A stretch of 64,000 bases of DNA. Source: Deltaproteobacteria bacterium. Lineage in GTDB: Bacteria; Desulfobacterota; GWC2-55-46; DRQE01. The notes under the pieces are model-generated. The model saw only the letters and a program-made list of their open reading frames with translations, made no database searches and was not told where the DNA came from. The position numbers and the translations under genes were made by a program. How positions within the stretch are numbered: the stretch's first letter is position 1; every line of letters starts with the position of its first letter. Below are positions 1 to 64,000 of this stretch, piece by piece. The stretch is from positions 62,001 through 126,000 of the forward strand of contig WGFM01000021.1 in NCBI GenBank assembly GCA_015492245.1, given 5' to 3'.

Positions 1-49
1 GGATATAAAGATGACAGGGGAGATGGAAAAAGAAGGCCATAAAGCATAA
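1..49 (+). CDS. 3' end of a gene upstream of narI (partial)
   Basis: Two forward frames are open from the left edge and stop just before the narI ribosome binding site: one ends with TAA at 47-49, the other with TAA at 40-42. Only 13-15 residues are visible, so neither can be identified. In nitrate reductase operons the gene before narI is normally narJ, the molybdenum cofactor insertion chaperone, which would fit, but this is inference from gene order only. Confidence 0.35.
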   Translation, partial: DIKMTGEMEKEGHKA

Positions 50-67
50 ATTAAAGGAGGGTAAGAT

Positions 68-775
68 ATGAACTGGGATTTCATGTTATTCGGCACATTG
101 CCGTATGTGTTCATAACCATAGCGATAGTGGGTACCATATACAGGTACATGGTGAACAGATTCTCCTGGTCGAGTCTTTCCTCGCAGTTCCTCGAGAACA
201 AGGTGCTGTTTTTTGGCTCCTTTCCGTGGCATTTTGGTATAATACTGGTGCTGCTTGGACACATAATAGCCATACTAATACCTGGCACCTTTCTTGCCTG
301 GAATGCCGTGCCGGTAAGACTCTATCTACTTGAACTGAGTGGCCTCATACTTGGACTCCTGGCTCTCATAGGGCTGCTTATGTTCATATACAGAAGGCTT
401 ACAGACAGCAGGGTAAGGGCTGTAACCAGCTCATGGGATGTGTTGATACTTATAATACTTGCGATACAGGTGCTTACAGGGCTTGGCAACGCCCTTCTTT
501 ACAGGTGGGGTAGCAACTGGTATGCTTCATCTGCAGTACCCTGGATATGGTCAGTCATTACACTCAATCCTCAGGTTGAGTACATAGCATCCCTGCCACT
601 TCTTGCAAAGATTCACATCTTTAACGCCCTTATATTTATACTGCTCATACCTTTCTCAAGGCTTGTGCACTTCCTGGCATTCATAGGGCCGCTGAAGTAT
701 CTCACAAGGTCTTACCAGCTTGTCAGGTGGTATACGAGGGCACCAAGGACAGAGGCTATTCGCCAGTATAAATAA
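68..775 (+). CDS. narI: respiratory nitrate reductase gamma subunit (cytochrome b, NarI)
   Basis: A 235-residue integral membrane protein with about five hydrophobic helices, the usual length for NarI (about 225). The four histidines that bind the two b-type hemes are at the expected places: H55 and H65 in the second helix (WHFGIILVLLGH) and H183 and H201 in the last helix (AKIH...RLVHF). NarI takes electrons from quinol and passes them to the NarGH catalytic part on the membrane. The start is supported by the AAAGGAGGG site just upstream, and it follows closely on another gene, so it should be the last gene of a nar operon that lies left of the window. A related NarI-like domain exists in DsrM, but DsrM is longer. 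A hairpin terminator follows. Confidence 0.9.
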   Translation: MNWDFMLFGTLPYVFITIAIVGTIYRYMVNRFSWSSLSSQFLENKVLFFGSFPWHFGIILVLLGHIIAILIPGTFLAWNAVPVRLYLLELSGLILGLLALIGLLMFIYRRLTDSRVRAVTSSWDVLILIILAIQVLTGLGNALLYRWGSNWYASSAVPWIWSVITLNPQVEYIASLPLLAKIHIFNALIFILLIPFSRLVHFLAFIGPLKYLTRSYQLVRWYTRAPRTEAIRQYK

Positions 776-791
776 ACGAAAAAAACAGAGA

Positions 792-848
792 AGTGGGGCC
801 GTCCATCTGTATTTAGTTTCTATGAGGCGGCTCCACTAAATTTTTTTG
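792..848 (+). terminator. rho-independent terminator after narI
   Basis: Ten-base arms AGTGGGGCCG (792-801) and CGGCTCCACT (828-837) pair fully with one G-U wobble, and a run of seven T follows after AAA (841-847). It ends the nar transcript and separates it from the Cys-rich gene. Confidence 0.8.
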
Positions 849-859
849 TTGAACAATCC

Positions 860-887
860 TTGACAAGTGCTCATTTGGGGTTAGAAT
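860..887 (+). promoter_or_regulatory. sigma70-type promoter
   Basis: A perfect -35 box TTGACA (860-865), a 16-base spacer and a -10 box TAGAAT (882-887) lie about 30 bases before the Cys-rich gene. The position directly after a terminator supports it as the start of a new transcript. Confidence 0.65.
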
Positions 888-917
888 CTCTTCAAATACA
901 AGGGGGAGGTGAGCACG

Positions 918-1229
918 ATGCCGAAGGTAAGCGAGTTTGACAGATTTGGTATAGAGAATATGTCAAAGGAGGAATATGAGGAGCGGCAGCGATATGTATT
1001 AAAGAACTGCCTGTGTCCCGGTTGCCCCACATATGTGGAGGGCGACTATCCCTATGGATATTGCTTTCCCCCCATAGGAACGAGCAGGAAGATAATGCAT
1101 GAGAAGGAATGCATCTGCGAGACATGTTCTGTGTACAGTGAGTATGAACTCAACCATACATTCTACTGCACCCGCTGTTCACAGCTGTGCCAGACATATA
1201 AGCAGGAAGTGCCAGCAGGACACGAGTAA
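918..1229 (+). CDS. small Cys-rich protein, DUF2769-like
   Basis: A 103-residue soluble protein with ten cysteines in paired motifs: CLCPGCP, a single Cys in GYCFPP, CICETC, and CTRCSQLC. The order of Cys pairs resembles the uncharacterised DUF2769 family, recalled from memory and not searched. Such spacing suggests a bound metal, either zinc or an iron-sulfur cluster; I cannot tell which. ATG 918 is preferred over GTG 909 because GGGGGAGGTGAG lies at the right distance before it. It has its own sigma70-type promoter. No function is known to me. Confidence 0.6.
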   Translation: MPKVSEFDRFGIENMSKEEYEERQRYVLKNCLCPGCPTYVEGDYPYGYCFPPIGTSRKIMHEKECICETCSVYSEYELNHTFYCTRCSQLCQTYKQEVPAGHE

Positions 1230-1300
1230 AGGCCGCCTTGTGGTATCTCTTGTGCCAGCCAGATGCTTTCTTGTTCCGTCTATTTTGAAACTGACTTCTG

Positions 1301-2182
1301 ATGTCAAATCTCCGGCGGGATAGCGTGGTGAGCATGATTCCACCGATACATACTATAATCATGGTCCTGTTGCTTGTGAGCCTTCCTGTGGTATCAGCAA
1401 CTGCTACCGAGATTCTGGTGCCCCAGCAGTATGGAACCATTGGCCAGGCAATAAAGAATGCCAGAAGTGGAGACAGGATAGTTGTAGGCAAAGGCACATA
1501 CAGGGAGAATATTGTTATAACGACACCTGTGGTGCTTCAGGCCCAAAGTGGTCCACAGGATACGGTGCTCGAGCCCCTTAACCCATCACTGCCTGTCATA
1601 AAGGTTGTGGATACAGAGAAGGTGGGGATAAAGGGGTTTACCATAAAGGGCTCCTCTGTGGCAGGGGTACATCTTCTAAGGACCAAGAGCAGCGAACTGA
1701 GAGATTCCCTCATAGAGGAGAACCTCCACGGTGTGCTCATAGAGTATTCCTCTTACAACATGATCTATGAGAATACCATCACCAGAAATACCGATGGCAT
1801 AAGTATCTACTATTCCAGTAACAACATGGTGGTGGGCAACAGTGTGGACAGAAACAGTGAGAAGGGGATCCTGCTCCTTTCTTCGCATCGCAATGTGATA
1901 AGGAACAACAGCTTCGATGCCAACTGGTGGAATGGCATAACCCTTCTTTCTTCGCACAATAACACGATAATCAACAACAGTGTGGTCCAGAACAGCTACG
2001 CCATAGTGGTTACAGAGTCTGCGGGCAATATCATAAGGGATAACTATACCATGCGACGGCTCTATTTCATCCTGCCTGTTGCACTTGTCTATCTTGGGAT
2101 AATATTCTATCTGGTGGAGAGAAAGATATTCGCCCTTTACTATTCTGACAGGGTAAAGCGTATCTGGAAGTTTAGAGATTAG
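1301..2182 (+). CDS. NosD-like right-handed beta-helix protein with C-terminal membrane anchor
   Basis: A 293-residue exported protein. It has a hydrophobic signal segment (about residues 17-34). Then comes the opening seen in NosD-type proteins (ILVPQQYGTIGQAIKNA..GDRIVVGKGTYRENI), followed by about seven short coil repeats of the N-x-I-x-x-N kind between residues 110 and 245, which build a parallel beta-helix. A membrane helix follows at about 255-272, with a basic tail. In N2O reductase loci NosD has a role in copper-site maturation, but free-standing homologues have no proven role. ATG 1301 gives the signal an Arg-Arg n-region; ATG 1334 is an alternative, and neither has a clear Shine-Dalgarno. 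The next gene follows after 3 bases, so they form a unit. Confidence 0.7.
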   Translation: MSNLRRDSVVSMIPPIHTIIMVLLLVSLPVVSATATEILVPQQYGTIGQAIKNARSGDRIVVGKGTYRENIVITTPVVLQAQSGPQDTVLEPLNPSLPVIKVVDTEKVGIKGFTIKGSSVAGVHLLRTKSSELRDSLIEENLHGVLIEYSSYNMIYENTITRNTDGISIYYSSNNMVVGNSVDRNSEKGILLLSSHRNVIRNNSFDANWWNGITLLSSHNNTIINNSVVQNSYAIVVTESAGNIIRDNYTMRRLYFILPVALVYLGIIFYLVERKIFALYYSDRVKRIWKFRD

Positions 2183-2185
2183 CCT

Positions 2186-2524
2186 ATGTGGATAGTATTT
2201 CTTGCAAGTCTTGGATTTATCTTTGCGGTGGCAAGTTTCATAGGTGGCTTTCGCATGGTAAGAAAGACGGACCATGAGGAAGAGGCGGTGATGCACAAGA
2301 TGAACGGCTACATAACCGTTGGGATATATGTGGTGCTTGCTGTCCTATTCCTCAAGGACAAACACAGCCTCTTTTATGTGAGTCTGTGGGCACTCGGTCT
2401 GGTTGTGCACCTGTTCAAACTCTTTATGGCCCGCAGGGGGCTTGGTGTGAGATATGGTGGATATATCGGTGCAATGTTGATTATAACATGGCTTGTGGTC
2501 ATCTTCAGCCATCTTCCATCATAG
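2186..2524 (+). CDS. small integral membrane protein of unknown function
   Basis: A 112-residue protein with about four hydrophobic segments (roughly residues 2-22, 45-60, 64-82 and 92-109) and a charged stretch between the first two (MVRKTDHEEEAVMHK). I recognise no family. It follows the NosD-like gene after 3 bases and may help anchor or export that protein, which is inference from order. Its stop overlaps the stop region of the convergent minus-strand gene by 6 bases. Confidence 0.6.
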   Translation: MWIVFLASLGFIFAVASFIGGFRMVRKTDHEEEAVMHKMNGYITVGIYVVLAVLFLKDKHSLFYVSLWALGLVVHLFKLFMARRGLGVRYGGYIGAMLIITWLVVIFSHLPS

Positions 2525-3250
2525 ATTGCCGAGTTCATCCACCCCGAACAGGGTTATTCTCGAAAGGTCTCTTCCAGGGAAGAATTCGCGCAGGTGGCTC
2601 AGGACTACATGTTTCGGTGCAAAGCTTGCAAGAACTGTGGTTATGCGCCCCTGGGATACCCTGTTTATGGTATCCAGAAGCTCGAGCTGGTGTTCTTTCT
2701 CCTTTATGTATACCTTCACCTTTGTCTCGAAGACCATCCCCTGTTCCCTCGTCCTGTCCCATAGGGCAACATCCACCTTCTGTCCCTCCTCCTTGGAGCG
2801 TTTTCGCGAGTCCCATTCGTCTATGACCACGAAACATTCACGGCTTATTAACACATCTTTCCTGTTGCCATGGTGTTGGAGCATCTTCCTGTATATGTAG
2901 GACTCAGGGAATATGCTTCGGAATTTTCCTAGCCTGTCCCAGCCCTCGTAGGTCTGGGGAAAGCTGGAATACAGGGCAAACAGGTGGGTGAAAAATTTCA
3001 TGTAGGTCTCGTCCCGCTCGAAGCTCTTTCTTTTTACCCATGCCTTTACCCGTGGTGGAAGATGTCTGGTGGCTTGTATGCTCGAGAGGTCCTCCTCTCT
3101 GTAGCAGAAGCATATTATGGAGGCGTAGTTGTAGAACTCCTCTCCGCTCTTGGAGAGAAGTATGGACAGTATTGCCTGCACATCAGGATCACTTTCTATG
3201 GATTCCATGTATCGAAGTGCTCTTTCGTCTACAGGAAAGCTGACGAACAA
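2519..3250 (-). CDS. uncharacterised protein with a possible PD-(D/E)XK nuclease core
   Basis: A 243-residue soluble protein, not recognised as a whole. The C-terminal half contains D160 (KVDVALWD), then a strand with E175-T-K177 (MVFETKVKV), then a helix containing Q188. This D-x14-E-x-K pattern followed by a helix with Gln is the metal-binding core of many PD-(D/E)XK nucleases; the assignment is by pattern only. The first 130 residues are helical with aromatic patches (YNYASIICFCY, FFTHLFALYSSF). The start is TTG at 3250, with an AGGAGGAGAG site upstream inside the tail of the preceding gene. It is the second gene of a two-gene minus-strand unit. Confidence 0.55.
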   Translation of the reverse strand: MFVSFPVDERALRYMESIESDPDVQAILSILLSKSGEEFYNYASIICFCYREEDLSSIQATRHLPPRVKAWVKRKSFERDETYMKFFTHLFALYSSFPQTYEGWDRLGKFRSIFPESYIYRKMLQHHGNRKDVLISRECFVVIDEWDSRKRSKEEGQKVDVALWDRTREQGMVFETKVKVYIKEKEHQLELLDTINRVSQGRITTVLASFAPKHVVLSHLREFFPGRDLSRITLFGVDELGNL

Positions 3251-3282
3251 GGCAGTTAACTCTCCTCCTGTTGTAGAAGATT

Positions 3283-3903
3283 CTACTCGTCTTCAAGGGA
3301 TTTTCTTGCTGCATCCATGCCGGTCCGTTTGGAGGCAGAAGCTCCATCAGAAGTGGCTGTGTATTCTTCGGAAGACTTGATGAGGGATAGATACTCAAGG
3401 TCCTTCCTGTAGTAATGGGGGAGTGATTCGAGCCAGAGAAGATACTCTGGATCATCTCTGCTGCGGAGCTCTTTGAGCCCGAACAGAAGGTAATCGCCTG
3501 TGTGAGCAAGCTGTGTAACTTCTTCGATGTTTCCGGCCCTTATGCTCTCTACAAAATTCACCAGTTGTGGCAGTATGCGTTTTACAAGTGTGGCGCTGGT
3601 GTTGTCTGTAAGGTGCTCTTTGAGCCTCTTTATTCCTTCTTCCTTAGATAGTTCCCTTGCGTCCTGGGGATGTAGAACCAGCCCCTTTTTTATGAACCTG
3701 TTTATGTGGGTGAGATACTCGAGACAGAAGAGCACACATACAGCCGTTGCCGCAAGATGAGACAGCTCCTTTTCAACATCCTCATCATCTATATGCCATA
3801 GAGTGGAGATACGATTATAGACGAGCTCTGAAAGGCTGTGGACAAACCTCTCTTCCAGTATGGACTCAAGAGAGTCTATTGCTTCTTCGTTGAAGTCATT
3901 CAT
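3283..3903 (-). CDS. uncharacterised helical protein
   Basis: A 206-residue, acidic, apparently all-helical soluble protein with a cluster of hydrophobic and Cys residues at about 57-68 (AATAVCVLFCLEYL) and no motif I recognise. The start is taken as ATG 3903 because GGAGGGAGGTCT sits directly before it; a longer reading frame upstream to 3993 has no such site. It precedes the possible nuclease gene by 32 bases, and that gene's ribosome binding site lies next to its stop, so the two are probably co-transcribed leftward from the intergenic region before 4067. Confidence 0.5.
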   Translation of the reverse strand: MNDFNEEAIDSLESILEERFVHSLSELVYNRISTLWHIDDEDVEKELSHLAATAVCVLFCLEYLTHINRFIKKGLVLHPQDARELSKEEGIKRLKEHLTDNTSATLVKRILPQLVNFVESIRAGNIEEVTQLAHTGDYLLFGLKELRSRDDPEYLLWLESLPHYYRKDLEYLSLIKSSEEYTATSDGASASKRTGMDAARKSLEDE

Positions 3904-3986
3904 AGACCTCCCTCCAGGATAATCATATTCTCTGCAATATGTCCTGTCAAGGGATTTCTTCCATCCACCACAAAGAAAAAACTCGA

Positions 3987-4025
3987 TTGACAATATTTTG
4001 ACAATAGTGTAATTTAAGATAGGAA
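3987..4025 (+). promoter_or_regulatory. possible sigma70-type promoter(s) for the NtrC-family regulator
   Basis: Two overlapping TTGACA boxes (3987-3992 and 3998-4003) are followed at 17 and 16 bases by TAATTT (4010-4015) and TAGGAA (4020-4025). Either could drive the regulator at 4067. No sigma54 or sigma28 motif is visible here, so this regulator may be transcribed independently of the flagellar cascade it could help start. Confidence 0.4.
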
Positions 4026-4066
4026 TATTACCGTTACCACTATACTACACATTAGAGCCTTACAGC

Positions 4067-5440
4067 ATGAGAAAGATTCTTGTAATAGAAGATGAAGAGT
4101 CTATAAGAGAATACATCACGGAGCTTCTCTCGGGGGAGGGCTACAGGGTCTTTGCAGCAGATGGTGGACAGGATACCGGTGATGTTCTCTCCAGATTCTC
4201 TCCCCACATTGTGATAACAGATCTGAGGCTTCCTGATAAAAGTGGTATAGATGTGGTAAAGACTGTGAAGAAGCTGAACCAGGAGGCCGTGTGCATAGTC
4301 ATAACAGCTTATGCCACCGTGGAGAGTGCGGTGGAGGCCATGAAGGCAGGGGCATTCACATATCTTAAAAAACCATTCTCCAAGGAGGAACTCTTACTCG
4401 CCCTCAAAGAGGCAGAGTGTGTATATGGACTTAAGCGAGAAAACACCCTCTTAAGGCAAAAACTTCAGAGAAGATATGAAGAAACCATACTGGGTTCAAG
4501 CTCTACCATCGAGAGGGTAAGGTGGCTCATAAGAAAGGTTGCAGACAGTGATTCCACGGTGCTCATACTGGGCGAGAGCGGAACGGGCAAGGAACTGGTT
4601 GCAAGGGCACTGCATAATCTCAGCTCAAGATACAATAAGCCCTTTGTGCCCATAAACTCTGGTGCCATACCGGAGAACCTCCTGGAGAGCGAACTGTTTG
4701 GATACGAAAAGGGTGCTTTTACAAACGCCATTGCCACGAAGATTGGCAAGCTCGAGGCAGCAGATGGTGGCACAGTCTTCTTTGACGAAATAGGCGACAT
4801 GAGCCCAGCCCTTCAGGTGAAGGTCCTAAGGGTTCTTCAGGAGCGGGAATTCGAGCGGATAGGTGGAAGAAGGAGCATAAAGGTGGACATAAGGGTTATT
4901 GCAGCAACAAACAGAAACCTCGAGGACATGGTAATAAACAAGAGCTTCAGGGAAGACCTCTATTACAGGTTGAATGTCATCCCCATACAGCTTCCACCAC
5001 TCAGAGACAGGAAGGAAGACATACCAGTGCTGGTGGCACACTTCATGGACACCATATCGAGACAGAAAAGACGCAACATAACCGGGATAGAACCAGAGGC
5101 ATTGAAGCTCCTTACAGGCTATCACTGGCCAGGCAATGTGAGAGAACTGGAGAACCTTATGGAAAGGGTTATAATACTCAAAGGAGAGGGAGAGATAACC
5201 ATACGGGACATCGAGGACTCCCTACATGTGAAAAGGCTCCAGCAGGAGCCATCCCAGGACACAATGGAGCTACCACCAGAAGGAGTGGACTTCAATACCG
5301 AGGTCCATGAGTTCGAAAAAAAGCTGATACTTACAGCACTAAAAAAGAACAACTGGATCAAGAAAAAGGCAGCAGACTATCTGAGCCTTAACAGAACCAC
5401 CCTCATAGAAAAGATGAAGAGGATGGGGCTTATAAGTTAG
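4067..5440 (+). CDS. sigma54-dependent NtrC-family response regulator (orphan)
   Basis: A 457-residue three-domain activator. It has a receiver (residues 1-120, phosphorylation site D52 in VITDLRLP, K in LKKPF). It has an AAA+ ATPase (about 140-370; Walker A GESGTGKE, Walker B VFFDEIGD). A Fis-type helix-turn-helix sits at the C-terminus (KKKAADYLSLNRTTLIEKMKRM). The loop that touches sigma54, normally GAFTGA, reads GAFTNA at residues 216-221. No histidine kinase lies next to it; the kinase at 7.9 kb is linked to a different regulator. It stands before the flagellar genes, in the place where master activators such as FlrA/FleQ often lie, but a complete receiver makes it NtrC-like. The start has no clear Shine-Dalgarno. 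Confidence 0.9.
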   Translation: MRKILVIEDEESIREYITELLSGEGYRVFAADGGQDTGDVLSRFSPHIVITDLRLPDKSGIDVVKTVKKLNQEAVCIVITAYATVESAVEAMKAGAFTYLKKPFSKEELLLALKEAECVYGLKRENTLLRQKLQRRYEETILGSSSTIERVRWLIRKVADSDSTVLILGESGTGKELVARALHNLSSRYNKPFVPINSGAIPENLLESELFGYEKGAFTNAIATKIGKLEAADGGTVFFDEIGDMSPALQVKVLRVLQEREFERIGGRRSIKVDIRVIAATNRNLEDMVINKSFREDLYYRLNVIPIQLPPLRDRKEDIPVLVAHFMDTISRQKRRNITGIEPEALKLLTGYHWPGNVRELENLMERVIILKGEGEITIRDIEDSLHVKRLQQEPSQDTMELPPEGVDFNTEVHEFEKKLILTALKKNNWIKKKAADYLSLNRTTLIEKMKRMGLIS

Positions 5441-5567
5441 GTCATTTAATTGACGCCTTCTGTGTCCATAATCCCGTCATGAATAATACACAAAAATCCT
5501 CACCGTATTGTTCTAACCAGCTGTTTTTCCACTGATAATCACTCCTCTTGCAGCAGGCCAACATCTG

Positions 5568-5583
5568 TGGCACATATATTGCA
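5568..5583 (+). promoter_or_regulatory. sigma54 promoter (-24/-12) of the AMIN/TPR-kinase-regulator operon
   Basis: TGGCAC-N5-TTGCA with exactly ten bases between GG and GC, a perfect match to the sigma54 consensus. The start of transcription is expected near 5594, only about 7 bases before the first start codon. Confidence 0.85.
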
Positions 5584-5600
5584 ACATAATATTGTGCAAG

Positions 5601-7946
5601 ATGTCATGGTTTCGAATCCTTTTCATATTTGCCTTTACGGCCTTACCTCCTGCAACTCTTCATGCAGCAGGGCTTGTGGACATAAGGGCAGGTGGGCATG
5701 GAGAGAGAGAGAGGATTGTAGTGGAGCTGACCCAGAGGGCAGAGTTTCGTGTAGAGGAGAGGGAAGGCGGGCTTGTTGTATCGATAAAAGGGGTTGCCTT
5801 TGATGGATATACGAGGAAGTTGCCCGAGGGTGCCCTCTTCAGGGTGGAGGGGATGGAGGGTGATGCAGGAGGGGTCAGAATAAAGATAGGGTTCAGGGCA
5901 GATGTAGAACTGAAAGAGGGCTTCATGGACGAGCCATTCAGGATAGTGATAGACCTTTTAAAGAAGAGAGGGGAAGAGAAGACCATGAGAGACGAGAGCA
6001 CGGAAACAGGGGAGGACAATAAGGGGGTGGCGGAACAGACTTCCACAGAGGGTTTTCTGCGAGAGCCGGTGAGCATGGATTATGTGCCACAACTTGAGTC
6101 TGGAACGAAGATGACCACTGGAAAGGACAGGGGGGTAGAGTTCAATGACGGCTGGAGGTGGATATACAGAAAGAAGGTGCACAAAAGGGTTGTCCTTTCA
6201 GAGGACATGGCTGTGGAGCTTAAGGGACTTGCAGGTGGAATGGTTGACGAGAAGGGACTCAAAGAGTTTGAGGCAGCCCTTGTTGGTACAGGCATTGCGG
6301 AAGGGCTCGGGGAGTTGAAGAAAAGATACAGCACCACCACGGCAGCACTTGTAAGGTTTGTGCAGGCCTACATCTACGAGAGAAAGGGCTTCTATCCCGA
6401 GGCCATTGCACACTACAGGATGGCAGTGGAGGAGGCTGTTGCGCAGGAAAACGACACACTTCTGAGGGAGGCGCTCTTCAGAGAGGGGCTTGCAAGCTTC
6501 CTTCAGACAAAGTTTTCAGACTCCATAGGACCCCTTAAAAGGGCTTATGGCATGGGACACCTGAAGGCAGGGGGGTATCTTGCCAGTGTGTATCTTATAA
6601 GGGGGGAGGCTGGTAGGGCATGGAGGATATTCTCTAAACTCCAGGGGATAGGACATTCTCTAACCATCCTGGGCATAGCAGATCTCAGCATGGGAGCAGG
6701 CAGATACAGGCATGCCCGCCTGCTGTATGGAAGGCTTTTCAATAAATATTCAGAAAGTGAAGAGATTGGTGCCTTTCTCATGCTTCGTATGGCAGATGCC
6801 TACCGTGCAGAAGGCAACATGGCCCAGGCCAGACAACTTTACACCAGGATAAAAGATGGATTCAAGGATGAGGCAATGGTCATGGGCATGCTTGGTCTGG
6901 CCGAACTCTTGAGCATCAAGGGGGGGACAGAATCTCTTGCAATGGCCAGGAGTCTCTACAGGGCGGTGATATCCCATGACTATCTGGCCACAGAGTATGC
7001 CTACACGGCCGTTGCAGAGCTGGAGGCTCGGCTCGGCAGTTACCAGCGTGCAATACTATATCTGGAAGAGATGACACAGAGGTATCCCACAGGAGAACAC
7101 CGATACAGGGCCTATGAGCTGAGAGGTTACATAGTTCATAAATGGATAGAGAGTCTCTTCAAGAAGAAGGATTACCACATGATAGCCAGAATATACAGGA
7201 TATATGAAAGAGAGATACCCTTCGGACTCAAGGCACATACATATCTGGCGGCAGGAAGGGCATTCATGGAGCTATCCCTCTACAGAGAGGCCATAGAGGC
7301 GCTAAAGAATGCTGTCAAGATGAGTAAACAGGATATATCACAGGAGGCCCTGGTGCTCATAGGGTTCTCCTACATGAAACTTGATGAGTTGAGCAGGGCA
7401 CAGAGGGTTATAGAGGGCTTCCTTGAGAGCTATCCGGATAGCAGGCTCAAGGACAGGGCCATGAAGGTGCTTGCCATGGTCTATCATGCAAGGGGGGAGG
7501 ATAAGGGGCTTGCTTCCATAACAAGCAGGGACCCCGATGTGCTTTTGCTCAAGGCCTCGAGTCTTTACAGGCTGCACAGATACAGTGAGGCAGAGAGCAT
7601 ACTGGATGAAGTGGCGGTGATCATCTCGAAGAATGGGGGGAAGGAGGAAAGACTCGCCCATATATACATAACCCTGGGAGACATAGCCTTCACAGAAGGC
7701 AGCTACAAGAGGGGTATAGAGCGCTATACAAGGGCAAAGGAGCTGTCTAAATGGCTGTCAGAGGATGATATTGCCTGGATAGACCTGCGCCTTGCCGATG
7801 GATATAAAAGGCTTGGATATTACGAGGCCATGGAGAGCTTCGTCGAAGAGTTGAACAACGGCAGGCGAGAAGACGACATCTTTGAGGAGTTTGTAGACCT
7901 CATACTCGATGACGAGGTAGAAAGATGGAAGGAGACTCTACATTGA
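5601..7946 (+). CDS. exported AMIN-like/TPR repeat protein
   Basis: A 781-residue protein. It has a signal peptide (MSWFRILFIFAFTALPPATLHAA). Residues about 25-122 form a beta-rich, AMIN-like domain (ERIVVELTQ...GGLVVSIKGV...FRIVIDLLKK), a fold that in other proteins binds peptidoglycan or secretin-type partners. A charged linker follows, then from about 230 to the end a long run of tetratricopeptide-type helical hairpins. It should lie in the periplasm. It is the first gene of a sigma54-driven operon with a kinase and an activator (the kinase overlaps its end by 22 bases), so a role in sensing or checking flagellar assembly is an attractive inference, but no such function is known to me. ATG 5601 has no Shine-Dalgarno and almost no leader. 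Confidence 0.8.
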   Translation: MSWFRILFIFAFTALPPATLHAAGLVDIRAGGHGERERIVVELTQRAEFRVEEREGGLVVSIKGVAFDGYTRKLPEGALFRVEGMEGDAGGVRIKIGFRADVELKEGFMDEPFRIVIDLLKKRGEEKTMRDESTETGEDNKGVAEQTSTEGFLREPVSMDYVPQLESGTKMTTGKDRGVEFNDGWRWIYRKKVHKRVVLSEDMAVELKGLAGGMVDEKGLKEFEAALVGTGIAEGLGELKKRYSTTTAALVRFVQAYIYERKGFYPEAIAHYRMAVEEAVAQENDTLLREALFREGLASFLQTKFSDSIGPLKRAYGMGHLKAGGYLASVYLIRGEAGRAWRIFSKLQGIGHSLTILGIADLSMGAGRYRHARLLYGRLFNKYSESEEIGAFLMLRMADAYRAEGNMAQARQLYTRIKDGFKDEAMVMGMLGLAELLSIKGGTESLAMARSLYRAVISHDYLATEYAYTAVAELEARLGSYQRAILYLEEMTQRYPTGEHRYRAYELRGYIVHKWIESLFKKKDYHMIARIYRIYEREIPFGLKAHTYLAAGRAFMELSLYREAIEALKNAVKMSKQDISQEALVLIGFSYMKLDELSRAQRVIEGFLESYPDSRLKDRAMKVLAMVYHARGEDKGLASITSRDPDVLLLKASSLYRLHRYSEAESILDEVAVIISKNGGKEERLAHIYITLGDIAFTEGSYKRGIERYTRAKELSKWLSEDDIAWIDLRLADGYKRLGYYEAMESFVEELNNGRREDDIFEEFVDLILDDEVERWKETLH

Positions 7947-8761
7947 GAACCCTCAATGAGGCATTCGAGACCTTCAGGAAGGCATCGAAGAGTCTCGAGC
8001 AGAGATACAGAGTGCTCGAGAAAAAGATAGAAAGGCTCAACCAGGAACTGTCTGAAAAGAACAGACTCATGGAGCGCACAAGAAGGCTGGCAGCCATGGG
8101 AGAGATGGCCGCCAAGATAGCGCATGAGATAAGAAACCCACTGGCATCAATAGAAATATTTGCATCTTTGCTGGCAAGAGAACTCGAGGGAAGCGATAAG
8201 GGACAGCTTGCAATCTTCATATCAAAAGGGGTCAAAAGACTCGATAATCTCCTTACAAACATGCTTGTCTTCGCAAGGGCACCAAGACCTGTGGCTGCAA
8301 CAGTAGACATAAGGGAAATAATAGTGGAGGTCCTGCAGACCACAACCCCATCAATGGCCGGGCAGGTCAGCATAAGATGCCACTACAGTGGAGACACGGT
8401 GATAGTGGCCGATGGCTCACTCATAAGGCAGGCAGTCTACAACCTCTTGATAAACGCCCTGGACTCTGTAAGGGGAAAGAAGGGGCGTGTAGAGATAACC
8501 ACAGAAAGGATTATGAACGGCAGGGACACACTCAAACTCATGGTAAGAGATAACGGAGAAGGCATACCAGAGGATGTTATGGATAGAATATTCGACCCCT
8601 TCTTTACCACCAAACAGCATGGCACGGGGCTGGGGCTCTGTATAGTGGACTCCATAGTGAAGTCCCATGGTGGGAGGATATGGGTTGAATCTGATAGAGC
8701 CGGGGGTGCCACATTCTGGATGGAGATACCATCTTCCATAGATAAGGAGGTGAAAGGCTGA
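7925..8761 (+). CDS. soluble sensor histidine kinase (FlrB/FleS-like)
   Basis: A 278-residue kinase without membrane segments or a complete PAS domain. An N-terminal coiled coil (about 12-55) leads into the dimerisation helix with the phospho-acceptor H67 (IAHEIRNPLASIE). The ATP-binding domain shows N (NLLINALDSV), G1 (DNGEGIPE), F (FDPFFTTK) and G2 (GTGLGLCIV) boxes. It overlaps the AMIN/TPR gene, and its TGA overlaps the ATG of the next regulator (TGATG), so the pair is translationally coupled and is the likely cognate pair. In polar-flagellated bacteria the equivalent FlrB/FleS phosphorylates FlrC/FleR to activate basal body and hook genes. Confidence 0.9.
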   Translation: MEGDSTLRTLNEAFETFRKASKSLEQRYRVLEKKIERLNQELSEKNRLMERTRRLAAMGEMAAKIAHEIRNPLASIEIFASLLARELEGSDKGQLAIFISKGVKRLDNLLTNMLVFARAPRPVAATVDIREIIVEVLQTTTPSMAGQVSIRCHYSGDTVIVADGSLIRQAVYNLLINALDSVRGKKGRVEITTERIMNGRDTLKLMVRDNGEGIPEDVMDRIFDPFFTTKQHGTGLGLCIVDSIVKSHGGRIWVESDRAGGATFWMEIPSSIDKEVKG

Positions 8762-10116
8762 TGCACAACATACTCGTTGTGGATGACGAGCCGGAGGTAA
8801 GGTGTGCAATGAAGGAGGCTCTGATAAGAAGGGGCTACGGGGTGGATGTGGTCTCCACAGGAGAAAGGGCCATAGAGCTGTTTACGAAGAACAGCTACAA
8901 CATGGTCATAAGTGATCTCAGGATGCCCGGAAAGGATGGGGTAGAGGTGCTCAAAGAGATAAAGAGGCTTTCTCCCCTTACTCCTGTGCTTCTCATAACC
9001 GCATTCGGCACCGTGGAAAAGGCGGTTGAGGCTGTAAAGGAAGGGGCCGTGGATTTTCTCATAAAGCCCTTCTCCCTCGATCTGCTCGAAGAGATAGTTG
9101 AAAGAGCAGTAAGCACAGAGTTCTCCCTGGGCAACGGTAAAAAGGTGCTCACCAACTCCCAGGCCATGAGGCAGATCCTCTCCATGGCAAAGACAGTTGC
9201 CAGAAGTGATGCCACAGTGCTCGTAACAGGCGAGAGCGGCACAGGCAAAGAGCTCCTTGCACGGTTCATACACCAGCATAGTCCAAGAAAGGATAAGCCC
9301 TTCGTGGCTGTAAACTGTGCGGCCATACCAGAGAATCTGCTGGAAAGTGAACTGTTCGGGCACGAAAAGGGGGCATTCACAGGGGCACTGACCCAGAGGC
9401 ACGGAAAGTTCGAGCAGGCAAACTATGGCACCATACTGCTCGATGAGATAAGCGAGATGGACATAAAACTACAGGCAAAACTCCTGCGGGTGTTGCAGGA
9501 AAAAGAGGTGGAAAGGGTTGGGGGGGCAAGGCCCATCCCACTTGACATAAGGATTATCGCAACAACCAACAGAGAGCTCAAAGAAGAGGTCAGGGCGGGC
9601 AGGTTCCGCGAGGACCTCTACTACAGGCTCAACATATTCCCCATACACATACCACCACTTAGAGACAGAAGAGAGGACATAGCCTATCTCTCAGAGTATT
9701 TCGTGAGGCGTTTCTCAAAGAAGTATTCAAAACACATAGAACACATATCCGGTGATGCCATGGCACTCCTGAAAGGCCTTCGGTGGAAGGGCAATGTGCG
9801 GGAACTCGAGAACACCATGGAGAGGGCTGTGCTCATAGCAGGGGGGACAACCATAGAGGCAGAGCACATAATAATAGAAGAAGGTGGTGGCCTGCCACAG
9901 CCTGTAGAAGATGAGGATGCCATCGAGCCCATGAGCCTCTCAGAGATGGAGAAAAGACTCATATACAGAACCCTTGAGGAGGTGGGCTGGAACAGAACAC
10001 AGGCAGCAAAGATACTGGGTATATCTGTAAGAACACTGAGGAACAAGCTCAAGGAATATGGGCAAATTTTTCCCACAGGCCAGGCACAATCTTCCGGTAT
10101 TTGTGGGGAGGAATAA
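8761..10116 (+). CDS. sigma54-dependent response regulator (FlrC/FleR-like)
   Basis: A 451-residue NtrC-family activator: receiver with D52 (VISDLRMP), AAA+ domain with GESGTGKE Walker A and LLDEISE Walker B, a canonical GAFTGA loop (about residues 204-209), and a Fis-type HTH at the end (TQAAKILGISVRTLRNKLKEYG). It is coupled to the kinase by a 1-base overlap. By analogy with FlrC/FleR it should activate the sigma54 promoters found before flgB, fliK, fliL, flgF and pseB, and possibly its own operon. Its distal end lies 32 bases before the flgB promoter. Confidence 0.92.
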   Translation: MHNILVVDDEPEVRCAMKEALIRRGYGVDVVSTGERAIELFTKNSYNMVISDLRMPGKDGVEVLKEIKRLSPLTPVLLITAFGTVEKAVEAVKEGAVDFLIKPFSLDLLEEIVERAVSTEFSLGNGKKVLTNSQAMRQILSMAKTVARSDATVLVTGESGTGKELLARFIHQHSPRKDKPFVAVNCAAIPENLLESELFGHEKGAFTGALTQRHGKFEQANYGTILLDEISEMDIKLQAKLLRVLQEKEVERVGGARPIPLDIRIIATTNRELKEEVRAGRFREDLYYRLNIFPIHIPPLRDRREDIAYLSEYFVRRFSKKYSKHIEHISGDAMALLKGLRWKGNVRELENTMERAVLIAGGTTIEAEHIIIEEGGGLPQPVEDEDAIEPMSLSEMEKRLIYRTLEEVGWNRTQAAKILGISVRTLRNKLKEYGQIFPTGQAQSSGICGEE

Positions 10117-10147
10117 GAAAAGACGAGTAGAAACACACCCTTACAAG

Positions 10148-10163
10148 TGGTATGGGTATTGCT
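10148..10163 (+). promoter_or_regulatory. sigma54 promoter of the flgB operon
   Basis: TGGTAT-N5-TTGCT, with ten bases between GG and GC, matches the degenerate consensus TGGYRYR-N4-TTGCW. The predicted transcript start near 10174 leaves a short leader holding AGGAGG (10178-10183) before flgB. Confidence 0.8.
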
Positions 10164-10192
10164 TTGAAGACACTATCAGGAGGTGCATTACC

Positions 10193-10597
10193 ATGAGTGA
10201 TCTGTTCGGCAAAACATTTGTTACACTCAAGACAGCCATGGACCTGCGTCACACCAGGCACAGACTCATAGCATCCAATATTGCCAATGCAGAGACCCCG
10301 GGCTACAGGGCAAAGGACATACGGTTCGAGGTGGAATTGAAAAGGGAGGTAGAGGGAAGAAGAGGCACTGTTGTACCTGTCAGGACTCATCCACTGCACA
10401 TGGGCGGAAGTGGTGGTGTTACTGTAAGTATAATTGAGCGTAGTTCTGCAACAGGGGGGCTTGATGGCAACACTGTAAGCCTCGACGAGGAGATGGTCAG
10501 ACTTACAGAGAATGCCACCATGTACAGTGTGCTGGCAAAGTTTATAAAGCACAAGTTCTCACACCTTATGACAGCAATAAAGGAAGGAGGTAAGTAA
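10193..10597 (+). CDS. flgB: flagellar proximal rod protein FlgB
   Basis: A 134-residue rod protein with the typical N-terminal rod/hook motif (RHRLIASNIANAETPGYRAKD) and a C-terminal helix (VRLTENATMYSVLAKFIKHKF). It forms the inner part of the flagellar rod in the periplasm together with FlgC. The reading frame is open further upstream, but ATG 10193 is chosen because it follows AGGAGG at 9 bases and lies downstream of the sigma54 promoter. It opens the operon flgB-flgC-fliE-fliF-fliG-fliH-fliI-fliJ-motE. Confidence 0.95.
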   Translation: MSDLFGKTFVTLKTAMDLRHTRHRLIASNIANAETPGYRAKDIRFEVELKREVEGRRGTVVPVRTHPLHMGGSGGVTVSIIERSSATGGLDGNTVSLDEEMVRLTENATMYSVLAKFIKHKFSHLMTAIKEGGK

Positions 10598-10600
10598 GCC

Positions 10601-11020
10601 ATGTTCGACAGTTTTGCCATAACAGCCCAGGCACTTACATCGCAGAGAATAAGACTCAATGTAATTGCCAGTAACCTTGCAAACATGAACACCACCCACA
10701 CCCCCGAAGGCACACCATACAGACGAAGGGATGTGGTATTTTCCACCTATCCTTTTGAAGAGGCACTTGCTGTGGCTGGAAGAAGCACCCTTACGGGTGT
10801 GCGTGTGGTAGATGTGGTAGAGGATGCAGGACCCTTCAGGCTTGTCTACGAGCCGACACATCCTGATGCAGACGAGACCGGCTATGTGATGTATCCAAAT
10901 GTGGACCCCCTCGAAGAGATGGTTAACATGATGACAGCCGTAAGGAGCTACGAGGCGAATATATCGGCACTCAAGGCCACAAAGACCATGATTTCAAAGG
11001 CACTTGAAATCATAACATAA
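10601..11020 (+). CDS. flgC: flagellar proximal rod protein FlgC
   Basis: A 139-residue rod protein. The N-terminal motif (RIRLNVIASNLANMNTTHTP) and the C-terminal heptad region (NVDPLEEMVNMMTAVRSYEAN) are characteristic of FlgC and pack as coiled coils in the rod. It starts 3 bases after the flgB stop, with AAGGAGGTAAG before it. The length is normal for the family. Confidence 0.95.
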   Translation: MFDSFAITAQALTSQRIRLNVIASNLANMNTTHTPEGTPYRRRDVVFSTYPFEEALAVAGRSTLTGVRVVDVVEDAGPFRLVYEPTHPDADETGYVMYPNVDPLEEMVNMMTAVRSYEANISALKATKTMISKALEIIT

Positions 11021-11035
11021 AAGGGGGGGTGGAAG

Positions 11036-11329
11036 ATGACAGATTCCATAAAACCCATAGGCCAGCAGCATATAGAGATTCAGGCAGGCACAAAGGATGG
11101 AAGAGCTTCAGAGGACTTCGGCCAGATGCTGAAAGAGTCCATCGACAGGGTGAACAGTCTGCAGAAGGAGGCAGAGAGCGCAATAAAGGGCCTTGCAAAA
11201 GGGGAACTTAAGAATGTGCACGATGCGATGATAGCAATAGAGAAGGCCAATGTATCTTTCAACCTTATGCTGCAGGTGAGAAACAAGCTTGTGCAGGCAT
11301 ACGAAGAAATAATGAGGATGCAGATATAA
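11036..11329 (+). CDS. fliE: flagellar hook-basal body protein FliE
   Basis: A 97-residue, mostly helical protein ending in the FliE signature (DAMIAIEKANVSFNLMLQVRNKLVQAYEEIMRMQI region, residues about 63-97). FliE joins the MS ring to the rod. A strong AAGGGGGGGTGG site precedes the ATG. It lies between flgC and fliF, as in most flagellar operons. Confidence 0.95.
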   Translation: MTDSIKPIGQQHIEIQAGTKDGRASEDFGQMLKESIDRVNSLQKEAESAIKGLAKGELKNVHDAMIAIEKANVSFNLMLQVRNKLVQAYEEIMRMQI

Positions 11330-11332
11330 GCC

Positions 11333-12886
11333 ATGGCAGACACTCAGGAAAAGACAAGAAATACAAGGTCTCTCCTGGTCTATGGCTCCATAGTGGCACT
11401 CGCTGTGGCAGGGCTCGTTGCGATCTTTCTGTGGGCAGGCAGCACCGATTACAGGGTGCTTTACAGCGGCCTCTCTGATGACGATATGAGTGCAATTATG
11501 ACAAAGCTCAGAGAAAAGAGGATTCCCTACAGGGTAGAGGCAGGTCTCGTAAAGGTACCAGAGGACAGGCTCTACGAGATAAGGATAGAACTTGCCGGCG
11601 AGGGGCTGCCACGGGGCGGTGGTGTGGGTTTCGAAATATTCGACAAAACAGGCTTCGGCATTACAGAGTTTGCCCAGAAGGTCAACTATGTGAGGGCACT
11701 CCAGGGCGAGCTTGCAAGAACCATAACTCAGATGCGAAAGATAGAGGGCGCACGGGTGCACCTGGTGCTGCCAGCAGAGAGGGCATTCCTTGAAGAAGAG
11801 AAGAAGGCAAGGGCATCTGTTGTGGTGAAACTCAAGCCAGGTGCTGTGCTCACAGGCAGTGAGGTGCAGAGTATAGTGCACTTTGTGGCCTCAAGTCTGC
11901 CAGAGCTCGGCCCAGGGGATATAACACTTGTGGACACACAGGGTAGACTATGGACAAGACCAGAGGAGGGTGAGGAGTTCTCGCAGGCCTATGCTGCAAG
12001 AAAGAGAGAGCTCGAAAGAGAGATGGAACAGAAGGTACAGACCATGCTCGAGAGGGCCGTGGGCAAGGGCAAGGTGGTTGCAAGGGTGTCTGTAGAGCTT
12101 GAGGCAAAAAGGGTTGAGACCACAGAGGAAAGTTTTGATCCCGACAGCCAGGTGGTAAGAAGCGAGCAGAGAAGCCTTGAGAAATCGAGCACCACGGCAA
12201 CAGAGGGCGGTATACCGGGTGTGGTCTCCAACACACCTGAGGGTGCACAGGCAACAGGGCCTGCCACGGGCATGGGAGCATCACAACGGCAGAATGAAAT
12301 TGTAAACTACGAGATAAGCAGAAAGATAAGTAAAACCGTAGAGCCTGATGGCAGGATAAAGCGTATAGCAGTGGCAGTCCTTGTTGATGGCAGGTACGAG
12401 ACCATAACGAAGGATGATGGTTCTGAAGAAAAAAACTACATGCCAAGAACAGAAGAAGAGATAAACAAGTTCACCGGTATCGTCAAGAATGCGGTTGGCT
12501 TCTCAGAGGAGAGGGGAGATACCGTTACAGTAGAGAACATCCCCTTTGAGCCAGAGACAGTTGTTACCCCTCAGGATGTGGTGGCAGAAGCAACGATGAT
12601 ACCACCATATCTTATAAAAGACATCGTAAGGATAGCCATGGCCGGAATACTCATGGTGGTTGTATTCCTGTTCGTCATACGCCCCATAATAAGAAGGGTG
12701 GTTGATGAGAACAGGGCACTCGATTCGATACAGAAGAGCCTTTCAGATGGCCGTCTTGCCCTGGAAAGGGGGGAGGAACACAGGATGCTGGGAAGTGGCT
12801 CTACAGAGGCGGAAAGACTCAAAGAGCTTGTAAGACAGAACCCGCAGCAGGCGGCTATTGTAATAAAGAACTGGCTCAAGGAGTAG
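11333..12886 (+). CDS. fliF: flagellar MS-ring protein FliF
   Basis: A 517-residue inner membrane ring protein. A membrane helix lies at about residues 14-35. YscJ/FliF ring-building modules follow (DYRVLYSGLSDDDMSAIMTKL, then GEGLPRGGGVGFEIFDKTGFG). There is a long periplasmic part, and a second membrane helix at about 422-445. The cytoplasmic tail ends in the FliG-binding segment (NPQQAAIVIKNWLKE). It is the platform on which rod, switch and export gate assemble. The length is slightly below the 550-residue average. Confidence 0.96.
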   Translation: MADTQEKTRNTRSLLVYGSIVALAVAGLVAIFLWAGSTDYRVLYSGLSDDDMSAIMTKLREKRIPYRVEAGLVKVPEDRLYEIRIELAGEGLPRGGGVGFEIFDKTGFGITEFAQKVNYVRALQGELARTITQMRKIEGARVHLVLPAERAFLEEEKKARASVVVKLKPGAVLTGSEVQSIVHFVASSLPELGPGDITLVDTQGRLWTRPEEGEEFSQAYAARKRELEREMEQKVQTMLERAVGKGKVVARVSVELEAKRVETTEESFDPDSQVVRSEQRSLEKSSTTATEGGIPGVVSNTPEGAQATGPATGMGASQRQNEIVNYEISRKISKTVEPDGRIKRIAVAVLVDGRYETITKDDGSEEKNYMPRTEEEINKFTGIVKNAVGFSEERGDTVTVENIPFEPETVVTPQDVVAEATMIPPYLIKDIVRIAMAGILMVVVFLFVIRPIIRRVVDENRALDSIQKSLSDGRLALERGEEHRMLGSGSTEAERLKELVRQNPQQAAIVIKNWLKE

Positions 12887-12889
12887 GTC

Positions 12890-13897
12890 ATGCCTGGAAG
12901 AGATGGCGTAAGAGGGATTGATAAGGCAGCCATAGTGCTGCTTCTTCTGGGAGAAGAGCTTGCAGCCGATGTACTGAAACACTTGAGTCCTCAGGAACTG
13001 CAGCTTATAGCAAGAAAGATGGCAGGTATAGAAGGGGTGGAGGGAACTGTTGCGGACAGGGTCAAGGGAGAGTTTCTCAAGGCCATGCACAGTGTGGGGC
13101 TTCTTGTAAAGGGAGATGAGTTCCTCAAAAAGACCATAACAAGGGCACTTGGCAACGAGAAGGCAAAGGACATAATAGAGCTTCTGAGTCAGGATGAGCC
13201 GGGCGAGAGCCTTACGGTCTTCAAACTGCTGGACCCACAGATGACGGCCTCGCTCCTCAAAGAGGAACACCCACAGATCATAGCACTTGTGCTCACCCAT
13301 ATGGACCCAGAGAGGGCCGCAAAGGTTATGGAGTTCTTTCCCGAAAGATTGAGGGCTGATGTAATAATGAGGGTGGCAACCATAGAGAGTGTGCCACCAG
13401 GGGTGCTGCAGGAACTTGAGGAGGTTATAAAACAACAGATAAAGGACTCCGGCATGGCAAAGGGCAGGATGGTAGAGGGTGTCAAGATAGCAGCAGATAT
13501 ACTGAATCAGCTCGAATCATCTGTGGAGAAGGCTGTGCTCGAGAGCATAGAGAAGACAAGCTCTGACATAGCAGAGAAGATACAGGACAAGATGTTTGTC
13601 TTCACGGATCTTCTGAGTGTGGACAACAGGGGCATGCAGATGCTCATAAAAGAGTGCGATACCGAAACCCTTGCAATTGCCCTCAAGGGTGCTGACCAGG
13701 AACTCAGAGACAGGTTCTTCAGCAACATGTCCCAGAGGGCTGCAGAGATGCTCAAGGAGGATATAGAGTCAAGGGGACCTGTAAAGCTCAGTGATGTGGA
13801 GAAGGCACAGCTCAAGATTATAAACATAGCAAAAAAGCTTGAACAGGAAGGAAAACTCATAAGAGAAGGAAAGGGCAGTGGGGATGTCCTCGTCTAA
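12890..13897 (+). CDS. fliG: flagellar motor switch protein FliG
   Basis: A 335-residue switch protein. The N-terminal domain binds FliF (GIDKAAIVLLLLGEELAADVLKHLSPQE). The middle domain carries the EHPQ motif (LLKEEHPQIIALVLTHM). The C-terminal domain has the torque helix with conserved charges (AIALKGADQELRDRFFSNMSQRAAEML). FliG meets the MotA stator and turns the rotor. It starts 3 bases after fliF, and its end overlaps the start of fliH. Confidence 0.96.
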   Translation: MPGRDGVRGIDKAAIVLLLLGEELAADVLKHLSPQELQLIARKMAGIEGVEGTVADRVKGEFLKAMHSVGLLVKGDEFLKKTITRALGNEKAKDIIELLSQDEPGESLTVFKLLDPQMTASLLKEEHPQIIALVLTHMDPERAAKVMEFFPERLRADVIMRVATIESVPPGVLQELEEVIKQQIKDSGMAKGRMVEGVKIAADILNQLESSVEKAVLESIEKTSSDIAEKIQDKMFVFTDLLSVDNRGMQMLIKECDTETLAIALKGADQELRDRFFSNMSQRAAEMLKEDIESRGPVKLSDVEKAQLKIINIAKKLEQEGKLIREGKGSGDVLV

Positions 13898-14501
13898 GGT
13901 CTATGAAAGCAATGAGAATGTGAAGCCCTTCGTGCCAAGGAATATCAGAAGAGAAGACCAGCCTGCAGACAGGCTGGCAGCCATGGAGAGGGATGCCTAT
14001 GAAAAGGGGTTTGCAGCAGGAGAGAAGGCAGGTTTTGAGTTCGGCAGACAGAAGGCAGAGGCCCTCTTCAGTGCATTATCACAGATAGTGGGAGAGCTCG
14101 AAGGCTTCAGAGAGAGACTCCTGAGTGAGACGGAAAAGGATGTCTGCAGGCTGGCCGTTGCAATAGCAAGAAAGATAATAGAGGTTGAACTCTCAACAGG
14201 AGAAGATATAGTGCTCGATGCCGTAAAGAGTGCCATAGAGCATACAGGAAAGGCATCAACTGTTGTGGTAAGGCTCAACAGCACCGATATGGAGGTTATA
14301 AAGAAATATGTGCCAGAGATTGAACAGTACAGTGTCGAGGCCAAGAGAATAGTGCTGAGGGAAGACCCCTCGGTGGGCAGGGGGGGCTGCATAGTGGAAA
14401 CAGAAAATACAACCATAGAGCACACCGTAGATACAGCACTCAGGGAAATAGAGGAGCGACTCAAAGATGTTTGTGGCGAGAATGAAGAAAAACCTGAATA
14501 G
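13884..14501 (+). CDS. fliH: flagellar export ATPase regulator FliH
   Basis: A 205-residue protein with the FliH layout: a variable N-terminus, a helical stalk with small-residue repeats (AYEKGFAAGEKAGFEFGRQKAEALF), and a C-terminal domain (VAIARKIIEVE...IVLREDPSVGRGGCIVETENTTIEHTVDTALREIEE). FliH tethers and restrains the ATPase FliI. GTG 13878 is an alternative start in the same frame. The gene overlaps fliG by 14 and fliI by 35 bases. Confidence 0.9.
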   Translation: MSSSKVYESNENVKPFVPRNIRREDQPADRLAAMERDAYEKGFAAGEKAGFEFGRQKAEALFSALSQIVGELEGFRERLLSETEKDVCRLAVAIARKIIEVELSTGEDIVLDAVKSAIEHTGKASTVVVRLNSTDMEVIKKYVPEIEQYSVEAKRIVLREDPSVGRGGCIVETENTTIEHTVDTALREIEERLKDVCGENEEKPE

Positions 14502-15792
14502 AGCCATAGAAGTGGTGGAGAAGGCCCAGACCACCATGGTTACAGGAAGGATTACAAGGGTTGTGGGTATCGTCATGGAAGGTGTGGGGGTTAGTGCAAG
14601 AGTTGGTGATACATGCCTCATATACCCAGATGGCGAAGAGCCACTCGAGGCAGAGGTGGTGGGTTTCTCTGGCGATAAGATACTCATAATGCCCTTTGGA
14701 GATGTAAGGGGTATAGGGGCGGGCAGCAGAATATCCATTGTAAGAAAAGGTGCAGCCACAGGGGTGGGAATGGGGCTTCTTGGGAGAATCATCGATGGAT
14801 GCGGAAGGGCTATCGATGGAAGGGGTAACATCGAATATGAGGCAGAACATCATCTCTATAGAAACCCACCACCACCCCTTGATAGAAGAGTAATCGAGAC
14901 TCCACTCGATGTGGGTATAAGGGCCATAAATGGGCTTGTAACGATAGGTAAGGGACAGAGGATGGGAATATTTGCAGGAAGCGGGGTGGGCAAAAGTGTG
15001 CTCATAGGGATGATGGCAAAGGGCACATCTGCAGATGTCAATGTCATAGCACTCATAGGGGAGAGGGGTAGAGAGGTCAAAGAATTCATAGAAAGGGAAC
15101 TCGGCCAGGAAGGACTCAGAAACTCGGTTGTGGTGGTTGCCACATCTGATGAACCCCCGCTTATAAGGATAAGGGCAGCATTTGTGGCACAGACCATCGC
15201 AGAACACTTCAGAGACAGGGGTAAGGATGTGCTGCTGGTCATGGACTCTCTTACAAGGTTTGCAATGGCCCAGAGGGAGATCGGCCTTGCCTCTGGTGAG
15301 CCACCAGCAACCAAGGGGTATCCACCATCTGTATTCACACTGCTGCCCAAGCTTCTGGAAAGGCCAGGGGCAGTCCAGAAAGGAGGCACCATAACCGCAC
15401 TGTATACCATACTTACAGAGGGTGATGATGTGAATGATCCGGTGGCAGACTCTGTAAGGGCCATACTGGATGGACATATTGTGCTCTCAAGAGAGCTTGC
15501 AACGATGGGGCACTTTCCTGCAATAGATGTGCTCCACAGCATAAGCAGGGTTATGAATAATGTGGTGTCAGCCCAGCATATGCAATTTGCAACAGAACTG
15601 AAGAGCATACTGGCAGACTATACGAAGGCAAAAGACCTTATCAACATAGGGGCATACAAAAGAGGTAACGACAAACGCATAGATAGAGCCATAGATATGA
15701 TAGAGTCCATAAATGGCTTTCTTAAACAGGACATGACAGAGAGGGTGGACTTCGAGGATAGCCTGCAGCTTCTGTATGCGCTATTCTCATAA
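14467..15792 (+). CDS. fliI: flagellum-specific export ATPase FliI
   Basis: A 441-residue F1-beta-like ATPase. Walker A is GSGVGKS (in MGIFAGSGVGKSVLIGMMAKG). The catalytic Glu lies in GERGREVKEF, Walker B is DVLLVMDSLTRFA, and the family stretch EPPATKGYPPSVF is present. It energises and loads the type III export gate at the cytoplasmic membrane. The start overlaps fliH; ATG 14482 is also possible. Confidence 0.96.
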   Translation: MFVARMKKNLNRAIEVVEKAQTTMVTGRITRVVGIVMEGVGVSARVGDTCLIYPDGEEPLEAEVVGFSGDKILIMPFGDVRGIGAGSRISIVRKGAATGVGMGLLGRIIDGCGRAIDGRGNIEYEAEHHLYRNPPPPLDRRVIETPLDVGIRAINGLVTIGKGQRMGIFAGSGVGKSVLIGMMAKGTSADVNVIALIGERGREVKEFIERELGQEGLRNSVVVVATSDEPPLIRIRAAFVAQTIAEHFRDRGKDVLLVMDSLTRFAMAQREIGLASGEPPATKGYPPSVFTLLPKLLERPGAVQKGGTITALYTILTEGDDVNDPVADSVRAILDGHIVLSRELATMGHFPAIDVLHSISRVMNNVVSAQHMQFATELKSILADYTKAKDLINIGAYKRGNDKRIDRAIDMIESINGFLKQDMTERVDFEDSLQLLYALFS

Positions 15793-15807
15793 AAAGGAGA
15801 AACGGCC

Positions 15808-16257
15808 ATGAAGAAGTTCAGGTTCAGCCTGCAGCCCTTGCTCGAGCACAAAGAAAGACTCGAAGAACTCGCAAGAAAGGATTACCTGGAGATAACAGAC
15901 AGGCTCAGAAAGGAAGAAGAAAGGTTGAGGGTGTATGTGGATATATACAAGAGATTATCCGAAAATCTCGACACCATGAAGAAGGAAGGCAGGGAAGTTA
16001 GCGAGTTGAGGTTCCAGTACCGTTACCTCAACAATATAAAAGAGTTCATAGAGACTCAACGGAAGACAATAGTAGAGCTCAAAAGAGCTGTTGAAGAGAG
16101 AAAGACAGAACTCACAAATGCAGCGATAGATAGAAAGGTTGTGGAAAAGACAAAGGAGAAAAAAAGAGAAGAATACGAGAGCGAGCTCAAAAGGGAGGAA
16201 CAGAAACTCATAGACGAGGTTGCTGCAAACGGTTTTGTAAGGAGAAAGAGAGGATGA
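15808..16257 (+). CDS. fliJ: flagellar export chaperone/stalk FliJ
   Basis: A 149-residue, highly charged coiled-coil protein, predicted as one long antiparallel hairpin (FRFSLQPLLEHKERLEELARKDY start, typical for FliJ). FliJ sits in the FliI hexamer, like the gamma stalk of F1, and contacts FlhA. It lies directly after fliI and ends 4 bases inside the next gene. Confidence 0.88.
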   Translation: MKKFRFSLQPLLEHKERLEELARKDYLEITDRLRKEEERLRVYVDIYKRLSENLDTMKKEGREVSELRFQYRYLNNIKEFIETQRKTIVELKRAVEERKTELTNAAIDRKVVEKTKEKKREEYESELKREEQKLIDEVAANGFVRRKRG

Positions 16258-16805
16258 GGACCAAACTACTTATAGCCGCACTGATAATGAAAGGGATTGT
16301 GCTTTTTGTGTACCTTGTGGTCTCATTCAACATGCATGAGCCAGAGGCAAAGGGTGTTTCCAGGGTCAATGTGGATATACTCTCCACACCATGTCTTGAC
16401 AAGATCATCGAAAAGGAGAGAACCCTCATAGGGACCATAAAAGAGCGCGAAAGAGAGCTCGACAGAAAGACAGAAAGACTTGCAGAAAAGGAAAGGCGCC
16501 TTCTTATCCTGAAAGAAGAGATCAAGACGGAACTCGCAAGGTTCAGGGACACAAAGAAAGAGGTGGCACTGATGCTCAAAAAGATACAGCTCGAGAGAGA
16601 CAGAAACTTTATGAGGATAGTCAAGATATATGAGTCCATGCCGGCAGAGAAGGCATCACAAAGGCTCGAAAAACTCGATGAAGAAATGGCCGTAAAGATA
16701 CTCTCGGCCATGAAGGAGAAAAAGGCAGGAAAGATACTTGCCTCTCTTTCGGTGGACAAATCTGTCCGCATAAGTCTGCTTATGAACAGGCGCATGAAAA
16801 AATAA
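16254..16805 (+). CDS. motE: MotE-like flagellar stator chaperone
   Basis: A 183-residue protein with an N-terminal membrane helix (about 4-26), a long coiled coil (about 50-120), and a C-terminal MgtE-N-like helical domain (ESMPAEKASQRLEKLDEEMAVKILSAMKEKKAGKILASL). This is the architecture of MotE, which in epsilonproteobacteria guides MotC-type stators. It overlaps fliJ by 4 bases and is the last gene of the flgB operon. A related annotation would be 'MgtE N-domain protein'. Confidence 0.8.
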   Translation: MRTKLLIAALIMKGIVLFVYLVVSFNMHEPEAKGVSRVNVDILSTPCLDKIIEKERTLIGTIKERERELDRKTERLAEKERRLLILKEEIKTELARFRDTKKEVALMLKKIQLERDRNFMRIVKIYESMPAEKASQRLEKLDEEMAVKILSAMKEKKAGKILASLSVDKSVRISLLMNRRMKK

Positions 16806-16918
16806 CCCACCCCTCCATTCCGCGTAAGGAAAATATTTCCTTGCCAACCAGAGAAGACAATCTCCTCCAAAAGTGTTAACCCCTTGATTGCAAAAGGAAA
16901 AAACGATACATCCCCTTG

Positions 16919-16934
16919 TGGCACAGGCTTTGCA
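16919..16934 (+). promoter_or_regulatory. sigma54 promoter of the fliK-flgD-flgE operon
   Basis: TGGCAC-N5-TTGCA with ten bases between GG and GC, a perfect match. Transcription should begin near 16945, leaving a leader of about 24 bases with AGGAGG at 16951-16956. The site rules out any fliK start upstream of it. Confidence 0.85.
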
Positions 16935-16968
16935 ATCTTCATGGCGGCAGAGGAGGATTCAAAGGTAT

Positions 16969-18282
16969 ATGCAGATAGAGGCAGGCATTTTCGCACTATT
17001 TGTGGACAACAAGACAATCTCTCTTTCGGTTGAAAGGGAAAAGACCATGGAGGATGAAGCCTCATTCAACAGTATTGTGAGGCTTATACACATGCTGGAC
17101 GAAAGAAGCACCGAAGAGGATGAGAACAAAAACACCAATGTGGAAGCATCAGCCCCTGGTGTAAGAATGCACATGGAGGAGGTGAACCAGGCCGACATCG
17201 AAGAAGCGCTTACCACAGAAGAAAAGGAAGTAGACATGGTGCCTGTCAGGAAGGTTAAGGCACGTTCCATGGAGGCTCGTGGTGAGACCTCTAAGGATGC
17301 AAAGATAGAGAAGGATTATGAACTCCATACAGAAAAAATGTATATATCCAGGAAGGGAGACGACAGGCCTCAAGAGGAACCTGTCCCTTCTCTACACAGC
17401 CTGAAGACAGACAGCCCTGCAGAAGAGAACAGGGATGTGATACACCCCTCCGTAAGGCATACAAAGGAAGATGCCATCAGCCCACATTCAGATGGGCTGG
17501 CAGATAATAAGATTGAGCCGACTGTGGAGATGGCAGAAGAGAAGGGTTCACCAGAAAGTGGACACAGGTTCAGGCAAGACAGAGAAGCGCGCCAGGAAGC
17601 CGTCAGCAGAACAGACAAGAGGGTTGAAAGAGATGGCGTGGAACCCTGGCTCAGACACCCTGTTGAGAACACCAGGTTAGAGAAAGGGACACCAGACCAT
17701 ACAGCCAGAAATGACAGAGACGGTGAGCCCGTAAGACACCATGGCACAACACATATGGCCGGAAGGATGGAACATGCTGGTGTTGTGGAGTTTTCTGTGG
17801 AAGCCAGTGGTATCGAGGATACCCTTCTTCTGCCAAGGGATTATGTGAGGAGCGAGGTGCTTGACAAGTTGTCAGGCTATATCACAAAAGTCTATATGAA
17901 AGGCGGCAGGACAGAGGCAAGGCTTGTATTGAACCCGCCAGAGCTTGGGAGACTGCGTATAGAGATAGAGGTTAAGGACTCGAAGGTGGAGACAAGGATA
18001 CTCGTTGAACATCAGCTTGTAAAGGATGTGCTCGACCAGGAGGTGGCAAGGCTCAGAGAGTTGTTCCTCCAGCAGGGTCTGACCCTTGAGAGGTACACCG
18101 TAGAGACCACAACAGGATGGTCTGCCCATAGAGAGGCAGGAAGAAACAACCCATGGCCCCTCAGAAGGCCAGTGGTAAAAGAGGATAGTGTTGAAGAATC
18201 AGGCACAAACACCGATAAGCCCATACACAGTATCCATCGTCATGGCTTCAGTGAAGAGGGTAAGATAAGTGTATTCGCATAA
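16969..18282 (+). CDS. fliK: flagellar hook-length control protein FliK
   Basis: A 437-residue secreted ruler. The N-terminal two thirds are polar, low in hydrophobics and poorly conserved, as in other FliK proteins. The C-terminal domain (about 290-400) has the hook-length motif (RLVLNPPELGRLRIEIEVKD, then LRELFLQQGLTLERYTVE). The frame is open from 16888, but the sigma54 promoter at 16919-16934 lies inside that extension, so ATG 16969 is chosen. It is first in the operon fliK-flgD-flgE. Confidence 0.9.
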   Translation: MQIEAGIFALFVDNKTISLSVEREKTMEDEASFNSIVRLIHMLDERSTEEDENKNTNVEASAPGVRMHMEEVNQADIEEALTTEEKEVDMVPVRKVKARSMEARGETSKDAKIEKDYELHTEKMYISRKGDDRPQEEPVPSLHSLKTDSPAEENRDVIHPSVRHTKEDAISPHSDGLADNKIEPTVEMAEEKGSPESGHRFRQDREARQEAVSRTDKRVERDGVEPWLRHPVENTRLEKGTPDHTARNDRDGEPVRHHGTTHMAGRMEHAGVVEFSVEASGIEDTLLLPRDYVRSEVLDKLSGYITKVYMKGGRTEARLVLNPPELGRLRIEIEVKDSKVETRILVEHQLVKDVLDQEVARLRELFLQQGLTLERYTVETTTGWSAHREAGRNNPWPLRRPVVKEDSVEESGTNTDKPIHSIHRHGFSEEGKISVFA

Positions 18283-18299
18283 ATCAAGGAGGTGAACCG

Positions 18300-18953
18300 A
18301 TGGAAATAGGGGTCTTGAATGGCACCAGTGAGCAGAACCCTGTAAGGCAATATCAGATAAGCAGGGACATGGGTAAAGAGACATTCCTCAAGCTCCTTGT
18401 GGCACAGCTTGAACATCAGGATCCGCTCTCACCCATGGACAACACACAGTTTTTGTCGCAACTTGCCCAGTTCTCAACCCTTGAGGGCATAAACAACCTT
18501 GGCTCAGAGTTCAAGACAGTATCCTCTGGCATAAGCTCGCTCAAGAACTATACTGCCTCTTCGCTTGTGGGAAGGCTCGTAAAGGTTGAAGGCGGGGGAT
18601 TCGAGTTTACTGGAAGTGCGGTAAGACTTGCCTACTCACTCGATGATGATGCCGCAACGGTTACGGTTACCATACGCGATAGCCTTGGCAGACCTGTAAA
18701 GACCATGAATCCCCAGGGCACCGGAAGGGGAGAGTACGAGGTGCTGTGGGATGGCAAGGACAGGCTCGGAAAGACTGTTGCACCAGGGTTTTACCAGATC
18801 GATGTCACAGCCGCCGACAAGACCGGAAACACCATCCAGGCAACCACATACATAATGGAACAGATAAGGGGCCTGAAGCTCGATGGTGATAAGGTCTATG
18901 TAAGTGTTGGTGGAATGACACTTCCACTCGATGACATAAAGGAAATCTATTGA
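18300..18953 (+). CDS. flgD: flagellar hook cap / assembly protein FlgD
   Basis: A 217-residue protein with the conserved N-terminal motif (GKETFLKLLVAQLEHQDPLSPMDNTQFLSQLAQFSTLEG, residues about 24-62) and a C-terminal Tudor/Ig-like part (VTVTIRDSLGRPVKTM...YEVLWDGKDRLGKTVAPGFY). FlgD caps the growing hook. AAGGAGGTGAA precedes the ATG. It lies between fliK and flgE. Confidence 0.95.
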   Translation: MEIGVLNGTSEQNPVRQYQISRDMGKETFLKLLVAQLEHQDPLSPMDNTQFLSQLAQFSTLEGINNLGSEFKTVSSGISSLKNYTASSLVGRLVKVEGGGFEFTGSAVRLAYSLDDDAATVTVTIRDSLGRPVKTMNPQGTGRGEYEVLWDGKDRLGKTVAPGFYQIDVTAADKTGNTIQATTYIMEQIRGLKLDGDKVYVSVGGMTLPLDDIKEIY

Positions 18954-18976
18954 CCTAAACAAAGGAGGTAAGGGCC

Positions 18977-20626
18977 ATGCAGACATCACTGTTTACAGGC
19001 ATAAGCGGGCTTAATGCAAACATGTCGTCTCTGTCTATAATAGGCAACAACATAGCCAATGTGAATACCGTAGGGTTCAAGGCAAGTAGGGCCACCTTTG
19101 CTGACATATTGAGCCAGAGCATAGAGGGTGTTGCAAGCCCCAAGCAGATAGGGCTCGGTGTAACCATGAGCAGTATAGAGAAGATATTCAGCCAGGGTGC
19201 GTTCGAGACCACATCCAGTGGGCTTGATCTTGCCATAAGTGGAAGTGGGTTCTTCATCCTCAAGGACTCAACGGGTACATTCTACTCGAGGGCAGGGCAG
19301 TTCCATATCGATAGAGAGGGCTACCTTGTCAATCCAGAGGGACTGAAGGTGCAGGGATACATGGCCAATGCATCCGGGGTGTTGCAGAATACTGTAACGG
19401 ATGTTCAGCTTTCAACAAGTGCCATAGGACCAAACCCAACGAGCACCATATCTGTTACTGCCAACCTCAACTCCAATGCACCCATAACAGGTTATGTGTT
19501 CACACTGGGCTCAAACGATACCATACGATTCAGCGTGGATGGTGGTATTTCGTGGATAGATGCAAGTCTTGTAAGCGATGGTGGACTTACCGCAGGACTT
19601 GCCTATGATGGTGGCAGTGTGGCAGCAGCCATAAAGAACGCGCTGGAGGTAAAAAATGGAAATACCGACAAATACACGGTGGAATACGATGACCAGAGAG
19701 GAATGTATACCATAACGAATGATACCGGAAATTCAGCCACACTCACAATAGACTGGACAGGCAGTAATGCCGCCACATTGCTTGGTTTCGACAACACAAC
19801 AACCGATACCATAGCCGTTGGCTCCAGTGCCAGTAGCGATGATGCAGGAGGTGCCTTCTTCCTCTCCAACGCTGGTGAGACATCGAACTTCTCGGTGCCA
19901 CTAACGGTCTACGACTCCCTCGGTAACGATCATCTGGTAACCCTCTACTTCAGAAAGGATTCTCTTACCTCCATAGGGAATACCTGGGAGTGGTATGCTG
20001 TGGTGAATGATACCGATACATACAGCGGCAACACGGAGATACAGGCCCAGGGCACCATCACCTTCGATACCAATGGGGCGCTCTACATAGAGAGTGGAAT
20101 AACCTATCCCACAGGCGGATTCGATTTTGCAGGCGGTTCCCAGCTGGACCAGATTATAGATTTTGAGTTCGGCACGAGCATAGCAGAAGGTGGCAAGGGA
20201 ACAGACGGGGTTACCCAGTACGGGGTTGCATCAGGGGTCTCAAGCCTTACCCAGGATGGCTATGCCGCAGGCTCCCTGCAGAGGATTTCGGTGAATCAGG
20301 AGGGTATAATAGAGGGTATATTCTCGAACGGCAGAAGCAGGGTCCTCGCACAGATACTCCTTGCAGATTTCCCCAGTGAGGTTGGACTCGCAAGCGCTGG
20401 AAAGAACCTCTACAGCGAGACCTATGACTCAGGACAGCCACTTCTGGGAAGCCCCGGAACATCGGGAAGGGGTTACATTCAGACAAACACGCTCGAGCTC
20501 TCCAATGTGGATATTGCTCAGGAGTTCGTAAATATGATTACCGCTCAGAGGGGGTTTCAGGCAAACTCAAGGATCATACTTACAACAGACGAAATCCTTG
20601 GTGAGTTGGTAAACCTCAAGCGATAG
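18977..20626 (+). CDS. flgE: flagellar hook protein FlgE
   Basis: A 549-residue hook subunit. It has the N-terminal motif (GLNANMSSLSIIGNNIANVNTVGFKASR), the FlgE domain I region (SGLDLAISGSGFFILKD) and the C-terminal helix (NVDIAQEFVNMITAQRGFQANSRIILTTDEIL). The middle is longer than in the 400-residue enteric protein because of an inserted Ser/Thr/Asp-rich surface domain (about 150-330), as is common in other phyla. It is the last gene before a strong terminator. Confidence 0.95.
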   Translation: MQTSLFTGISGLNANMSSLSIIGNNIANVNTVGFKASRATFADILSQSIEGVASPKQIGLGVTMSSIEKIFSQGAFETTSSGLDLAISGSGFFILKDSTGTFYSRAGQFHIDREGYLVNPEGLKVQGYMANASGVLQNTVTDVQLSTSAIGPNPTSTISVTANLNSNAPITGYVFTLGSNDTIRFSVDGGISWIDASLVSDGGLTAGLAYDGGSVAAAIKNALEVKNGNTDKYTVEYDDQRGMYTITNDTGNSATLTIDWTGSNAATLLGFDNTTTDTIAVGSSASSDDAGGAFFLSNAGETSNFSVPLTVYDSLGNDHLVTLYFRKDSLTSIGNTWEWYAVVNDTDTYSGNTEIQAQGTITFDTNGALYIESGITYPTGGFDFAGGSQLDQIIDFEFGTSIAEGGKGTDGVTQYGVASGVSSLTQDGYAAGSLQRISVNQEGIIEGIFSNGRSRVLAQILLADFPSEVGLASAGKNLYSETYDSGQPLLGSPGTSGRGYIQTNTLELSNVDIAQEFVNMITAQRGFQANSRIILTTDEILGELVNLKR

Positions 20627-20655
20627 GTTCTCTGGCACCTCACCTCCTCCCTCAG

Positions 20656-20690
20656 GGCCAGGCCGCCTTCGAAGGCGGCCTGGCCTTTTT
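20656..20690 (+). terminator. strong rho-independent terminator after flgE
   Basis: A perfect palindrome of two 15-base arms (20656-20670 and 20671-20685, arm GGCCAGGCCGCCTTC), very GC-rich, is followed at once by five T and then GGTTTTG. It separates the fliK-flgD-flgE transcript from the fliL operon. Confidence 0.9.
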
Positions 20691-20706
20691 GGTTTTGTCG
20701 TGGATG

Positions 20707-20743
20707 GTCAGATTTATGACGCATGTAAGTCAAAAGGACTGAC
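20707..20743 (+). repeat. paired GTCA...TGAC inverted repeats upstream of the fliL promoter
   Basis: GTCAGATTTATGAC (20707-20720) and GTCAAAAGGACTGAC (20729-20743) are two interrupted palindromes with the same GTCA/TGAC ends, centred about 22 bases apart and 70-100 bases upstream of the -24/-12 element. That is the usual distance for an NtrC-type enhancer. I do not see the same pattern before the other sigma54 promoters, so the role is a guess. Confidence 0.3.
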
Positions 20744-20806
20744 CCCCGGCCAGCCATGAATATGCAATATGCTGATTTCATTGGGTTTTAATGATACTGC
20801 TGCGAA

Positions 20807-20822
20807 TGGCACAACTATTGCA
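20807..20822 (+). promoter_or_regulatory. sigma54 promoter of the fliL operon
   Basis: TGGCAC-N5-TTGCA with ten bases between GG and GC. The expected start near 20833 leaves a short leader with AAAGGAGG before fliL at 20851. It follows the terminator of flgE and should drive fliL through fliA. Confidence 0.87.
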
Positions 20823-20850
20823 AAATAATTGTAACAAAGGAGGTTCTGAA

Positions 20851-21330
20851 ATGAACAAGAAACTGATCATGATAATAGCAGGGGTTGTGGTGGCACTAAT
20901 TGTTGCAGGAGGTGGGGCCTACTTCATGCTCAAAGGTGGCGCAGGCGCAGGCGGAGGCGGACACACTAAAAGTTCAAAGAGTTCTGGCCATGGTGGAGGA
21001 GGGCATGGTTCGTCAGATACTGCAGATGCCCATAATCTCTACAAACTCGACCCATTCATAGTAAACCTTCAGGACAACTCCGGCACAAGGTATCTCAAGG
21101 TTACGGTAAACCTTGAGCTCGAAGGAGACGGCAGTAAAGAAGATATAGATCGGCTCATGCCCAAGATAAGGGACTCGCTGATAATACTTCTGAGCAGCAA
21201 GAGCTACAACGAGATAGGCTCTGTGGAAGGCAAATACAGGCTGAGAGAAGAGATGGTAGAGAGGATAAATAGCATATTGAAAGATGGTAAGGTCCTGACA
21301 GCATACTTCACAGAGTTCGTTATTCAATAA
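20851..21330 (+). CDS. fliL: flagellar basal body-associated protein FliL
   Basis: A 159-residue protein: one membrane helix (about 4-27), a Gly/His/Ser-rich flexible linker (about 29-62), and a periplasmic domain (YKLDPFIVNLQDNSGTRYLKV...LLSSKSYNEIGSVEGKYRLREEMVERIN...VYFTEFVIQ-like end). FliL rings surround and stabilise the stator. ATG 20851 is chosen over an upstream in-frame start that lies before the sigma54 promoter. The length is typical. Confidence 0.93.
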   Translation: MNKKLIMIIAGVVVALIVAGGGAYFMLKGGAGAGGGGHTKSSKSSGHGGGGHGSSDTADAHNLYKLDPFIVNLQDNSGTRYLKVTVNLELEGDGSKEDIDRLMPKIRDSLIILLSSKSYNEIGSVEGKYRLREEMVERINSILKDGKVLTAYFTEFVIQ

Positions 21331-21350
21331 GGCCACAGGGGAGCTACAAC

Positions 21351-22337
21351 ATGGCAGACCAGATACTTACACAGAACGAGGTGGATGCACTCCTTAAGGG
21401 TATATCCGATGGAAAGATAAAGGTAAGGAAAGAAGAGAAAGAAGAGGGGCCGGGGGAAGAAAAACTTCTCAAGTGGAACTTTGCCAAACACGCCAAGGTG
21501 AAAAGACAGCGCATGCCCGTGCTGGAGATGGTGGCCGACAGGTTCTCAAAAGAGGTACGCCACCCCCTATCTATACTTCTCAAGCAGGACATAGAGGTTA
21601 CACCAGATGGCGTCAGGAGCGAGAGATACGGAGACTTCATAAGACAGCTTCCATTGCCATCGAGCATAAACATGTTCCAGATGCCACCGCTCAAGGGACA
21701 GGGTCTTCTCGTTATAGACCCAAATCTGGCATTCCAGGTGGTGGCAAACTACTTTGGTGGAACATCACGGTTCAACAACAAGGTGGAGGGCAGAGAGTTC
21801 ACCAACATAGAGCAGATGGTCATAAAGAAGTTCATAGCTATCGTCTTCAAACACCTGGCAAATGTGTGGAAGACCATACATCCCATAGAGCTAAAATATG
21901 TCCGCACAGAGACCAACCCACAGTATGTAACCATCATCTCGCCTACAGATACTATGATCATAATAGAGTTCTCAGCAGAGGTGGATGGCATGCAGAACAG
22001 GTTCTACCTGTGTATGCCCTACTTCTCCATAGAGCCCATAAAGGAAAAACTCCATGGTGGCACAGAGGTCATAGAGACGGATCCCCACTGGTCATCACGC
22101 CTTAAGGAGAAGGTTATGACCATACCGCTCACACTCACAGGGGTCATGGGCTATGCAGACCTCATGCTCTCTGAAATAGTGAAACTCAAGGAGGGGGACA
22201 TAATAAGGCTCGATGCAAGAGAGAATGATCCCGTTGAGGTGTTCATAGAGGGTATACCAAAATTTATAGCAAGGGCTGGACTTGTGGGAAAAAACTACTC
22301 GCTTGAGATACTGGCGGCAATCAAGGAAGGAGGTTGA
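21351..22337 (+). CDS. fliM: flagellar motor switch protein FliM
   Basis: A 328-residue C-ring protein. The N-terminus starts with the CheY-binding segment (ILTQNEVDALLKGISDG). The middle CheC-like domain has the GGTSRFNNKVEGREFT region, and the C-terminal SPOA domain ends with GLVGKNYSLEILAAI. Phospho-CheY binding here changes rotation. It overlaps the region before fliN. Confidence 0.96.
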   Translation: MADQILTQNEVDALLKGISDGKIKVRKEEKEEGPGEEKLLKWNFAKHAKVKRQRMPVLEMVADRFSKEVRHPLSILLKQDIEVTPDGVRSERYGDFIRQLPLPSSINMFQMPPLKGQGLLVIDPNLAFQVVANYFGGTSRFNNKVEGREFTNIEQMVIKKFIAIVFKHLANVWKTIHPIELKYVRTETNPQYVTIISPTDTMIIIEFSAEVDGMQNRFYLCMPYFSIEPIKEKLHGGTEVIETDPHWSSRLKEKVMTIPLTLTGVMGYADLMLSEIVKLKEGDIIRLDARENDPVEVFIEGIPKFIARAGLVGKNYSLEILAAIKEGG

Positions 22338-22342
22338 AGGAA

Positions 22343-22765
22343 ATGGTGGAAGATGCAAAGAGTGTGGAAGAAGAAGGCCAGCAGACAACAAACCATCAGC
22401 AAGGCCAGGAGCATGGCTCAGGCTCTGCAGATGGTGCCGGTAAGGAAGAGCTGAAGGACCCGAACTTCTCTGAGCTTGGCGGAGAGACCAGGGGGGGAGC
22501 AACAATATCCAACATAGATATGATTATGGACATACCTGTTACCGTAAGTGTGGAACTCGGCAGAACGAAACTCCTCATAAGTGAGCTGCTCGGGCTCGGG
22601 CAGGGTTCTGTTGTAGAGCTCAAAAAACTTGCCGGTGAACCGGTGGAGGTGCTGGTGAATGGAAAGCTTATCGCAAGGGGAGAAGTGGTGGTGGTCGATG
22701 AAAAGTTCGGTATAAAACTCACAGACATTGTAAGCATTACAGAAAGGATAAACAGGCTGAAATGA
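22343..22765 (+). CDS. fliN: flagellar motor switch protein FliN
   Basis: A 140-residue protein: an acidic, Gln/Gly-rich N-terminus of about 50 residues, then the SPOA domain (MIMDIPVTVSVELGRTKLLISELLGLGQGSVVELKKLAGEPVEVLVNGKLIARGEVVVVDEKFGIKLTDI region). It completes the C ring with FliM. ATG 22343 follows GGAGG at 9 bases; TTG 22334 in the same frame is less likely. Its stop overlaps the fliO start (ATGA). Confidence 0.94.
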   Translation: MVEDAKSVEEEGQQTTNHQQGQEHGSGSADGAGKEELKDPNFSELGGETRGGATISNIDMIMDIPVTVSVELGRTKLLISELLGLGQGSVVELKKLAGEPVEVLVNGKLIARGEVVVVDEKFGIKLTDIVSITERINRLK

Positions 22766-23142
22766 TGGAGTCCTATGGCTATCAGCTTCTGAAGGTGGTT
22801 GCAAGCCTCCTTGTAGTACTCGGGCTTATGGGAGGTGTGATGGCTGTCTTGAAATTCTTCATGCAGAAAAGAGGGAACGGTGGTGCAGGCAGACTGCCTG
22901 TGAAGATACTCGGAAGAGGTTTCATAGGCTACAAGAAAGACATAGTGGTCGTGGATGTGGCTGGCGAAACGCTCATACTGGGCATTACGGCAGACAGCAT
23001 TGTGTGTCTTGGAAGGCTTGAAGACAGGGCAGCCGTGGAAAGGTTCAAAAAAGGGGAAAAGACAGAGAACAACCCGCTTATAGAGAGGATTCTGAGCAAG
23101 CTCAATGAGCCTGCGATAAAACGCAAGAGGGCTACAGGGTAG
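22762..23142 (+). CDS. fliO: flagellar export apparatus assembly protein FliO
   Basis: A 126-residue membrane protein with one N-terminal helix (about 6-29) and a small cytoplasmic domain (RLPVKILGRGFIGYKKDIVVVDVAGETLILGITADSI region). FliO helps build the FliP ring of the export gate. It overlaps fliN by 4 bases and lies 3 bases before fliP. Confidence 0.85.
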   Translation: MMESYGYQLLKVVASLLVVLGLMGGVMAVLKFFMQKRGNGGAGRLPVKILGRGFIGYKKDIVVVDVAGETLILGITADSIVCLGRLEDRAAVERFKKGEKTENNPLIERILSKLNEPAIKRKRATG

Positions 23143-23145
23143 AAG

Positions 23146-23877
23146 ATGAGGTGTATGGCTATTATCCTTACAATTGTTGTAACACTTGTGTTTCCTGCAC
23201 TGGTTCCTGCACAAACACCACAGATAACACTGAGCCTCGGTGACGTGGATGAAGGGCTTGGTCCGGCAATTCAAATAGTCATACTGCTTACCATACTCAC
23301 TCTACTTCCATCCGTACTCATAATGATGACCTCCTTTACAAGGCTCATCATAGTATTCTCTCTTCTGAGGCAGGCCCTGGGGGTTCAGCATGCCCCACCA
23401 AACCAGGTGCTCATAGGGATGGCGTTGTTTCTCACCATGTTCATAATGCATCCAACTTTCAGCAAGGTCAACACACTTGCCATAGAGCCTTACAGGGACG
23501 GAACGATAGGTGTGGAAGAGGCCCTTACAAGATCTTCAGAGCCACTCAAGGAGTTTATGCTAAACAATGTCAGGGAGAAGGAACTCATCCTTTTTTCCAA
23601 ACTCTCCGGCAAGGAGTATGGGTCAAAAGAAGAGCTGCCATTCCATGTGGTGGTGCCTGCGTTCGTCATAAGTGAGCTCAAGACGGCCTTCCAGATAGGG
23701 TTTCTCATATACCTGCCATTTCTCGTAATAGACATGGTCATAGCGAGTGTCTTGATGTCCATGGGTATGATGATGCTGCCACCTGTTATGATTTCATTGC
23801 CATTCAAGCTATTGCTCTTTGTGCTCGTAGATGGGTGGTATCTGCTCGTTGGCTCACTTGTGGAGGGTTTCAACTGA
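23146..23877 (+). CDS. fliP: flagellar export gate protein FliP
   Basis: A 243-residue membrane protein with an N-terminal signal segment and about four membrane helices. Signature stretches are LLTILTLLPSVLIMMTSFTRLIIVFSLLRQALG and FQIGFLIYLPFLVIDMVIASVLMSMGMMML regions. FliP forms the export channel core with FliQ and FliR. The order fliO-P-Q-R is standard. Confidence 0.96.
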   Translation: MRCMAIILTIVVTLVFPALVPAQTPQITLSLGDVDEGLGPAIQIVILLTILTLLPSVLIMMTSFTRLIIVFSLLRQALGVQHAPPNQVLIGMALFLTMFIMHPTFSKVNTLAIEPYRDGTIGVEEALTRSSEPLKEFMLNNVREKELILFSKLSGKEYGSKEELPFHVVVPAFVISELKTAFQIGFLIYLPFLVIDMVIASVLMSMGMMMLPPVMISLPFKLLLFVLVDGWYLLVGSLVEGFN

Positions 23878-23890
23878 TGGAGGGTTCGGT

Positions 23891-24160
23891 ATGACACCAG
23901 AGTTCGTGGCAACCATAGGCAGACACACGATAGAGGTGGCACTGATGGTAAGTGCTCCCATACTCATAGCCGGCATGGTGGTGGGACTTGTTGTCAGCAT
24001 ACTCCAGGCGGTAACACAGATACAGGAGATGACATTGACATTTGTCCCGAAGATTATAGCAGTATTCATAGCACTCATCATATTCGCCCCATGGATGATG
24101 GAGGCGATGGTGCGGTTTACAGCCGAGATACTGAACAACCTGCCACTATACATAAGGTAG
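23891..24160 (+). CDS. fliQ: flagellar export gate protein FliQ
   Basis: An 89-residue protein with two membrane helices and the FliQ signature (LVVSILQAVTQIQEMTLTFVPK). The frame is open further upstream inside fliP, but ATG 23891 follows a GGAGGG site and gives the family's standard length. Confidence 0.94.
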   Translation: MTPEFVATIGRHTIEVALMVSAPILIAGMVVGLVVSILQAVTQIQEMTLTFVPKIIAVFIALIIFAPWMMEAMVRFTAEILNNLPLYIR

Positions 24161-24164
24161 AGAT

Positions 24165-24935
24165 ATGGAGCTACTCGGGTTCGCCATAGACAATGCAACC
24201 ACATTCATGTTCGTATTTGTAAGGACCATATCCATACTCGTCGTTACCCCTGTGCTCGGCTCATGGGGGGTGCCTGTAAGGATGAAGGTGGCACTCTCGG
24301 TGATACTGGCACTCACTTTAACATCCGTCATTCCGCCTGTTGGTATGCCAGAGGATCTTGTGGGGCTTCTGTTTATAGTCTTTTCAGAGGTGCTTTTCGG
24401 TGTAACCATAGGGCTTCTCATAAAGTTCATATTCACAGGCGTTGAGTTTGCCGGGCAGATAAGTGGTTTTCAGATGGGGCTTGGAATGGCAAATGTGTAT
24501 GACCCCATAAACAGTGTGCAGATAACGGTTATAGGAAGGTTCCTCGGAATGATGGCCATGCTCGTCTTTATAGCCATGGATGGACACCTTCTCATAATAC
24601 AGACCCTGTGGAGCAGTTTCATCCATGTGCCACCTGCAGGGTTTACTATGAACGGCAGAATGATAGCCCATATAGTGGAGTTCTCAGGGGTGGTCTTCGA
24701 GATAGCGGTAAAGCTTGCAGCCCCTGTTGTTGCAACACTTATATTCATAAATGCGGTGCTCGGCATAATGGCAAGAACAGTGCCACAGCTCAACATGTTC
24801 GTGGTGGGCTTTGCCATAACCATAATGGCAGGACTCTTTATCATAGCCATGTCAATGCCCCTTACAGAGTATGTGATAAGGGGTTTCCTGGACAGGATGT
24901 GGCTTGATGTAGCACGCTTCATAAGGATTGCATAG
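24165..24935 (+). CDS. fliR: flagellar export gate protein FliR
   Basis: A 256-residue protein with six or more membrane helices, matching FliR in length. Family features include an FVRTISILVVTPVLGSWGVP start and GLGMANVYDPINSVQITVIGRFL in the middle. It completes the FliPQR channel. It lies 4 bases after fliQ and 2 bases before flhB. Confidence 0.95.
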   Translation: MELLGFAIDNATTFMFVFVRTISILVVTPVLGSWGVPVRMKVALSVILALTLTSVIPPVGMPEDLVGLLFIVFSEVLFGVTIGLLIKFIFTGVEFAGQISGFQMGLGMANVYDPINSVQITVIGRFLGMMAMLVFIAMDGHLLIIQTLWSSFIHVPPAGFTMNGRMIAHIVEFSGVVFEIAVKLAAPVVATLIFINAVLGIMARTVPQLNMFVVGFAITIMAGLFIIAMSMPLTEYVIRGFLDRMWLDVARFIRIA

Positions 24936-24937
24936 CC

Positions 24938-25999
24938 ATGGCAGATGACTGGAAGGAAAAGACCGAAGCGCCTACGCAGAAAAAGAGGGACGAGGCAAGA
25001 GAAAGTGGAGATGTGGCCACCAGCCGGGAGGTTGCAACCTTCTTCGTGATAATGGGTGGGCTGGTGGTGATCTGGTTTGCAGGGGTGAAGATGCTCGAAG
25101 GCATGGGTGTGTTTATGAAACACTCGCTCAGCTTAAGCAACGCAGACTTTACAGCACATGGCATTCAGAGGTTGTTGGAGTCCACCATAGAAGACCTTGC
25201 ATGGATAGTAGCCCCCATACTGATAATCCCTGTGTTCGGTGTGGCAGCCTTTCTGGTGCAGAACGGCTGGCTGTGGACATCCAAACCACTGACACCAAAT
25301 CTTGCCAAGCTCAATCCTGTCGAGGGAGCAAAGAAGATATTCTCCGCAGCAGCCTTTGCAGAGCTTTTCAAGTCCCTTGTGAAGATAGCAATTCTACTGT
25401 GGGTGGTCGTAGATTGCGTGAGGGACGAGTGGCAGAACATACCACTGCTTGTGGATATGGACCCATGGTCCACATTCGCCTATGGAGGAAAACTTACCCT
25501 CAAGGTGGTTGTCAACTCGGCATGGGTGCTCGGGCTTATAGCACTGCTCGACTATATGTTCCAGCGCTGGCAGTATGAGAGGAAGTTGAGGATGTCAAAG
25601 GAAGAGGTGAAGGAGGAATCGAAAAATACAGAGGGAGACCCGCTTGTAAAGGTGAGGATAAGAAGTGTGCAGCGTCAGCTCGCACGCCAGAGGATGATGG
25701 AGAGTGTCAAAGAGGCAGATGTGGTCGTGAGAAATCCCACACATGTGGCTGTTGCCCTGAAATACGACAGGGCGAAGATGAGGGCACCAAAAGTGGTGGC
25801 AAAGGGAAGAGGACTTGTGGCAGAGAAGATAATAGAGATAGCACATAAACACGATGTGCCAGTGGTGGAGAACAGAGAGCTTGCCAGAACACTCTTTAAA
25901 CTCGTTGAGATAGGCATGGAGATACCTGCCACACTCTACAGGGCTGTGGCAGAACTACTCGCATATGTGTATTCGGTAAGAAGAGGTGTGAGGGGATAG
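24938..25999 (+). CDS. flhB: flagellar export switch protein FlhB
   Basis: A 353-residue protein: a basic N-terminus (EKTEAPTQKKRDEARESGDV), four membrane helices, and a cytoplasmic domain with the self-cleaving NPTH at residues 266-269 (VVRNPTHVAVALKYD). Cleavage between Asn and Pro switches export from hook to filament subunits, together with FliK. All key residues are present. Confidence 0.96.
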   Translation: MADDWKEKTEAPTQKKRDEARESGDVATSREVATFFVIMGGLVVIWFAGVKMLEGMGVFMKHSLSLSNADFTAHGIQRLLESTIEDLAWIVAPILIIPVFGVAAFLVQNGWLWTSKPLTPNLAKLNPVEGAKKIFSAAAFAELFKSLVKIAILLWVVVDCVRDEWQNIPLLVDMDPWSTFAYGGKLTLKVVVNSAWVLGLIALLDYMFQRWQYERKLRMSKEEVKEESKNTEGDPLVKVRIRSVQRQLARQRMMESVKEADVVVRNPTHVAVALKYDRAKMRAPKVVAKGRGLVAEKIIEIAHKHDVPVVENRELARTLFKLVEIGMEIPATLYRAVAELLAYVYSVRRGVRG

Positions 26000-26003
26000 A
26001 AGG

Positions 26004-28091
26004 ATGGATATAAGCGGTGTGTTCAGAAATATGGAACACCTTAAAAAGAGTGGAGAGTTCCTGCTGCCACTGGGTGTGGTTGGAATACTTGCGGTTATGG
26101 TACTTCCCATGCCACCGTTCATCATGGATATGCTCCTTACATTCAACATTACATTTGCAGTGATAATACTGCTCGTTGCCATCCATATCAAGAAACCGCT
26201 TGAGTTTGCCACATTCCCCACCATACTGCTCGTTGCAACACTTTTAAGACTTTCACTCAATGTGGCAACTACAAGGCTCATACTTCTGCACGGTGGCGAT
26301 GGAGTGGACGCAGCAGGGCAGGTGATAAAATCTTTCGGTAACTTCGTTGTTGGTGGAAACTACACGGTGGGGTTCGTGGTCTTCTGCATACTGGTTATCA
26401 TAAACTTTGTGGTTATAACAAAAGGTGCCGGCAGGATAGCCGAGGTGTCAGCACGCTTCACACTGGATGCCATGCCAGGAAAACAGATGAGTATAGATGC
26501 AGACCTCAATGCAGGCCTTATAGGTGAGGAAGAGGCACGCAGGAGAAGAGAGGAGATAGCAAAAGAGGCCGACTTCTATGGAGCCATGGATGGTGCGAGC
26601 AAGTTCGTAAGGGGAGATGCAGTGGCAGGAATACTCATAACCCTTATAAACATAGGTGGAGGGCTTGCCATAGGTGTGCTCCAGCAGGGACTGGCCATAT
26701 CAGATGCGGCAAGGACATACACACTCCTTACAGTTGGTGATGGACTTGTAGCCCAGATACCCGCACTCATAATATCCACCGCTGCGGGTATAGTGGTATC
26801 CACAGTCAGTGCAGATACAGGTCTCAATGTAAAACTTGGAAAACAGTTCATGGAATATCCACAGCCAATAATGATGGCAGGTGCAATATTGTTCGTGTTC
26901 GGGCTTGTGCCGGGGCTGCCGCAGATTCCTTTCTTCGTGCTTTCCACAGGTGCCTTTGCAGTGGGCTATGCCATATTGAGGGCACGGAAAAAACAGAGAG
27001 AGAGGGAGCAGGAAAAGAAGGCCATTGAGAAGAAGGCAAAGAAGAAGACCGCAGACATAATAGAAGAGATTGCACTGCCAGATACCCTCGCCCTCGAGAT
27101 AGGCTACAGGCTCATTCCCCTTGTGGATGAAGGCGAGGGCGCAGAACTTCTCGAGAGAATAAGGGGTATAAGAAGACAGTTCGCAGAAGAGATGGGGCTT
27201 ATGGTGCCCCCGGTGCACATAAAGGATAATCTGCAGCTCAAACCATCTGAATATGTGTTCTTCATAAAGGGGCTCGAGGTGGGCAGGGGCGAACTCATGG
27301 TGGGCTACATGCTTGCCCTGAACCCTGGAAATGCAACAGAGGGGCTCGAGGGCATACCAACCAAAGACCCTGCCTTCGGGCTTCCAGCCCTCTGGATACC
27401 AGAGAAGGAAAAAGAAAGGGCACAGCTTATGGGGTATACGGTGGTCAGCCCATCGGCCGTGATAGCAACCCATATAAGTGAGCTCGTAAAGGCGAACTGC
27501 GAGGAACTCCTGGGCAGACAGGAAGTGCAGAACCTCCTCGACAAGGTGGCAAAGACACATCCCAAGATAATAGAGGAGCTTGTGCCCAACATACTCAATG
27601 TGGGAGCCATACAGAAAGTACTGCACAACCTTCTGAAAGAGGGAATATCCATAAGGGATATTCACACCATACTGGAAACCCTTGCAGACTACGGGAGCAC
27701 AACCAAAGACCCTGATACCCTTACAGAATATGTGAGGATGAGGCTCAGAAGACGAATATCCAGAACATGCCAGATGGCAGACGGAAGAATACCTGTGATA
27801 ACACTCGCCCACCAGATAGAGGAGGCAATAGCGCAGTCCATAAAACAGACGCAGCATGGCTCCTACCTTGCACTGGAGCCGACAAAGGCAAACAGCATAA
27901 TAAATGCAGCAGCAGAGGTGGCAGAAGAGGTGCTCAAAACAGGTGTACAGCCGGCGATACTCGTCTCTCCAGAGATACGGCGCTTTGTAAGGGGGCTTAT
28001 AGAAAGAAGACTCCCATCCGTTGCCGTGCTCTCCTACAACGAGATTGCAGACAATGTAAGAATAGAAACCCTTAAGGTGGTGAATATCTGA
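26004..28091 (+). CDS. flhA: flagellar export gate protein FlhA
   Basis: A 695-residue protein: about eight membrane helices in the first 330 residues. It carries the FHIPEP-type motif (ATFPTILLVATLLRLSLNVATTRLIL) and the loop with DAMPGKQMSIDADLNAGLIGEEEARRRR. A large cytoplasmic domain ends in the chaperone-binding and nonamer part (RRFVRGLIERRLPSVAVLSYNEI). FlhA couples ion flow to export. It is followed after one base by flhF. Confidence 0.96.
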   Translation: MDISGVFRNMEHLKKSGEFLLPLGVVGILAVMVLPMPPFIMDMLLTFNITFAVIILLVAIHIKKPLEFATFPTILLVATLLRLSLNVATTRLILLHGGDGVDAAGQVIKSFGNFVVGGNYTVGFVVFCILVIINFVVITKGAGRIAEVSARFTLDAMPGKQMSIDADLNAGLIGEEEARRRREEIAKEADFYGAMDGASKFVRGDAVAGILITLINIGGGLAIGVLQQGLAISDAARTYTLLTVGDGLVAQIPALIISTAAGIVVSTVSADTGLNVKLGKQFMEYPQPIMMAGAILFVFGLVPGLPQIPFFVLSTGAFAVGYAILRARKKQREREQEKKAIEKKAKKKTADIIEEIALPDTLALEIGYRLIPLVDEGEGAELLERIRGIRRQFAEEMGLMVPPVHIKDNLQLKPSEYVFFIKGLEVGRGELMVGYMLALNPGNATEGLEGIPTKDPAFGLPALWIPEKEKERAQLMGYTVVSPSAVIATHISELVKANCEELLGRQEVQNLLDKVAKTHPKIIEELVPNILNVGAIQKVLHNLLKEGISIRDIHTILETLADYGSTTKDPDTLTEYVRMRLRRRISRTCQMADGRIPVITLAHQIEEAIAQSIKQTQHGSYLALEPTKANSIINAAAEVAEEVLKTGVQPAILVSPEIRRFVRGLIERRLPSVAVLSYNEIADNVRIETLKVVNI

Positions 28092-28092
28092 C

Positions 28093-29154
28093 ATGCATAT
28101 CAAGAGATTCAAAGGTAGAACAGCGAAAGAGGCCATAAGGTATGTAAAAGAAGAACTTGGTGATAAGGCCCTCATAATAGACACCAGAAAGGCTCCGGCA
28201 GGTGGATATGTGGAGATACTCGCAGCTGTAGACCAGGATGTGGATGGGGAAAGAGCCGGGACCAAAAGGACACAGAGAGAAACTCATCTTCTGAAAGAGT
28301 TGAGAGAGCTTAAGGAATTTCTCCTCTGCATGATGAAGGATGGAAAAAGACCTGTTGCAAGGATGTTCACCTCTCTGGAAGAGGAGCTTGTGAAAGAAGG
28401 GCTCGACAGAAGGCTTGCGAGAAACCTCATATTCAAGGCACTGACACATATGCGTGAGAACATGGAGAATACAGGGTGTCTGAAGAAATACATAAAGAAC
28501 AGACTCCTTGGAAGTGTAGCAACCAGAGACCCCCTGCACCCAAGAAGCAGAACATTGATGGCCTTTGTGGGACCCACAGGTGCGGGAAAGACCACTACCA
28601 TAGCAAAACTCGCCTCCCTACAGGCACTGAAGAACAACAAGAAGATAGCCCTCATCAGCATGGATACCTACAGGGTAGGAGCCACGGAGCAACTGACACT
28701 CTATGGAAAGATAATCGGGGTGCCGGTGCAGAGGGTGGACTCCCTGGACGAGCTTGTAAGGGCGGTTGAACTACATACCGATAAGGATTGTATATTCCTC
28801 GATACAGCTGGAAGAAGCCTTGCAGACAGAGACCACCTGAGAAGACTCGGAGAACTATCCAGGACGATGCCCTGCATGAGGCTCAACCTTGTGATGAGTG
28901 TGCAATCGCAGAATGAGTTCATATACCAGACACTCGATCGCTACAGCAGAGTGGGCATAGACTATCTCACCTTCACAAAGCTCGATGAGGGTGGGGTGTT
29001 TGGTTCAATATTCAATGCAGCACTCTACTGTGGAAAACCACTTGCATATTTCGCCACAGGACAACATATACCGGATGACATAGAAAAGGCAACCCTTAAA
29101 AGACTGTCCAGGATGATATTGAACACTACAGGAGGTATAGATGGAACCGCATGA
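28093..29154 (+). CDS. flhF: flagellar placement GTPase FlhF
   Basis: A 353-residue SRP-type GTPase: a basic N-terminal region (MHIKRFKGRTAKEAIRYVKEEL), a helical N domain, and a G domain with GPTGAGKTTTIAKLA (P-loop), DTYRVGATEQL, DTAGRS and TKLDE. FlhF fixes the place where the flagellum is built, often a pole. It overlaps flhG by 14 bases. Confidence 0.95.
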   Translation: MHIKRFKGRTAKEAIRYVKEELGDKALIIDTRKAPAGGYVEILAAVDQDVDGERAGTKRTQRETHLLKELRELKEFLLCMMKDGKRPVARMFTSLEEELVKEGLDRRLARNLIFKALTHMRENMENTGCLKKYIKNRLLGSVATRDPLHPRSRTLMAFVGPTGAGKTTTIAKLASLQALKNNKKIALISMDTYRVGATEQLTLYGKIIGVPVQRVDSLDELVRAVELHTDKDCIFLDTAGRSLADRDHLRRLGELSRTMPCMRLNLVMSVQSQNEFIYQTLDRYSRVGIDYLTFTKLDEGGVFGSIFNAALYCGKPLAYFATGQHIPDDIEKATLKRLSRMILNTTGGIDGTA

Positions 29155-29956
29155 GACAAAGGTTATTGCCATAACAAGTGGTAAGGGAGGGGTTGGCAAG
29201 ACCAATATAGTGGCAAACACTGCCATAACACTCTCCAAGATGGGAAAAAGGGTGCTCGTTATGGATGCAGACCTGGGATTGGGCAATATAGATATACTCC
29301 TGGGGCTCACGCCAAAATATAACATAGGGCACTTCCTCAGGGGAGAGAAGGGACTGGAGGACATAATAATAAAAGGCCCTGAGGATACTATGATACTGCC
29401 TGCCTCCTCAGGCATACAGGAGCTTACAGAGCTCGATGCCGAGGAGCAGCTCTCTCTGGTGGCACATCTGGACGAGATGGTGGATGGGATAGACATGATG
29501 ATTATAGACACGGGAGCTGGCATATCGAGTAATGTGATTTTCTTCAACATGGCCGCACAGGACATTGTGGTCATAGCATCTCCAGAACCTACATCCATAA
29601 CGGATGCCTATGCGTTGATGAAAGTGCTCTCCAAAAGATATGGAGAAAAGTCCTTCAGACTCTTAGTGAATGGAGTGGACACAGAAGAGGATGGCAGGAA
29701 TGTCTACAGAAAGCTGAGCACAGTGGGGGGCAGGTTTCTCAACATCTCGGTAGATTACCTTGGCTACATACTCTACGACGAACTGGTGCAGCTTTCTGTG
29801 GTGCAGCAGAAAGCAGTTGTGCAGGCATACCCGGACACCCCTGCCAGTATATGTTTTGATCGTATAGCAAAGAGACTCTGCGAGATGCCTGTCCGTGGGG
29901 AGCTTAAAGGAGGGATGCAGTTTTTCTGGAGAAAGATGCTCAACAGAACCTTTTAA
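29141..29956 (+). CDS. flhG: flagellar number regulator FlhG (FleN/YlxH), MinD-like ATPase
   Basis: A 271-residue ParA/MinD-family ATPase with a deviant Walker A (SGKGGVGKTN), switch segment (MDADLGLGNIDILLGL) and DTGAGIS. FlhG restrains FlhF and, in polar-flagellated species, the master activator, so limiting flagellar number. The flhF-flhG pair suggests controlled polar flagellation here. Confidence 0.93.
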   Translation: MEPHETKVIAITSGKGGVGKTNIVANTAITLSKMGKRVLVMDADLGLGNIDILLGLTPKYNIGHFLRGEKGLEDIIIKGPEDTMILPASSGIQELTELDAEEQLSLVAHLDEMVDGIDMMIIDTGAGISSNVIFFNMAAQDIVVIASPEPTSITDAYALMKVLSKRYGEKSFRLLVNGVDTEEDGRNVYRKLSTVGGRFLNISVDYLGYILYDELVQLSVVQQKAVVQAYPDTPASICFDRIAKRLCEMPVRGELKGGMQFFWRKMLNRTF

Positions 29957-29974
29957 GCAAAAAGGAGAAAGACC

Positions 29975-30709
29975 ATGAGCCATCAGTATGCAAAACAATA
30001 CACCAGCGATAGGGATAAGCTTGTAGAGGAGAATGTGAACCTCGTCAAGATCATAGCAAACCAGATTGCCATGCATCTACCACCGCATATAGATGTGGAA
30101 GACCTGATAGGAGCAGGTATTATAGGGCTGATAGAGGCGGTGGACAATTTCGATCCCCAGCGGGGAGTAAAGTTCTCAACCTATGCAACCATAAGGATAA
30201 GAGGGGCAATAATGGATCAGCTGAGAAGTATGGACTGGCTCAGCAGATCCATGCGTGATAAATCCAACCAGCTTGAAAGGGCATACCTTGAGCTCGAAAA
30301 AAAATTCGGAAGACCAGCAGAGCCAGAAGAGGTGGCTGAGCACCTGGGGCTCACAACCGAAGAGTTCTTCCAGCTCTTAAGAGAGGTCAGTGCCTCTACT
30401 GTGCTGAATATAGAAGACCTTGGAATCGGTGGGGGGCAGGAAGGGCTCAATATACTGGAATGTATAAGAGACCCCAATGGTAAGGACCCACTTCTCGTAA
30501 GCAAACTCAACGAGCTTAAAAAAATAGTGAAAGAGGCCGTAGAGAAGCTTCCAGAAAAAGAAAAACTCATAATATCCCTCTACTATTACAACGAACTGAC
30601 CATGAAAGAGATAGGCAGGGTGCTGGATATTACAGAGTCAAGGGTCTCACAGTTGCACAGCCAGAGTATGCACAGGCTGAAGGCACATCTTAACGAATAC
30701 TATGGATAG
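29975..30709 (+). CDS. fliA: flagellar sigma factor sigma28 (FliA)
   Basis: A 244-residue sigma factor with regions 2 (DLIGAGIIGLIEAVDNFDPQRGVKFSTYATIRIRGAIMDQLR span), 3 and 4 (LPEKEKLIISLYYYNELTMKEIGRVLDITESRVSQLHSQS span). FliA reads late flagellar promoters and is held by FlgM until the hook is complete. It is the last gene of the fliL operon and is followed by a sigma28 promoter for the chemotaxis genes. AAAGGAG precedes the ATG. Confidence 0.96.
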   Translation: MSHQYAKQYTSDRDKLVEENVNLVKIIANQIAMHLPPHIDVEDLIGAGIIGLIEAVDNFDPQRGVKFSTYATIRIRGAIMDQLRSMDWLSRSMRDKSNQLERAYLELEKKFGRPAEPEEVAEHLGLTTEEFFQLLREVSASTVLNIEDLGIGGGQEGLNILECIRDPNGKDPLLVSKLNELKKIVKEAVEKLPEKEKLIISLYYYNELTMKEIGRVLDITESRVSQLHSQSMHRLKAHLNEYYG

Positions 30710-30740
30710 TATTTGCTCACCGATACTTATCCCCATCAAT

Positions 30741-30768
30741 TAAAGATTACCATGCCATTTACCGATAA
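30741..30768 (+). promoter_or_regulatory. sigma28 promoter of the cheR-motB operon
   Basis: TAAAGATT-N12-ACCGATAA, that is TAAA, 16 bases, then an 8-base -10 box matching GCCGATAA at 7 of 8. The same spacing is seen in three other sites in this window. Transcription should start near 30775. Confidence 0.8.
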
Positions 30769-30838
30769 ATTCAAAGGAGGACAACAACTGTATTAGTCCA
30801 TCTTGATACAATTAATCGAGAAAGGAGAAGTTGACGGT

Positions 30839-31690
30839 ATGGTGTCCAATGTGGCAAATCAACGGTTCGCCCTGGCAGATGAAACCTTCAGGAAGATAAG
30901 AGACCTCATTGTCCAGAAAACGGGGATATATTTTCATGACAACAAGCGGTATCTTCTGGAGATGAAGCTGGCAAGGAGGATAAAAGAAAAGGGGTTCTCT
31001 TCCTATGAGGGCTACTTCAATGCACTTTCCAGCGGTCTTGCAAGGGAGGAAGAATTCAGAGTCCTTGTAGACCTTATAGTAACAAAAGAGACCAGTTTTT
31101 TCAGGGATCACGCCCAGTTCGAGATTCTAAAGGAACATATTATACCAGGCATTATGAAGAAAAAGAGTGGTTGCAGGTCTATAAAGATATGGAGTTCGGC
31201 CTGCTCTACAGGGGAAGAACCCTATACCGTAGCCATGGTGATGCTGGAAGAAGGACTATTGCTTAAGGGCTGGAGTGTGCACATACTGGCAAGTGATCTG
31301 AACGAGAGGTTTCTGAGGTCTGCCCAGGATGGAAGGTATGAAGCCTATTCTGTAAGAAATACCCCACAGAAATACCTTCAGAAGTATTTCATAAAAAAGG
31401 GTGAAGCGTATTTACTCAAAAGACATGTCAAGGAGCTGGTAAGATTCAGAAGAATAAACCTTGTAGATCCATTGGAAACTGGTATAGCAAAAGAGATGGA
31501 CATAGTGTTCTGCAGAAATGTACTCATATACTTCGATGAAGATGCAAGAGAGAAAGCCATGACACACATATACAGAAGCCTTTCCGATGGGGGCTATCTC
31601 TTCCTGGGATTTTCAGAGCTCATGCATGAGTATCATCATATGTTCAAACCAGTAACAATAGAGGGCTCCATGATATACCAGAAGGTATAA
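30839..31690 (+). CDS. cheR: chemotaxis protein methyltransferase CheR
   Basis: A 283-residue protein: an N-terminal helical domain, then a SAM methyltransferase core (IKIWSSACSTGEEPYTVAMVM), a loop with DLNERFLRSAQDGRYE, and DIVFCRNVLIYFDE. It methylates Glu residues of chemoreceptors. ATG 30839 is preferred over the upstream TTG 30803 because AAAGGAGAAG lies 8 bases before it. A second unused-looking AAAGGAGG at 30773-30780 lies almost on the predicted transcript start. Confidence 0.93.
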   Translation: MVSNVANQRFALADETFRKIRDLIVQKTGIYFHDNKRYLLEMKLARRIKEKGFSSYEGYFNALSSGLAREEEFRVLVDLIVTKETSFFRDHAQFEILKEHIIPGIMKKKSGCRSIKIWSSACSTGEEPYTVAMVMLEEGLLLKGWSVHILASDLNERFLRSAQDGRYEAYSVRNTPQKYLQKYFIKKGEAYLLKRHVKELVRFRRINLVDPLETGIAKEMDIVFCRNVLIYFDEDAREKAMTHIYRSLSDGGYLFLGFSELMHEYHHMFKPVTIEGSMIYQKV

Positions 31691-31722
31691 ATCCGTGTGG
31701 CTATACGAAGGAGGTGCGAGAG

Positions 31723-32097
31723 ATGAAGATATTGCTTGTGGATGATTTCCCAACCATGAGAAAGATTCTGAGAAACCTTCTCAAAGAGGCAGGTTTCACA
31801 GATATAGATGAGGCCGAAAATGGCATCATGGCACTGGAAAGACTCAGAGGAGAAGCGTTTGACCTTGTCATAACAGACTGGAACATGCCAGAGATGACAG
31901 GGCTCGAGCTTCTGAAGAAGATAAGGGAAGACCATGCGCTCAAGGATATTCCTGTGCTCATGGTAACCGCAGAGGCAACGAAGGAATGCGTCATGGAAGC
32001 TGTGCAGGCAGGGGTCAGCAACTACATAGTCAAGCCCTTTACAGCAACGGCACTCAAAGAGAAGATAGATATTATCATGGAAAATCTCAAGAGTTAG
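31723..32097 (+). CDS. cheY: chemotaxis response regulator CheY
   Basis: A 124-residue single receiver domain: acidic pair DD at 8-9, phosphorylated Asp in VITDWNMPEMTG (about D54), Thr in VTAEAT, and Lys in IVKPF. The DWNMP motif is typical of true CheY. It binds the FliM N-terminus to change rotation. ATG 31723 follows AAGGAGG; GTG 31714 overlaps that site and is unlikely. Confidence 0.94.
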   Translation: MKILLVDDFPTMRKILRNLLKEAGFTDIDEAENGIMALERLRGEAFDLVITDWNMPEMTGLELLKKIREDHALKDIPVLMVTAEATKECVMEAVQAGVSNYIVKPFTATALKEKIDIIMENLKS

Positions 32098-32145
32098 GCC
32101 AACTCTGTCTTGTTCTCACACAAATTCCAATAAGGAGATGTGCCC

Positions 32146-33840
32146 ATGTCTACAGATGGTATGGAAGAGATAATAAAGGAGTTTATCGTTGAAGCAAAAG
32201 AGCTCATAGACGGGGTGGAGCAGAATCTTATAACCCTTGAGAAGAACCCTGACGGTATGGATGTATTGAACGATATATTCAGGTCGGTACATACCATAAA
32301 AGGGGCGGCAGGGTTCCTCGCCTTCGAAGAGGTCATTGAAGTTACCCACTCTGCCGAAGACCTCCTCAATGAGTTGAGGAAGGGCAGGTTGCCGGTAACA
32401 GCAGATATTATGGACCTTCTTTTAGAGGTGGTGGATGCAATAAAGGAACTCATAGGTGATATAGAAAAGGGCGAGAGGGAGAAGAAACACAACATATCTC
32501 CCCTGATAGAGAGACTCAGAGTTGCCCTGGAGAGTAAGCCTGTAGAGGACACAGATGACAAGAAGAGCCCACCAAAAGCAAAGGTCAAAGCTCCCCCACA
32601 GGAGGCCAGGGAAGATAAGGGTGGACGCGAGACAGAACATTACATAAGGGTTGACATAGGTAGAATCGACAGTGTCATGGACCTTGCAGGTGAGCTTGTG
32701 CTGATACGCAACAGGCTTACGAACCTTGCCTCCAGACTACATGAACAGTATGGCGATATAGGTGTGGTTGGCGATGTGGACTCTGCCATATCAGAGCTCA
32801 ATGTTATTACAACTGATCTTCAGCTCGCAGTAATGAAGATGAGGATGCAACCCATAGAAAAGGTGTTGAGCAAGTTCCCACGCATGGTGAGAGACATCGC
32901 AAGACAAAGGGGCAAGGAGGTGGAACTCATCATAAGGGGTGAGGATACGGAGCTCGACAAGACCGTTATAGAAGAGATAGGAGACCCACTTGTGCACATA
33001 ATAAGAAATGCCATAGACCACGGCATAGAACCATCTGATGAGAGGGACGAACAGGGAAAACCCAGAAAAGGGACCATAACCATAACCGCCTGTCAGGAAG
33101 GCAGAGACATACTTATATCCATAGAGGATGATGGCCGGGGAATAAACACAGAAAGGATAAGGGAGAAGGCCATAAAGCTCGGCCTGGTCTCCCAGAAGGA
33201 TGTAGAGAAGATGCGGGAGAGAGAGCTCATGGAGCTTATATTCTCGCCAGGGTTCTCTACGGCTGAAAGAACTGACGATATATCTGGCAGGGGGGTCGGA
33301 ATGGATGTGGTGAAAACCAATGTATCGAGGATCAACGGCTCTATATTTATAGACTCCCTACCAGGGAAAGGAACCAAGATAACCATAAGGGTGCCACTTA
33401 CACTGGCAATAATACATACCCTCACGGTGGAGGCAGGTGGAGAACTCTATGCCATACCACTTACCATAGTGATAGAGAACAAGAGGATAGAGGAAGAAGA
33501 GATAAAGACCGTTAACGGAAATGAGGTCATAAACTTGAGAGACGAAATAATAAGGGTGCTGAGGCTCGATAATCTGATTGGAAAGGGGAGTGAAAACAGG
33601 TGTTCCAAATATATAGTGGTGGTGGGTGCTGGAGAGAAACGGCTTGGACTACTGGTGGACAGGCTCCATGGTCAGGAAGAGATAGTCATGAAATCCATGG
33701 GTGACTATATGAAGGGTATACAGGGTGTGGCAGGTGCATGTATAACGGGCAGTGGAAGGGTTGTGCTGGTGCTGGATGTGGGAAAGCTTATATGGGGCAT
33801 GGAAGGTATAGGCGTCAATATGGATAAACTCGTAGTATAG
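32146..33840 (+). CDS. cheA: chemotaxis histidine kinase CheA (no P2 domain)
   Basis: A 564-residue kinase. P1/HPt carries the phospho-acceptor H49 (SVHTIKGAAGF). A charged Pro/Lys linker (about 125-165) stands where the CheY/CheB-binding P2 domain often is. Then come P3 dimerisation (IDSVMDLAGELVLIRNRL), the P4 ATPase domain (HIIRNAIDHGIEP; DDGRGI; FSPGFSTAE; GRGVGMDVVK) and the P5 CheW-like domain. ATG 32146 follows AAGGAG. CheW and receptors, which it needs as partners, are not in the window. Confidence 0.94.
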   Translation: MSTDGMEEIIKEFIVEAKELIDGVEQNLITLEKNPDGMDVLNDIFRSVHTIKGAAGFLAFEEVIEVTHSAEDLLNELRKGRLPVTADIMDLLLEVVDAIKELIGDIEKGEREKKHNISPLIERLRVALESKPVEDTDDKKSPPKAKVKAPPQEAREDKGGRETEHYIRVDIGRIDSVMDLAGELVLIRNRLTNLASRLHEQYGDIGVVGDVDSAISELNVITTDLQLAVMKMRMQPIEKVLSKFPRMVRDIARQRGKEVELIIRGEDTELDKTVIEEIGDPLVHIIRNAIDHGIEPSDERDEQGKPRKGTITITACQEGRDILISIEDDGRGINTERIREKAIKLGLVSQKDVEKMRERELMELIFSPGFSTAERTDDISGRGVGMDVVKTNVSRINGSIFIDSLPGKGTKITIRVPLTLAIIHTLTVEAGGELYAIPLTIVIENKRIEEEEIKTVNGNEVINLRDEIIRVLRLDNLIGKGSENRCSKYIVVVGAGEKRLGLLVDRLHGQEEIVMKSMGDYMKGIQGVAGACITGSGRVVLVLDVGKLIWGMEGIGVNMDKLVV

Positions 33841-33850
33841 GGAGGAAGAG

Positions 33851-34882
33851 ATGGAGAAGATAAGAGTCCTTGTAGTGGATGACTCGGCATTCATGAGAAG
33901 AATCATCAAGGAGATGCTGAACTCCAATCCACAGATAGAAGTGATAGATACTGCGAGGAATGGCATAGAAGGTGTGGAGAAGGCGATGGCTCTCCTGCCA
34001 GATGTGATAACGATGGATATAGAAATGCCGGGTATGAACGGGCTTGAGGCGATAGATGAGATAATGAAAAAAAGGCATATTCCCATCATAGTGTTCAGTT
34101 CCCTATCTTCCGAGGGGGCAAGGGTTACACTCGAGGCACTCGATAGGGGGGCTGCAGATTATGTCTGCAAGAATATATCGAGGTCAGTGCTCGATGTGAT
34201 GCACATGAAAAGTGAGCTTATAGCCAAGGTGAAGGCAGTTGCAAGCACTCCTAAAAAAGAAGACGCAATAATTAGAGACAGGAGCTTCTGCCATATTGTA
34301 GAGCATACAGAAAAGATAGAGCTTGTTACCATAGGGGCATCGACAGGGGGGCCAAAGGCTCTGCAGGAGATACTTCCTGCAATACCAGAAGACATAAATA
34401 GCGCCATTATAGTAACCATACACATGCCGCCTGACTTTACCAGAGCATTTGCAGACAGGCTCAATGTGGTATGCAAACTTCCTGTAAGAGAGGCAGAGGA
34501 TGGTGAAAAGCTCAAGCCAGGAGCCGTGCTGGTATCTCCAGGGGGTATACATACAAAGATTAGAAAGAATGGCTTTACAGGTGCTTATGTGAAGATAGAC
34601 AAAGAGCCAGAAGATGCCATATACAAGCCCTCGATAGATGTAACCATGAAGACCGCTGCAGAATGCTACAGAGCGCATGTGCTTGGTGTGATACTGACCG
34701 GCATGGGACACGATGGAACAGAGGGAATAAGGGCCATCAAGAAGAAAGGTGGTGTGGCAGTTGCGCAGGATGAGGCAAGTTGCACCGTGTATGGAATGCC
34801 AAGATCCGTTGTAGAGGCAGGCCTGGCAGACAGGGTGGTTCCACTTGAGAAGATTCCCCATGAGATTATAAGGCTGGTGTGA
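33851..34882 (+). CDS. cheB: chemotaxis methylesterase/deamidase CheB
   Basis: A 343-residue protein: receiver with D56 (ITMDIEMPGMNG), linker, and C-terminal esterase with the catalytic Ser in GASTGGPKAL, the His in VTIHMPPDFT, and the Asp in GMGHDGTEG. It removes methyl groups added by CheR. GGAGGAAG precedes the ATG. It sits between cheA and the stator genes. Confidence 0.95.
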   Translation: MEKIRVLVVDDSAFMRRIIKEMLNSNPQIEVIDTARNGIEGVEKAMALLPDVITMDIEMPGMNGLEAIDEIMKKRHIPIIVFSSLSSEGARVTLEALDRGAADYVCKNISRSVLDVMHMKSELIAKVKAVASTPKKEDAIIRDRSFCHIVEHTEKIELVTIGASTGGPKALQEILPAIPEDINSAIIVTIHMPPDFTRAFADRLNVVCKLPVREAEDGEKLKPGAVLVSPGGIHTKIRKNGFTGAYVKIDKEPEDAIYKPSIDVTMKTAAECYRAHVLGVILTGMGHDGTEGIRAIKKKGGVAVAQDEASCTVYGMPRSVVEAGLADRVVPLEKIPHEIIRLV

Positions 34883-34892
34883 GGAGCTTTCC

Positions 34893-35663
34893 ATGGACAT
34901 TGTTACTATACTCGGTATTGCGGTAGGACTTGCTGCCATACTTGTAGGACAGGTGCTGGAGGGAGGCACCATCCACTCCATAATGCAGTTCACAGCAGCC
35001 CTTATAGTCTTTGGTGGCACTGCAGGGGCTGTGCTCATAAACTATCCACTACATACGATAATACTTTCTGTGAAGAATCTTAAAAAGGTCTTCTTCAATC
35101 CAAAGGACCAGCCCAGAGAGTTGATCAAAAAGCTGGGTGAGTACGCAACCATAGCGAGAAAAGAGGGGCTCCTTGCTCTGGAGCCAAAGATAAAGGAAAT
35201 AGACGACCCCTTTTTTGCAAAGGGGCTTCAGCTCATAGTTGACGGCACAGAGCCACAGACAACAAGGGAGATACTCGAGGTAGATGTGGCATACGGTGAA
35301 GAATATGACCTGAGTTCGGCAAAGGTCTTCGAGTCTGCAGGAGGATATGCACCAACAATAGGCATACTCGGTGCTGTGCTCGGGCTGATACATGTCATGG
35401 AGAACCTTGCAGAGCCTGAAAAGCTTGGCGCAGGTATAGCCGTGGCATTCGTTGCCACCGTGTACGGCGTGGGTTCAGCTAACCTTCTATGGCTGCCCAT
35501 CGCAGGAAAGATGAAACAGAAGATCAGGGAAGAGAGTATAGTGAAAGAGATGCTCATAGAGGGGCTCATAGGACTCAGCGAGGGTGAGAATCCCAAACGC
35601 CTCGAAGAAAAACTGGAGGGCTTCCTGAAGGCATCCGAAAAGGAAAGTAATAAGGCAGAATAG
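34893..35663 (+). CDS. motA: flagellar stator protein MotA
   Basis: A 256-residue protein with four membrane helices (two near the N-terminus, two at about 148-200), the conserved stretch GGYAPTIGILGAVLGLIHVM, and a cytoplasmic loop with charged residues (PRELIKKLGEYATIARKEGLLALE) that touches FliG. It forms the ion channel with MotB. The length is standard. Confidence 0.95.
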   Translation: MDIVTILGIAVGLAAILVGQVLEGGTIHSIMQFTAALIVFGGTAGAVLINYPLHTIILSVKNLKKVFFNPKDQPRELIKKLGEYATIARKEGLLALEPKIKEIDDPFFAKGLQLIVDGTEPQTTREILEVDVAYGEEYDLSSAKVFESAGGYAPTIGILGAVLGLIHVMENLAEPEKLGAGIAVAFVATVYGVGSANLLWLPIAGKMKQKIREESIVKEMLIEGLIGLSEGENPKRLEEKLEGFLKASEKESNKAE

Positions 35664-35673
35664 GATAAAAAAG

Positions 35674-36399
35674 ATGGCACGCAAGAAAAAACACGAGGAA
35701 CATGAAAACCACGAAAGATGGCTCGTCTCGTATGCAGATTTTATAACCCTCCTCTTTGCATTCTTCACCAGCATGTATGCCATATCCTCTGTCAACGAGG
35801 GAAAGTTCAGAATCTTAAGTGAGTCCCTTGCCATCGCATTCAGCCACTCCATGTATACGACAACAAAGCTCGAGGCAGGACCCACCGTTGTAAGGAAACA
35901 GAGGGCACAGCTTACAGAAAGATTCAAGAAGGCATTTACAGGAGACTACCAGAGACTGAAGATGCTACTGCATAAACTGGAGAAGACAAAGAAACTGACA
36001 CTCCTTCTTGAAGAGAGGGGAGTGGTGATAAGGATCTCAGAGAGTATAATGTTTCCACCTGCAAGTGCAGAAATAGTCGAAAAGGGATACCCCGTGATAG
36101 ATGAGATAGCTTCAGCACTCGATGGTATACCCAATACCATAAAGATAGAGGGACATACAGACAATGTGCCCATAAGCACCCCAAGGTATCCCACCAACTG
36201 GGACCTTTCCAGTGCAAGGGCCATCGCCATACTTAAGTATCTCGTAACAAAACACCACTTCGATCCAACAAGGCTCTTTGCAGTTGGCTACGGAGAGTTC
36301 AGACCAATAACATCAAACGATACGGTTTCAGGCAGGGCAAGAAACAGAAGGGTCGATATAGTGGTGCTAAACAGCAGTGGACTGGCCGAAGAGATATGA
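35674..36399 (+). CDS. motB: flagellar stator protein MotB
   Basis: A 241-residue protein: a basic cytoplasmic start, one membrane helix with the ion-carrying D22 (WLVSYADFITLLFAFF), and a C-terminal OmpA-like peptidoglycan-binding domain (IEGHTDNVPISTPRYPTNWDLS...RLFAVGYGEFRP). It anchors the stator to the wall. It lies 10 bases after motA and ends the chemotaxis/stator operon. Confidence 0.95.
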   Translation: MARKKKHEEHENHERWLVSYADFITLLFAFFTSMYAISSVNEGKFRILSESLAIAFSHSMYTTTKLEAGPTVVRKQRAQLTERFKKAFTGDYQRLKMLLHKLEKTKKLTLLLEERGVVIRISESIMFPPASAEIVEKGYPVIDEIASALDGIPNTIKIEGHTDNVPISTPRYPTNWDLSSARAIAILKYLVTKHHFDPTRLFAVGYGEFRPITSNDTVSGRARNRRVDIVVLNSSGLAEEI

Positions 36400-36403
36400 G
36401 TTC

Positions 36404-36431
36404 TAAAGTTACCCCAGGATTATGCTGATAA
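36404..36431 (+). promoter_or_regulatory. sigma28 promoter of the 36.5-37.2 kb gene pair
   Basis: TAAAGTTA-N12-GCTGATAA: TAAA, 16 bases, then a -10 box matching GCCGATAA at 7 of 8. It begins 4 bases after the motB stop, so the two small genes downstream have a late promoter of their own. Confidence 0.72.
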
Positions 36432-36525
36432 ATATATATAAGGCAAAGGCTACAGGGCTGAAAGAAAGATGGGGGTTGAGGAAGCAATCCAACCTCTGCT
36501 ATACTCTTAAAAGGGGGATGAAACG

Positions 36526-36714
36526 ATGGTTGACGGGCCCTTCAGGATAGACAACCATGAGATTATACCATCCATAGAGGGTATCCTGCCCACAGAGAAG
36601 GTGGACAGAAGAAACAGAGAACGCAGGGAAGAAAAGGACAGAAACAGGCACCAGGAAGACAGGGAAGAGAAAGAAGAGAAGAAGGAAGAACACAGGGTAG
36701 ATATACTCGCCTGA
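36526..36714 (+). CDS. small highly charged protein of unknown function
   Basis: A 62-residue protein. The first third is ordinary (MVDGPFRIDNHEIIPSIEG), and the rest is almost only Arg, Glu, Lys, Asp and His (residues 26-58), likely a helix or disordered. GGGGGAT lies at good distance before the ATG. I recognise no family. Position after a sigma28 promoter and before a membrane coiled-coil protein makes a late flagellar role plausible, but this is inference. It could also be non-coding. Confidence 0.5.
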   Translation: MVDGPFRIDNHEIIPSIEGILPTEKVDRRNRERREEKDRNRHQEDREEKEEKKEEHRVDILA

Positions 36715-36732
36715 AAGGAGTTGACCCCAAAG

Positions 36733-37155
36733 TTGGAACTGTGGATAGTTGTAGTAGTAGTGCTCAATATAGTCATAGTGGCTGTGCTCGTGTTTCTGAT
36801 CCTCAGGTTGAGACAACTGTCCACGGAAGATGCCCCCCAGGAGCTGGAAGGAGAACTCGAAAGGGTCAGACAACTTGTAGCCTTCTTCGAGGCAAAGGAG
36901 AAGGAAGTAAGAGAATCTCTGGAGAAGATAAGGGCCAACCAGTCCCGCCTCGACAATATACTGAACAACCTTGAAGAGGCAATAGAAAGACTGCGCCAGA
37001 CACCACAGACAGAGGACGACAAGGAACACCTCTACAGGCAGGCAAGAGACATGCTCAAAAGTGGCCTGCCGCAGGAAGAGGTGATGAAAAGGCTCAACCT
37101 CAGCAGAGGAGAGATAACCCTTATACTCACAGTAGAGAAGATGAGAAAAAATTGA
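36733..37155 (+). CDS. membrane-anchored coiled-coil protein, DUF6115-like
   Basis: About 140 residues: one N-terminal membrane helix (WIVVVVVLNIVIVAVLVFLIL), a coiled coil (about 35-90), and a C-terminal small helical domain like a helix-turn-helix (RDMLKSGLPQEEVMKRLNLSRGEITLILTVEKM span). Similar short proteins occur in flagellar clusters of other phyla under DUF6115, recalled from memory. No ATG exists; TTG 36733 lies 12 bases after AAAGGAG, while TTG 36721 directly touches that site. The true start is therefore unsure. Confidence 0.6.
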   Translation: MELWIVVVVVLNIVIVAVLVFLILRLRQLSTEDAPQELEGELERVRQLVAFFEAKEKEVRESLEKIRANQSRLDNILNNLEEAIERLRQTPQTEDDKEHLYRQARDMLKSGLPQEEVMKRLNLSRGEITLILTVEKMRKN

Positions 37156-37266
37156 CAGGAAAATCCTTCACCCCCGGAAGAATTGGCACCCCCCTGAGTA
37201 ATACCCCATCTCTGTAACATACCTTGAAATAAGGACTTTGTTCTTTACATCCCCTTTTCCGACAAG

Positions 37267-37282
37267 TGGCACAGGTATTGCA
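37267..37282 (+). promoter_or_regulatory. sigma54 promoter of the flgF-flgG-flgA-flgH-flgI-flgJ operon
   Basis: TGGCAC-N5-TTGCA with ten bases between GG and GC, a perfect match. The expected start near 37293 leaves a leader with AAGGAGG before the flgF ATG at 37326. Confidence 0.87.
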
Positions 37283-37325
37283 TCATAATTCAGGGCAGAA
37301 AGTTTCCTTTAAGGAGGCAGACCTC

Positions 37326-38015
37326 ATGGATGGTGGTATATATGTTCTGGTTACAGGTGCCAAGGCTCAACAGACCATACTTGATATGGCAGCCTCCAAC
37401 ATCGCCAACCTATCCACCCCTGGGTTCAAGAAGGATACTGGAAGATTCGAGGTCATATTCGATGACAGGATAAAGGCATTCGTGAGGGATAGAGATACGG
37501 GGTATATAGACCTCTCACAGGGTGCCCTGAGAAGGACAGAGAACCCCCTTGATGTTGCCATAGATGGTGAGGGGTTTTTTGTTGTCTCCACACCTGCCGG
37601 AACGAGGTATACAAGACATGGTGCCTTCACCATAGGTAAAGATGGTGTGTTGAGCACCGCAGATGGTTTCGAGGTGCTCGGTGAGGGTGGAAGGATAGTG
37701 CTATCAGGTGGAAGGCTCACCATAGATGGAGAGGGTAGTATACTGGAAGATGGGATCACCATAGACAGGCTCAAGGTAGTAAGCCTGCCGGAGGACGGAG
37801 AGATTGTAAGAGAAGGGCTTCTCTTCAGGAGCACCGCCGAGCCCTTGAAAGAGCGTCCTTCCATGGTGATAAGGCAGGGCTACATAGAGGAGTCCAATGT
37901 GGACCCTGTAAAGGAGATGGTCTCCATCATAGAGACCTACAGGAGATACGAGGGGCAGATGAAGTTGCTACAGGCAATGGACGAGGCAACGGGAAGGATT
38001 ATAAAAGAGGTATAG
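37326..38015 (+). CDS. flgF: flagellar rod protein FlgF
   Basis: A 229-residue rod protein: N-terminal motif (QTILDMAASNIANLSTPGFKKDTG), middle NPLDVAIDGEGFFVVSTPAGTRYTRHGAF stretch shared by FlgE/F/G, and C-terminal ESNVDPVKEMVSIIETYRRYEGQ. It builds the distal rod with FlgG. ATG 37326 is chosen because upstream in-frame starts lie at or before the sigma54 promoter and AAGGAGG precedes this ATG. It was named FlgF because the longer FlgG follows. Confidence 0.92.
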   Translation: MDGGIYVLVTGAKAQQTILDMAASNIANLSTPGFKKDTGRFEVIFDDRIKAFVRDRDTGYIDLSQGALRRTENPLDVAIDGEGFFVVSTPAGTRYTRHGAFTIGKDGVLSTADGFEVLGEGGRIVLSGGRLTIDGEGSILEDGITIDRLKVVSLPEDGEIVREGLLFRSTAEPLKERPSMVIRQGYIEESNVDPVKEMVSIIETYRRYEGQMKLLQAMDEATGRIIKEV

Positions 38016-38039
38016 TAAAGACAGAGGAGGTTACTGGAT

Positions 38040-38828
38040 ATGATAAGGTCTCTGTGGACAGCATCAACGGGTATGGAAGCCCAGCAGATGCGTATAGACA
38101 TGATAGCCCACAACCTTGCCAACATAAACACAGTGGGCTTCAAAAAGGCAAGGCTCAATTATCAGGACCTCATATACCAGGAGCTCAAGAGCTCCGGGGT
38201 CTCCACATCGCCATCGACCATACTTCCCTCAGGGCTTGAGATAGGACATGGGGTGAAGCCGGCCTCGACGCACAAGATCTTCAGCCAGGGCAACCTCCAG
38301 CAGACCCAGAACCCGCTGGACCTTGCCATAGATGGTGAGGGTTTCTTCCAGGTTACAAAGCCGGATGGCGAGATCGCCTACACCAGAAACGGCGAGTTCA
38401 AGGTGGACAATGAGGGAAGACTCGTTACAGCCGAAGGATATGTGCTGGAACCACAGATAACCATACCACAGGATGTCCTTACCACAACCATAAGTGTGGA
38501 TGGAATAGTCTCGGTTACACAGCCTGGTGTGTCCACACCCACCGAGGTTGGAAACATTGAGCTTGTAAGGTTTGTAAACCCCTCAGGGCTCAAGTCAACA
38601 GGGGGCAACCTTTATCTTCCCACACAGGCATCTGGAGACCCCCTTATCGTTACCCCTGGAACAGAGGGGGCAGGCACCATCGTGCAGGGCTTTCTCGAGA
38701 TGTCGAATGTTAATGTGGTCGAAGAGATGGTCAACATGATAGTGGCGCAAAGGGCCTATGAGCTTAACTCAAAGGCCATACAGACCACAGACGACATGCT
38801 CAGAACCATAAACAACATAAAGAGGTAG
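38040..38828 (+). CDS. flgG: flagellar distal rod protein FlgG
   Basis: A 262-residue rod protein with exactly the usual length. Features are MIRSLWTASTGMEAQQMRID at the start, the IAHNLANINTVGFKKAR motif, NPLDLAIDGEGFFQV, and the C-terminal NVNVVEEMVNMIVAQRAYELNSK. AGGAGG precedes the ATG. Confidence 0.97.
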   Translation: MIRSLWTASTGMEAQQMRIDMIAHNLANINTVGFKKARLNYQDLIYQELKSSGVSTSPSTILPSGLEIGHGVKPASTHKIFSQGNLQQTQNPLDLAIDGEGFFQVTKPDGEIAYTRNGEFKVDNEGRLVTAEGYVLEPQITIPQDVLTTTISVDGIVSVTQPGVSTPTEVGNIELVRFVNPSGLKSTGGNLYLPTQASGDPLIVTPGTEGAGTIVQGFLEMSNVNVVEEMVNMIVAQRAYELNSKAIQTTDDMLRTINNIKR

Positions 38829-38832
38829 TAGC

Positions 38833-39519
38833 ATGAAGAGGGCAATATCCATAGCCGTAGTGCTCCTTATCTTTCCTGCCCTGTCTGCCAGGGCAGCGGA
38901 GAATGATATAGCGCTTGCCATAAAGAACCACCTTAAAGAGAGGCTCAAGCACTATGGGACAGAAACGGTGGTGGACGAGATAGAGATGAAAGGTGATGTG
39001 AGTGGAATAGAGTATGACACTGTAAGGATAAAAAGCCCTGACGAGATGAGGCCAGGTGCAAGGATACCACTGTATGTAACCCTTGGAAAGAAGGGGCTCG
39101 TTGTGAAAAGACTGCGGGCAGCGGCAAGGGTGAGACTCTTCATGGATGTGGTTGTTGCAAAGAGAACCCTTAGGGTGAGAGATGTGATAGGGACACAGGA
39201 TATAACGGTGGAGAGAAGAGAGGTAAGGGGCATGAACACAAGGCTTGTGGGTTCTCCTGAAGAAGTGGTGGGCATGGTTGTAAGAAGGCCCATAACAGGT
39301 GGAAGACCCATAAAGAGGGACTACATAGGGCAGCCATCCGTGGTGAAGAGGGGAGATATTATCACAGTTGTTGCATCCAGTGGCGCCATAAGGATAAAGA
39401 CACGGGCAAAGGCCCTGGAGGACGGCCACCCCGGTGGATTCATAAACGCAAAGACATCGACAGGCAAGATACTCCACGGAAGACTCACCAGGGATGGCAG
39501 AATGATAGTTGTATTCTGA
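38833..39519 (+). CDS. flgA: P-ring assembly chaperone FlgA
   Basis: A 228-residue periplasmic protein with a signal peptide (cleavage after about residue 21, ALSARA) and a C-terminal SAF domain (VVVAKRTLRVRDVIGTQDITVERREV...VRRPITGGRPIKRDYIG). It helps FlgI form the P ring. It lies 4 bases after flgG and before flgH and flgI, the usual neighbours. Confidence 0.92.
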   Translation: MKRAISIAVVLLIFPALSARAAENDIALAIKNHLKERLKHYGTETVVDEIEMKGDVSGIEYDTVRIKSPDEMRPGARIPLYVTLGKKGLVVKRLRAAARVRLFMDVVVAKRTLRVRDVIGTQDITVERREVRGMNTRLVGSPEEVVGMVVRRPITGGRPIKRDYIGQPSVVKRGDIITVVASSGAIRIKTRAKALEDGHPGGFINAKTSTGKILHGRLTRDGRMIVVF

Positions 39520-39533
39520 AGGAGCATTGAGCC

Positions 39534-40223
39534 ATGAGGAAGACCATTCCGTTTATACTCTTGATGGTGGCAATATACCTTACAGGATGTGGTGGGCACA
39601 AGAGGATAGATGCATCGAGGATACCTGTAGACCACGAGAGGCCAGAGCGCACGGCAGGCTCTCTCTGGCCTGGGGAGACATCGCAGAACACCCTGTTAAG
39701 TGATTTCAGTGCAAGAAATGTAGGCGATACCCTCACAATCGTTGTCTCCGAGAAGACCAGTGCCACAAAAGAGGCGGTTACATCCACCTCGAGGGAATCC
39801 TCTACCGATGTGGGCATCAACAGGTTTCTGGGTATGCCCACAAGGTTCGGGATGAACAACTTCCTCAACCAGGGTAACCCCTTCAGCCCAGAGGTAGAGG
39901 AAGAATACAAGGCAGAGTTCGATGGTTCTGGCAAGACAAAGAGGGCTGGCACCCTGGATGCAACCATAACTGTCAGGGTTGTGGATGTGCTGCCAAATGG
40001 CAACCTCATAGTGGAAGGCAGGAAAGAGACGGTTGTAAACAAGGAGCAGCAATATTTCATACTGACAGGCATAGTGCGTCCCGTGGATATATCTCCTGAC
40101 AATACCATTCTATCCACACAGGTCTCGGACCTCAGGGTGGAGTACACAGGCAGGGGTGTAATATCTGACGAGCAGGGACCCGGCTGGATGAGGAGGATAC
40201 TCGACAATGTATGGCCGTTCTAA
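39534..40223 (+). CDS. flgH: flagellar L-ring lipoprotein FlgH
   Basis: A 229-residue outer membrane lipoprotein with lipobox LTGC (lipidated C19). Family stretches include SLWPGETSQNTLLSDFSARNVGDTLTIVVSEKTSA and NGNLIVEGRKETVVN...VRPVDISPDNTILS. Its presence shows an outer membrane. It overlaps flgI by 17 bases. Confidence 0.95.
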   Translation: MRKTIPFILLMVAIYLTGCGGHKRIDASRIPVDHERPERTAGSLWPGETSQNTLLSDFSARNVGDTLTIVVSEKTSATKEAVTSTSRESSTDVGINRFLGMPTRFGMNNFLNQGNPFSPEVEEEYKAEFDGSGKTKRAGTLDATITVRVVDVLPNGNLIVEGRKETVVNKEQQYFILTGIVRPVDISPDNTILSTQVSDLRVEYTGRGVISDEQGPGWMRRILDNVWPF

Positions 40224-41307
40224 AAGACTCCTTACAGTGGTGGCTTTTCTTCTTGCTGCCTCTGTGTGTGAAGGGGCAAGGATAAAGGAGATAGCCTTCA
40301 TAGAGGGCGCAAGGAAGAACTACCTTGTTGGCTATGGGCTCGTCGTGGGACTTGACGGGACTGGAGACAAAACAGGCTCTGTGCAGACCACAACCAGTAT
40401 CGCAAATATGCTCAAAAGGCTTGGTATCACGCTGGATCCCAACAGGTTGAGGCTTAAGAATACTGCAGCAGTAATGGTTACGGCGGAACTGCCGCCCTTT
40501 GTTGCCCCGGGTACAAGGATAGATGTGCTCGTCTCATCCATTGGAGACGCAAAGAGTCTGCAGGGTGGAACCCTCATAGCCACGCCTCTGAAGGGGCCAG
40601 ACGGAAAGGTTTACGCAGTGGCACAGGGGGCTGTCTCAATAGGTGGCTTCCTTGCCAGCGGAAAGGGGGCAAAGGTGGCAAAGAACCACCAGACAGCAGG
40701 CAGGATACCCAATGGCGCAATAGTCGAAAGAAGGGTGCCACTTGATCTCGCATCAGGTGGATGGCTCTCTCTCATATTGAAAGAGCCGGACTTTACCACC
40801 GCAAGGAGGATCGAAGATGCCATAAACAGGGCATTCGGCTCTACGGTGGCACAGGCACTCAACAGTGGAACCATAAGGCTCAGCGTGCCAGAAGAGCTTG
40901 CAACAAGGCCCGTTGAATTCATAGCCAGCATAGAGAGGCTCGTGGTTGAGGCAGACACCCCTTCAAAGGTGGTGATAAACGAGAAGACAGGCACCATAGT
41001 CATGGGCGAGAATGTCAGTATCTCAACGGTTGCAATATCACATGGAGACATAACCGTGGAGATAAGCACACAGTATCTCATATCACAGCCCACCCCCTTC
41101 TCAGAAGGAGAGACGGTGGTCCAGCCCCAGCAGGAGGTTACTGTTGAGGAAGAACAGACACGGCTTGTGCTGCTCCCTGAGAGTGTAACCCTTGGCGATG
41201 TGGTAAGGATGCTAAACCTTGTGGGGGTAACCCCAAGAGACCTTATAGCCATACTTCAGGCAATAAAGGCATCCGGAGCCCTTAAGGCAGAACTTGAGAT
41301 AATATGA
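40207..41307 (+). CDS. flgI: flagellar P-ring protein FlgI
   Basis: A 366-residue periplasmic ring protein with a signal peptide (SKRLLTVVAFLLAASVCEGA) and the conserved start IEGARKNYLVGYGLVVGLDGTGDKT. The length is standard. It overlaps flgH in a different frame, pointing to translational coupling. Confidence 0.96.
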   Translation: MYGRSKRLLTVVAFLLAASVCEGARIKEIAFIEGARKNYLVGYGLVVGLDGTGDKTGSVQTTTSIANMLKRLGITLDPNRLRLKNTAAVMVTAELPPFVAPGTRIDVLVSSIGDAKSLQGGTLIATPLKGPDGKVYAVAQGAVSIGGFLASGKGAKVAKNHQTAGRIPNGAIVERRVPLDLASGGWLSLILKEPDFTTARRIEDAINRAFGSTVAQALNSGTIRLSVPEELATRPVEFIASIERLVVEADTPSKVVINEKTGTIVMGENVSISTVAISHGDITVEISTQYLISQPTPFSEGETVVQPQQEVTVEEEQTRLVLLPESVTLGDVVRMLNLVGVTPRDLIAILQAIKASGALKAELEII

Positions 41308-41329
41308 ACAGAAGGGAAAGGATTCTATC

Positions 41330-41644
41330 ATGGATATAACGGCCATACAGCCAGACATAAAAGAGGAGCTTGCAAAAACAGAGAGGCTCGAGAAACTCAA
41401 AAAGGCCACAGAGGAGTTCGAGGCCCTGTTCATAAATGCGATGCTAAAGGCCATGCGCAATACAGTGATGGAGAGCAACATCTTTCCAGCCCAGGCAGGA
41501 AAGGATATGTATACATCCATGATGGATGAATACATGGCAAAAGAGATTGCCGGCTCAGGTGGTATGGGTATATCCCAGATGCTCTACAATGAGCTGTCGA
41601 AATACCTGGTAGAGGAGGCAAACACAGAGACACACAGAAAATAG
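41330..41644 (+). CDS. flgJ: rod-binding protein FlgJ, N-terminal domain only
   Basis: A 104-residue protein equal to the rod-capping half of FlgJ (KATEEFEALFINAMLKAMRNTV...MYTSMMDEYMAKEIAGSGGMGISQMLYNEL). The muramidase half found in enteric FlgJ is absent, as in many other phyla, and no separate wall hydrolase gene is seen in the window. It ends the sigma54-driven flgF operon. Confidence 0.9.
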   Translation: MDITAIQPDIKEELAKTERLEKLKKATEEFEALFINAMLKAMRNTVMESNIFPAQAGKDMYTSMMDEYMAKEIAGSGGMGISQMLYNELSKYLVEEANTETHRK

Positions 41645-41672
41645 AATGGCAGGAAAAGGGCTTCTGTTCGTT

Positions 41673-41700
41673 TAAAGATTTCTGTAGAATTAACCGATAG
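41673..41700 (+). promoter_or_regulatory. sigma28 promoter of the flgM-flgN-flgK-flgL operon
   Basis: TAAAGATT-N12-ACCGATAG: TAAA, 16 bases, then a -10 box close to GCCGATAA. Its -35 and -10 boxes are nearly identical to those before cheR. It lies 25 bases before the flgM start, with GAGGAGGTGA between. Confidence 0.8.
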
Positions 41701-41724
41701 GATAGAAAGAGGAGGTGAATAGCC

Positions 41725-42060
41725 ATGAAGATAAACGGACAGAAGCCCGGGGTGGGCACAGACTCAACGGTAGATAGAAACAAGAAGGTAGAAGGCCAGA
41801 GAAAGGGCACAGCAAGAGTCGGGGGAGGAGAGAAGACAGGGGGTTCACAATCGGTGAGTGTGGAACTCTCTGAGAAGGCAAAGGAACTCAACAAGATCAA
41901 GGGGCTTGTTGACAATGTGCCAGATGTAAGAGAGACCATGATAATAAGACTCAAAGCAGATATAGAGCAGGGCAACTACAGGGTGAATGCAGAGAAGGTG
42001 GCAGAAAGGATGATAGAAAGGGCCATCATAGACTCATTGAGGAGGGATGGTATCAAATAA
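41725..42060 (+). CDS. flgM: anti-sigma28 factor FlgM
   Basis: A 111-residue protein with a disordered, Gly/Lys-rich first half and the FlgM C-terminal sigma-binding helices (VSVELSEKAKELNKIKGLVDNVPDVRETMIIRLKADIEQGNYRVNAEKVAERMI span). It binds FliA until it is exported through the finished hook. Here it lies behind a sigma28 promoter, so FliA makes its own brake. Its TAA overlaps the flgN ATG. Confidence 0.92.
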   Translation: MKINGQKPGVGTDSTVDRNKKVEGQRKGTARVGGGEKTGGSQSVSVELSEKAKELNKIKGLVDNVPDVRETMIIRLKADIEQGNYRVNAEKVAERMIERAIIDSLRRDGIK

Positions 42061-42533
42061 TGAAGACCCTTATAGAGCACATAAACAGAGAGATAGAGGG
42101 ATACAAGCTCCTTATAGATATTCTCCATCTGGAGACCGAGGCCCTCAAGAAGAGAGACTTCAAACACATACTCGACATAGTGGCCCAGAAGGAGGCCGTC
42201 CTCTCAAGGATAGAGAAGATGGGAAGGATGCGTCGCAGCCTCATAGAGAGTGTGTCGAGGAGATATTCCCAACCGGCCTCCATACAGGCCCTGCTTAACC
42301 TTGACACACCAGAAAGGGATGCCCTGTACAAAAGTGTGAACATGCTTCGCACCCTGATAGAAAGCTCCATAGAGATAAACAGGGTTAACAGGCTTACAGC
42401 GAAGGCATCCATAGATAATATTCAGAAGATGCTGAATATCCTCAAGAACTTTATGCCCCACTCCACCTACAACAGCACCGGCATGACAGAGGAGATAGAA
42501 ATTCGTGGAACACAGCTACGAGAAGGTGTCTGA
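42060..42533 (+). CDS. flgN: FlgN-like flagellar export chaperone
   Basis: A 157-residue, helical coiled-coil protein (LIEHINREIEGYKLLIDILHLETEALKKRDFKHILDIVAQKEAVLSRIE span) that matches FlgN in size and layout. FlgN guards the hook-filament junction proteins FlgK and FlgL, which are encoded directly downstream. Its sequence family is weakly conserved, so the call relies partly on position. Confidence 0.82.
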   Translation: MKTLIEHINREIEGYKLLIDILHLETEALKKRDFKHILDIVAQKEAVLSRIEKMGRMRRSLIESVSRRYSQPASIQALLNLDTPERDALYKSVNMLRTLIESSIEINRVNRLTAKASIDNIQKMLNILKNFMPHSTYNSTGMTEEIEIRGTQLREGV

Positions 42534-42536
42534 ACC

Positions 42537-44168
42537 ATGGGTGATATAAACACCACATTTTCCATAATAAAGAACGCACTACTTGCAAACCAGAAGTCTG
42601 TAAGCGTTGTATCCCACAATATAGCAAACGCCAATACAGAGGGCTATACAAAACAACGCCCCGTGCTTGAGAACACCGGCCCTCTGGAGATGGGGGGGCT
42701 CTACTTTGGTTATGGTGTGGATGTAACCACCATAGAGAGGGTCTACGATGCATTCCTTACCATACAGGTGAGAGATGCCATCTCAGATGGCCAGTATTTT
42801 GGCACAAAGAGCGATGTTATTCGTGGAGTCGAAGGTATATTGAACGATATGGAGGGCGGTGGGCTCTCTGCAGTCATGGATGATTTCTTCAATGCCATAG
42901 AGGATGTATCTGTAAACCCGGCATCCTCACCAGAGAGGGTCTCGCTTCTTTCAAGGGCAGCCCTTCTCACAGATACTTTCAACAGCATGGACAGACGCAT
43001 AAGGGCCAATATGGACAATATCGACAAGGGTATCGAAGGGGCTGTGGCAGAGATAAATGACCTTGCAACCCGTATAAGAGATATTAACCTTAAGATAAGA
43101 TATTCATCGGCAGGAGGGGCTATACCGAATGATCTGCTCGATAAGAGAGACTATCTGCTGGATCAGCTGGCCGAACTTATCGACATAAAGACGAGCCTTA
43201 AGGAGACGGGAGAGCTCGATATATTCGTGGGCGGAGGTGTACCCATGGTTGTGGGAGACAGGGTGTTCGAGTTGAAGGCAGAATTCGAGCCCACAGGAGA
43301 GGTTGAGCTCCTGGTGGGTGATACCAGGATAGATGGGTTCGTAACAGGTGGCAGACTGAAGGGGCTTGTGGATGGAAGAGGGGTGGTCGAAGAAGGGCTC
43401 GAAAGGCTCAACCTTCTTGCGGCAACCCTCATAAAAGAGATAAACCTCCAGCATCGTGCAGGCTATGGGCTCGATGGTTCTACAGGAAATGACTTTTTCA
43501 GCCTTCCACCTGTAACGGTTGATTCCACAAATGTTACGGGTGGGGCAGGATTTGTGGGTGGAAGTGTGGTAGACCTTTCAGCAACCACACTGGACGATTA
43601 CGAGATAAGGTTTGTAGACTCCTCAACCTACAATGTGGTCAATATAACAGACAACGCCATTGTGGTATCTGGAGGCACCTACACATCGGGCTCGCCAATA
43701 GTGTTCGATGGCATAAGTGTAACCATCATGGATATATCCGGTGTGCCTGCAAGTGGGGACAGATTCCTGGTGAGTATTACCGAAGAGGCCGCCTCGAAGA
43801 TGAGTCTGGCCCTTACCGACCCTGACAAGTTTGCCGCAGCATCTTCGTCCACCACGCTGCCAGGCGACAACACCAATGCCCTTGTGCTGGCAGGACTTAG
43901 AGACCAGAAGCTCATAGATGGTGCCACACTCTCTGAATATCACAGTTCCACACTCTCGCAGCTTGGCACAGCATCGAAGGGTTCAGAGACAGCATACAGG
44001 GCACAGAATGTGGTTACAGAACAACTCAAGATGGAAAGGCAATCGGTCTCTGGAGTGTCTCTCGAAGAGGAGGCCATGCGGCTCATACAACTTCAAAGGG
44101 CCTTCGAGGCAGCAGCAAGGGTGATGAATGTGGCAGATGAGATGTTCGAGATACTGGTCAATCTGTGA
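42537..44168 (+). CDS. flgK: hook-filament junction protein FlgK (HAP1)
   Basis: A 543-residue protein: N-terminal motif (ALLANQKSVSVVSHNIANANTEGYTKQRP), FlgK middle (LLDKRDYLLDQLAELIDIKTS; VGGGVPMVVGDRVFEL) and the C-terminal helix (SGVSLEEEAMRLIQLQRAFEAAARVMNVADEMFEILVNL span). It is the first junction ring between hook and filament. Confidence 0.95.
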   Translation: MGDINTTFSIIKNALLANQKSVSVVSHNIANANTEGYTKQRPVLENTGPLEMGGLYFGYGVDVTTIERVYDAFLTIQVRDAISDGQYFGTKSDVIRGVEGILNDMEGGGLSAVMDDFFNAIEDVSVNPASSPERVSLLSRAALLTDTFNSMDRRIRANMDNIDKGIEGAVAEINDLATRIRDINLKIRYSSAGGAIPNDLLDKRDYLLDQLAELIDIKTSLKETGELDIFVGGGVPMVVGDRVFELKAEFEPTGEVELLVGDTRIDGFVTGGRLKGLVDGRGVVEEGLERLNLLAATLIKEINLQHRAGYGLDGSTGNDFFSLPPVTVDSTNVTGGAGFVGGSVVDLSATTLDDYEIRFVDSSTYNVVNITDNAIVVSGGTYTSGSPIVFDGISVTIMDISGVPASGDRFLVSITEEAASKMSLALTDPDKFAAASSSTTLPGDNTNALVLAGLRDQKLIDGATLSEYHSSTLSQLGTASKGSETAYRAQNVVTEQLKMERQSVSGVSLEEEAMRLIQLQRAFEAAARVMNVADEMFEILVNL

Positions 44169-44186
44169 ATGACAGGATAGCCGCCT

Positions 44187-45059
44187 ATGAGGATAACACA
44201 GAACATAATATACGATACCTACAAGAACGACATGCTGAGGCTCCAGGAGAGCATATACAAGCTCCACAAGAAGATAGCCACAGGTAAAGAGATAAACACC
44301 ATATCGGATGACCCGGTAAAGCTGCCGAGGATACTGGCCTCTAAGACCATAATCTCGAGCTATGAACAATACAGGACCAACATAGACTACGCACTCTCAT
44401 ACCTCAACATCGTGGAGACCACACTCGAAGATGTGAAAACTGTAATCACAAGGATAAAGGAGATAGCCGTAACACAGGCAACAGCCACAACAGATAGCAT
44501 GGCACGAAAGACGGCAGCCCAGGAGGTGGGCCAGCTCTTCGACGAGCTCGTAAGGCTCGGCAATACAAGGGTCGAGAATAAATACATCTTTTCGGGTTAC
44601 AGGACGGATACAGCCGCTTTCGACTCAACAGGTGCATACCAGGGGGATACCGCAGAGTTCAGCCTCCGTGTGGATACGGAAAAGACCATGAAGATAGGTA
44701 TAAATGGCCAGAGTGTGTTCAAAACAGGGGTGGACATCTTTACTGTGGTATCAGACCTCATTACCGCACTGAATACAGATGATACCGACGGTATAAAGGC
44801 TGCGATAGATGGGCTCGATAGGGGCTTCAATCAGGTGGTAAGTGTTAATTCAGACCTTGGCGGAAGGGTAACGAGGCTACAGTCCATAAGAGACAACATA
44901 GAGAGCTTTTCTGCCGATGTGAGGATACTGCTCTCAGACATGGAGGATGCCAACATACCAGAGATAATAACAGAGCTCAAGGCGAAGGAGGTAAGCCTTT
45001 CAGCGCTCATGGCATCATCTGCAAAGGTGTTTCAGTTGAGCATATTCAACTACATGTAG
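44187..45059 (+). CDS. flgL: hook-filament junction protein FlgL (HAP3)
   Basis: A 290-residue flagellin-related protein: N-terminal coiled coil (MRITQNIIYDTYKNDMLRLQ...IATGKEINTISDDPVKLPRI) and C-terminal helix (ITELKAKEVSLSALMASSAKVFQLSIFNYM span). It is shorter than flagellin in the D2/D3 region, and its place after flgK supports FlgL rather than flagellin. Confidence 0.94.
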   Translation: MRITQNIIYDTYKNDMLRLQESIYKLHKKIATGKEINTISDDPVKLPRILASKTIISSYEQYRTNIDYALSYLNIVETTLEDVKTVITRIKEIAVTQATATTDSMARKTAAQEVGQLFDELVRLGNTRVENKYIFSGYRTDTAAFDSTGAYQGDTAEFSLRVDTEKTMKIGINGQSVFKTGVDIFTVVSDLITALNTDDTDGIKAAIDGLDRGFNQVVSVNSDLGGRVTRLQSIRDNIESFSADVRILLSDMEDANIPEIITELKAKEVSLSALMASSAKVFQLSIFNYM

Positions 45060-45121
45060 TATCTATCCATATACAGAGACATGTTATAAGCCAATAACAT
45101 CAAAGCCAGGGAGGGCGTGTC

Positions 45122-45382
45122 ATGTTGGTTCTGACAAGGAAGTCCGGTGAGGCAATAAGGATTGGGGACGATGTAAGGATTGTGGTGGTAGAGATAAGGG
45201 AGAATCAGGTAAGGCTTGGTATAGAGGCTCCCATTGAACAACCTGTCCACAGAGAGGAGATATACCTTAAGATACAGGAAGAGAACAGGGCAGCATCCGC
45301 CATGGTGCCAGAGGATATAGATATAACCATAGACAACATAAAGGAAGGGCTCGAAGGTGATGAAGACAGGCACGAAAAGTAA
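45122..45382 (+). CDS. csrA: carbon storage regulator / translational repressor CsrA
   Basis: An 86-residue RNA-binding protein. The first 50 residues are standard ([17 protein letters not shown]...VRLGIEAP), and a C-terminal tail of about 25 acidic residues is longer than in enteric CsrA. With FliW it usually controls flagellin translation: free FliW takes CsrA off the flagellin leader. GGGAGGG precedes the ATG. The end overlaps fliW. Confidence 0.95.
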
Positions 45383-45848
45383 CAGAAGGATAATGAGCTT
45401 CGATACCACACGCTTTGGCCCGGTTGCCATAAGCGAGGATAAGATTATACACTTTGTCCAGGGTATCCCTGGATTCAAGGATGTCAGGAGATACATACTC
45501 ATAGACCATGATGAAGATGGGGTCTTCAGATGGTTGCAGGCAGTGGATAGACCAGAAGTGGCCTTTCTTCTTACAAACCCTGTGCTCTTCAAAAGCGATT
45601 ACAACATAGTGCTGCGCACAGGAGAGCTCAGAACCCTGGGAGCAGAAGACCCCGAACATCTCGTAATCTTCGTTATGGTATGCTTCCACAGAGAGAGCAA
45701 CACCATGACACTCAACCTCAAAGGGCCAGTGGTGCTCAACTCCCTGAACATGAGGGGCATACAGCTCATACTCGACAGAGATGACTACCCCGTAGACTAC
45801 CCTGTGCCTGTAAGAACTTCCACGGAACAGAAAAGAAAGAGCGGGTAG
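45360..45848 (+). CDS. fliW: flagellar assembly factor FliW
   Basis: A 162-residue protein with the FliW core ([28 protein letters not shown]...[22 protein letters not shown]). It binds CsrA and flagellin. ATG 45360 overlaps csrA by 23 bases and follows a GGAAGGG site; ATG 45393 just before the core is possible but its purine stretch is too close. FliW-CsrA pairs normally sit next to flagellin, which is not in this window. Confidence 0.93.
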
Positions 45849-45949
45849 GTTTTTCCTCCCCTGACCTTATATGATGTCAAATAATTCCCACAAGGTGTTA
45901 CAGTCTCTGACACACCCCTTAAAGAGAGATGCCACAATTTCCCTGTAAT

Positions 45950-45977
45950 TAAAGGATTTTTGCATCCTTCCCGATAA
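45950..45977 (+). promoter_or_regulatory. sigma28 promoter of the glycan operon
   Basis: TAAAGGAT-N12-CCCGATAA: TAAA, 16 bases, then a -10 box matching GCCGATAA at 7 of 8. It ends 9 bases before the sigma54 element at 45987, so its start point would lie at or inside that element. Confidence 0.7.
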
Positions 45978-45986
45978 TAAGATAGA

Positions 45987-46002
45987 TGGTATGGAATTTG
46001 CA
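45987..46002 (+). promoter_or_regulatory. sigma54 promoter of the glycan operon
   Basis: TGGTAT-N5-TTGCA with ten bases between GG and GC, matching TGGYRYR-N4-TTGCW. The expected start near 46013 lies 18 bases before the preferred pseB ATG. Confidence 0.8.
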
Positions 46003-46030
46003 TAATTTAGATTACGGTCTGGTAAATGGG

Positions 46031-47047
46031 ATGAAAATGATGGATATAAACGGAAGCACCATACTCATAACAGGTGGGACGGGCTCCCTGGGGTATAAGC
46101 TCACAGAGATAATACTTGCAAGATACCGTCCCGAGAGACTCATCATATTGAGCAGGGATGAGCTCAAACAACTGGAGATGCGCGAGCATTTCAACAATCA
46201 TCCTGCCTTGAGGTTCTTCATAGGCGATGTGAGGGATAAGACGAGACTGTACAGGGCCTTTGAGGGTGTGGACTACCTCATACATGCTGCAGCCCTCAAG
46301 CAGGTGCCTGCCGCAGAGTACAACCCCTTCGAGGTGATAAAGACCAACATACTGGGGGCACAGAACATAATAGACGCAGCCCTTGATACAGGGGTCAAAA
46401 GGATTATCGCACTGAGCACAGACAAGGCTGTAAACCCCATAAACCTGTACGGGGCAACAAAACTCTGCTCGGACAAGCTCTTCATAGCCGCCAACTCCTA
46501 TGCCGGAAAGAAGGATACAAGGTTTTCCGTTGTCAGATACGGCAATGTGGTTGGAAGCAGGGGCAGTGTTATTCCACTGTTCTTCAAACTCAGACACACA
46601 GGGGTCATACCAATAACCGATAAACGGATGACCCGATTCTGGATAACCCTCGATGAAGGGGCAGAGTTCGTGCTCAAGGCATTGAGGGTTATGAAGGGTG
46701 GTGAGGTGTTTGTGCCCAAGATACCGAGCACGGGCATCATGGACATAGTAAAGGCCATAGCACCTGAATGCAGGATAAGGGTTATAGGGATAAGGCCAGG
46801 AGAGAAGCTGCACGAGGTGCTGATTTCCGAGGACGATGGAAGGCTCACCCTCGAGTACGATGACCACTACATCATACAGCCCAGGTTTCCCTGGTGGGGT
46901 GATGAGAGAAAGAACGGTGGCAGGCCCGTGCCCCTGGGCTTCGTGTATGCAAGTAACACGAACGGCCGCAGGCTCTCGGTATTCGAGATAAGAAACATAA
47001 TCAACAGGTGGTATGAGGATGCTCTCTTACGGACGGCAAACAGTTGA
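46031..47047 (+). CDS. pseB: UDP-N-acetylglucosamine 4,6-dehydratase (inverting) PseB
   Basis: A 338-residue Rossmann-fold dehydratase. Features are the NAD motif TGGTGSLG near the start, DVRDKTRL, and the family stretch STDKAVNPINLYGATK with the catalytic Tyr-x3-Lys. It is the first step toward pseudaminic acid. Inverting PseB differs from the membrane-bound PglF/CapD type by its short length, as here. ATG 46031 is chosen because the in-frame codons before it lie at or before the sigma54 promoter; ATG 46040 is also possible. Confidence 0.92.
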   Translation: MKMMDINGSTILITGGTGSLGYKLTEIILARYRPERLIILSRDELKQLEMREHFNNHPALRFFIGDVRDKTRLYRAFEGVDYLIHAAALKQVPAAEYNPFEVIKTNILGAQNIIDAALDTGVKRIIALSTDKAVNPINLYGATKLCSDKLFIAANSYAGKKDTRFSVVRYGNVVGSRGSVIPLFFKLRHTGVIPITDKRMTRFWITLDEGAEFVLKALRVMKGGEVFVPKIPSTGIMDIVKAIAPECRIRVIGIRPGEKLHEVLISEDDGRLTLEYDDHYIIQPRFPWWGDERKNGGRPVPLGFVYASNTNGRRLSVFEIRNIINRWYEDALLRTANS

Positions 47048-48200
47048 AGAAGACGATATAAGGGCTGTAATATCAGCCCTCAAGAGCGACAGACTCACAC
47101 AGGGTAGAAGAGTAAGGCTCTTTGAAGAACTCTTATGTGAGTACACAGGGGCAAAATACTGTGTGGTATGTTCCAGCGGGACATCTGCCCTGTATCTTGC
47201 CTACAGGGCTTCGGGGCTCAAAGAGAATGGCTCCATAATAACCACACCTGTTACATTCCTTTCAACAGTTACAGCGGCCATACACCTCGGGGGGCTGCCG
47301 GTATTCTGCGATATAGACCCTGAAACATACAACATGGACACCACACTACTTGAAAAGGCAGTCGAGGGGTGCCGTAACCCACATGCAATAGTGCCCATGC
47401 ACTTCGGCGGGCTTCCCTGTAATATGGAAAAGACAAGAGAGGTTGCAGATAGAGAGGGGCTATTCGTCATAGAGGATGGATGCCATGCCCTTGGAAGCAG
47501 GTGGCATGATGAAGCCGGCAGGTGGCACAGAACAGGAGATTGTGCATTCTCGGATATGGCGGTATTCAGCTTCCACCCTGTAAAGACCATAACCACATGC
47601 GAGGGTGGAGCCATAACAACGAATGATAAGACCCTCTATACAAGACTCCTCCACCTGAGAGAACACGGTATAACACGCAATGAGAACAGCTTTGTGGGCA
47701 GCATGGATGGCCCCTGGCACTACGAACTGGTAGAGCCATCCTTCAACTTCAGGATAAGTGATGTGCACTGTGCACTGGGAATAAACCAGCTGAAGAAGAT
47801 AGAAAGGTTCATAGATAGAAGACAGCAGATTGCAGCGCTGTACAGAACCCTCCTTTCAGACCATCATTTTATAAAGACCTCCTGTGAGAGGGCAGATGTT
47901 CTGAATGCATACCATCTCTACCCTGTAAGGATAGAGTTCGAAAGAATAGGGGTGTCGAAGAAGGTGTGGTTCAGGGAGATGGAAGAAAGGGGTATAAGGC
48001 TGCAGGTACACTACATACCCATACATCTACAGCCCTACATGCAGTGGCGGTATGGATTCAGGCGTGGAGACTTTCCAGAAAGCGAGAGATTCTACAGGGA
48101 AGAGGTGAGTCTACCCATATATCCGCTTCTTACAGACGATGAGGTAAAGATGGTGGCACAGGAACTTGTTGCAACCCTTTCGACGCACATGGCAGCCTGA
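47013..48200 (+). CDS. pseC: UDP-4-keto-6-deoxy-sugar aminotransferase PseC
   Basis: A 395-residue DegT/DnrJ/EryC1-type PLP aminotransferase with the family features CSSGTSALYLAY, IVPMHFGGLPCNM, IEDGCHALGS, and the PLP-binding Lys in FSFHPVKTITTCEGGAI. It should make UDP-4-amino-4,6-dideoxy-beta-L-AltNAc. The start overlaps pseB by 35 bases; ATG 47019 is an alternative. Confidence 0.92.
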   Translation: MRMLSYGRQTVEEDDIRAVISALKSDRLTQGRRVRLFEELLCEYTGAKYCVVCSSGTSALYLAYRASGLKENGSIITTPVTFLSTVTAAIHLGGLPVFCDIDPETYNMDTTLLEKAVEGCRNPHAIVPMHFGGLPCNMEKTREVADREGLFVIEDGCHALGSRWHDEAGRWHRTGDCAFSDMAVFSFHPVKTITTCEGGAITTNDKTLYTRLLHLREHGITRNENSFVGSMDGPWHYELVEPSFNFRISDVHCALGINQLKKIERFIDRRQQIAALYRTLLSDHHFIKTSCERADVLNAYHLYPVRIEFERIGVSKKVWFREMEERGIRLQVHYIPIHLQPYMQWRYGFRRGDFPESERFYREEVSLPIYPLLTDDEVKMVAQELVATLSTHMAA

Positions 48201-48214
48201 AGGAGCTTGAGACC

Positions 48215-49243
48215 ATGAAGATGGCAGACAGACTCATAGGAGAGGGAAACCCGGTATACATAATAGCAGAGGTGGGCTCCAACCACGATGGCTCGCTTAA
48301 AAGGGCCAAGGAACTTATGAGGGCCGTAGCCTCTACAGGGGCAGATTGTGTCAAGTTCCAGGCCTTCGGGGCAGAGGCCCTCCTGAACCCCCTGATGCCT
48401 GGCAAAGACGGGGTCTGGCAGCCAGACCCTGCATACCCTGTTATGGAAAGACTCTCCATACCCAGGGGCTGGTATCCAGAACTCATGGAGTATGCAGCCC
48501 TTGTGGGTGTGGATATACTCTTTACAGTGTTCCATGAGGAAGGGGTAGAGTTTCTTACAGGTCTTGGTGCGGTGGCATTCAAGATAGCAAGTGGAGATGT
48601 AACCAATACACCTCTTTTAAGGAAGGTGGCAGAAGCAGGGCTACCGGTGATACTTTCCACCGGTGCATCCTATATGGAAGAGGTGGAAAAGGCAGTCCAG
48701 ACTCTTGAACAAGGAGGGCTTGAAGATATAGCCCTTATGCACTGTGTATCGCTCTATCCACCAGAGCCAGAGGATATGAACCTTAAGTGTATAAAGAGCC
48801 TCAAAGAGAGGTTTTCCCTTGCCACAGGCTTTTCGGACCATGCCACAACAGATGTATTCACACTTGCAGCCGTATCCATGGGGGCCTCTATCATAGAGAA
48901 GCACATAACCTTCAGCAGAACCCTCGATGGCCCTGATCATCCCTTTGCCATGGAGGTGGATGAGTTCGAGAAGATGGTGGCCAGCATAAGGGCCATAGAG
49001 AAGGCCCTTGGAGATGGCATGAAGAGGCCCTCTGAAAGAGAGTTTCCAGAGAGGGTGGGAGCAAGAAGGAGCATATACCTTAAAAGGGCGGTCAAGAGGG
49101 GGACGACCATAACACAGGATATGCTCAAGGTGGTAAGACATGCCCATGGAATGATGCCGGAGGAGCTGGACAGTGTCATAGGGAAGGTGGCCTCAAGAGA
49201 CCTTCCCCCAAACATGCCTTTAAGGAAGGAGGCACTGAGGTGA
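48215..49243 (+). CDS. pseI: pseudaminic acid synthase-like NeuB family enzyme PseI
   Basis: A 342-residue sialic-acid-synthase fold: TIM barrel (IIAEVGSNHDGSLKRAKELM; CVKFQAF; FKIASGDVTNTPLL; GFSDHA) and a C-terminal antifreeze-like SAF domain (RSIYLKRAVKRGTTITQDMLKVVR). It joins phosphoenolpyruvate to a six-carbon amino sugar. Placement after pseB and pseC argues for the pseudaminic product, though legionaminic-type products cannot be excluded. Confidence 0.88.
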   Translation: MKMADRLIGEGNPVYIIAEVGSNHDGSLKRAKELMRAVASTGADCVKFQAFGAEALLNPLMPGKDGVWQPDPAYPVMERLSIPRGWYPELMEYAALVGVDILFTVFHEEGVEFLTGLGAVAFKIASGDVTNTPLLRKVAEAGLPVILSTGASYMEEVEKAVQTLEQGGLEDIALMHCVSLYPPEPEDMNLKCIKSLKERFSLATGFSDHATTDVFTLAAVSMGASIIEKHITFSRTLDGPDHPFAMEVDEFEKMVASIRAIEKALGDGMKRPSEREFPERVGARRSIYLKRAVKRGTTITQDMLKVVRHAHGMMPEELDSVIGKVASRDLPPNMPLRKEALR

Positions 49244-50028
49244 ACACAGAGATACCCTTTTGCAGAACCCCTGTGGTTGCAATAGTGCAGGCAAGGATGT
49301 CCTCAAGAAGGCTTGAGGGAAAGGTCCTGAAGGATATATGTGGCAGCCCAATGCTTGCCCATGTGGTGGGAAGGCTCTCATATTCCGGCCTGATAGAGCG
49401 GATAGTTGTTGCAACATCTACCGACCCTTCAGATGAGCCCATAGCCAGATGGTGTGAAAGAGAGGGGGTGGTGCTCTACAGGGGAGAGCTTGACGATGTG
49501 CTCGATAGATACTATAACGCCGCCCTTGCATTCGGGGCGAGAACCATCGTAAGGATAACGGCAGACTGTCCGCTCATAGACCCACAGGTGGTGGACGGTG
49601 TCATAGCCCACCTCATCGATGGCATGTACGATTGTGCCGGAACGGACCATACATACCCGGATGGGCTCGATACCGAGGTCTTCACCATGCTCGCCCTGAG
49701 GAAGGCATGGCAACATGCCAGGTGGGGCTCGGAAAGGGAGCATGTAACACCCTACATGTGGAAACACCCTGAAAGGTTCAGGCTGTTAAGACTCCCTGCC
49801 CCAGAGCGGCTGGGGCATCTTCGCTGGACAGTGGATGAGCCAGCAGACCTCGAGCTTGTAAGAAGGATATACGGCTGGTTCCAGGGAAAGAAGGATATGT
49901 TCTTCATGGAAGATGTGCTCAAGCTCTTGAGACAGAGGCCGGAGCTTATGGAGATAAACAGAGGCATACAGCGAAACGAGGGATACCAGAGGTCCCTCAG
50001 GGAAGACAGACTCGTAAGGAGTGTCTGA
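49240..50028 (+). CDS. SpsF-like cytidylyltransferase (CMP-nonulosonate synthetase candidate)
   Basis: A 262-residue nucleotidyltransferase with the SpsF pattern: IVQARMSSRRLEGKVL (CTP loop), VVATSTDPSDEPIARWC, and RITADCPLIDP with the metal-binding Asp. In the Bacillus sps cluster SpsF has the place of CMP-sugar synthetase beside a NeuB-like SpsE and a PseG-like SpsG. It should activate the nonulosonate with CMP here, in place of PseF. The start is GTG 49240, with AAGGAGG 7 bases before it, overlapping pseI. Confidence 0.82.
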   Translation: MNTEIPFCRTPVVAIVQARMSSRRLEGKVLKDICGSPMLAHVVGRLSYSGLIERIVVATSTDPSDEPIARWCEREGVVLYRGELDDVLDRYYNAALAFGARTIVRITADCPLIDPQVVDGVIAHLIDGMYDCAGTDHTYPDGLDTEVFTMLALRKAWQHARWGSEREHVTPYMWKHPERFRLLRLPAPERLGHLRWTVDEPADLELVRRIYGWFQGKKDMFFMEDVLKLLRQRPELMEINRGIQRNEGYQRSLREDRLVRSV

Positions 50029-50029
50029 G

Positions 50030-51340
50030 ATGCTTAATGTTGCTGAAAATGGGTTTGTGGTGTCAGAGAGTCTGTGGGAATGGGCACAGAGGCTCATACC
50101 CTCTGGCACACAGACATTGAGCAAGGCACCCAACCAGTTCGTAGAGGGTGTAACCCCCAAGTATCTAAGAAAAGGTGCGGGTGCCCATGTATGGGATGTG
50201 GATGGCAACGAATATATAGACTATCCACTTGCACTGGGGCCCATAATACTGGGATACAACTATGCCCCTGTTGTAGAGGCCGTAACGAGACAGATAACAC
50301 AGGGAACCACATTCACACTGATGCATCCACTCGAGGTGGATGTGGCAGAGCTTGTGGTAACCGTTGTGCCATGTGCCGAGATGGTGAGGTTTGCAAAGAA
50401 TGGTGCGGATGTAACAACAGCCGCCGTAAGGGTTGCAAGGGCATATACAGGTAGAGACCATGTGGCCTACTGTGGTTACCACGGCTGCCAGGACTGGTAT
50501 GCCGTAACAACACCGAGAGACAGGGGTATCCCCAAGGTGCTGAAGAAACTCATGCACCCCTTCGATTACAACAGGATAGAGACACTCGAAGCCCTGTTCG
50601 ACAGCTATCCCGATGATATGGCCTGCGTGATAATGGAGGTGCCGGGCGAGGACCCCTGTGTGTACGAGAACAGTGGCAGAAACTTCCTCCAGGAGGTAAG
50701 AGAGCTTGCCCACAGAAATGGGGCCCTATTCATACTCGATGAAATCGTTACAGGTTTTCGCTACTCAATAGGTGGCGCACAAGAGTACTACGGTGTGGAG
50801 CCTGACCTATGCTGTCTTGGCAAGGCCATGGGCAACGGGTTTCCCGTGTCGGCAATCGCAGGAAAGAAGGAGTTCATGAAGGAGCTCGAAGAGGTCTTCT
50901 TCTCCATGACATTCTCTGGAGATACCGTGGGGCTTTCTGCAGCAAAGGCAACCATAGAGGAGCTGATGAAGAAACCTGTCATAGAGGAGATATGGCGCAA
51001 GGGCGAAAGGCTACACAGGGGGCTCAACATGGCAGCGGCACAGTGGGGTGTGCCATTCAAGGTTACAGGAAAACCACCAAGGGGAACGCTTGTTTTCAAA
51101 GACGAAGAGGGCAGGGAGGACCTGATACTCAAAAGCCTCTTCCTGCAGGAGACAGTGAAAAGAGGGATACTCTTCGGTGGACCTGTATTCATATGCTACA
51201 CCCACACAGAGGAGGATATGGATAGGACACTGAATGCCTCCTTCGAGGCCTTCAGGCTCATAAGAGAAGCTATAGATAGTGAAAGCCCCCAGGACTACCT
51301 TGAGGGTAAACCAGTAACAACTGTTTTCAGGAAGAGATGA
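50030..51340 (+). CDS. class III aminotransferase, glutamate-1-semialdehyde aminomutase-like
   Basis: A 436-residue PLP enzyme. It shows LIPSGTQTLSKAP at the start, FAKNGADVTTAAVRVARAYTGRDHVAYCGYHG, FILDEIVTGFR, and the PLP-binding K265 in LGKAMGNGFPVSAIAG. It resembles HemL in layout but sits in a sugar operon with no other heme genes, so a sugar or nonulosonate substrate is more likely. ATG 50030 follows AAGGAG at 9 bases. The substrate is unknown. Confidence 0.85.
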   Translation: MLNVAENGFVVSESLWEWAQRLIPSGTQTLSKAPNQFVEGVTPKYLRKGAGAHVWDVDGNEYIDYPLALGPIILGYNYAPVVEAVTRQITQGTTFTLMHPLEVDVAELVVTVVPCAEMVRFAKNGADVTTAAVRVARAYTGRDHVAYCGYHGCQDWYAVTTPRDRGIPKVLKKLMHPFDYNRIETLEALFDSYPDDMACVIMEVPGEDPCVYENSGRNFLQEVRELAHRNGALFILDEIVTGFRYSIGGAQEYYGVEPDLCCLGKAMGNGFPVSAIAGKKEFMKELEEVFFSMTFSGDTVGLSAAKATIEELMKKPVIEEIWRKGERLHRGLNMAAAQWGVPFKVTGKPPRGTLVFKDEEGREDLILKSLFLQETVKRGILFGGPVFICYTHTEEDMDRTLNASFEAFRLIREAIDSESPQDYLEGKPVTTVFRKR

Positions 51341-51366
51341 ACAACAGGGGAGGAAGGACACTACAG

Positions 51367-52350
51367 ATGAAGTTCCTTATAGCAGGTTGTGGCTCCATAG
51401 GGGGTAGACACGCAAGGAACCTTAAAGAGCTGGGGATAAGAGAGTTCATACTGTGCGACATAGACGAGGGGAGGCAGAAAGAGCTCTGCCAGAGGCTCGA
51501 AGGCTGTAGCGTAACCCTTACACACAGGCTTGAAGATGCTCTTGAGGAATGCCCAGATGCAGCAGTTATTGCCACACCATCGAGCATGCACCTTGAGATG
51601 GCCCTCCTCTGTGCCCGTAACAATGTGAACCTCTTTGTAGAAAAGCCCCTCTCCCACACACTCGAGTCGGTTGATGAACTCATAAGAACGGTGAGCAGAA
51701 ACAGGCTCGTGGCCATGATGGGTATGTGCTACAGGTTCCACCCCCTGTTCATCAAACTTAAGGGCCTTCTGGAAAGAGAAACCATAGGAAGGCTCTACCA
51801 TGTGAACTACTATGGGGGGCACTATCTTCCCGACTGGCATCCCGACCAGGACTACACAAAGGAGTACGCCGCAAGAAGGGAGCTTGGCGGTGGGGTGGTG
51901 CTCACCAGTATACACGGGCTCGACAACATAAGGTGGCTCTTTGGAGAGGTTGTAGAGGCGAAGGCATTTGTGGACAAAGTAAGCGGGCTCGAGATGGATG
52001 TGGAGGACATAGCCCTGGGGGTGATGAAGACCGACAGGGGTGTATACATAAACTGGCAGACAGATTTCCTCGAAAGAACACCCATACACAGGATCTTCAT
52101 ATCGGGAGAGAAGGGTATCATAAGGGCGGACATAATAAAAGGGGTGGTGGGGGTGTATCATGTGGACCAGGGTGGATGGAAGAGCCTTACCATACCCTAC
52201 GATGTAAACGCCATGTATCTCAAGGAGATGGAGCACTTCATAGGATGTATCGAGACGGGCAGGCCTCCAGCCACGGATATTGTGGAGGGATACAGAACAC
52301 TCAAACTGGCTCTCAATATAAAGGAGGATAGCTTGCAATGTACAGTGTAA
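51367..52350 (+). CDS. Gfo/Idh/MocA family oxidoreductase
   Basis: A 327-residue NAD(P)-dependent dehydrogenase: Rossmann start FLIAGCGSIGGRHARNLKEL, the EKPLSHT motif with the key Lys, and the C-terminal sheet domain (GGHYLPDWHPDQDYTKEYAARRELGGGVVL). It oxidises or reduces a sugar carbon. Being next to an aminotransferase, it may supply a keto group for transamination; that is inference. ATG 51367 follows GGAGGAAGG; ATG 51337 overlapping the previous stop is less supported. Confidence 0.85.
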   Translation: MKFLIAGCGSIGGRHARNLKELGIREFILCDIDEGRQKELCQRLEGCSVTLTHRLEDALEECPDAAVIATPSSMHLEMALLCARNNVNLFVEKPLSHTLESVDELIRTVSRNRLVAMMGMCYRFHPLFIKLKGLLERETIGRLYHVNYYGGHYLPDWHPDQDYTKEYAARRELGGGVVLTSIHGLDNIRWLFGEVVEAKAFVDKVSGLEMDVEDIALGVMKTDRGVYINWQTDFLERTPIHRIFISGEKGIIRADIIKGVVGVYHVDQGGWKSLTIPYDVNAMYLKEMEHFIGCIETGRPPATDIVEGYRTLKLALNIKEDSLQCTV

Positions 52351-53345
52351 CCATATGGACAGAGGGTGGCTCGGCTATAGGGATGGGGCATGTGGCAAGA
52401 AGCGCCAACCTTGCCCGCCTCATAATGGAGGAAGGAATATCTGTAGAGCTCTGGGTGAATGACTCACCGGCTGTGGCAGCCTACCTCGAAGGGTTTGACC
52501 TCAAAGAGCAGCCCATCGGAACAAAAAATCAGGTTCCATCAACAGAACTCGTCATACTGGACACAAAAAAGGATGTTACAGAACTCGTAAGGCTGCTCAA
52601 AGAAAAGGGCAAAATGGTCTTGCTTGTGGACAACACAACACCTGCAGCCAAACACGCAGACATTACGGTGATACCCTCTGTTTTCACCAGACCGCCAAGG
52701 GATAAGAATGTATACGCAGGAAAGGAGTTCATAATACTGGGTGAGAACTTCCTCAGGGCCAGAGAGAGGAAACACCTCGAGCACTCCCTTCCATTGAGGG
52801 TGCTCGTTACGATGGGTGGGGCAGACCCAAACAACCTTACACTCAAGGTGGTGGAGGCCCTGTGGGATATGGAGAATATAGATGTAATAGTTGTCATAGG
52901 GCCTGCGTACAGATATGTTGACAGTCTCTCCAGATACGAGAGAGAGGGCAGAGCAGGGTTCAACTTCATATACGGTGTGAAGGATATTGCCCCGCTTACA
53001 ACCCTGTGCCATGTGGGTTTTACCGCCATGGGAACCACCATATATGAGCTGGCCTATATGGGCATGCCATCCATGATAATCGGCAACTATCCTGACGACA
53101 CGGAGGATATGGATGCCTTCAACGAGCTCAACATGGGCACCGCCCTTGGCTATCACATGGATGTGGATGGAAGACATATAAGAGAGACACTGAGGCCCTT
53201 TATAGATGATGCGAGGCTCTGGAAGGCATGCTCTGACAGGGCAAGAAGCCTTGTGGACGGCAATGGGGGGCTCAGGGTATTGAAACTTATAAACACGATG
53301 ATGGAGAAAGATGAGACAGGTTTTCAGGCTACAGGAAGCGCATAG
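52338..53345 (+). CDS. pseG: UDP-2,4-diacetamido-trideoxy-altropyranose hydrolase PseG
   Basis: A 335-residue GT-B-fold hydrolase with the family motif GSAIGMGHVARSANLA (general base His), the middle hinge LRVLVTMGGADPNNLTLKVVEAL, and GFTAMGTTIYELAYMGMP in the UDP site. It removes UDP from the diacetamido sugar before PseI acts. No N-acetyltransferase domain (as in PseG-PseH fusions) is present. It overlaps the next gene by 35 bases. Confidence 0.9.
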   Translation: MYSVTIWTEGGSAIGMGHVARSANLARLIMEEGISVELWVNDSPAVAAYLEGFDLKEQPIGTKNQVPSTELVILDTKKDVTELVRLLKEKGKMVLLVDNTTPAAKHADITVIPSVFTRPPRDKNVYAGKEFIILGENFLRARERKHLEHSLPLRVLVTMGGADPNNLTLKVVEALWDMENIDVIVVIGPAYRYVDSLSRYEREGRAGFNFIYGVKDIAPLTTLCHVGFTAMGTTIYELAYMGMPSMIIGNYPDDTEDMDAFNELNMGTALGYHMDVDGRHIRETLRPFIDDARLWKACSDRARSLVDGNGGLRVLKLINTMMEKDETGFQATGSA

Positions 53346-54255
53346 GGGAGAACTTCTCGATAGAGTGAAGGGATACGATGTAATAAGCTGCGATGGCTGT
53401 GGATTCGTACACATAGTGCCCATACCTTCTGAAGAGGTGCTCAAGAACATATACCAGGAGGAATACTACACAGAAGAGAAACCCCTCTACATAGAACGCC
53501 TTGAAGAGGATATGGAGTGGTGGAATACCATATACGACGATAGATACGAATTCATGGAGAGCCTTCTGCCAGAGGGCAAAAGGAGCATGCTCGATGTAGG
53601 ATGTGGGCCAGGCACATTCCTTAAAAGAGGCAAGGAGAGGGGCTGGAAGGTGTGTGGCATAGAGCCATCCAGAGTGGCAGCAGAATATGCAAGGGGACTC
53701 GGTATAGATGTTATAGAGGGGTTCTTTACAGATGAGCTCAAGGAAAGACTCAGGGGGTTCCGGGGGATGCACCTTTCAGAAGTACTCGAGCATCTGCCAC
53801 ATCCAGAAGAATTCTTGAGGGACATCAACGATGTGCTTGAGGAAGGTGGGGTTCTCTGCTGTGTCGTGCCGAACGACTATAGCCCGGTCCAGAAGATACT
53901 GAGTGAAAGGCTCGGTTTTGCGCCCTACTGGCTTGCCCCTCCTCATCACATAAACTATTTCAGCTTTACCACACTCAAGGGGCTTCTCGAAAGAACAGGC
54001 TTTGAAGTGGTCCACCATACGGCCATGTTCCCAATGGACTTCTTTCTGCTCATGGGAGAGAACTATGTGGGAGACGACAAGGTGGGAAGGCGCTGCCACA
54101 GGATGAGAAAGAGGCTTGACATCCTGCTTTCTGCTTCAGAGCTTGAAGGGTTCAGGAAGGCCCTCTACAACCTCATGGCCACATACGGGGTTGGAAGAGA
54201 GGTTGTGATGTATGCAAGGAAGCCAGCAGGACAGGGAGACAGAGTAGATGCTTGA
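53311..54255 (+). CDS. class I SAM-dependent methyltransferase
   Basis: A 314-residue protein. A short N-terminal part has a Cys pair (CDGCGF) and the motif of sugar/lipid methyltransferases (VPIPSEEVLKNIYQEEYY). The SAM core is SMLDVGCGPGTFLKRGKERG with acidic VCGIEPS and HLSEVLEHLPHPEEFL, and a substrate domain follows. Only one Cys pair is left of the zinc motif seen in related enzymes. It probably methylates a sugar in this locus. GGAGAAAG precedes the ATG. Confidence 0.82.
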   Translation: MRQVFRLQEAHRGELLDRVKGYDVISCDGCGFVHIVPIPSEEVLKNIYQEEYYTEEKPLYIERLEEDMEWWNTIYDDRYEFMESLLPEGKRSMLDVGCGPGTFLKRGKERGWKVCGIEPSRVAAEYARGLGIDVIEGFFTDELKERLRGFRGMHLSEVLEHLPHPEEFLRDINDVLEEGGVLCCVVPNDYSPVQKILSERLGFAPYWLAPPHHINYFSFTTLKGLLERTGFEVVHHTAMFPMDFFLLMGENYVGDDKVGRRCHRMRKRLDILLSASELEGFRKALYNLMATYGVGREVVMYARKPAGQGDRVDA

Positions 54256-55120
54256 AGAATACAGCTTAAGCCTTGCAAAGAATACAGATGATAAATGGCC
54301 CACAGAAAAGATAAGGGTTCTTCAATGCGGGTTTCCAAAGTCTGGAAATTACGGGTTCTACAGGGCCATAAGACTCGTTATGGATGAGAAGGGACTCTTT
54401 GTGTCTTACAAGCAGGCAAGCGGGCTTTCACAGATAATAGAAAGATTGTGTGAAGGATATGTATTCGTGCCTGATATGGATATGGTAGATAGCTTTTACT
54501 GCAGAGATGGAAGATTCGTCCTCGAGTTTCCCCATCCATCATGCAGGTTTGTAGATGTGGATGGCCAGATGCTCCTTTCGGTGTCCACATTTCTGTGGAC
54601 CCACGAGAAGGCAGAGATAGTAAGGAACAGGCTTCTAAAGAACATTACCCACAGGTTCTATGTATTGAGGGATGGCAGGGATGTGGTAAATTCCATGGCA
54701 CACCATGTTACACGCCCGCAGATGCTCGCTGTAAGGCCAGAGTATCGTTACAGCTCGGCAGAAGAGGTATACAGGGACATGGAACTTTTCAGACACTATG
54801 TTCGTGAGTGGAGAGACCATGTAAGAAGCTACCTTGCAAACAGAGACTACTTTGTGTGTCTCAAGCTCGAAGAACTCATAGATAGACCATCGATGATGGT
54901 GGAAAAGATAGCCTCATCATTATGTGTGGATGTAGATACGGAAAAGCTGGCAGAGAAGATTACATTCAAGAACCTTTCAAAGACAGCCCCGGGACACCTG
55001 CGGCGTGGAAAGAACGGAGACTGGCGCAACTACTTCACAGAGAAACACAAAGAGGCGTTCAAAGAGATCGCAGGAAGAGAACTGATAGAACTCGGCTACG
55101 AGGAGGATACAGAATGGTAG
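54248..55120 (+). CDS. sulfotransferase family protein
   Basis: A 290-residue protein with both PAPS-binding elements: the 5'-phosphosulfate loop QCGFPKSGNYGFYRA (K31) and the 3'-phosphate site YVLRDGRDVVNSMAHH. The C-terminus has the family's final loop (LSKTAPGHLRRGKNGDWRNYFTEKHKEAFKEIAG span, K/R-G-x-x-G-D-W). It should transfer sulfate from PAPS to a hydroxyl or amine, likely on a sugar or lipid. It overlaps its upstream neighbour by 8 bases and its downstream neighbour by 7. Confidence 0.85.
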   Translation: MLEEYSLSLAKNTDDKWPTEKIRVLQCGFPKSGNYGFYRAIRLVMDEKGLFVSYKQASGLSQIIERLCEGYVFVPDMDMVDSFYCRDGRFVLEFPHPSCRFVDVDGQMLLSVSTFLWTHEKAEIVRNRLLKNITHRFYVLRDGRDVVNSMAHHVTRPQMLAVRPEYRYSSAEEVYRDMELFRHYVREWRDHVRSYLANRDYFVCLKLEELIDRPSMMVEKIASSLCVDVDTEKLAEKITFKNLSKTAPGHLRRGKNGDWRNYFTEKHKEAFKEIAGRELIELGYEEDTEW

Positions 55121-56295
55121 CCTGCAGCAGGAAAGATTCATCAAGGTGTGTAGCAGTTGTGCAGTGCACGAAGGCAGACCTGTATGAGTCGAAGGATCCA
55201 ACGGATTACTGCATATCCGTGCTCAAGGAGTCAGGACTTCTTCATGCCATTGTGATGGCCATGCCCAATACACACAGGTCGGAAGAGCTCGACAGGCTTG
55301 CAGAGGAGTGGGGGGTAGAACTCTACTATGGTTCAGAGTTCAACATAGCCAGGAGATTATACGATGCCACAGTTCCGTACAGACCAGATGTGGTGGTAAG
55401 GGTGCTGCTTAAGAGATTCTACATGGACATGGAGCTTGTAGAGGAGATGATAAGAACGGTTGCATGTGGTTACGATTATGTGAATCTTACAAGAGATGTG
55501 AACTATGAGGTTGCCGCAGATGTGATGAGCTTCAATGCCCTCGAGAGGGCCGTAAGGTATTTGGAAGAACTGCCAGACGACTTTGGCTCGAGTGCACTGC
55601 GCTTCAGCCCATGGAGGTTCATGGAAGAAGACGAAAGGTTCAGCGTGAAGACACTGGACTACAAAAAGATGTGGGACAGAGACACTGTAAAAGAGATAAA
55701 GGCAAGGCTTGAAAGATTCACAGATCTAAACGAGAACAGATATGCCCACACAACAGATAACCCCGCAAGCCGCTACAGGTTTGCAATCCAGTTTATGAGC
55801 AATAAAGATACGGTGTTAGACATAGCATGTGGCAGGGGGGATGGAACAGCACTCATAGCCAAAGTGGCAGGAGGAGTCTATGGGGTGGACTACAACAGAA
55901 GATACATAGAGAGGGCACAGGCCAGGCACCATGGGGCTGTCAACTTCATCCATGGTACAGACAATGTGCTCGAAGATATGGACATATATTTCGATACCAT
56001 CGTCAGCCTGCATACCATGGAGCATATGGCGGAGGATAGACTCTTTCTCGAAAGGATATACAAAAGGCTCAGAACTGGTGGCACACTCATACTCGAGGTG
56101 CCAAGGCTTATGCCATATCCACTGGGGGAACCTCTCTATCCATGCCATAAAAGAGAGTATACAAGAGAGTCCCTTGAAGAGCTTCTCAAGACCACAGGGT
56201 TTGACATTACCATGGCATTGGGTGGGGACAGGGGCTCCTATGTGGATGTAGATAAGGCAAGGGAGGTGCTTTTTTGTCTGTGCAGAAAAGCCTGA
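55114..56295 (+). CDS. fusion: degenerate cytidylyltransferase domain + SAM methyltransferase
   Basis: A 393-residue protein. Residues 1 to about 200 follow the SpsF fold in order (VAVVQCTKADLY..., AIVMAMPNTHRSEELDRLAEEWGVELYYGS, DVVVRVLLKRFYMDMELVEEMI), but the CTP loop R-M-x-S-x-R-x-x-G-K and the Asp-Cys-Pro metal site are replaced, so catalysis is unlikely. From about 220 a class I methyltransferase follows (TVLDIACGRGDGTALIAK, GVYGVDYN, VSLHTMEHM). ATG 55114 follows AGGAGG at 7 bases; the frame is open far upstream inside the sulfotransferase gene, but that part reads as out-of-frame shadow. Confidence 0.78.
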   Translation: MVACSRKDSSRCVAVVQCTKADLYESKDPTDYCISVLKESGLLHAIVMAMPNTHRSEELDRLAEEWGVELYYGSEFNIARRLYDATVPYRPDVVVRVLLKRFYMDMELVEEMIRTVACGYDYVNLTRDVNYEVAADVMSFNALERAVRYLEELPDDFGSSALRFSPWRFMEEDERFSVKTLDYKKMWDRDTVKEIKARLERFTDLNENRYAHTTDNPASRYRFAIQFMSNKDTVLDIACGRGDGTALIAKVAGGVYGVDYNRRYIERAQARHHGAVNFIHGTDNVLEDMDIYFDTIVSLHTMEHMAEDRLFLERIYKRLRTGGTLILEVPRLMPYPLGEPLYPCHKREYTRESLEELLKTTGFDITMALGGDRGSYVDVDKAREVLFCLCRKA

Positions 56296-56353
56296 TGGGA
56301 GTAGATATTTCTCTAAAGAACGGTTTCGGGAGATAAACGGAAGAGGATAAACC

Positions 56354-57454
56354 ATGCTTAAAGAGTGGATAGCCTCATTCAAGGATAGAGTAACCTCTCT
56401 GGAGGAAATAATCGCCTCTGTTAAGTATGTTGTCATCTTCGGGGCAGGCAGGAGTGGAAGAGATGCCAGAAGGTATCTTGAAGAGAGAGGGGTGGAGGTA
56501 GTCTTCTTCTGCGACAACGATCTCAAGAAGCAAGGAACCATTGTTGATTCCATAGAAGTGATGGCTCCACAGATACTGGCAAACCATAAAGATACTACGG
56601 TAATCATAGCGAGCGACTGGGCAGGTGATATGGCGATGCAACTTAAGAACATGGGGATTGAAAAGTATTATGATTTGACCCCCATGGCAGGTGGGCAGGG
56701 AAGATTCGAAGGGCATTTCTCCCGGCAGACCATCCTTGAACACATAGATGCACTGGAAGAGGTGCTATATCTTTTAGAAGACGAGGCTTCAAGAAGGACT
56801 CTGCTGTCTATCATCGAATACAGGCTCACAATGGACCCATCCTGTATAGAAAGATGTGCCTTTGAACAATACTATCATCCATATGTGAGGCCCGAGAAAG
56901 GCGATACCATAGTGGATGCAGGTGCCTGGGTCGGAGATACCTGTGTCGGTTTTGCCAATCATGTTGACAGAAGATGCAGGATCCTCTCTTTTGAACCAGA
57001 GGATGGAAACTATACCATCCTTATGGAGAATATCGAAAAGAGAAGTCTGACCGATGTGGTAACCCCTGTCAAGGCAGGTCTGTGGAACAGAAGCTGTAGC
57101 ATGTATATGGATGTGTTGCATGAAAACACCATGCTTCATCGTATAGATGAAGAGGGCACGCAGAGGATCGAGTTGCTCCCCCTCGATGAGTTTGTAAAGG
57201 GTATGGACTGCAGGATGGACCTCGTGAAGATGGACATAGAAGGGGCAGAAAGAAAGGCCATAGAGGGGGCAAGAGAAAGTATACTGCATGACAGGCCAAA
57301 ATTGCAGGTCTGCATATATCACGAGGTCGATGACCTGTGGAGGATACCAATCATGATAAGTAGTATGGATGCAGGGTATAGATTTTATATGTCTCACCAT
57401 TCTCAGATACTCTACGATACCATCCTGTATGCCGAGCCTGTAGAGAGCAGTTGA
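56354..57454 (+). CDS. FkbM-type methyltransferase with N-terminal Rossmann domain
   Basis: A 366-residue protein. Residues about 25-130 form a nucleotide-binding domain of the PglD/DUF-type seen before FkbM domains (YVVIFGAGRSGRDARRYL, FFCDNDLKKQG, VIIASDWAGDMAMQL). The FkbM methyltransferase core follows (GDTIVDAGAWVGDTCVGFA, LSFEPEDGNY, LVKMDIEGAERKAIEGA). It probably O-methylates a sugar. A 58-base gap separates it from the previous gene, without a clear promoter. Confidence 0.8.
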   Translation: MLKEWIASFKDRVTSLEEIIASVKYVVIFGAGRSGRDARRYLEERGVEVVFFCDNDLKKQGTIVDSIEVMAPQILANHKDTTVIIASDWAGDMAMQLKNMGIEKYYDLTPMAGGQGRFEGHFSRQTILEHIDALEEVLYLLEDEASRRTLLSIIEYRLTMDPSCIERCAFEQYYHPYVRPEKGDTIVDAGAWVGDTCVGFANHVDRRCRILSFEPEDGNYTILMENIEKRSLTDVVTPVKAGLWNRSCSMYMDVLHENTMLHRIDEEGTQRIELLPLDEFVKGMDCRMDLVKMDIEGAERKAIEGARESILHDRPKLQVCIYHEVDDLWRIPIMISSMDAGYRFYMSHHSQILYDTILYAEPVESS

Positions 57455-57563
57455 AGGAGGGGATTAGTGTTGTATTCTTCAGCAATTGGGTTGTCAGAAA
57501 GCCACTTCATGAAGACGGCACACCAGGAGCTGTAAAAAACCGAAAAAAGGAGGAGGTAGAACG

Positions 57564-58268
57564 ATGGAGTTCTTTCTCGATACCGCATCCATAGATGAGA
57601 TAAACCGTTACAAGGAACTTGGGCTTGTGGATGGTGTTACAACAAACCCGCAGTTACTTTCTAAAGAAGGCAGGGACCCGCTTGAGCAGGTAAGAGAGAT
57701 AGCCGCTATCGTAAGTGGGCCCATATCCGTTGAGGTTACCCACACAGACCCGCAGAGGATGGTTGAGCAGGCAAGGGGGCTTGCCAGGGTTGCAGAAAAT
57801 ACTGTTATAAAGGTGCCTGCCTCGATGGTGGGGCTTACAGTTGCAAGAAGGCTCAAAGAAGAAGGTATAAAGACCAACATCACCCTTGTGTTTCATCCCT
57901 CCCAGGCCGTACCATTCATAAGGATGGGTGCAGAATTCATAAGTCTTTTTGTTGGAAGGGTTGAGGACTTCGGCCTTGACAACAGAGAACACATAAGAAG
58001 GATACGCTCCATGATAGATGAGATGAAAAGCCCAACAAGGCTTCTTGCAGCATCCATAAGGAACCCGGACTATCTGGTGGCTGCCGTAACAGATGGTGCC
58101 CATGCTGTAACGATGCCACCTGTATGCTGGGAGAAGGTCTACAACAATCCCCTGTTTAACCAGGCAGAACTGGAGTTTCTCGAGAGCTGGCGAAAACTTC
58201 CACCCAGGGTGAGAGAGGGCTATGAGTCCATTGCCCTGGACAGGGAGGTGGCACAGAATGCGTCTTAA
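57564..58268 (+). CDS. transaldolase / fructose-6-phosphate aldolase-like (TalC family)
   Basis: A 234-residue TIM-barrel aldolase: MEFFLDTASIDEINRY, DGVTTNPQLLSKEG, the Schiff-base K83 in TVIKVPAS, and TNITLVFHPSQA. The size fits the short TalC/FSA group. In this sugar locus it may make or cut a sugar backbone. The 109-base gap before it has a strong AAAAAAGGAGGAGG site but no promoter that I can name. Confidence 0.85.
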   Translation: MEFFLDTASIDEINRYKELGLVDGVTTNPQLLSKEGRDPLEQVREIAAIVSGPISVEVTHTDPQRMVEQARGLARVAENTVIKVPASMVGLTVARRLKEEGIKTNITLVFHPSQAVPFIRMGAEFISLFVGRVEDFGLDNREHIRRIRSMIDEMKSPTRLLAASIRNPDYLVAAVTDGAHAVTMPPVCWEKVYNNPLFNQAELEFLESWRKLPPRVREGYESIALDREVAQNAS

Positions 58269-58989
58269 GGACAAGGTATGTGTGATAACCGGCTCAAGCC
58301 GTGGGCTCGGAGAGGCCATAGCCCGTGGCTATGCCAGGGAAGGGGCAAAGGTGGTCATCACATACTGCAAGGAAAGAGAGCGGGCAGAGAAGGTTGCAGC
58401 AGATATTGGGGCAGAGCTTGTGTTGAGGCTCGATGTCAGAGACCGTGGAAGCATAAAGGAGGCATTCAGAAAGGTGGCAGACCACTATGGGCATATAAAT
58501 GTGCTGGTGAACAACGCCGGTGTGAACAGACCCGCTGACTTCGACAGGCAGACAGAAGAAGAATGGCAGGAGGTAATGGATGTGAATCTCACAGGGGTCT
58601 TCCGTTGCTGTCAGGAGGTGTTGCCATATATTACAGACTACGGGCGTATAATAAACATAGGCTCACTTTCCGGTGAGTATGGCGGGCCCAGAACCCCATC
58701 CTATGCCTGTGCAAAGATGGCGCTAATGGCACTTACCCATAACCTTGCAAGATTCCTCGGGGGAAGAAATATCTGTGTCAACACCCTGTCTCCAGGGGTT
58801 ATAGAAGGTGAGTTCACAACGAAGACCATGAGCCCCGAGGTGCGCAAAACCGCCACCTCCCTTATGCTGATAAAGAGGTTTGCAACCTATGACGATATGG
58901 TGGGGGCTGCCATATTCCTGGCATCTGGTGAGTCCTCTTACATGACAGCACAGACCATGAGCATAAACGGAGGAGCATGGGTGAGATGA
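58258..58989 (+). CDS. short-chain dehydrogenase/reductase (FabG-like)
   Basis: A 243-residue SDR: NAD(P) motif TGSSRGLG (11-18), NNAGVN, catalytic S136, Y149 and K153 (PSYACAKM), and PG-x-I-type segment LSPGVIEGEF. It looks like FabG but sits between a transaldolase and an ATP-grasp gene, so a sugar substrate is likely. ATG 58258 follows GGGAGGTGG; the upstream in-frame ATG/GTG codons lie inside the transaldolase gene. Confidence 0.85.
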   Translation: MRLKDKVCVITGSSRGLGEAIARGYAREGAKVVITYCKERERAEKVAADIGAELVLRLDVRDRGSIKEAFRKVADHYGHINVLVNNAGVNRPADFDRQTEEEWQEVMDVNLTGVFRCCQEVLPYITDYGRIINIGSLSGEYGGPRTPSYACAKMALMALTHNLARFLGGRNICVNTLSPGVIEGEFTTKTMSPEVRKTATSLMLIKRFATYDDMVGAAIFLASGESSYMTAQTMSINGGAWVR

Positions 58990-60236
58990 ATATGAGTAAA
59001 AGGACATTGCTCATACTCTCTGGTGGAACCGAGGCAGTAGAAGGCATAAGGATTGCCAGAGAGATGGGGCTGAATGTGGTCGTGTGTGATCTCAATCCCA
59101 ACGCACCGGGAAGGAGGCTTGCGGACTGGTTCATATGTGCAGATATATACAACCCCATAGATGTTGCCTCGAAAGTGCTACACTTTGCAAGACGACACAG
59201 GATAGACGGCGTCATAACCATAGCGAGCGATGCCGTAAGGTCTGTGGCAGAGGTTGTGGAACTCTTGGCTCTACCCGGTATGTCCAGATATACAGCCTTT
59301 GTAACCACAGAGAAGTTTGTGATGAAGAAGGTGCTTGCTCGCAAGGGTGTGCCCCTTCCAAACTTTGCCTCCGTGGAGTCTGTAGAGGAGCTACGAGAGA
59401 AGATAGGAGAGTTTCGAAGGGCTGTCATTAAGCCTGTAGACAGCAGGGGTGCAAGGGGTGTTATAAGGGTTACACCACAGGATGACCTGGAAGATGCCTT
59501 CTTCAGGGCAGTGAGCCATTCGCCATCAGGAAGGCTCATCATGGAGGAATGGCTCGATGGCCCGCAGCTCAGCGCAGAAGCAGTGGTGGTAAGGGGAAGG
59601 CTGTATCCATGCGGAGTGGCTGATAGAAATTATTCGAGACTGGATGAGACATATCCATATGTAATAGAAGATGGTGGAGAGACACCGAGCCGATTCTCCC
59701 CACAGATGGATGGAAGGATAAAGGACACCCTGCAGGCTGCGGCAGAGGCCATAGGGCTTGAGGATGGGGTTATAAAGGCAGATATGGTGCTTCAGGGGGA
59801 TAGACCCTTCATAATAGAGGTGGCCTCAAGGCTCAGCGGGGGATTCTTTTCCACCATAACCATACCACTTGTATACGGCATAAACATAATAGGCCTGGCC
59901 ATACAGCTTGCCCTTGGCATGGATGTGCTGCCACCAGAAAGGCTTAGACCACGCTCTTTCCAGGCAAACCGGTTTATCTTTACAGGGCCAGGCACTGTAA
60001 CAAGGGTGGTGGCTCCATCGGAAAGGGAGATTCCAGACTATGTGAAGTACTTCCATATAGGTGTTAAAGAGGGTGATAACCTGGAAGAGATAACGGATCA
60101 TACGAAGAGAAGAGGCAGTGTGCTTGTGTGTGCTGCCACGCGAGAAGAGGCCATAGAGAGGGCAGAACACCTGATAGGTAGTATCCATATAGATGTCGAT
60201 GCCCACAGAAGACTCAACGATACCTGTGAGGTATAA
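58986..60236 (+). CDS. ATP-grasp ligase family protein
   Basis: A 416-residue protein with a pre-ATP-grasp Rossmann part (TLLILSGGTEAVEGIRIAREMG, VVVCDLNPNAPG) and an ATP-grasp core (RAVIKPVDSRGARGVIRV, LIMEEWLDGPQLSAEAVVV, FIIEVASRLSGGFFST with the metal-binding Glu). It should form an amide or acyl link between a carboxylate and an amine, at the cost of ATP. The partner could be an amino sugar made by this operon; that is inference. ATG 58986 is chosen for spacing to GGAGGAG and ATGA overlap; ATG 58977 is possible. Confidence 0.82.
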   Translation: MNMSKRTLLILSGGTEAVEGIRIAREMGLNVVVCDLNPNAPGRRLADWFICADIYNPIDVASKVLHFARRHRIDGVITIASDAVRSVAEVVELLALPGMSRYTAFVTTEKFVMKKVLARKGVPLPNFASVESVEELREKIGEFRRAVIKPVDSRGARGVIRVTPQDDLEDAFFRAVSHSPSGRLIMEEWLDGPQLSAEAVVVRGRLYPCGVADRNYSRLDETYPYVIEDGGETPSRFSPQMDGRIKDTLQAAAEAIGLEDGVIKADMVLQGDRPFIIEVASRLSGGFFSTITIPLVYGINIIGLAIQLALGMDVLPPERLRPRSFQANRFIFTGPGTVTRVVAPSEREIPDYVKYFHIGVKEGDNLEEITDHTKRRGSVLVCAATREEAIERAEHLIGSIHIDVDAHRRLNDTCEV

Positions 60237-60248
60237 AGGGAAAAGTTC

Positions 60249-62297
60249 ATGGGGAGATTGTATCTATACAGTATATTCCATCTCAACCTTGCGTTCTCCC
60301 TGATACCAGAGGAGGATTACACCTCTATCATAGAGAACTCCTACTGGCCACTTCTTGAGCTCGCAGAAGAGGGCATACCCCTGGGTATAGAGGCATCTGC
60401 CCATACCCTCAAGGAGATAGAGAGAAGGGACAGGGGGTTTGTAAGAAGACTTCGGGAACTCTGGGAAGATGGAAGCTGTGAGTTTGTAGGCTCTGGTCAC
60501 TCGCAGATTATAATGCCCCTTGTGCCTGCCCACGTGAACAGGTGGAACCTCGAGATAGGCAACGGCTATTACAGGAAGTTTCTCGGAAAGAGGCCACATA
60601 CGGCACTCGTCGGTGAGCAGACCTTTTCAAAGGGGCTGGTGAGGCTTTTCAGAGAGGCAGGATATTCTACAATAATCATGGACTGGAGCAACTGCTACAG
60701 GTACAACCAGTATCCAAAAAGGCTTCTCTATTATCCACAGATGGCAACAGGCATAGATGACGAGATAAGGCTTCTTTGGAACCACTCCATAGCCTTCCAG
60801 AAGTTCCAGCGCTGTATATACAGAGAGCTTTCACTCAAAGAGTATGTGGATTTTATAATGTCCCACCAGGAGGATGGGGAGGAAAGGGCGTTCATAGTTT
60901 ATGGCAACGATGCCGAGGTGTTCGGATACAGGCCCGGTGTGGGAGTATCCAAAAGGGGTGAGTATGAAAGGGTAAGAGAGGTCTTTCGCACTTTGGTCTC
61001 ACTCAAGGATGTCGAGCTTGTAACACCCTCTGCCATAGTAGAGCACTTTACAGGACATCCGATGGCATACAGAAGTATAAACCTCGAGTCCGTAGAGACG
61101 CCCATTGTATGCAAGAAGCAGGATAAATACAACCCCCTGAGGTGGGCCGTGTCTGGCAGAGACAATGTCCATATAAACTCGGCATGCTACAGGGTGTATG
61201 AAAACATGAGGTTGCTCGAGGAAAGGGTTGACGAGCAGACCCTTGCCCCACTTAAAGAGGCACTCTGTGAGCTCTGGGGAAGTGATTTCAGGACCAACAC
61301 GATAGACGAGAAATTCCTCTACTTCAGAGACCTGATGGGCTGGTTGAAACACCGGACAGAAAGGCTCCTCGAGAAGACAGGCCCAAAGGGGGTTGCCCTG
61401 GGAAGGCTGGATAGTCCGGGGGTTGAAAGAATAAGAGAGCCAGAGGCGGCTGAAGAGCTGACATTACTTATGAGGCCCCCATTTATAGCGGTCAAGACGC
61501 CATCTGTGGTCAGGAGAGAAGACAATCTTCTAACTGTAAGAACACCTGCTGTAGAGGCAGAGTTTCTGGAGAACAAGGGGCTGGCCATGAAGTCCACGGT
61601 GTTCACAGATGCATCTGCCAGCCCGCTTGTGGGAACACTGCCACATGGATATTATGAGGACATACAGCTTGGGGCAGATTTTTTCAGTGCCCACCTCATA
61701 CACATAGCCGGAGATGGCAGGAAGACAACAGACCTCTCAAGAACAACACCTGTGGTAGAGGAGGACGAAACCCTTGTAAGGGTTTCTGCGGAAATACCCA
61801 TGGATACAGGGACACTCTGGAAAGACTACAGGATATGGAAGGATGAACCAAGGCTCGATATAACATACAAGTTGAGGGTTAAGGGGCTTGCCGCATCCTC
61901 CCTGAGGCTCGGTATTTTTACATTCATACCAGAGGGATTCCACAAAGAGAGCCTCTGGTATGAGACCGTAAACGGCGGGACACTTCCTGAGAGATTCTAT
62001 CTGGCAGGCCACACCATACGGCATGATGAGCCGGTAAACTACAGGGTGTCCGCAAGGAGCTGCCTTGGCGCAACAGAGGGGTGGGTAAGGGTTGGCGACA
62101 GGGAGAAATGTCTGGAAATATGGACAGACAAGGCAGAACTCTACTCGGTGCCCTTGGTTCACTACAGGGAGACAGATGGCAACTTCTTCTTCAGAATATA
62201 CCATTCTGTAGGAGAGATGGATGAGACCGCATGGTGGACATGGCGTGGGATAAACAGGATAACATTTACGCTGAAGGCTCATAAAAGGCATAGATAG
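60249..62297 (+). CDS. GH57-like glycoside hydrolase/glycosyltransferase
   Basis: A 682-residue protein. The N-terminal (beta/alpha)7 barrel resembles family GH57: H11-L-N in place of the usual HxP motif, a candidate nucleophile E123 (TALVGEQTFSKGL), and a candidate acid/base D221 (VYGNDAEVFGYRPG). Known GH57 enzymes have Glu and Asp at close to these distances. The C-terminal half (about 400-680) is beta-rich. It has no signal peptide, so it acts in the cytoplasm. GH57 enzymes act on alpha-glucans; a role in a nonulosonate locus is new to me. Confidence 0.78.
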   Translation: MGRLYLYSIFHLNLAFSLIPEEDYTSIIENSYWPLLELAEEGIPLGIEASAHTLKEIERRDRGFVRRLRELWEDGSCEFVGSGHSQIIMPLVPAHVNRWNLEIGNGYYRKFLGKRPHTALVGEQTFSKGLVRLFREAGYSTIIMDWSNCYRYNQYPKRLLYYPQMATGIDDEIRLLWNHSIAFQKFQRCIYRELSLKEYVDFIMSHQEDGEERAFIVYGNDAEVFGYRPGVGVSKRGEYERVREVFRTLVSLKDVELVTPSAIVEHFTGHPMAYRSINLESVETPIVCKKQDKYNPLRWAVSGRDNVHINSACYRVYENMRLLEERVDEQTLAPLKEALCELWGSDFRTNTIDEKFLYFRDLMGWLKHRTERLLEKTGPKGVALGRLDSPGVERIREPEAAEELTLLMRPPFIAVKTPSVVRREDNLLTVRTPAVEAEFLENKGLAMKSTVFTDASASPLVGTLPHGYYEDIQLGADFFSAHLIHIAGDGRKTTDLSRTTPVVEEDETLVRVSAEIPMDTGTLWKDYRIWKDEPRLDITYKLRVKGLAASSLRLGIFTFIPEGFHKESLWYETVNGGTLPERFYLAGHTIRHDEPVNYRVSARSCLGATEGWVRVGDREKCLEIWTDKAELYSVPLVHYRETDGNFFFRIYHSVGEMDETAWWTWRGINRITFTLKAHKRHR

Positions 62298-64000
62298 ATG
62301 GATAGAATATTCGAAAAGAACCTTAAGTGTATAGAGAAGAAGAATAGGAAGCTCTATACCGCCCTTTGCGAATGCAAGGATGCTGTAGAGCTCGAGAAGA
62401 CCAGATCAGGAGACTATACCTTCAGGTTCAGGAACAGATACTTTCACAGCCGCCATGACCCCTGGAAGGAGGCACGCCAGCAGCTCGAAGAGGTGTCCTC
62501 CAGGCAGCACGATATTCTCTGTCTTTTTGGACTCGGCTGTGGCTACCTTTCAAGGCTTGTTGCAGAAAAACCACCTTCCAGGATAATAGTGTATGAACCA
62601 GATATAACTATCTTAAAGGGAGTGCTTCAAAGAATAGATCTGTCGAAGGTTTTAGCATCTAACAAGGTGTTGATATACAATGATATTGAAGATGTAGGTT
62701 CGTATATAGCAAAGACAATAGAAGGGACAGAGGATATTCTGAGCTATCAGTCGCCCCCTTATATACAGTGTTTTCCGGAAAAGCTCATGGAATATACCAA
62801 CAAGATACGCAACGCACAGATTTCAAATATATCCGGGATACACACCAATATTATCTCGAGGCTTGACTGGATAGAAAACTACCTGAAAAACATGCCCAGT
62901 ATAATCAGGTATCCTGTTATAGACAGGCTTCTGGGCAGATTCAAGGGAGTGCCCCTTGTCATAGTTGGTGCGGGTCCATCCTTGAGAAAGAACATGCATC
63001 TTCTCAAGGAGATAGAGGGCAGGGCCCTCACAATAGCTGCCGTAACCGCGCACAGGATATTGCTCGGGCACGGTATCACTGCCGATATGGTCATAGCAGC
63101 CGAGAAGGTGGATATGTCAGAGTATTTTACCGGCACCCATGAGGAGAGGAAGATTCGTCTCATACTGCCAGAGCTCGTATATCCAGGCACATTCGAGAAG
63201 GATGTAAAGGGAAAGTTCGTCTACTTCAGCTCCTTTCTGGAGCTTGGTAGAACCCATGCCAGATACTGGGGAAGCGAGTTCCTGCCCGATATAGGCGGAA
63301 GTGTTACAACCGCTGCACTCTCCATGGGGATAGTCTTTGGATGCAATCCGATAGTCTTCATAGGCCAGGATCTCTCCTACTCACCTGACAGATTATCCCA
63401 TGCACCTGGAGGGGTATATGAAATTCAGGAAGTAAAGATAGACGAAAAGAATGGCAGCATACATGTGCGTAACAAGTATATCAATGTTGATGAAAGGATA
63501 CCAAAAAAGTTCAAACTCTTCTGGCTCAAAGGGATAGATGGAAAGCCTGTTCCATCAAGGTACGACTGGATTACATTCCACCAGTGGCTTGAAGACTACA
63601 TGCGATACTTGAGGCACATAAAACCAGAAGTAAGGGTGATAAACGCAACCGAGGGGGGAGCCTACATAAAGGGCATGGAGCACATGCCCCTGAGAGAGGT
63701 CATAGATAAATATATAACAGAAGATGTTGGTATAGAGGATAGGATCAGAGATGCGGAGAAGGAGCCACCTGCAAGAGACCTCAAAGGGCTTCTTGGTTCT
63801 TTTCAGAAGATGCTCCGCAGCCTTAAAGATATTTCCAAGCTTGCCCGAAATATAATAGGTGAGGCAAAGCATGTCAAGGAAAGGAGTATGACTTCTGGCA
63901 TATCCATTTCCTTCAAGGAGAATATCAAGAAGTTGAAACGGTTCGAGTCAAGGCTGTTCAGGAAGTCCGAGGATGCGAGGTTTATATGGGAGGCCCTTGT
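62298..64000 (+). CDS. Maf/DUF115 flagellin glycosyltransferase (motility-associated factor), partial
   Basis: 567 codons are visible, and the frame is open at the right edge. An N-terminal part (FLGLGCGYLSRLV near residue 75) is followed by the DUF115 core: PLVIVGAGPSLRKNMHLL (about 220), ADMVIAAEKVDMSEY, LPDIGGSVTTAALSMGIVFGCNPIVFIGQDLSY (around 330-363, in pieces), and INATEGGAYIKGMEHMP. Maf proteins transfer pseudaminic or legionaminic acid to flagellin before export. It starts right after the GH57-like stop (TAGATG) without its own ribosome binding site, so the operon extends into it. Confidence 0.9.
   Translation, partial: MDRIFEKNLKCIEKKNRKLYTALCECKDAVELEKTRSGDYTFRFRNRYFHSRHDPWKEARQQLEEVSSRQHDILCLFGLGCGYLSRLVAEKPPSRIIVYEPDITILKGVLQRIDLSKVLASNKVLIYNDIEDVGSYIAKTIEGTEDILSYQSPPYIQCFPEKLMEYTNKIRNAQISNISGIHTNIISRLDWIENYLKNMPSIIRYPVIDRLLGRFKGVPLVIVGAGPSLRKNMHLLKEIEGRALTIAAVTAHRILLGHGITADMVIAAEKVDMSEYFTGTHEERKIRLILPELVYPGTFEKDVKGKFVYFSSFLELGRTHARYWGSEFLPDIGGSVTTAALSMGIVFGCNPIVFIGQDLSYSPDRLSHAPGGVYEIQEVKIDEKNGSIHVRNKYINVDERIPKKFKLFWLKGIDGKPVPSRYDWITFHQWLEDYMRYLRHIKPEVRVINATEGGAYIKGMEHMPLREVIDKYITEDVGIEDRIRDAEKEPPARDLKGLLGSFQKMLRSLKDISKLARNIIGEAKHVKERSMTSGISISFKENIKKLKRFESRLFRKSEDARFIWEAL

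Follow-up and report, generated by a model that had tools for sequence, protein, structure and literature searches.

Tightly paired predicted sigma28 and sigma54 promoters before the pseB operon of a Deltaproteobacteria bacterium and its relatives

The pseB gene of this Deltaproteobacteria bacterium is preceded by two promoter-like elements of different sigma factor classes, which raises the question of whether both are genuine and how they would share the control of a flagellar sugar operon. The locus was analysed in a window of 64,000 nucleotides, i.e., the whole stretch of DNA under study. The preliminary description had placed a sigma28 element upstream of a sigma54 element, 9 nt apart; its coordinates proved exact, both elements lie on the pseB coding strand and each site ranked second in the window for its class. 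The locus comprises the following features.

45122..45382, + strand: csrA, upstream neighbour; most relatives have a 50-79% identical csrA next to fliW and pseB
45357..45848, + strand: fliW, directly upstream of the promoter region, as it is upstream of the relatives' pseB
45950..45977, + strand: predicted sigma28 (FliA) promoter of pseB, whole element TAAAGGATTTTTGCATCCTTCCCGATAA, with the -35 TAAAGGAT at 45950-45957, a 12-nt spacer and the -10 CCCGATAA at 45970-45977
45987..46002, + strand: predicted sigma54 (RpoN) promoter of pseB, TGGTATGGAATTTGCA, read as TGGTAT-N5-TTGCA
46040..47047, + strand: pseB, UDP-GlcNAc 4,6-dehydratase (inverting), TIGR03589 502 bits against a cut-off of 408
47013..48200, + strand: pseC, aminotransferase, second gene of the operon, TIGR03588 450 bits against a cut-off of 423.5
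48215..49243, + strand: NeuB/PseI-type nonulosonate synthase, TIGR03569 318 bits and TIGR03586 284 bits, neither reaching its cut-off

The open reading frame listed for pseB began at 45986, which was rejected as too early, the MDLN/MELN starts of the relatives placing the start codon at 46040. The predicted product of the operon is a nonulosonate-type sugar. With PseB and PseC above their cut-offs and the pse genes following flgL-csrA-fliW, it is reasonable to regard the downstream genes as makers of a flagellar sugar, the use of which would be filament glycosylation. The PseI-like, PseG-like and PseF-like (cytidylyltransferase-like) proteins scored below the NCBIfam cut-offs, so that the sugar is assigned no further than the nonulosonate type. 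The csrA and fliW genes (45122-45848) lie directly before pseB, so post-transcriptional control is possible, as in Campylobacter jejuni, in which pseB mRNA is strongly enriched among the targets of CsrA (PMC4894983). A reading in which an extra GGA would be carried only by the longer sigma28 leader was rejected, GGA being found in just 4 of 31 pseB upstream regions, one of which had neither promoter.

The sigma28 element was scored with a matrix trained on 33 fliC and flgM upstream sites of relatives, the own genus being excluded. It reached 22.9, rank 2 among about 128,000 window positions on both strands, which compares with 23.9 for the own fliC and 19.5 for the own flgM site, and with a top score of 13.3 over six 64-kb Markov sequences used as a random control. 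The combination of a TAAAG-like -35 and a CCGATAW -10 separated by 11-12 nt, as in the relatives' fliC and flgM sites, was present before pseB, and the 12-nt spacer was the commonest type in that set (19/33). A search with the E. coli consensus with an 11-nt spacer and up to three mismatches missed the pseB site because these genomes often have a 12-nt spacer, a problem solved by the relatives-based matrix. The factor expected to read the element and the yardstick locus are both encoded in the window.

29975..30709, + strand: fliA, sigma28, TIGR02479 262 bits against a cut-off of 190
41673..41700, + strand: sigma28 promoter of flgM, likewise with a 12-nt spacer
41725..42060, + strand: flgM, anti-sigma28, PF04316 59 bits

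The sigma28 form was present upstream of fliC and flgM, where no sigma54 site was found. The best sigma28 site of the window (30741-30768, TAAAGATT-N12-ACCGATAA, score 24.4) lies before cheR at 30803, and a further sigma28-like site (36403-36432, CTAAAGTTACCCCAGGATTATGCTGATAAA, score 20.1) occurs shortly past a gene end at 36399.

The sigma54 matrix was trained on the pseB sites of relatives with the own site excluded, and gave 20.4 for the pseB element (rank 2 of about 128,000 positions). The TGGTATGGAATTTGCA sequence contains the GG-N10-GC core inside TGGYAY-N5-TTGCW. By the plain consensus alone the site is not outstanding, since 47 matches with two mismatches were found against 37 expected. 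Genome-wide, TGGYAY-N5-TTGCW had 26 matches and the reversed pattern 4. The rpoN gene lies outside the window, on contig C15 (PF04552, 203 bits). Neither a sigma70-like promoter nor a terminator was found in the fliW-pseB interval.

Conservation was followed in 31 pseB upstream regions, i.e., 30 loci of the first search and that of genome G040. A sigma54 site was found in 30 of them, L026 being the sole one without a good site, and it seems to be the promoter that pseB generally has across the order. A sigma28 site scoring at least 12 was present in 12 of the 31 (the own and 11 others), with the gap to the sigma54 element being 9 nt in nine, 8 nt in two and 10 nt in one; in G040, CCGATA also stands at a gap of 9 nt, with a weak -35. 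A few further sigma28 scores of 12 to 17.5 were seen at the relatives' pseB loci, but at none of the positions where the paired element precedes the sigma54 box. Within the pseB set, the own sigma28 site scored highest. When 48 whole genomes were searched for the composite pattern CGATA-N8-12-TGGYAY-N5-TTGCW, 13 of 16 matches fell directly before pseB, in 13 genomes of 7 genera, against a single match for the reversed control. Composite matches at fliK and an LpxC-like gene were discarded, as no sigma28 -35 accompanied them (scores -6.5 and 2.7). A match on L245 (G015), near position 1500, has a sigma28 score of 20.9 and stands before an outer-membrane-like gene adjoining a PII-like gene, in a non-flagellar setting.

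The conservation of the two sites, which the preliminary description had proposed as a check, was therefore borne out by the pair in 13 genomes of 7 genera at a gap of 8-10 nt, related genomes being non-independent samples in all these counts. The tight pair is very probably real and recurs before pseB in a dozen further genomes from its order, and the conservation strongly supports both elements as genuine pseB promoters. That two weak motifs met by chance is hardly credible: a sigma54 consensus with two mismatches is common, but the return of the pair before pseB, similarly spaced, in 13 genomes of 7 genera gives a rough binomial value below 1e-10 when counted by genus. None of the other 25 own sigma54 sites had a nearby sigma28 score above 9.0. 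Outside the order, no pair was found before the pseB-like genes of the named loci, the sole match being the own record of G043, a relative with the pair, and the same-genus genome G001 had no pseB region for comparison.

The sigma28 half is dispensable, about 17 relatives having the sigma54 promoter alone at pseB. Within one genus, G037 has this half and G041 does not. On the PseB tree its distribution requires about six changes, only two of which are forced by well-supported branches, so the half may have been gained or lost repeatedly. From these comparisons, the sigma28 promoter appears to be a second element that varies among genomes but keeps a fixed offset, and it comes closest to the consensus in this genome. 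In the pair-bearing genomes its internal spacer varies from 10 to 12 nt and the gap letters differ, while the gap itself stays at 8-10 nt. Such a near-fixed gap, maintained while the sigma28 spacer and the distance to an upstream palindrome vary, suggests constraint, although common descent could explain a part of it. The near-fixed offset would also fit a reading of CCGATA as a conserved part of the sigma54 promoter, e.g., an upstream contact site; this is very improbable, for the same sequences carry a TAAAG-like -35 at sigma28 spacing, as at the fliC and flgM genes of those genomes, the element is absent at the other own sigma54 promoters and more than half of the relatives lack CCGATA.

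The palindrome in question, GTCA-N6-TGAC, was found in full further upstream in 28 of the 31 pseB upstream regions, but not at the own pseB, where two half-sites were detected instead.

45876..45911, + strand: remnant enhancer region, GTCA half-site at 45876 and TGAC half-site at 45908

The own TGAC lies at -79 from the sigma54 box, the position of the right palindrome half in G007, and by this comparison the own activator palindrome appears to have decayed to half-sites. In the genomes with the promoter pair, the palindrome lies at -86 to -111 from the sigma54 box. For the g16/g21 pseB upstream regions without the sigma28 half (loci L004, L006, L007, L011, L012, L015, L020, L022 and L024), it was observed at about -119 versus -88, i.e., about three helical turns further away. 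The palindrome resembles the proposed FleQ consensus GTCaNTAAAtTGAC, a proposal that has been contested (PMC6120874). No match to the FleQ N-terminal domain (PF06490) was found in the genome; the flagellar cluster encodes two REC-AAA-Fis activators. In the window, GTCA-N6-TGAC occurs only at 5441-5454 (before a TPR protein gene) and 20707-20720 (before fliL), with a perfect sigma54 promoter following 100-127 nt downstream in each case.

These changes could mean that the sigma54 promoter is weakened in this genome, with its palindrome reduced to half-sites and its -24 box (TGGTAT) having T in place of C at two positions. Taken further, the sigma54 box would be what is left of the ancestral promoter in decay, and the sigma28 promoter, the highest-scoring of the set, would be the only one that matters here. 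We regard this as unlikely. The TGGTAT box is shared with G058 and with G007, G011 and G002, and in the last three of these an intact palindrome lies at -87 to -90; the own sigma54 site is still the second best of the window, and the own sigma54 promoters at 10148, 16919 and 37267 are likewise without a palindrome.

The reading preferred here is that two overlapping promoters, sigma54 and sigma28, serve the pseB operon at successive stages of flagellar assembly, to which we assign a probability of roughly 0.8; as judged from the DNA, dual sigma28/sigma54 control of pseB is well supported. By the usual promoter geometry, transcription would start at about 45984 from the sigma28 element and at about 46013 from the sigma54 element. 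The predicted sigma28 start lies about 3 nt upstream of the sigma54 -24 box, and the two polymerase footprints should therefore overlap. The downstream promoter would be read by sigma54-RNA polymerase aided by an enhancer-binding protein, which in most relatives probably binds GTCA-N6-TGAC about 90-120 nt upstream, and the upstream one by the FliA polymerase, with transcripts beginning just before the -24 box. The sugar genes would then be on in the sigma54 stage, when the hook and basal body are built, and also alongside flagellin in the sigma28 stage. The own flagellin gene has a sigma28 promoter only, and the added sigma28 promoter at pseB may sustain or increase the expression of the sugar genes during flagellin synthesis.

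Both promoters would be expected to fire, the polymerases on the two sites would exclude each other through their overlapping footprints and promoter use would shift from sigma54 to sigma28 in the course of flagellar assembly. It is from the geometry only that we infer this mutual exclusion and hand-over. The preliminary description's reading is partly supported, in that its hand-over switch, with timing by FlgM export, is conjectural and a steady OR-gate, or occlusion of the sigma28 promoter by sigma54, would fit the sequence equally well. A conserved switch, in which the two polymerases compete, the spacing is selected and the operon is passed from the hook stage to the filament stage so that sugar is matched to flagellin export, is put forward tentatively, and somewhat against the odds. 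Occlusion appears about as probable as that switch. Here, a stable sigma54 closed complex lacking its activator would shut the sigma28 start until cleared and act as a brake on late expression. The start at 45984 would fall inside any sigma54 footprint, the gap is held at 8-10 nt while the enhancer distance ranges from -86 to -111 in the same set and there is a precedent in which sigma54 represses from a site overlapping a different promoter (Zafar 2014, cited in PMC4591121). The own sigma54 site, however, is among the lower scorers of the pseB set, which weighs against this reading.

Two-promoter control of flagellar operons has parallels. Liu and Matsumura in 1996 reportedly described overlapping promoters in E. 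coli flagellar class II operons, one for sigma70 with FlhDC and one for sigma28. The likeness lies in overlapping promoters that give a flagellar operon expression at more than one stage; at pseB, in contrast, sigma54 with an enhancer-binding protein is paired with sigma28, and the pair stands before a sugar operon. As for occlusion, the case of Zafar 2014, as cited in PMC4591121, shares a sigma54 closed complex lying over a second promoter. The pseB arrangement differs in that the second promoter is a sigma28 one, just upstream and in the same direction, with repression only hypothetical. In C. jejuni, RpoN precedes FliA in the hierarchy, with sigma54 for middle and sigma28 for late genes as proposed here, and pseB is tied to flagellar control (PMC11187230, PMC4894983). 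A paired sigma28/sigma54 promoter at pseB was not found in a search of mainly open-access papers, which is weak evidence of novelty. Both sigma54 occlusion and the overlap of flagellar promoters are already known from other systems.

The arrangement suggests that the flagellin sugar is needed both before and during filament growth. It also offers a compact natural case of a sigma54 closed complex overlapping a sigma28 promoter, in which relatives that carry the sigma28 half can readily be compared with those that lack it.
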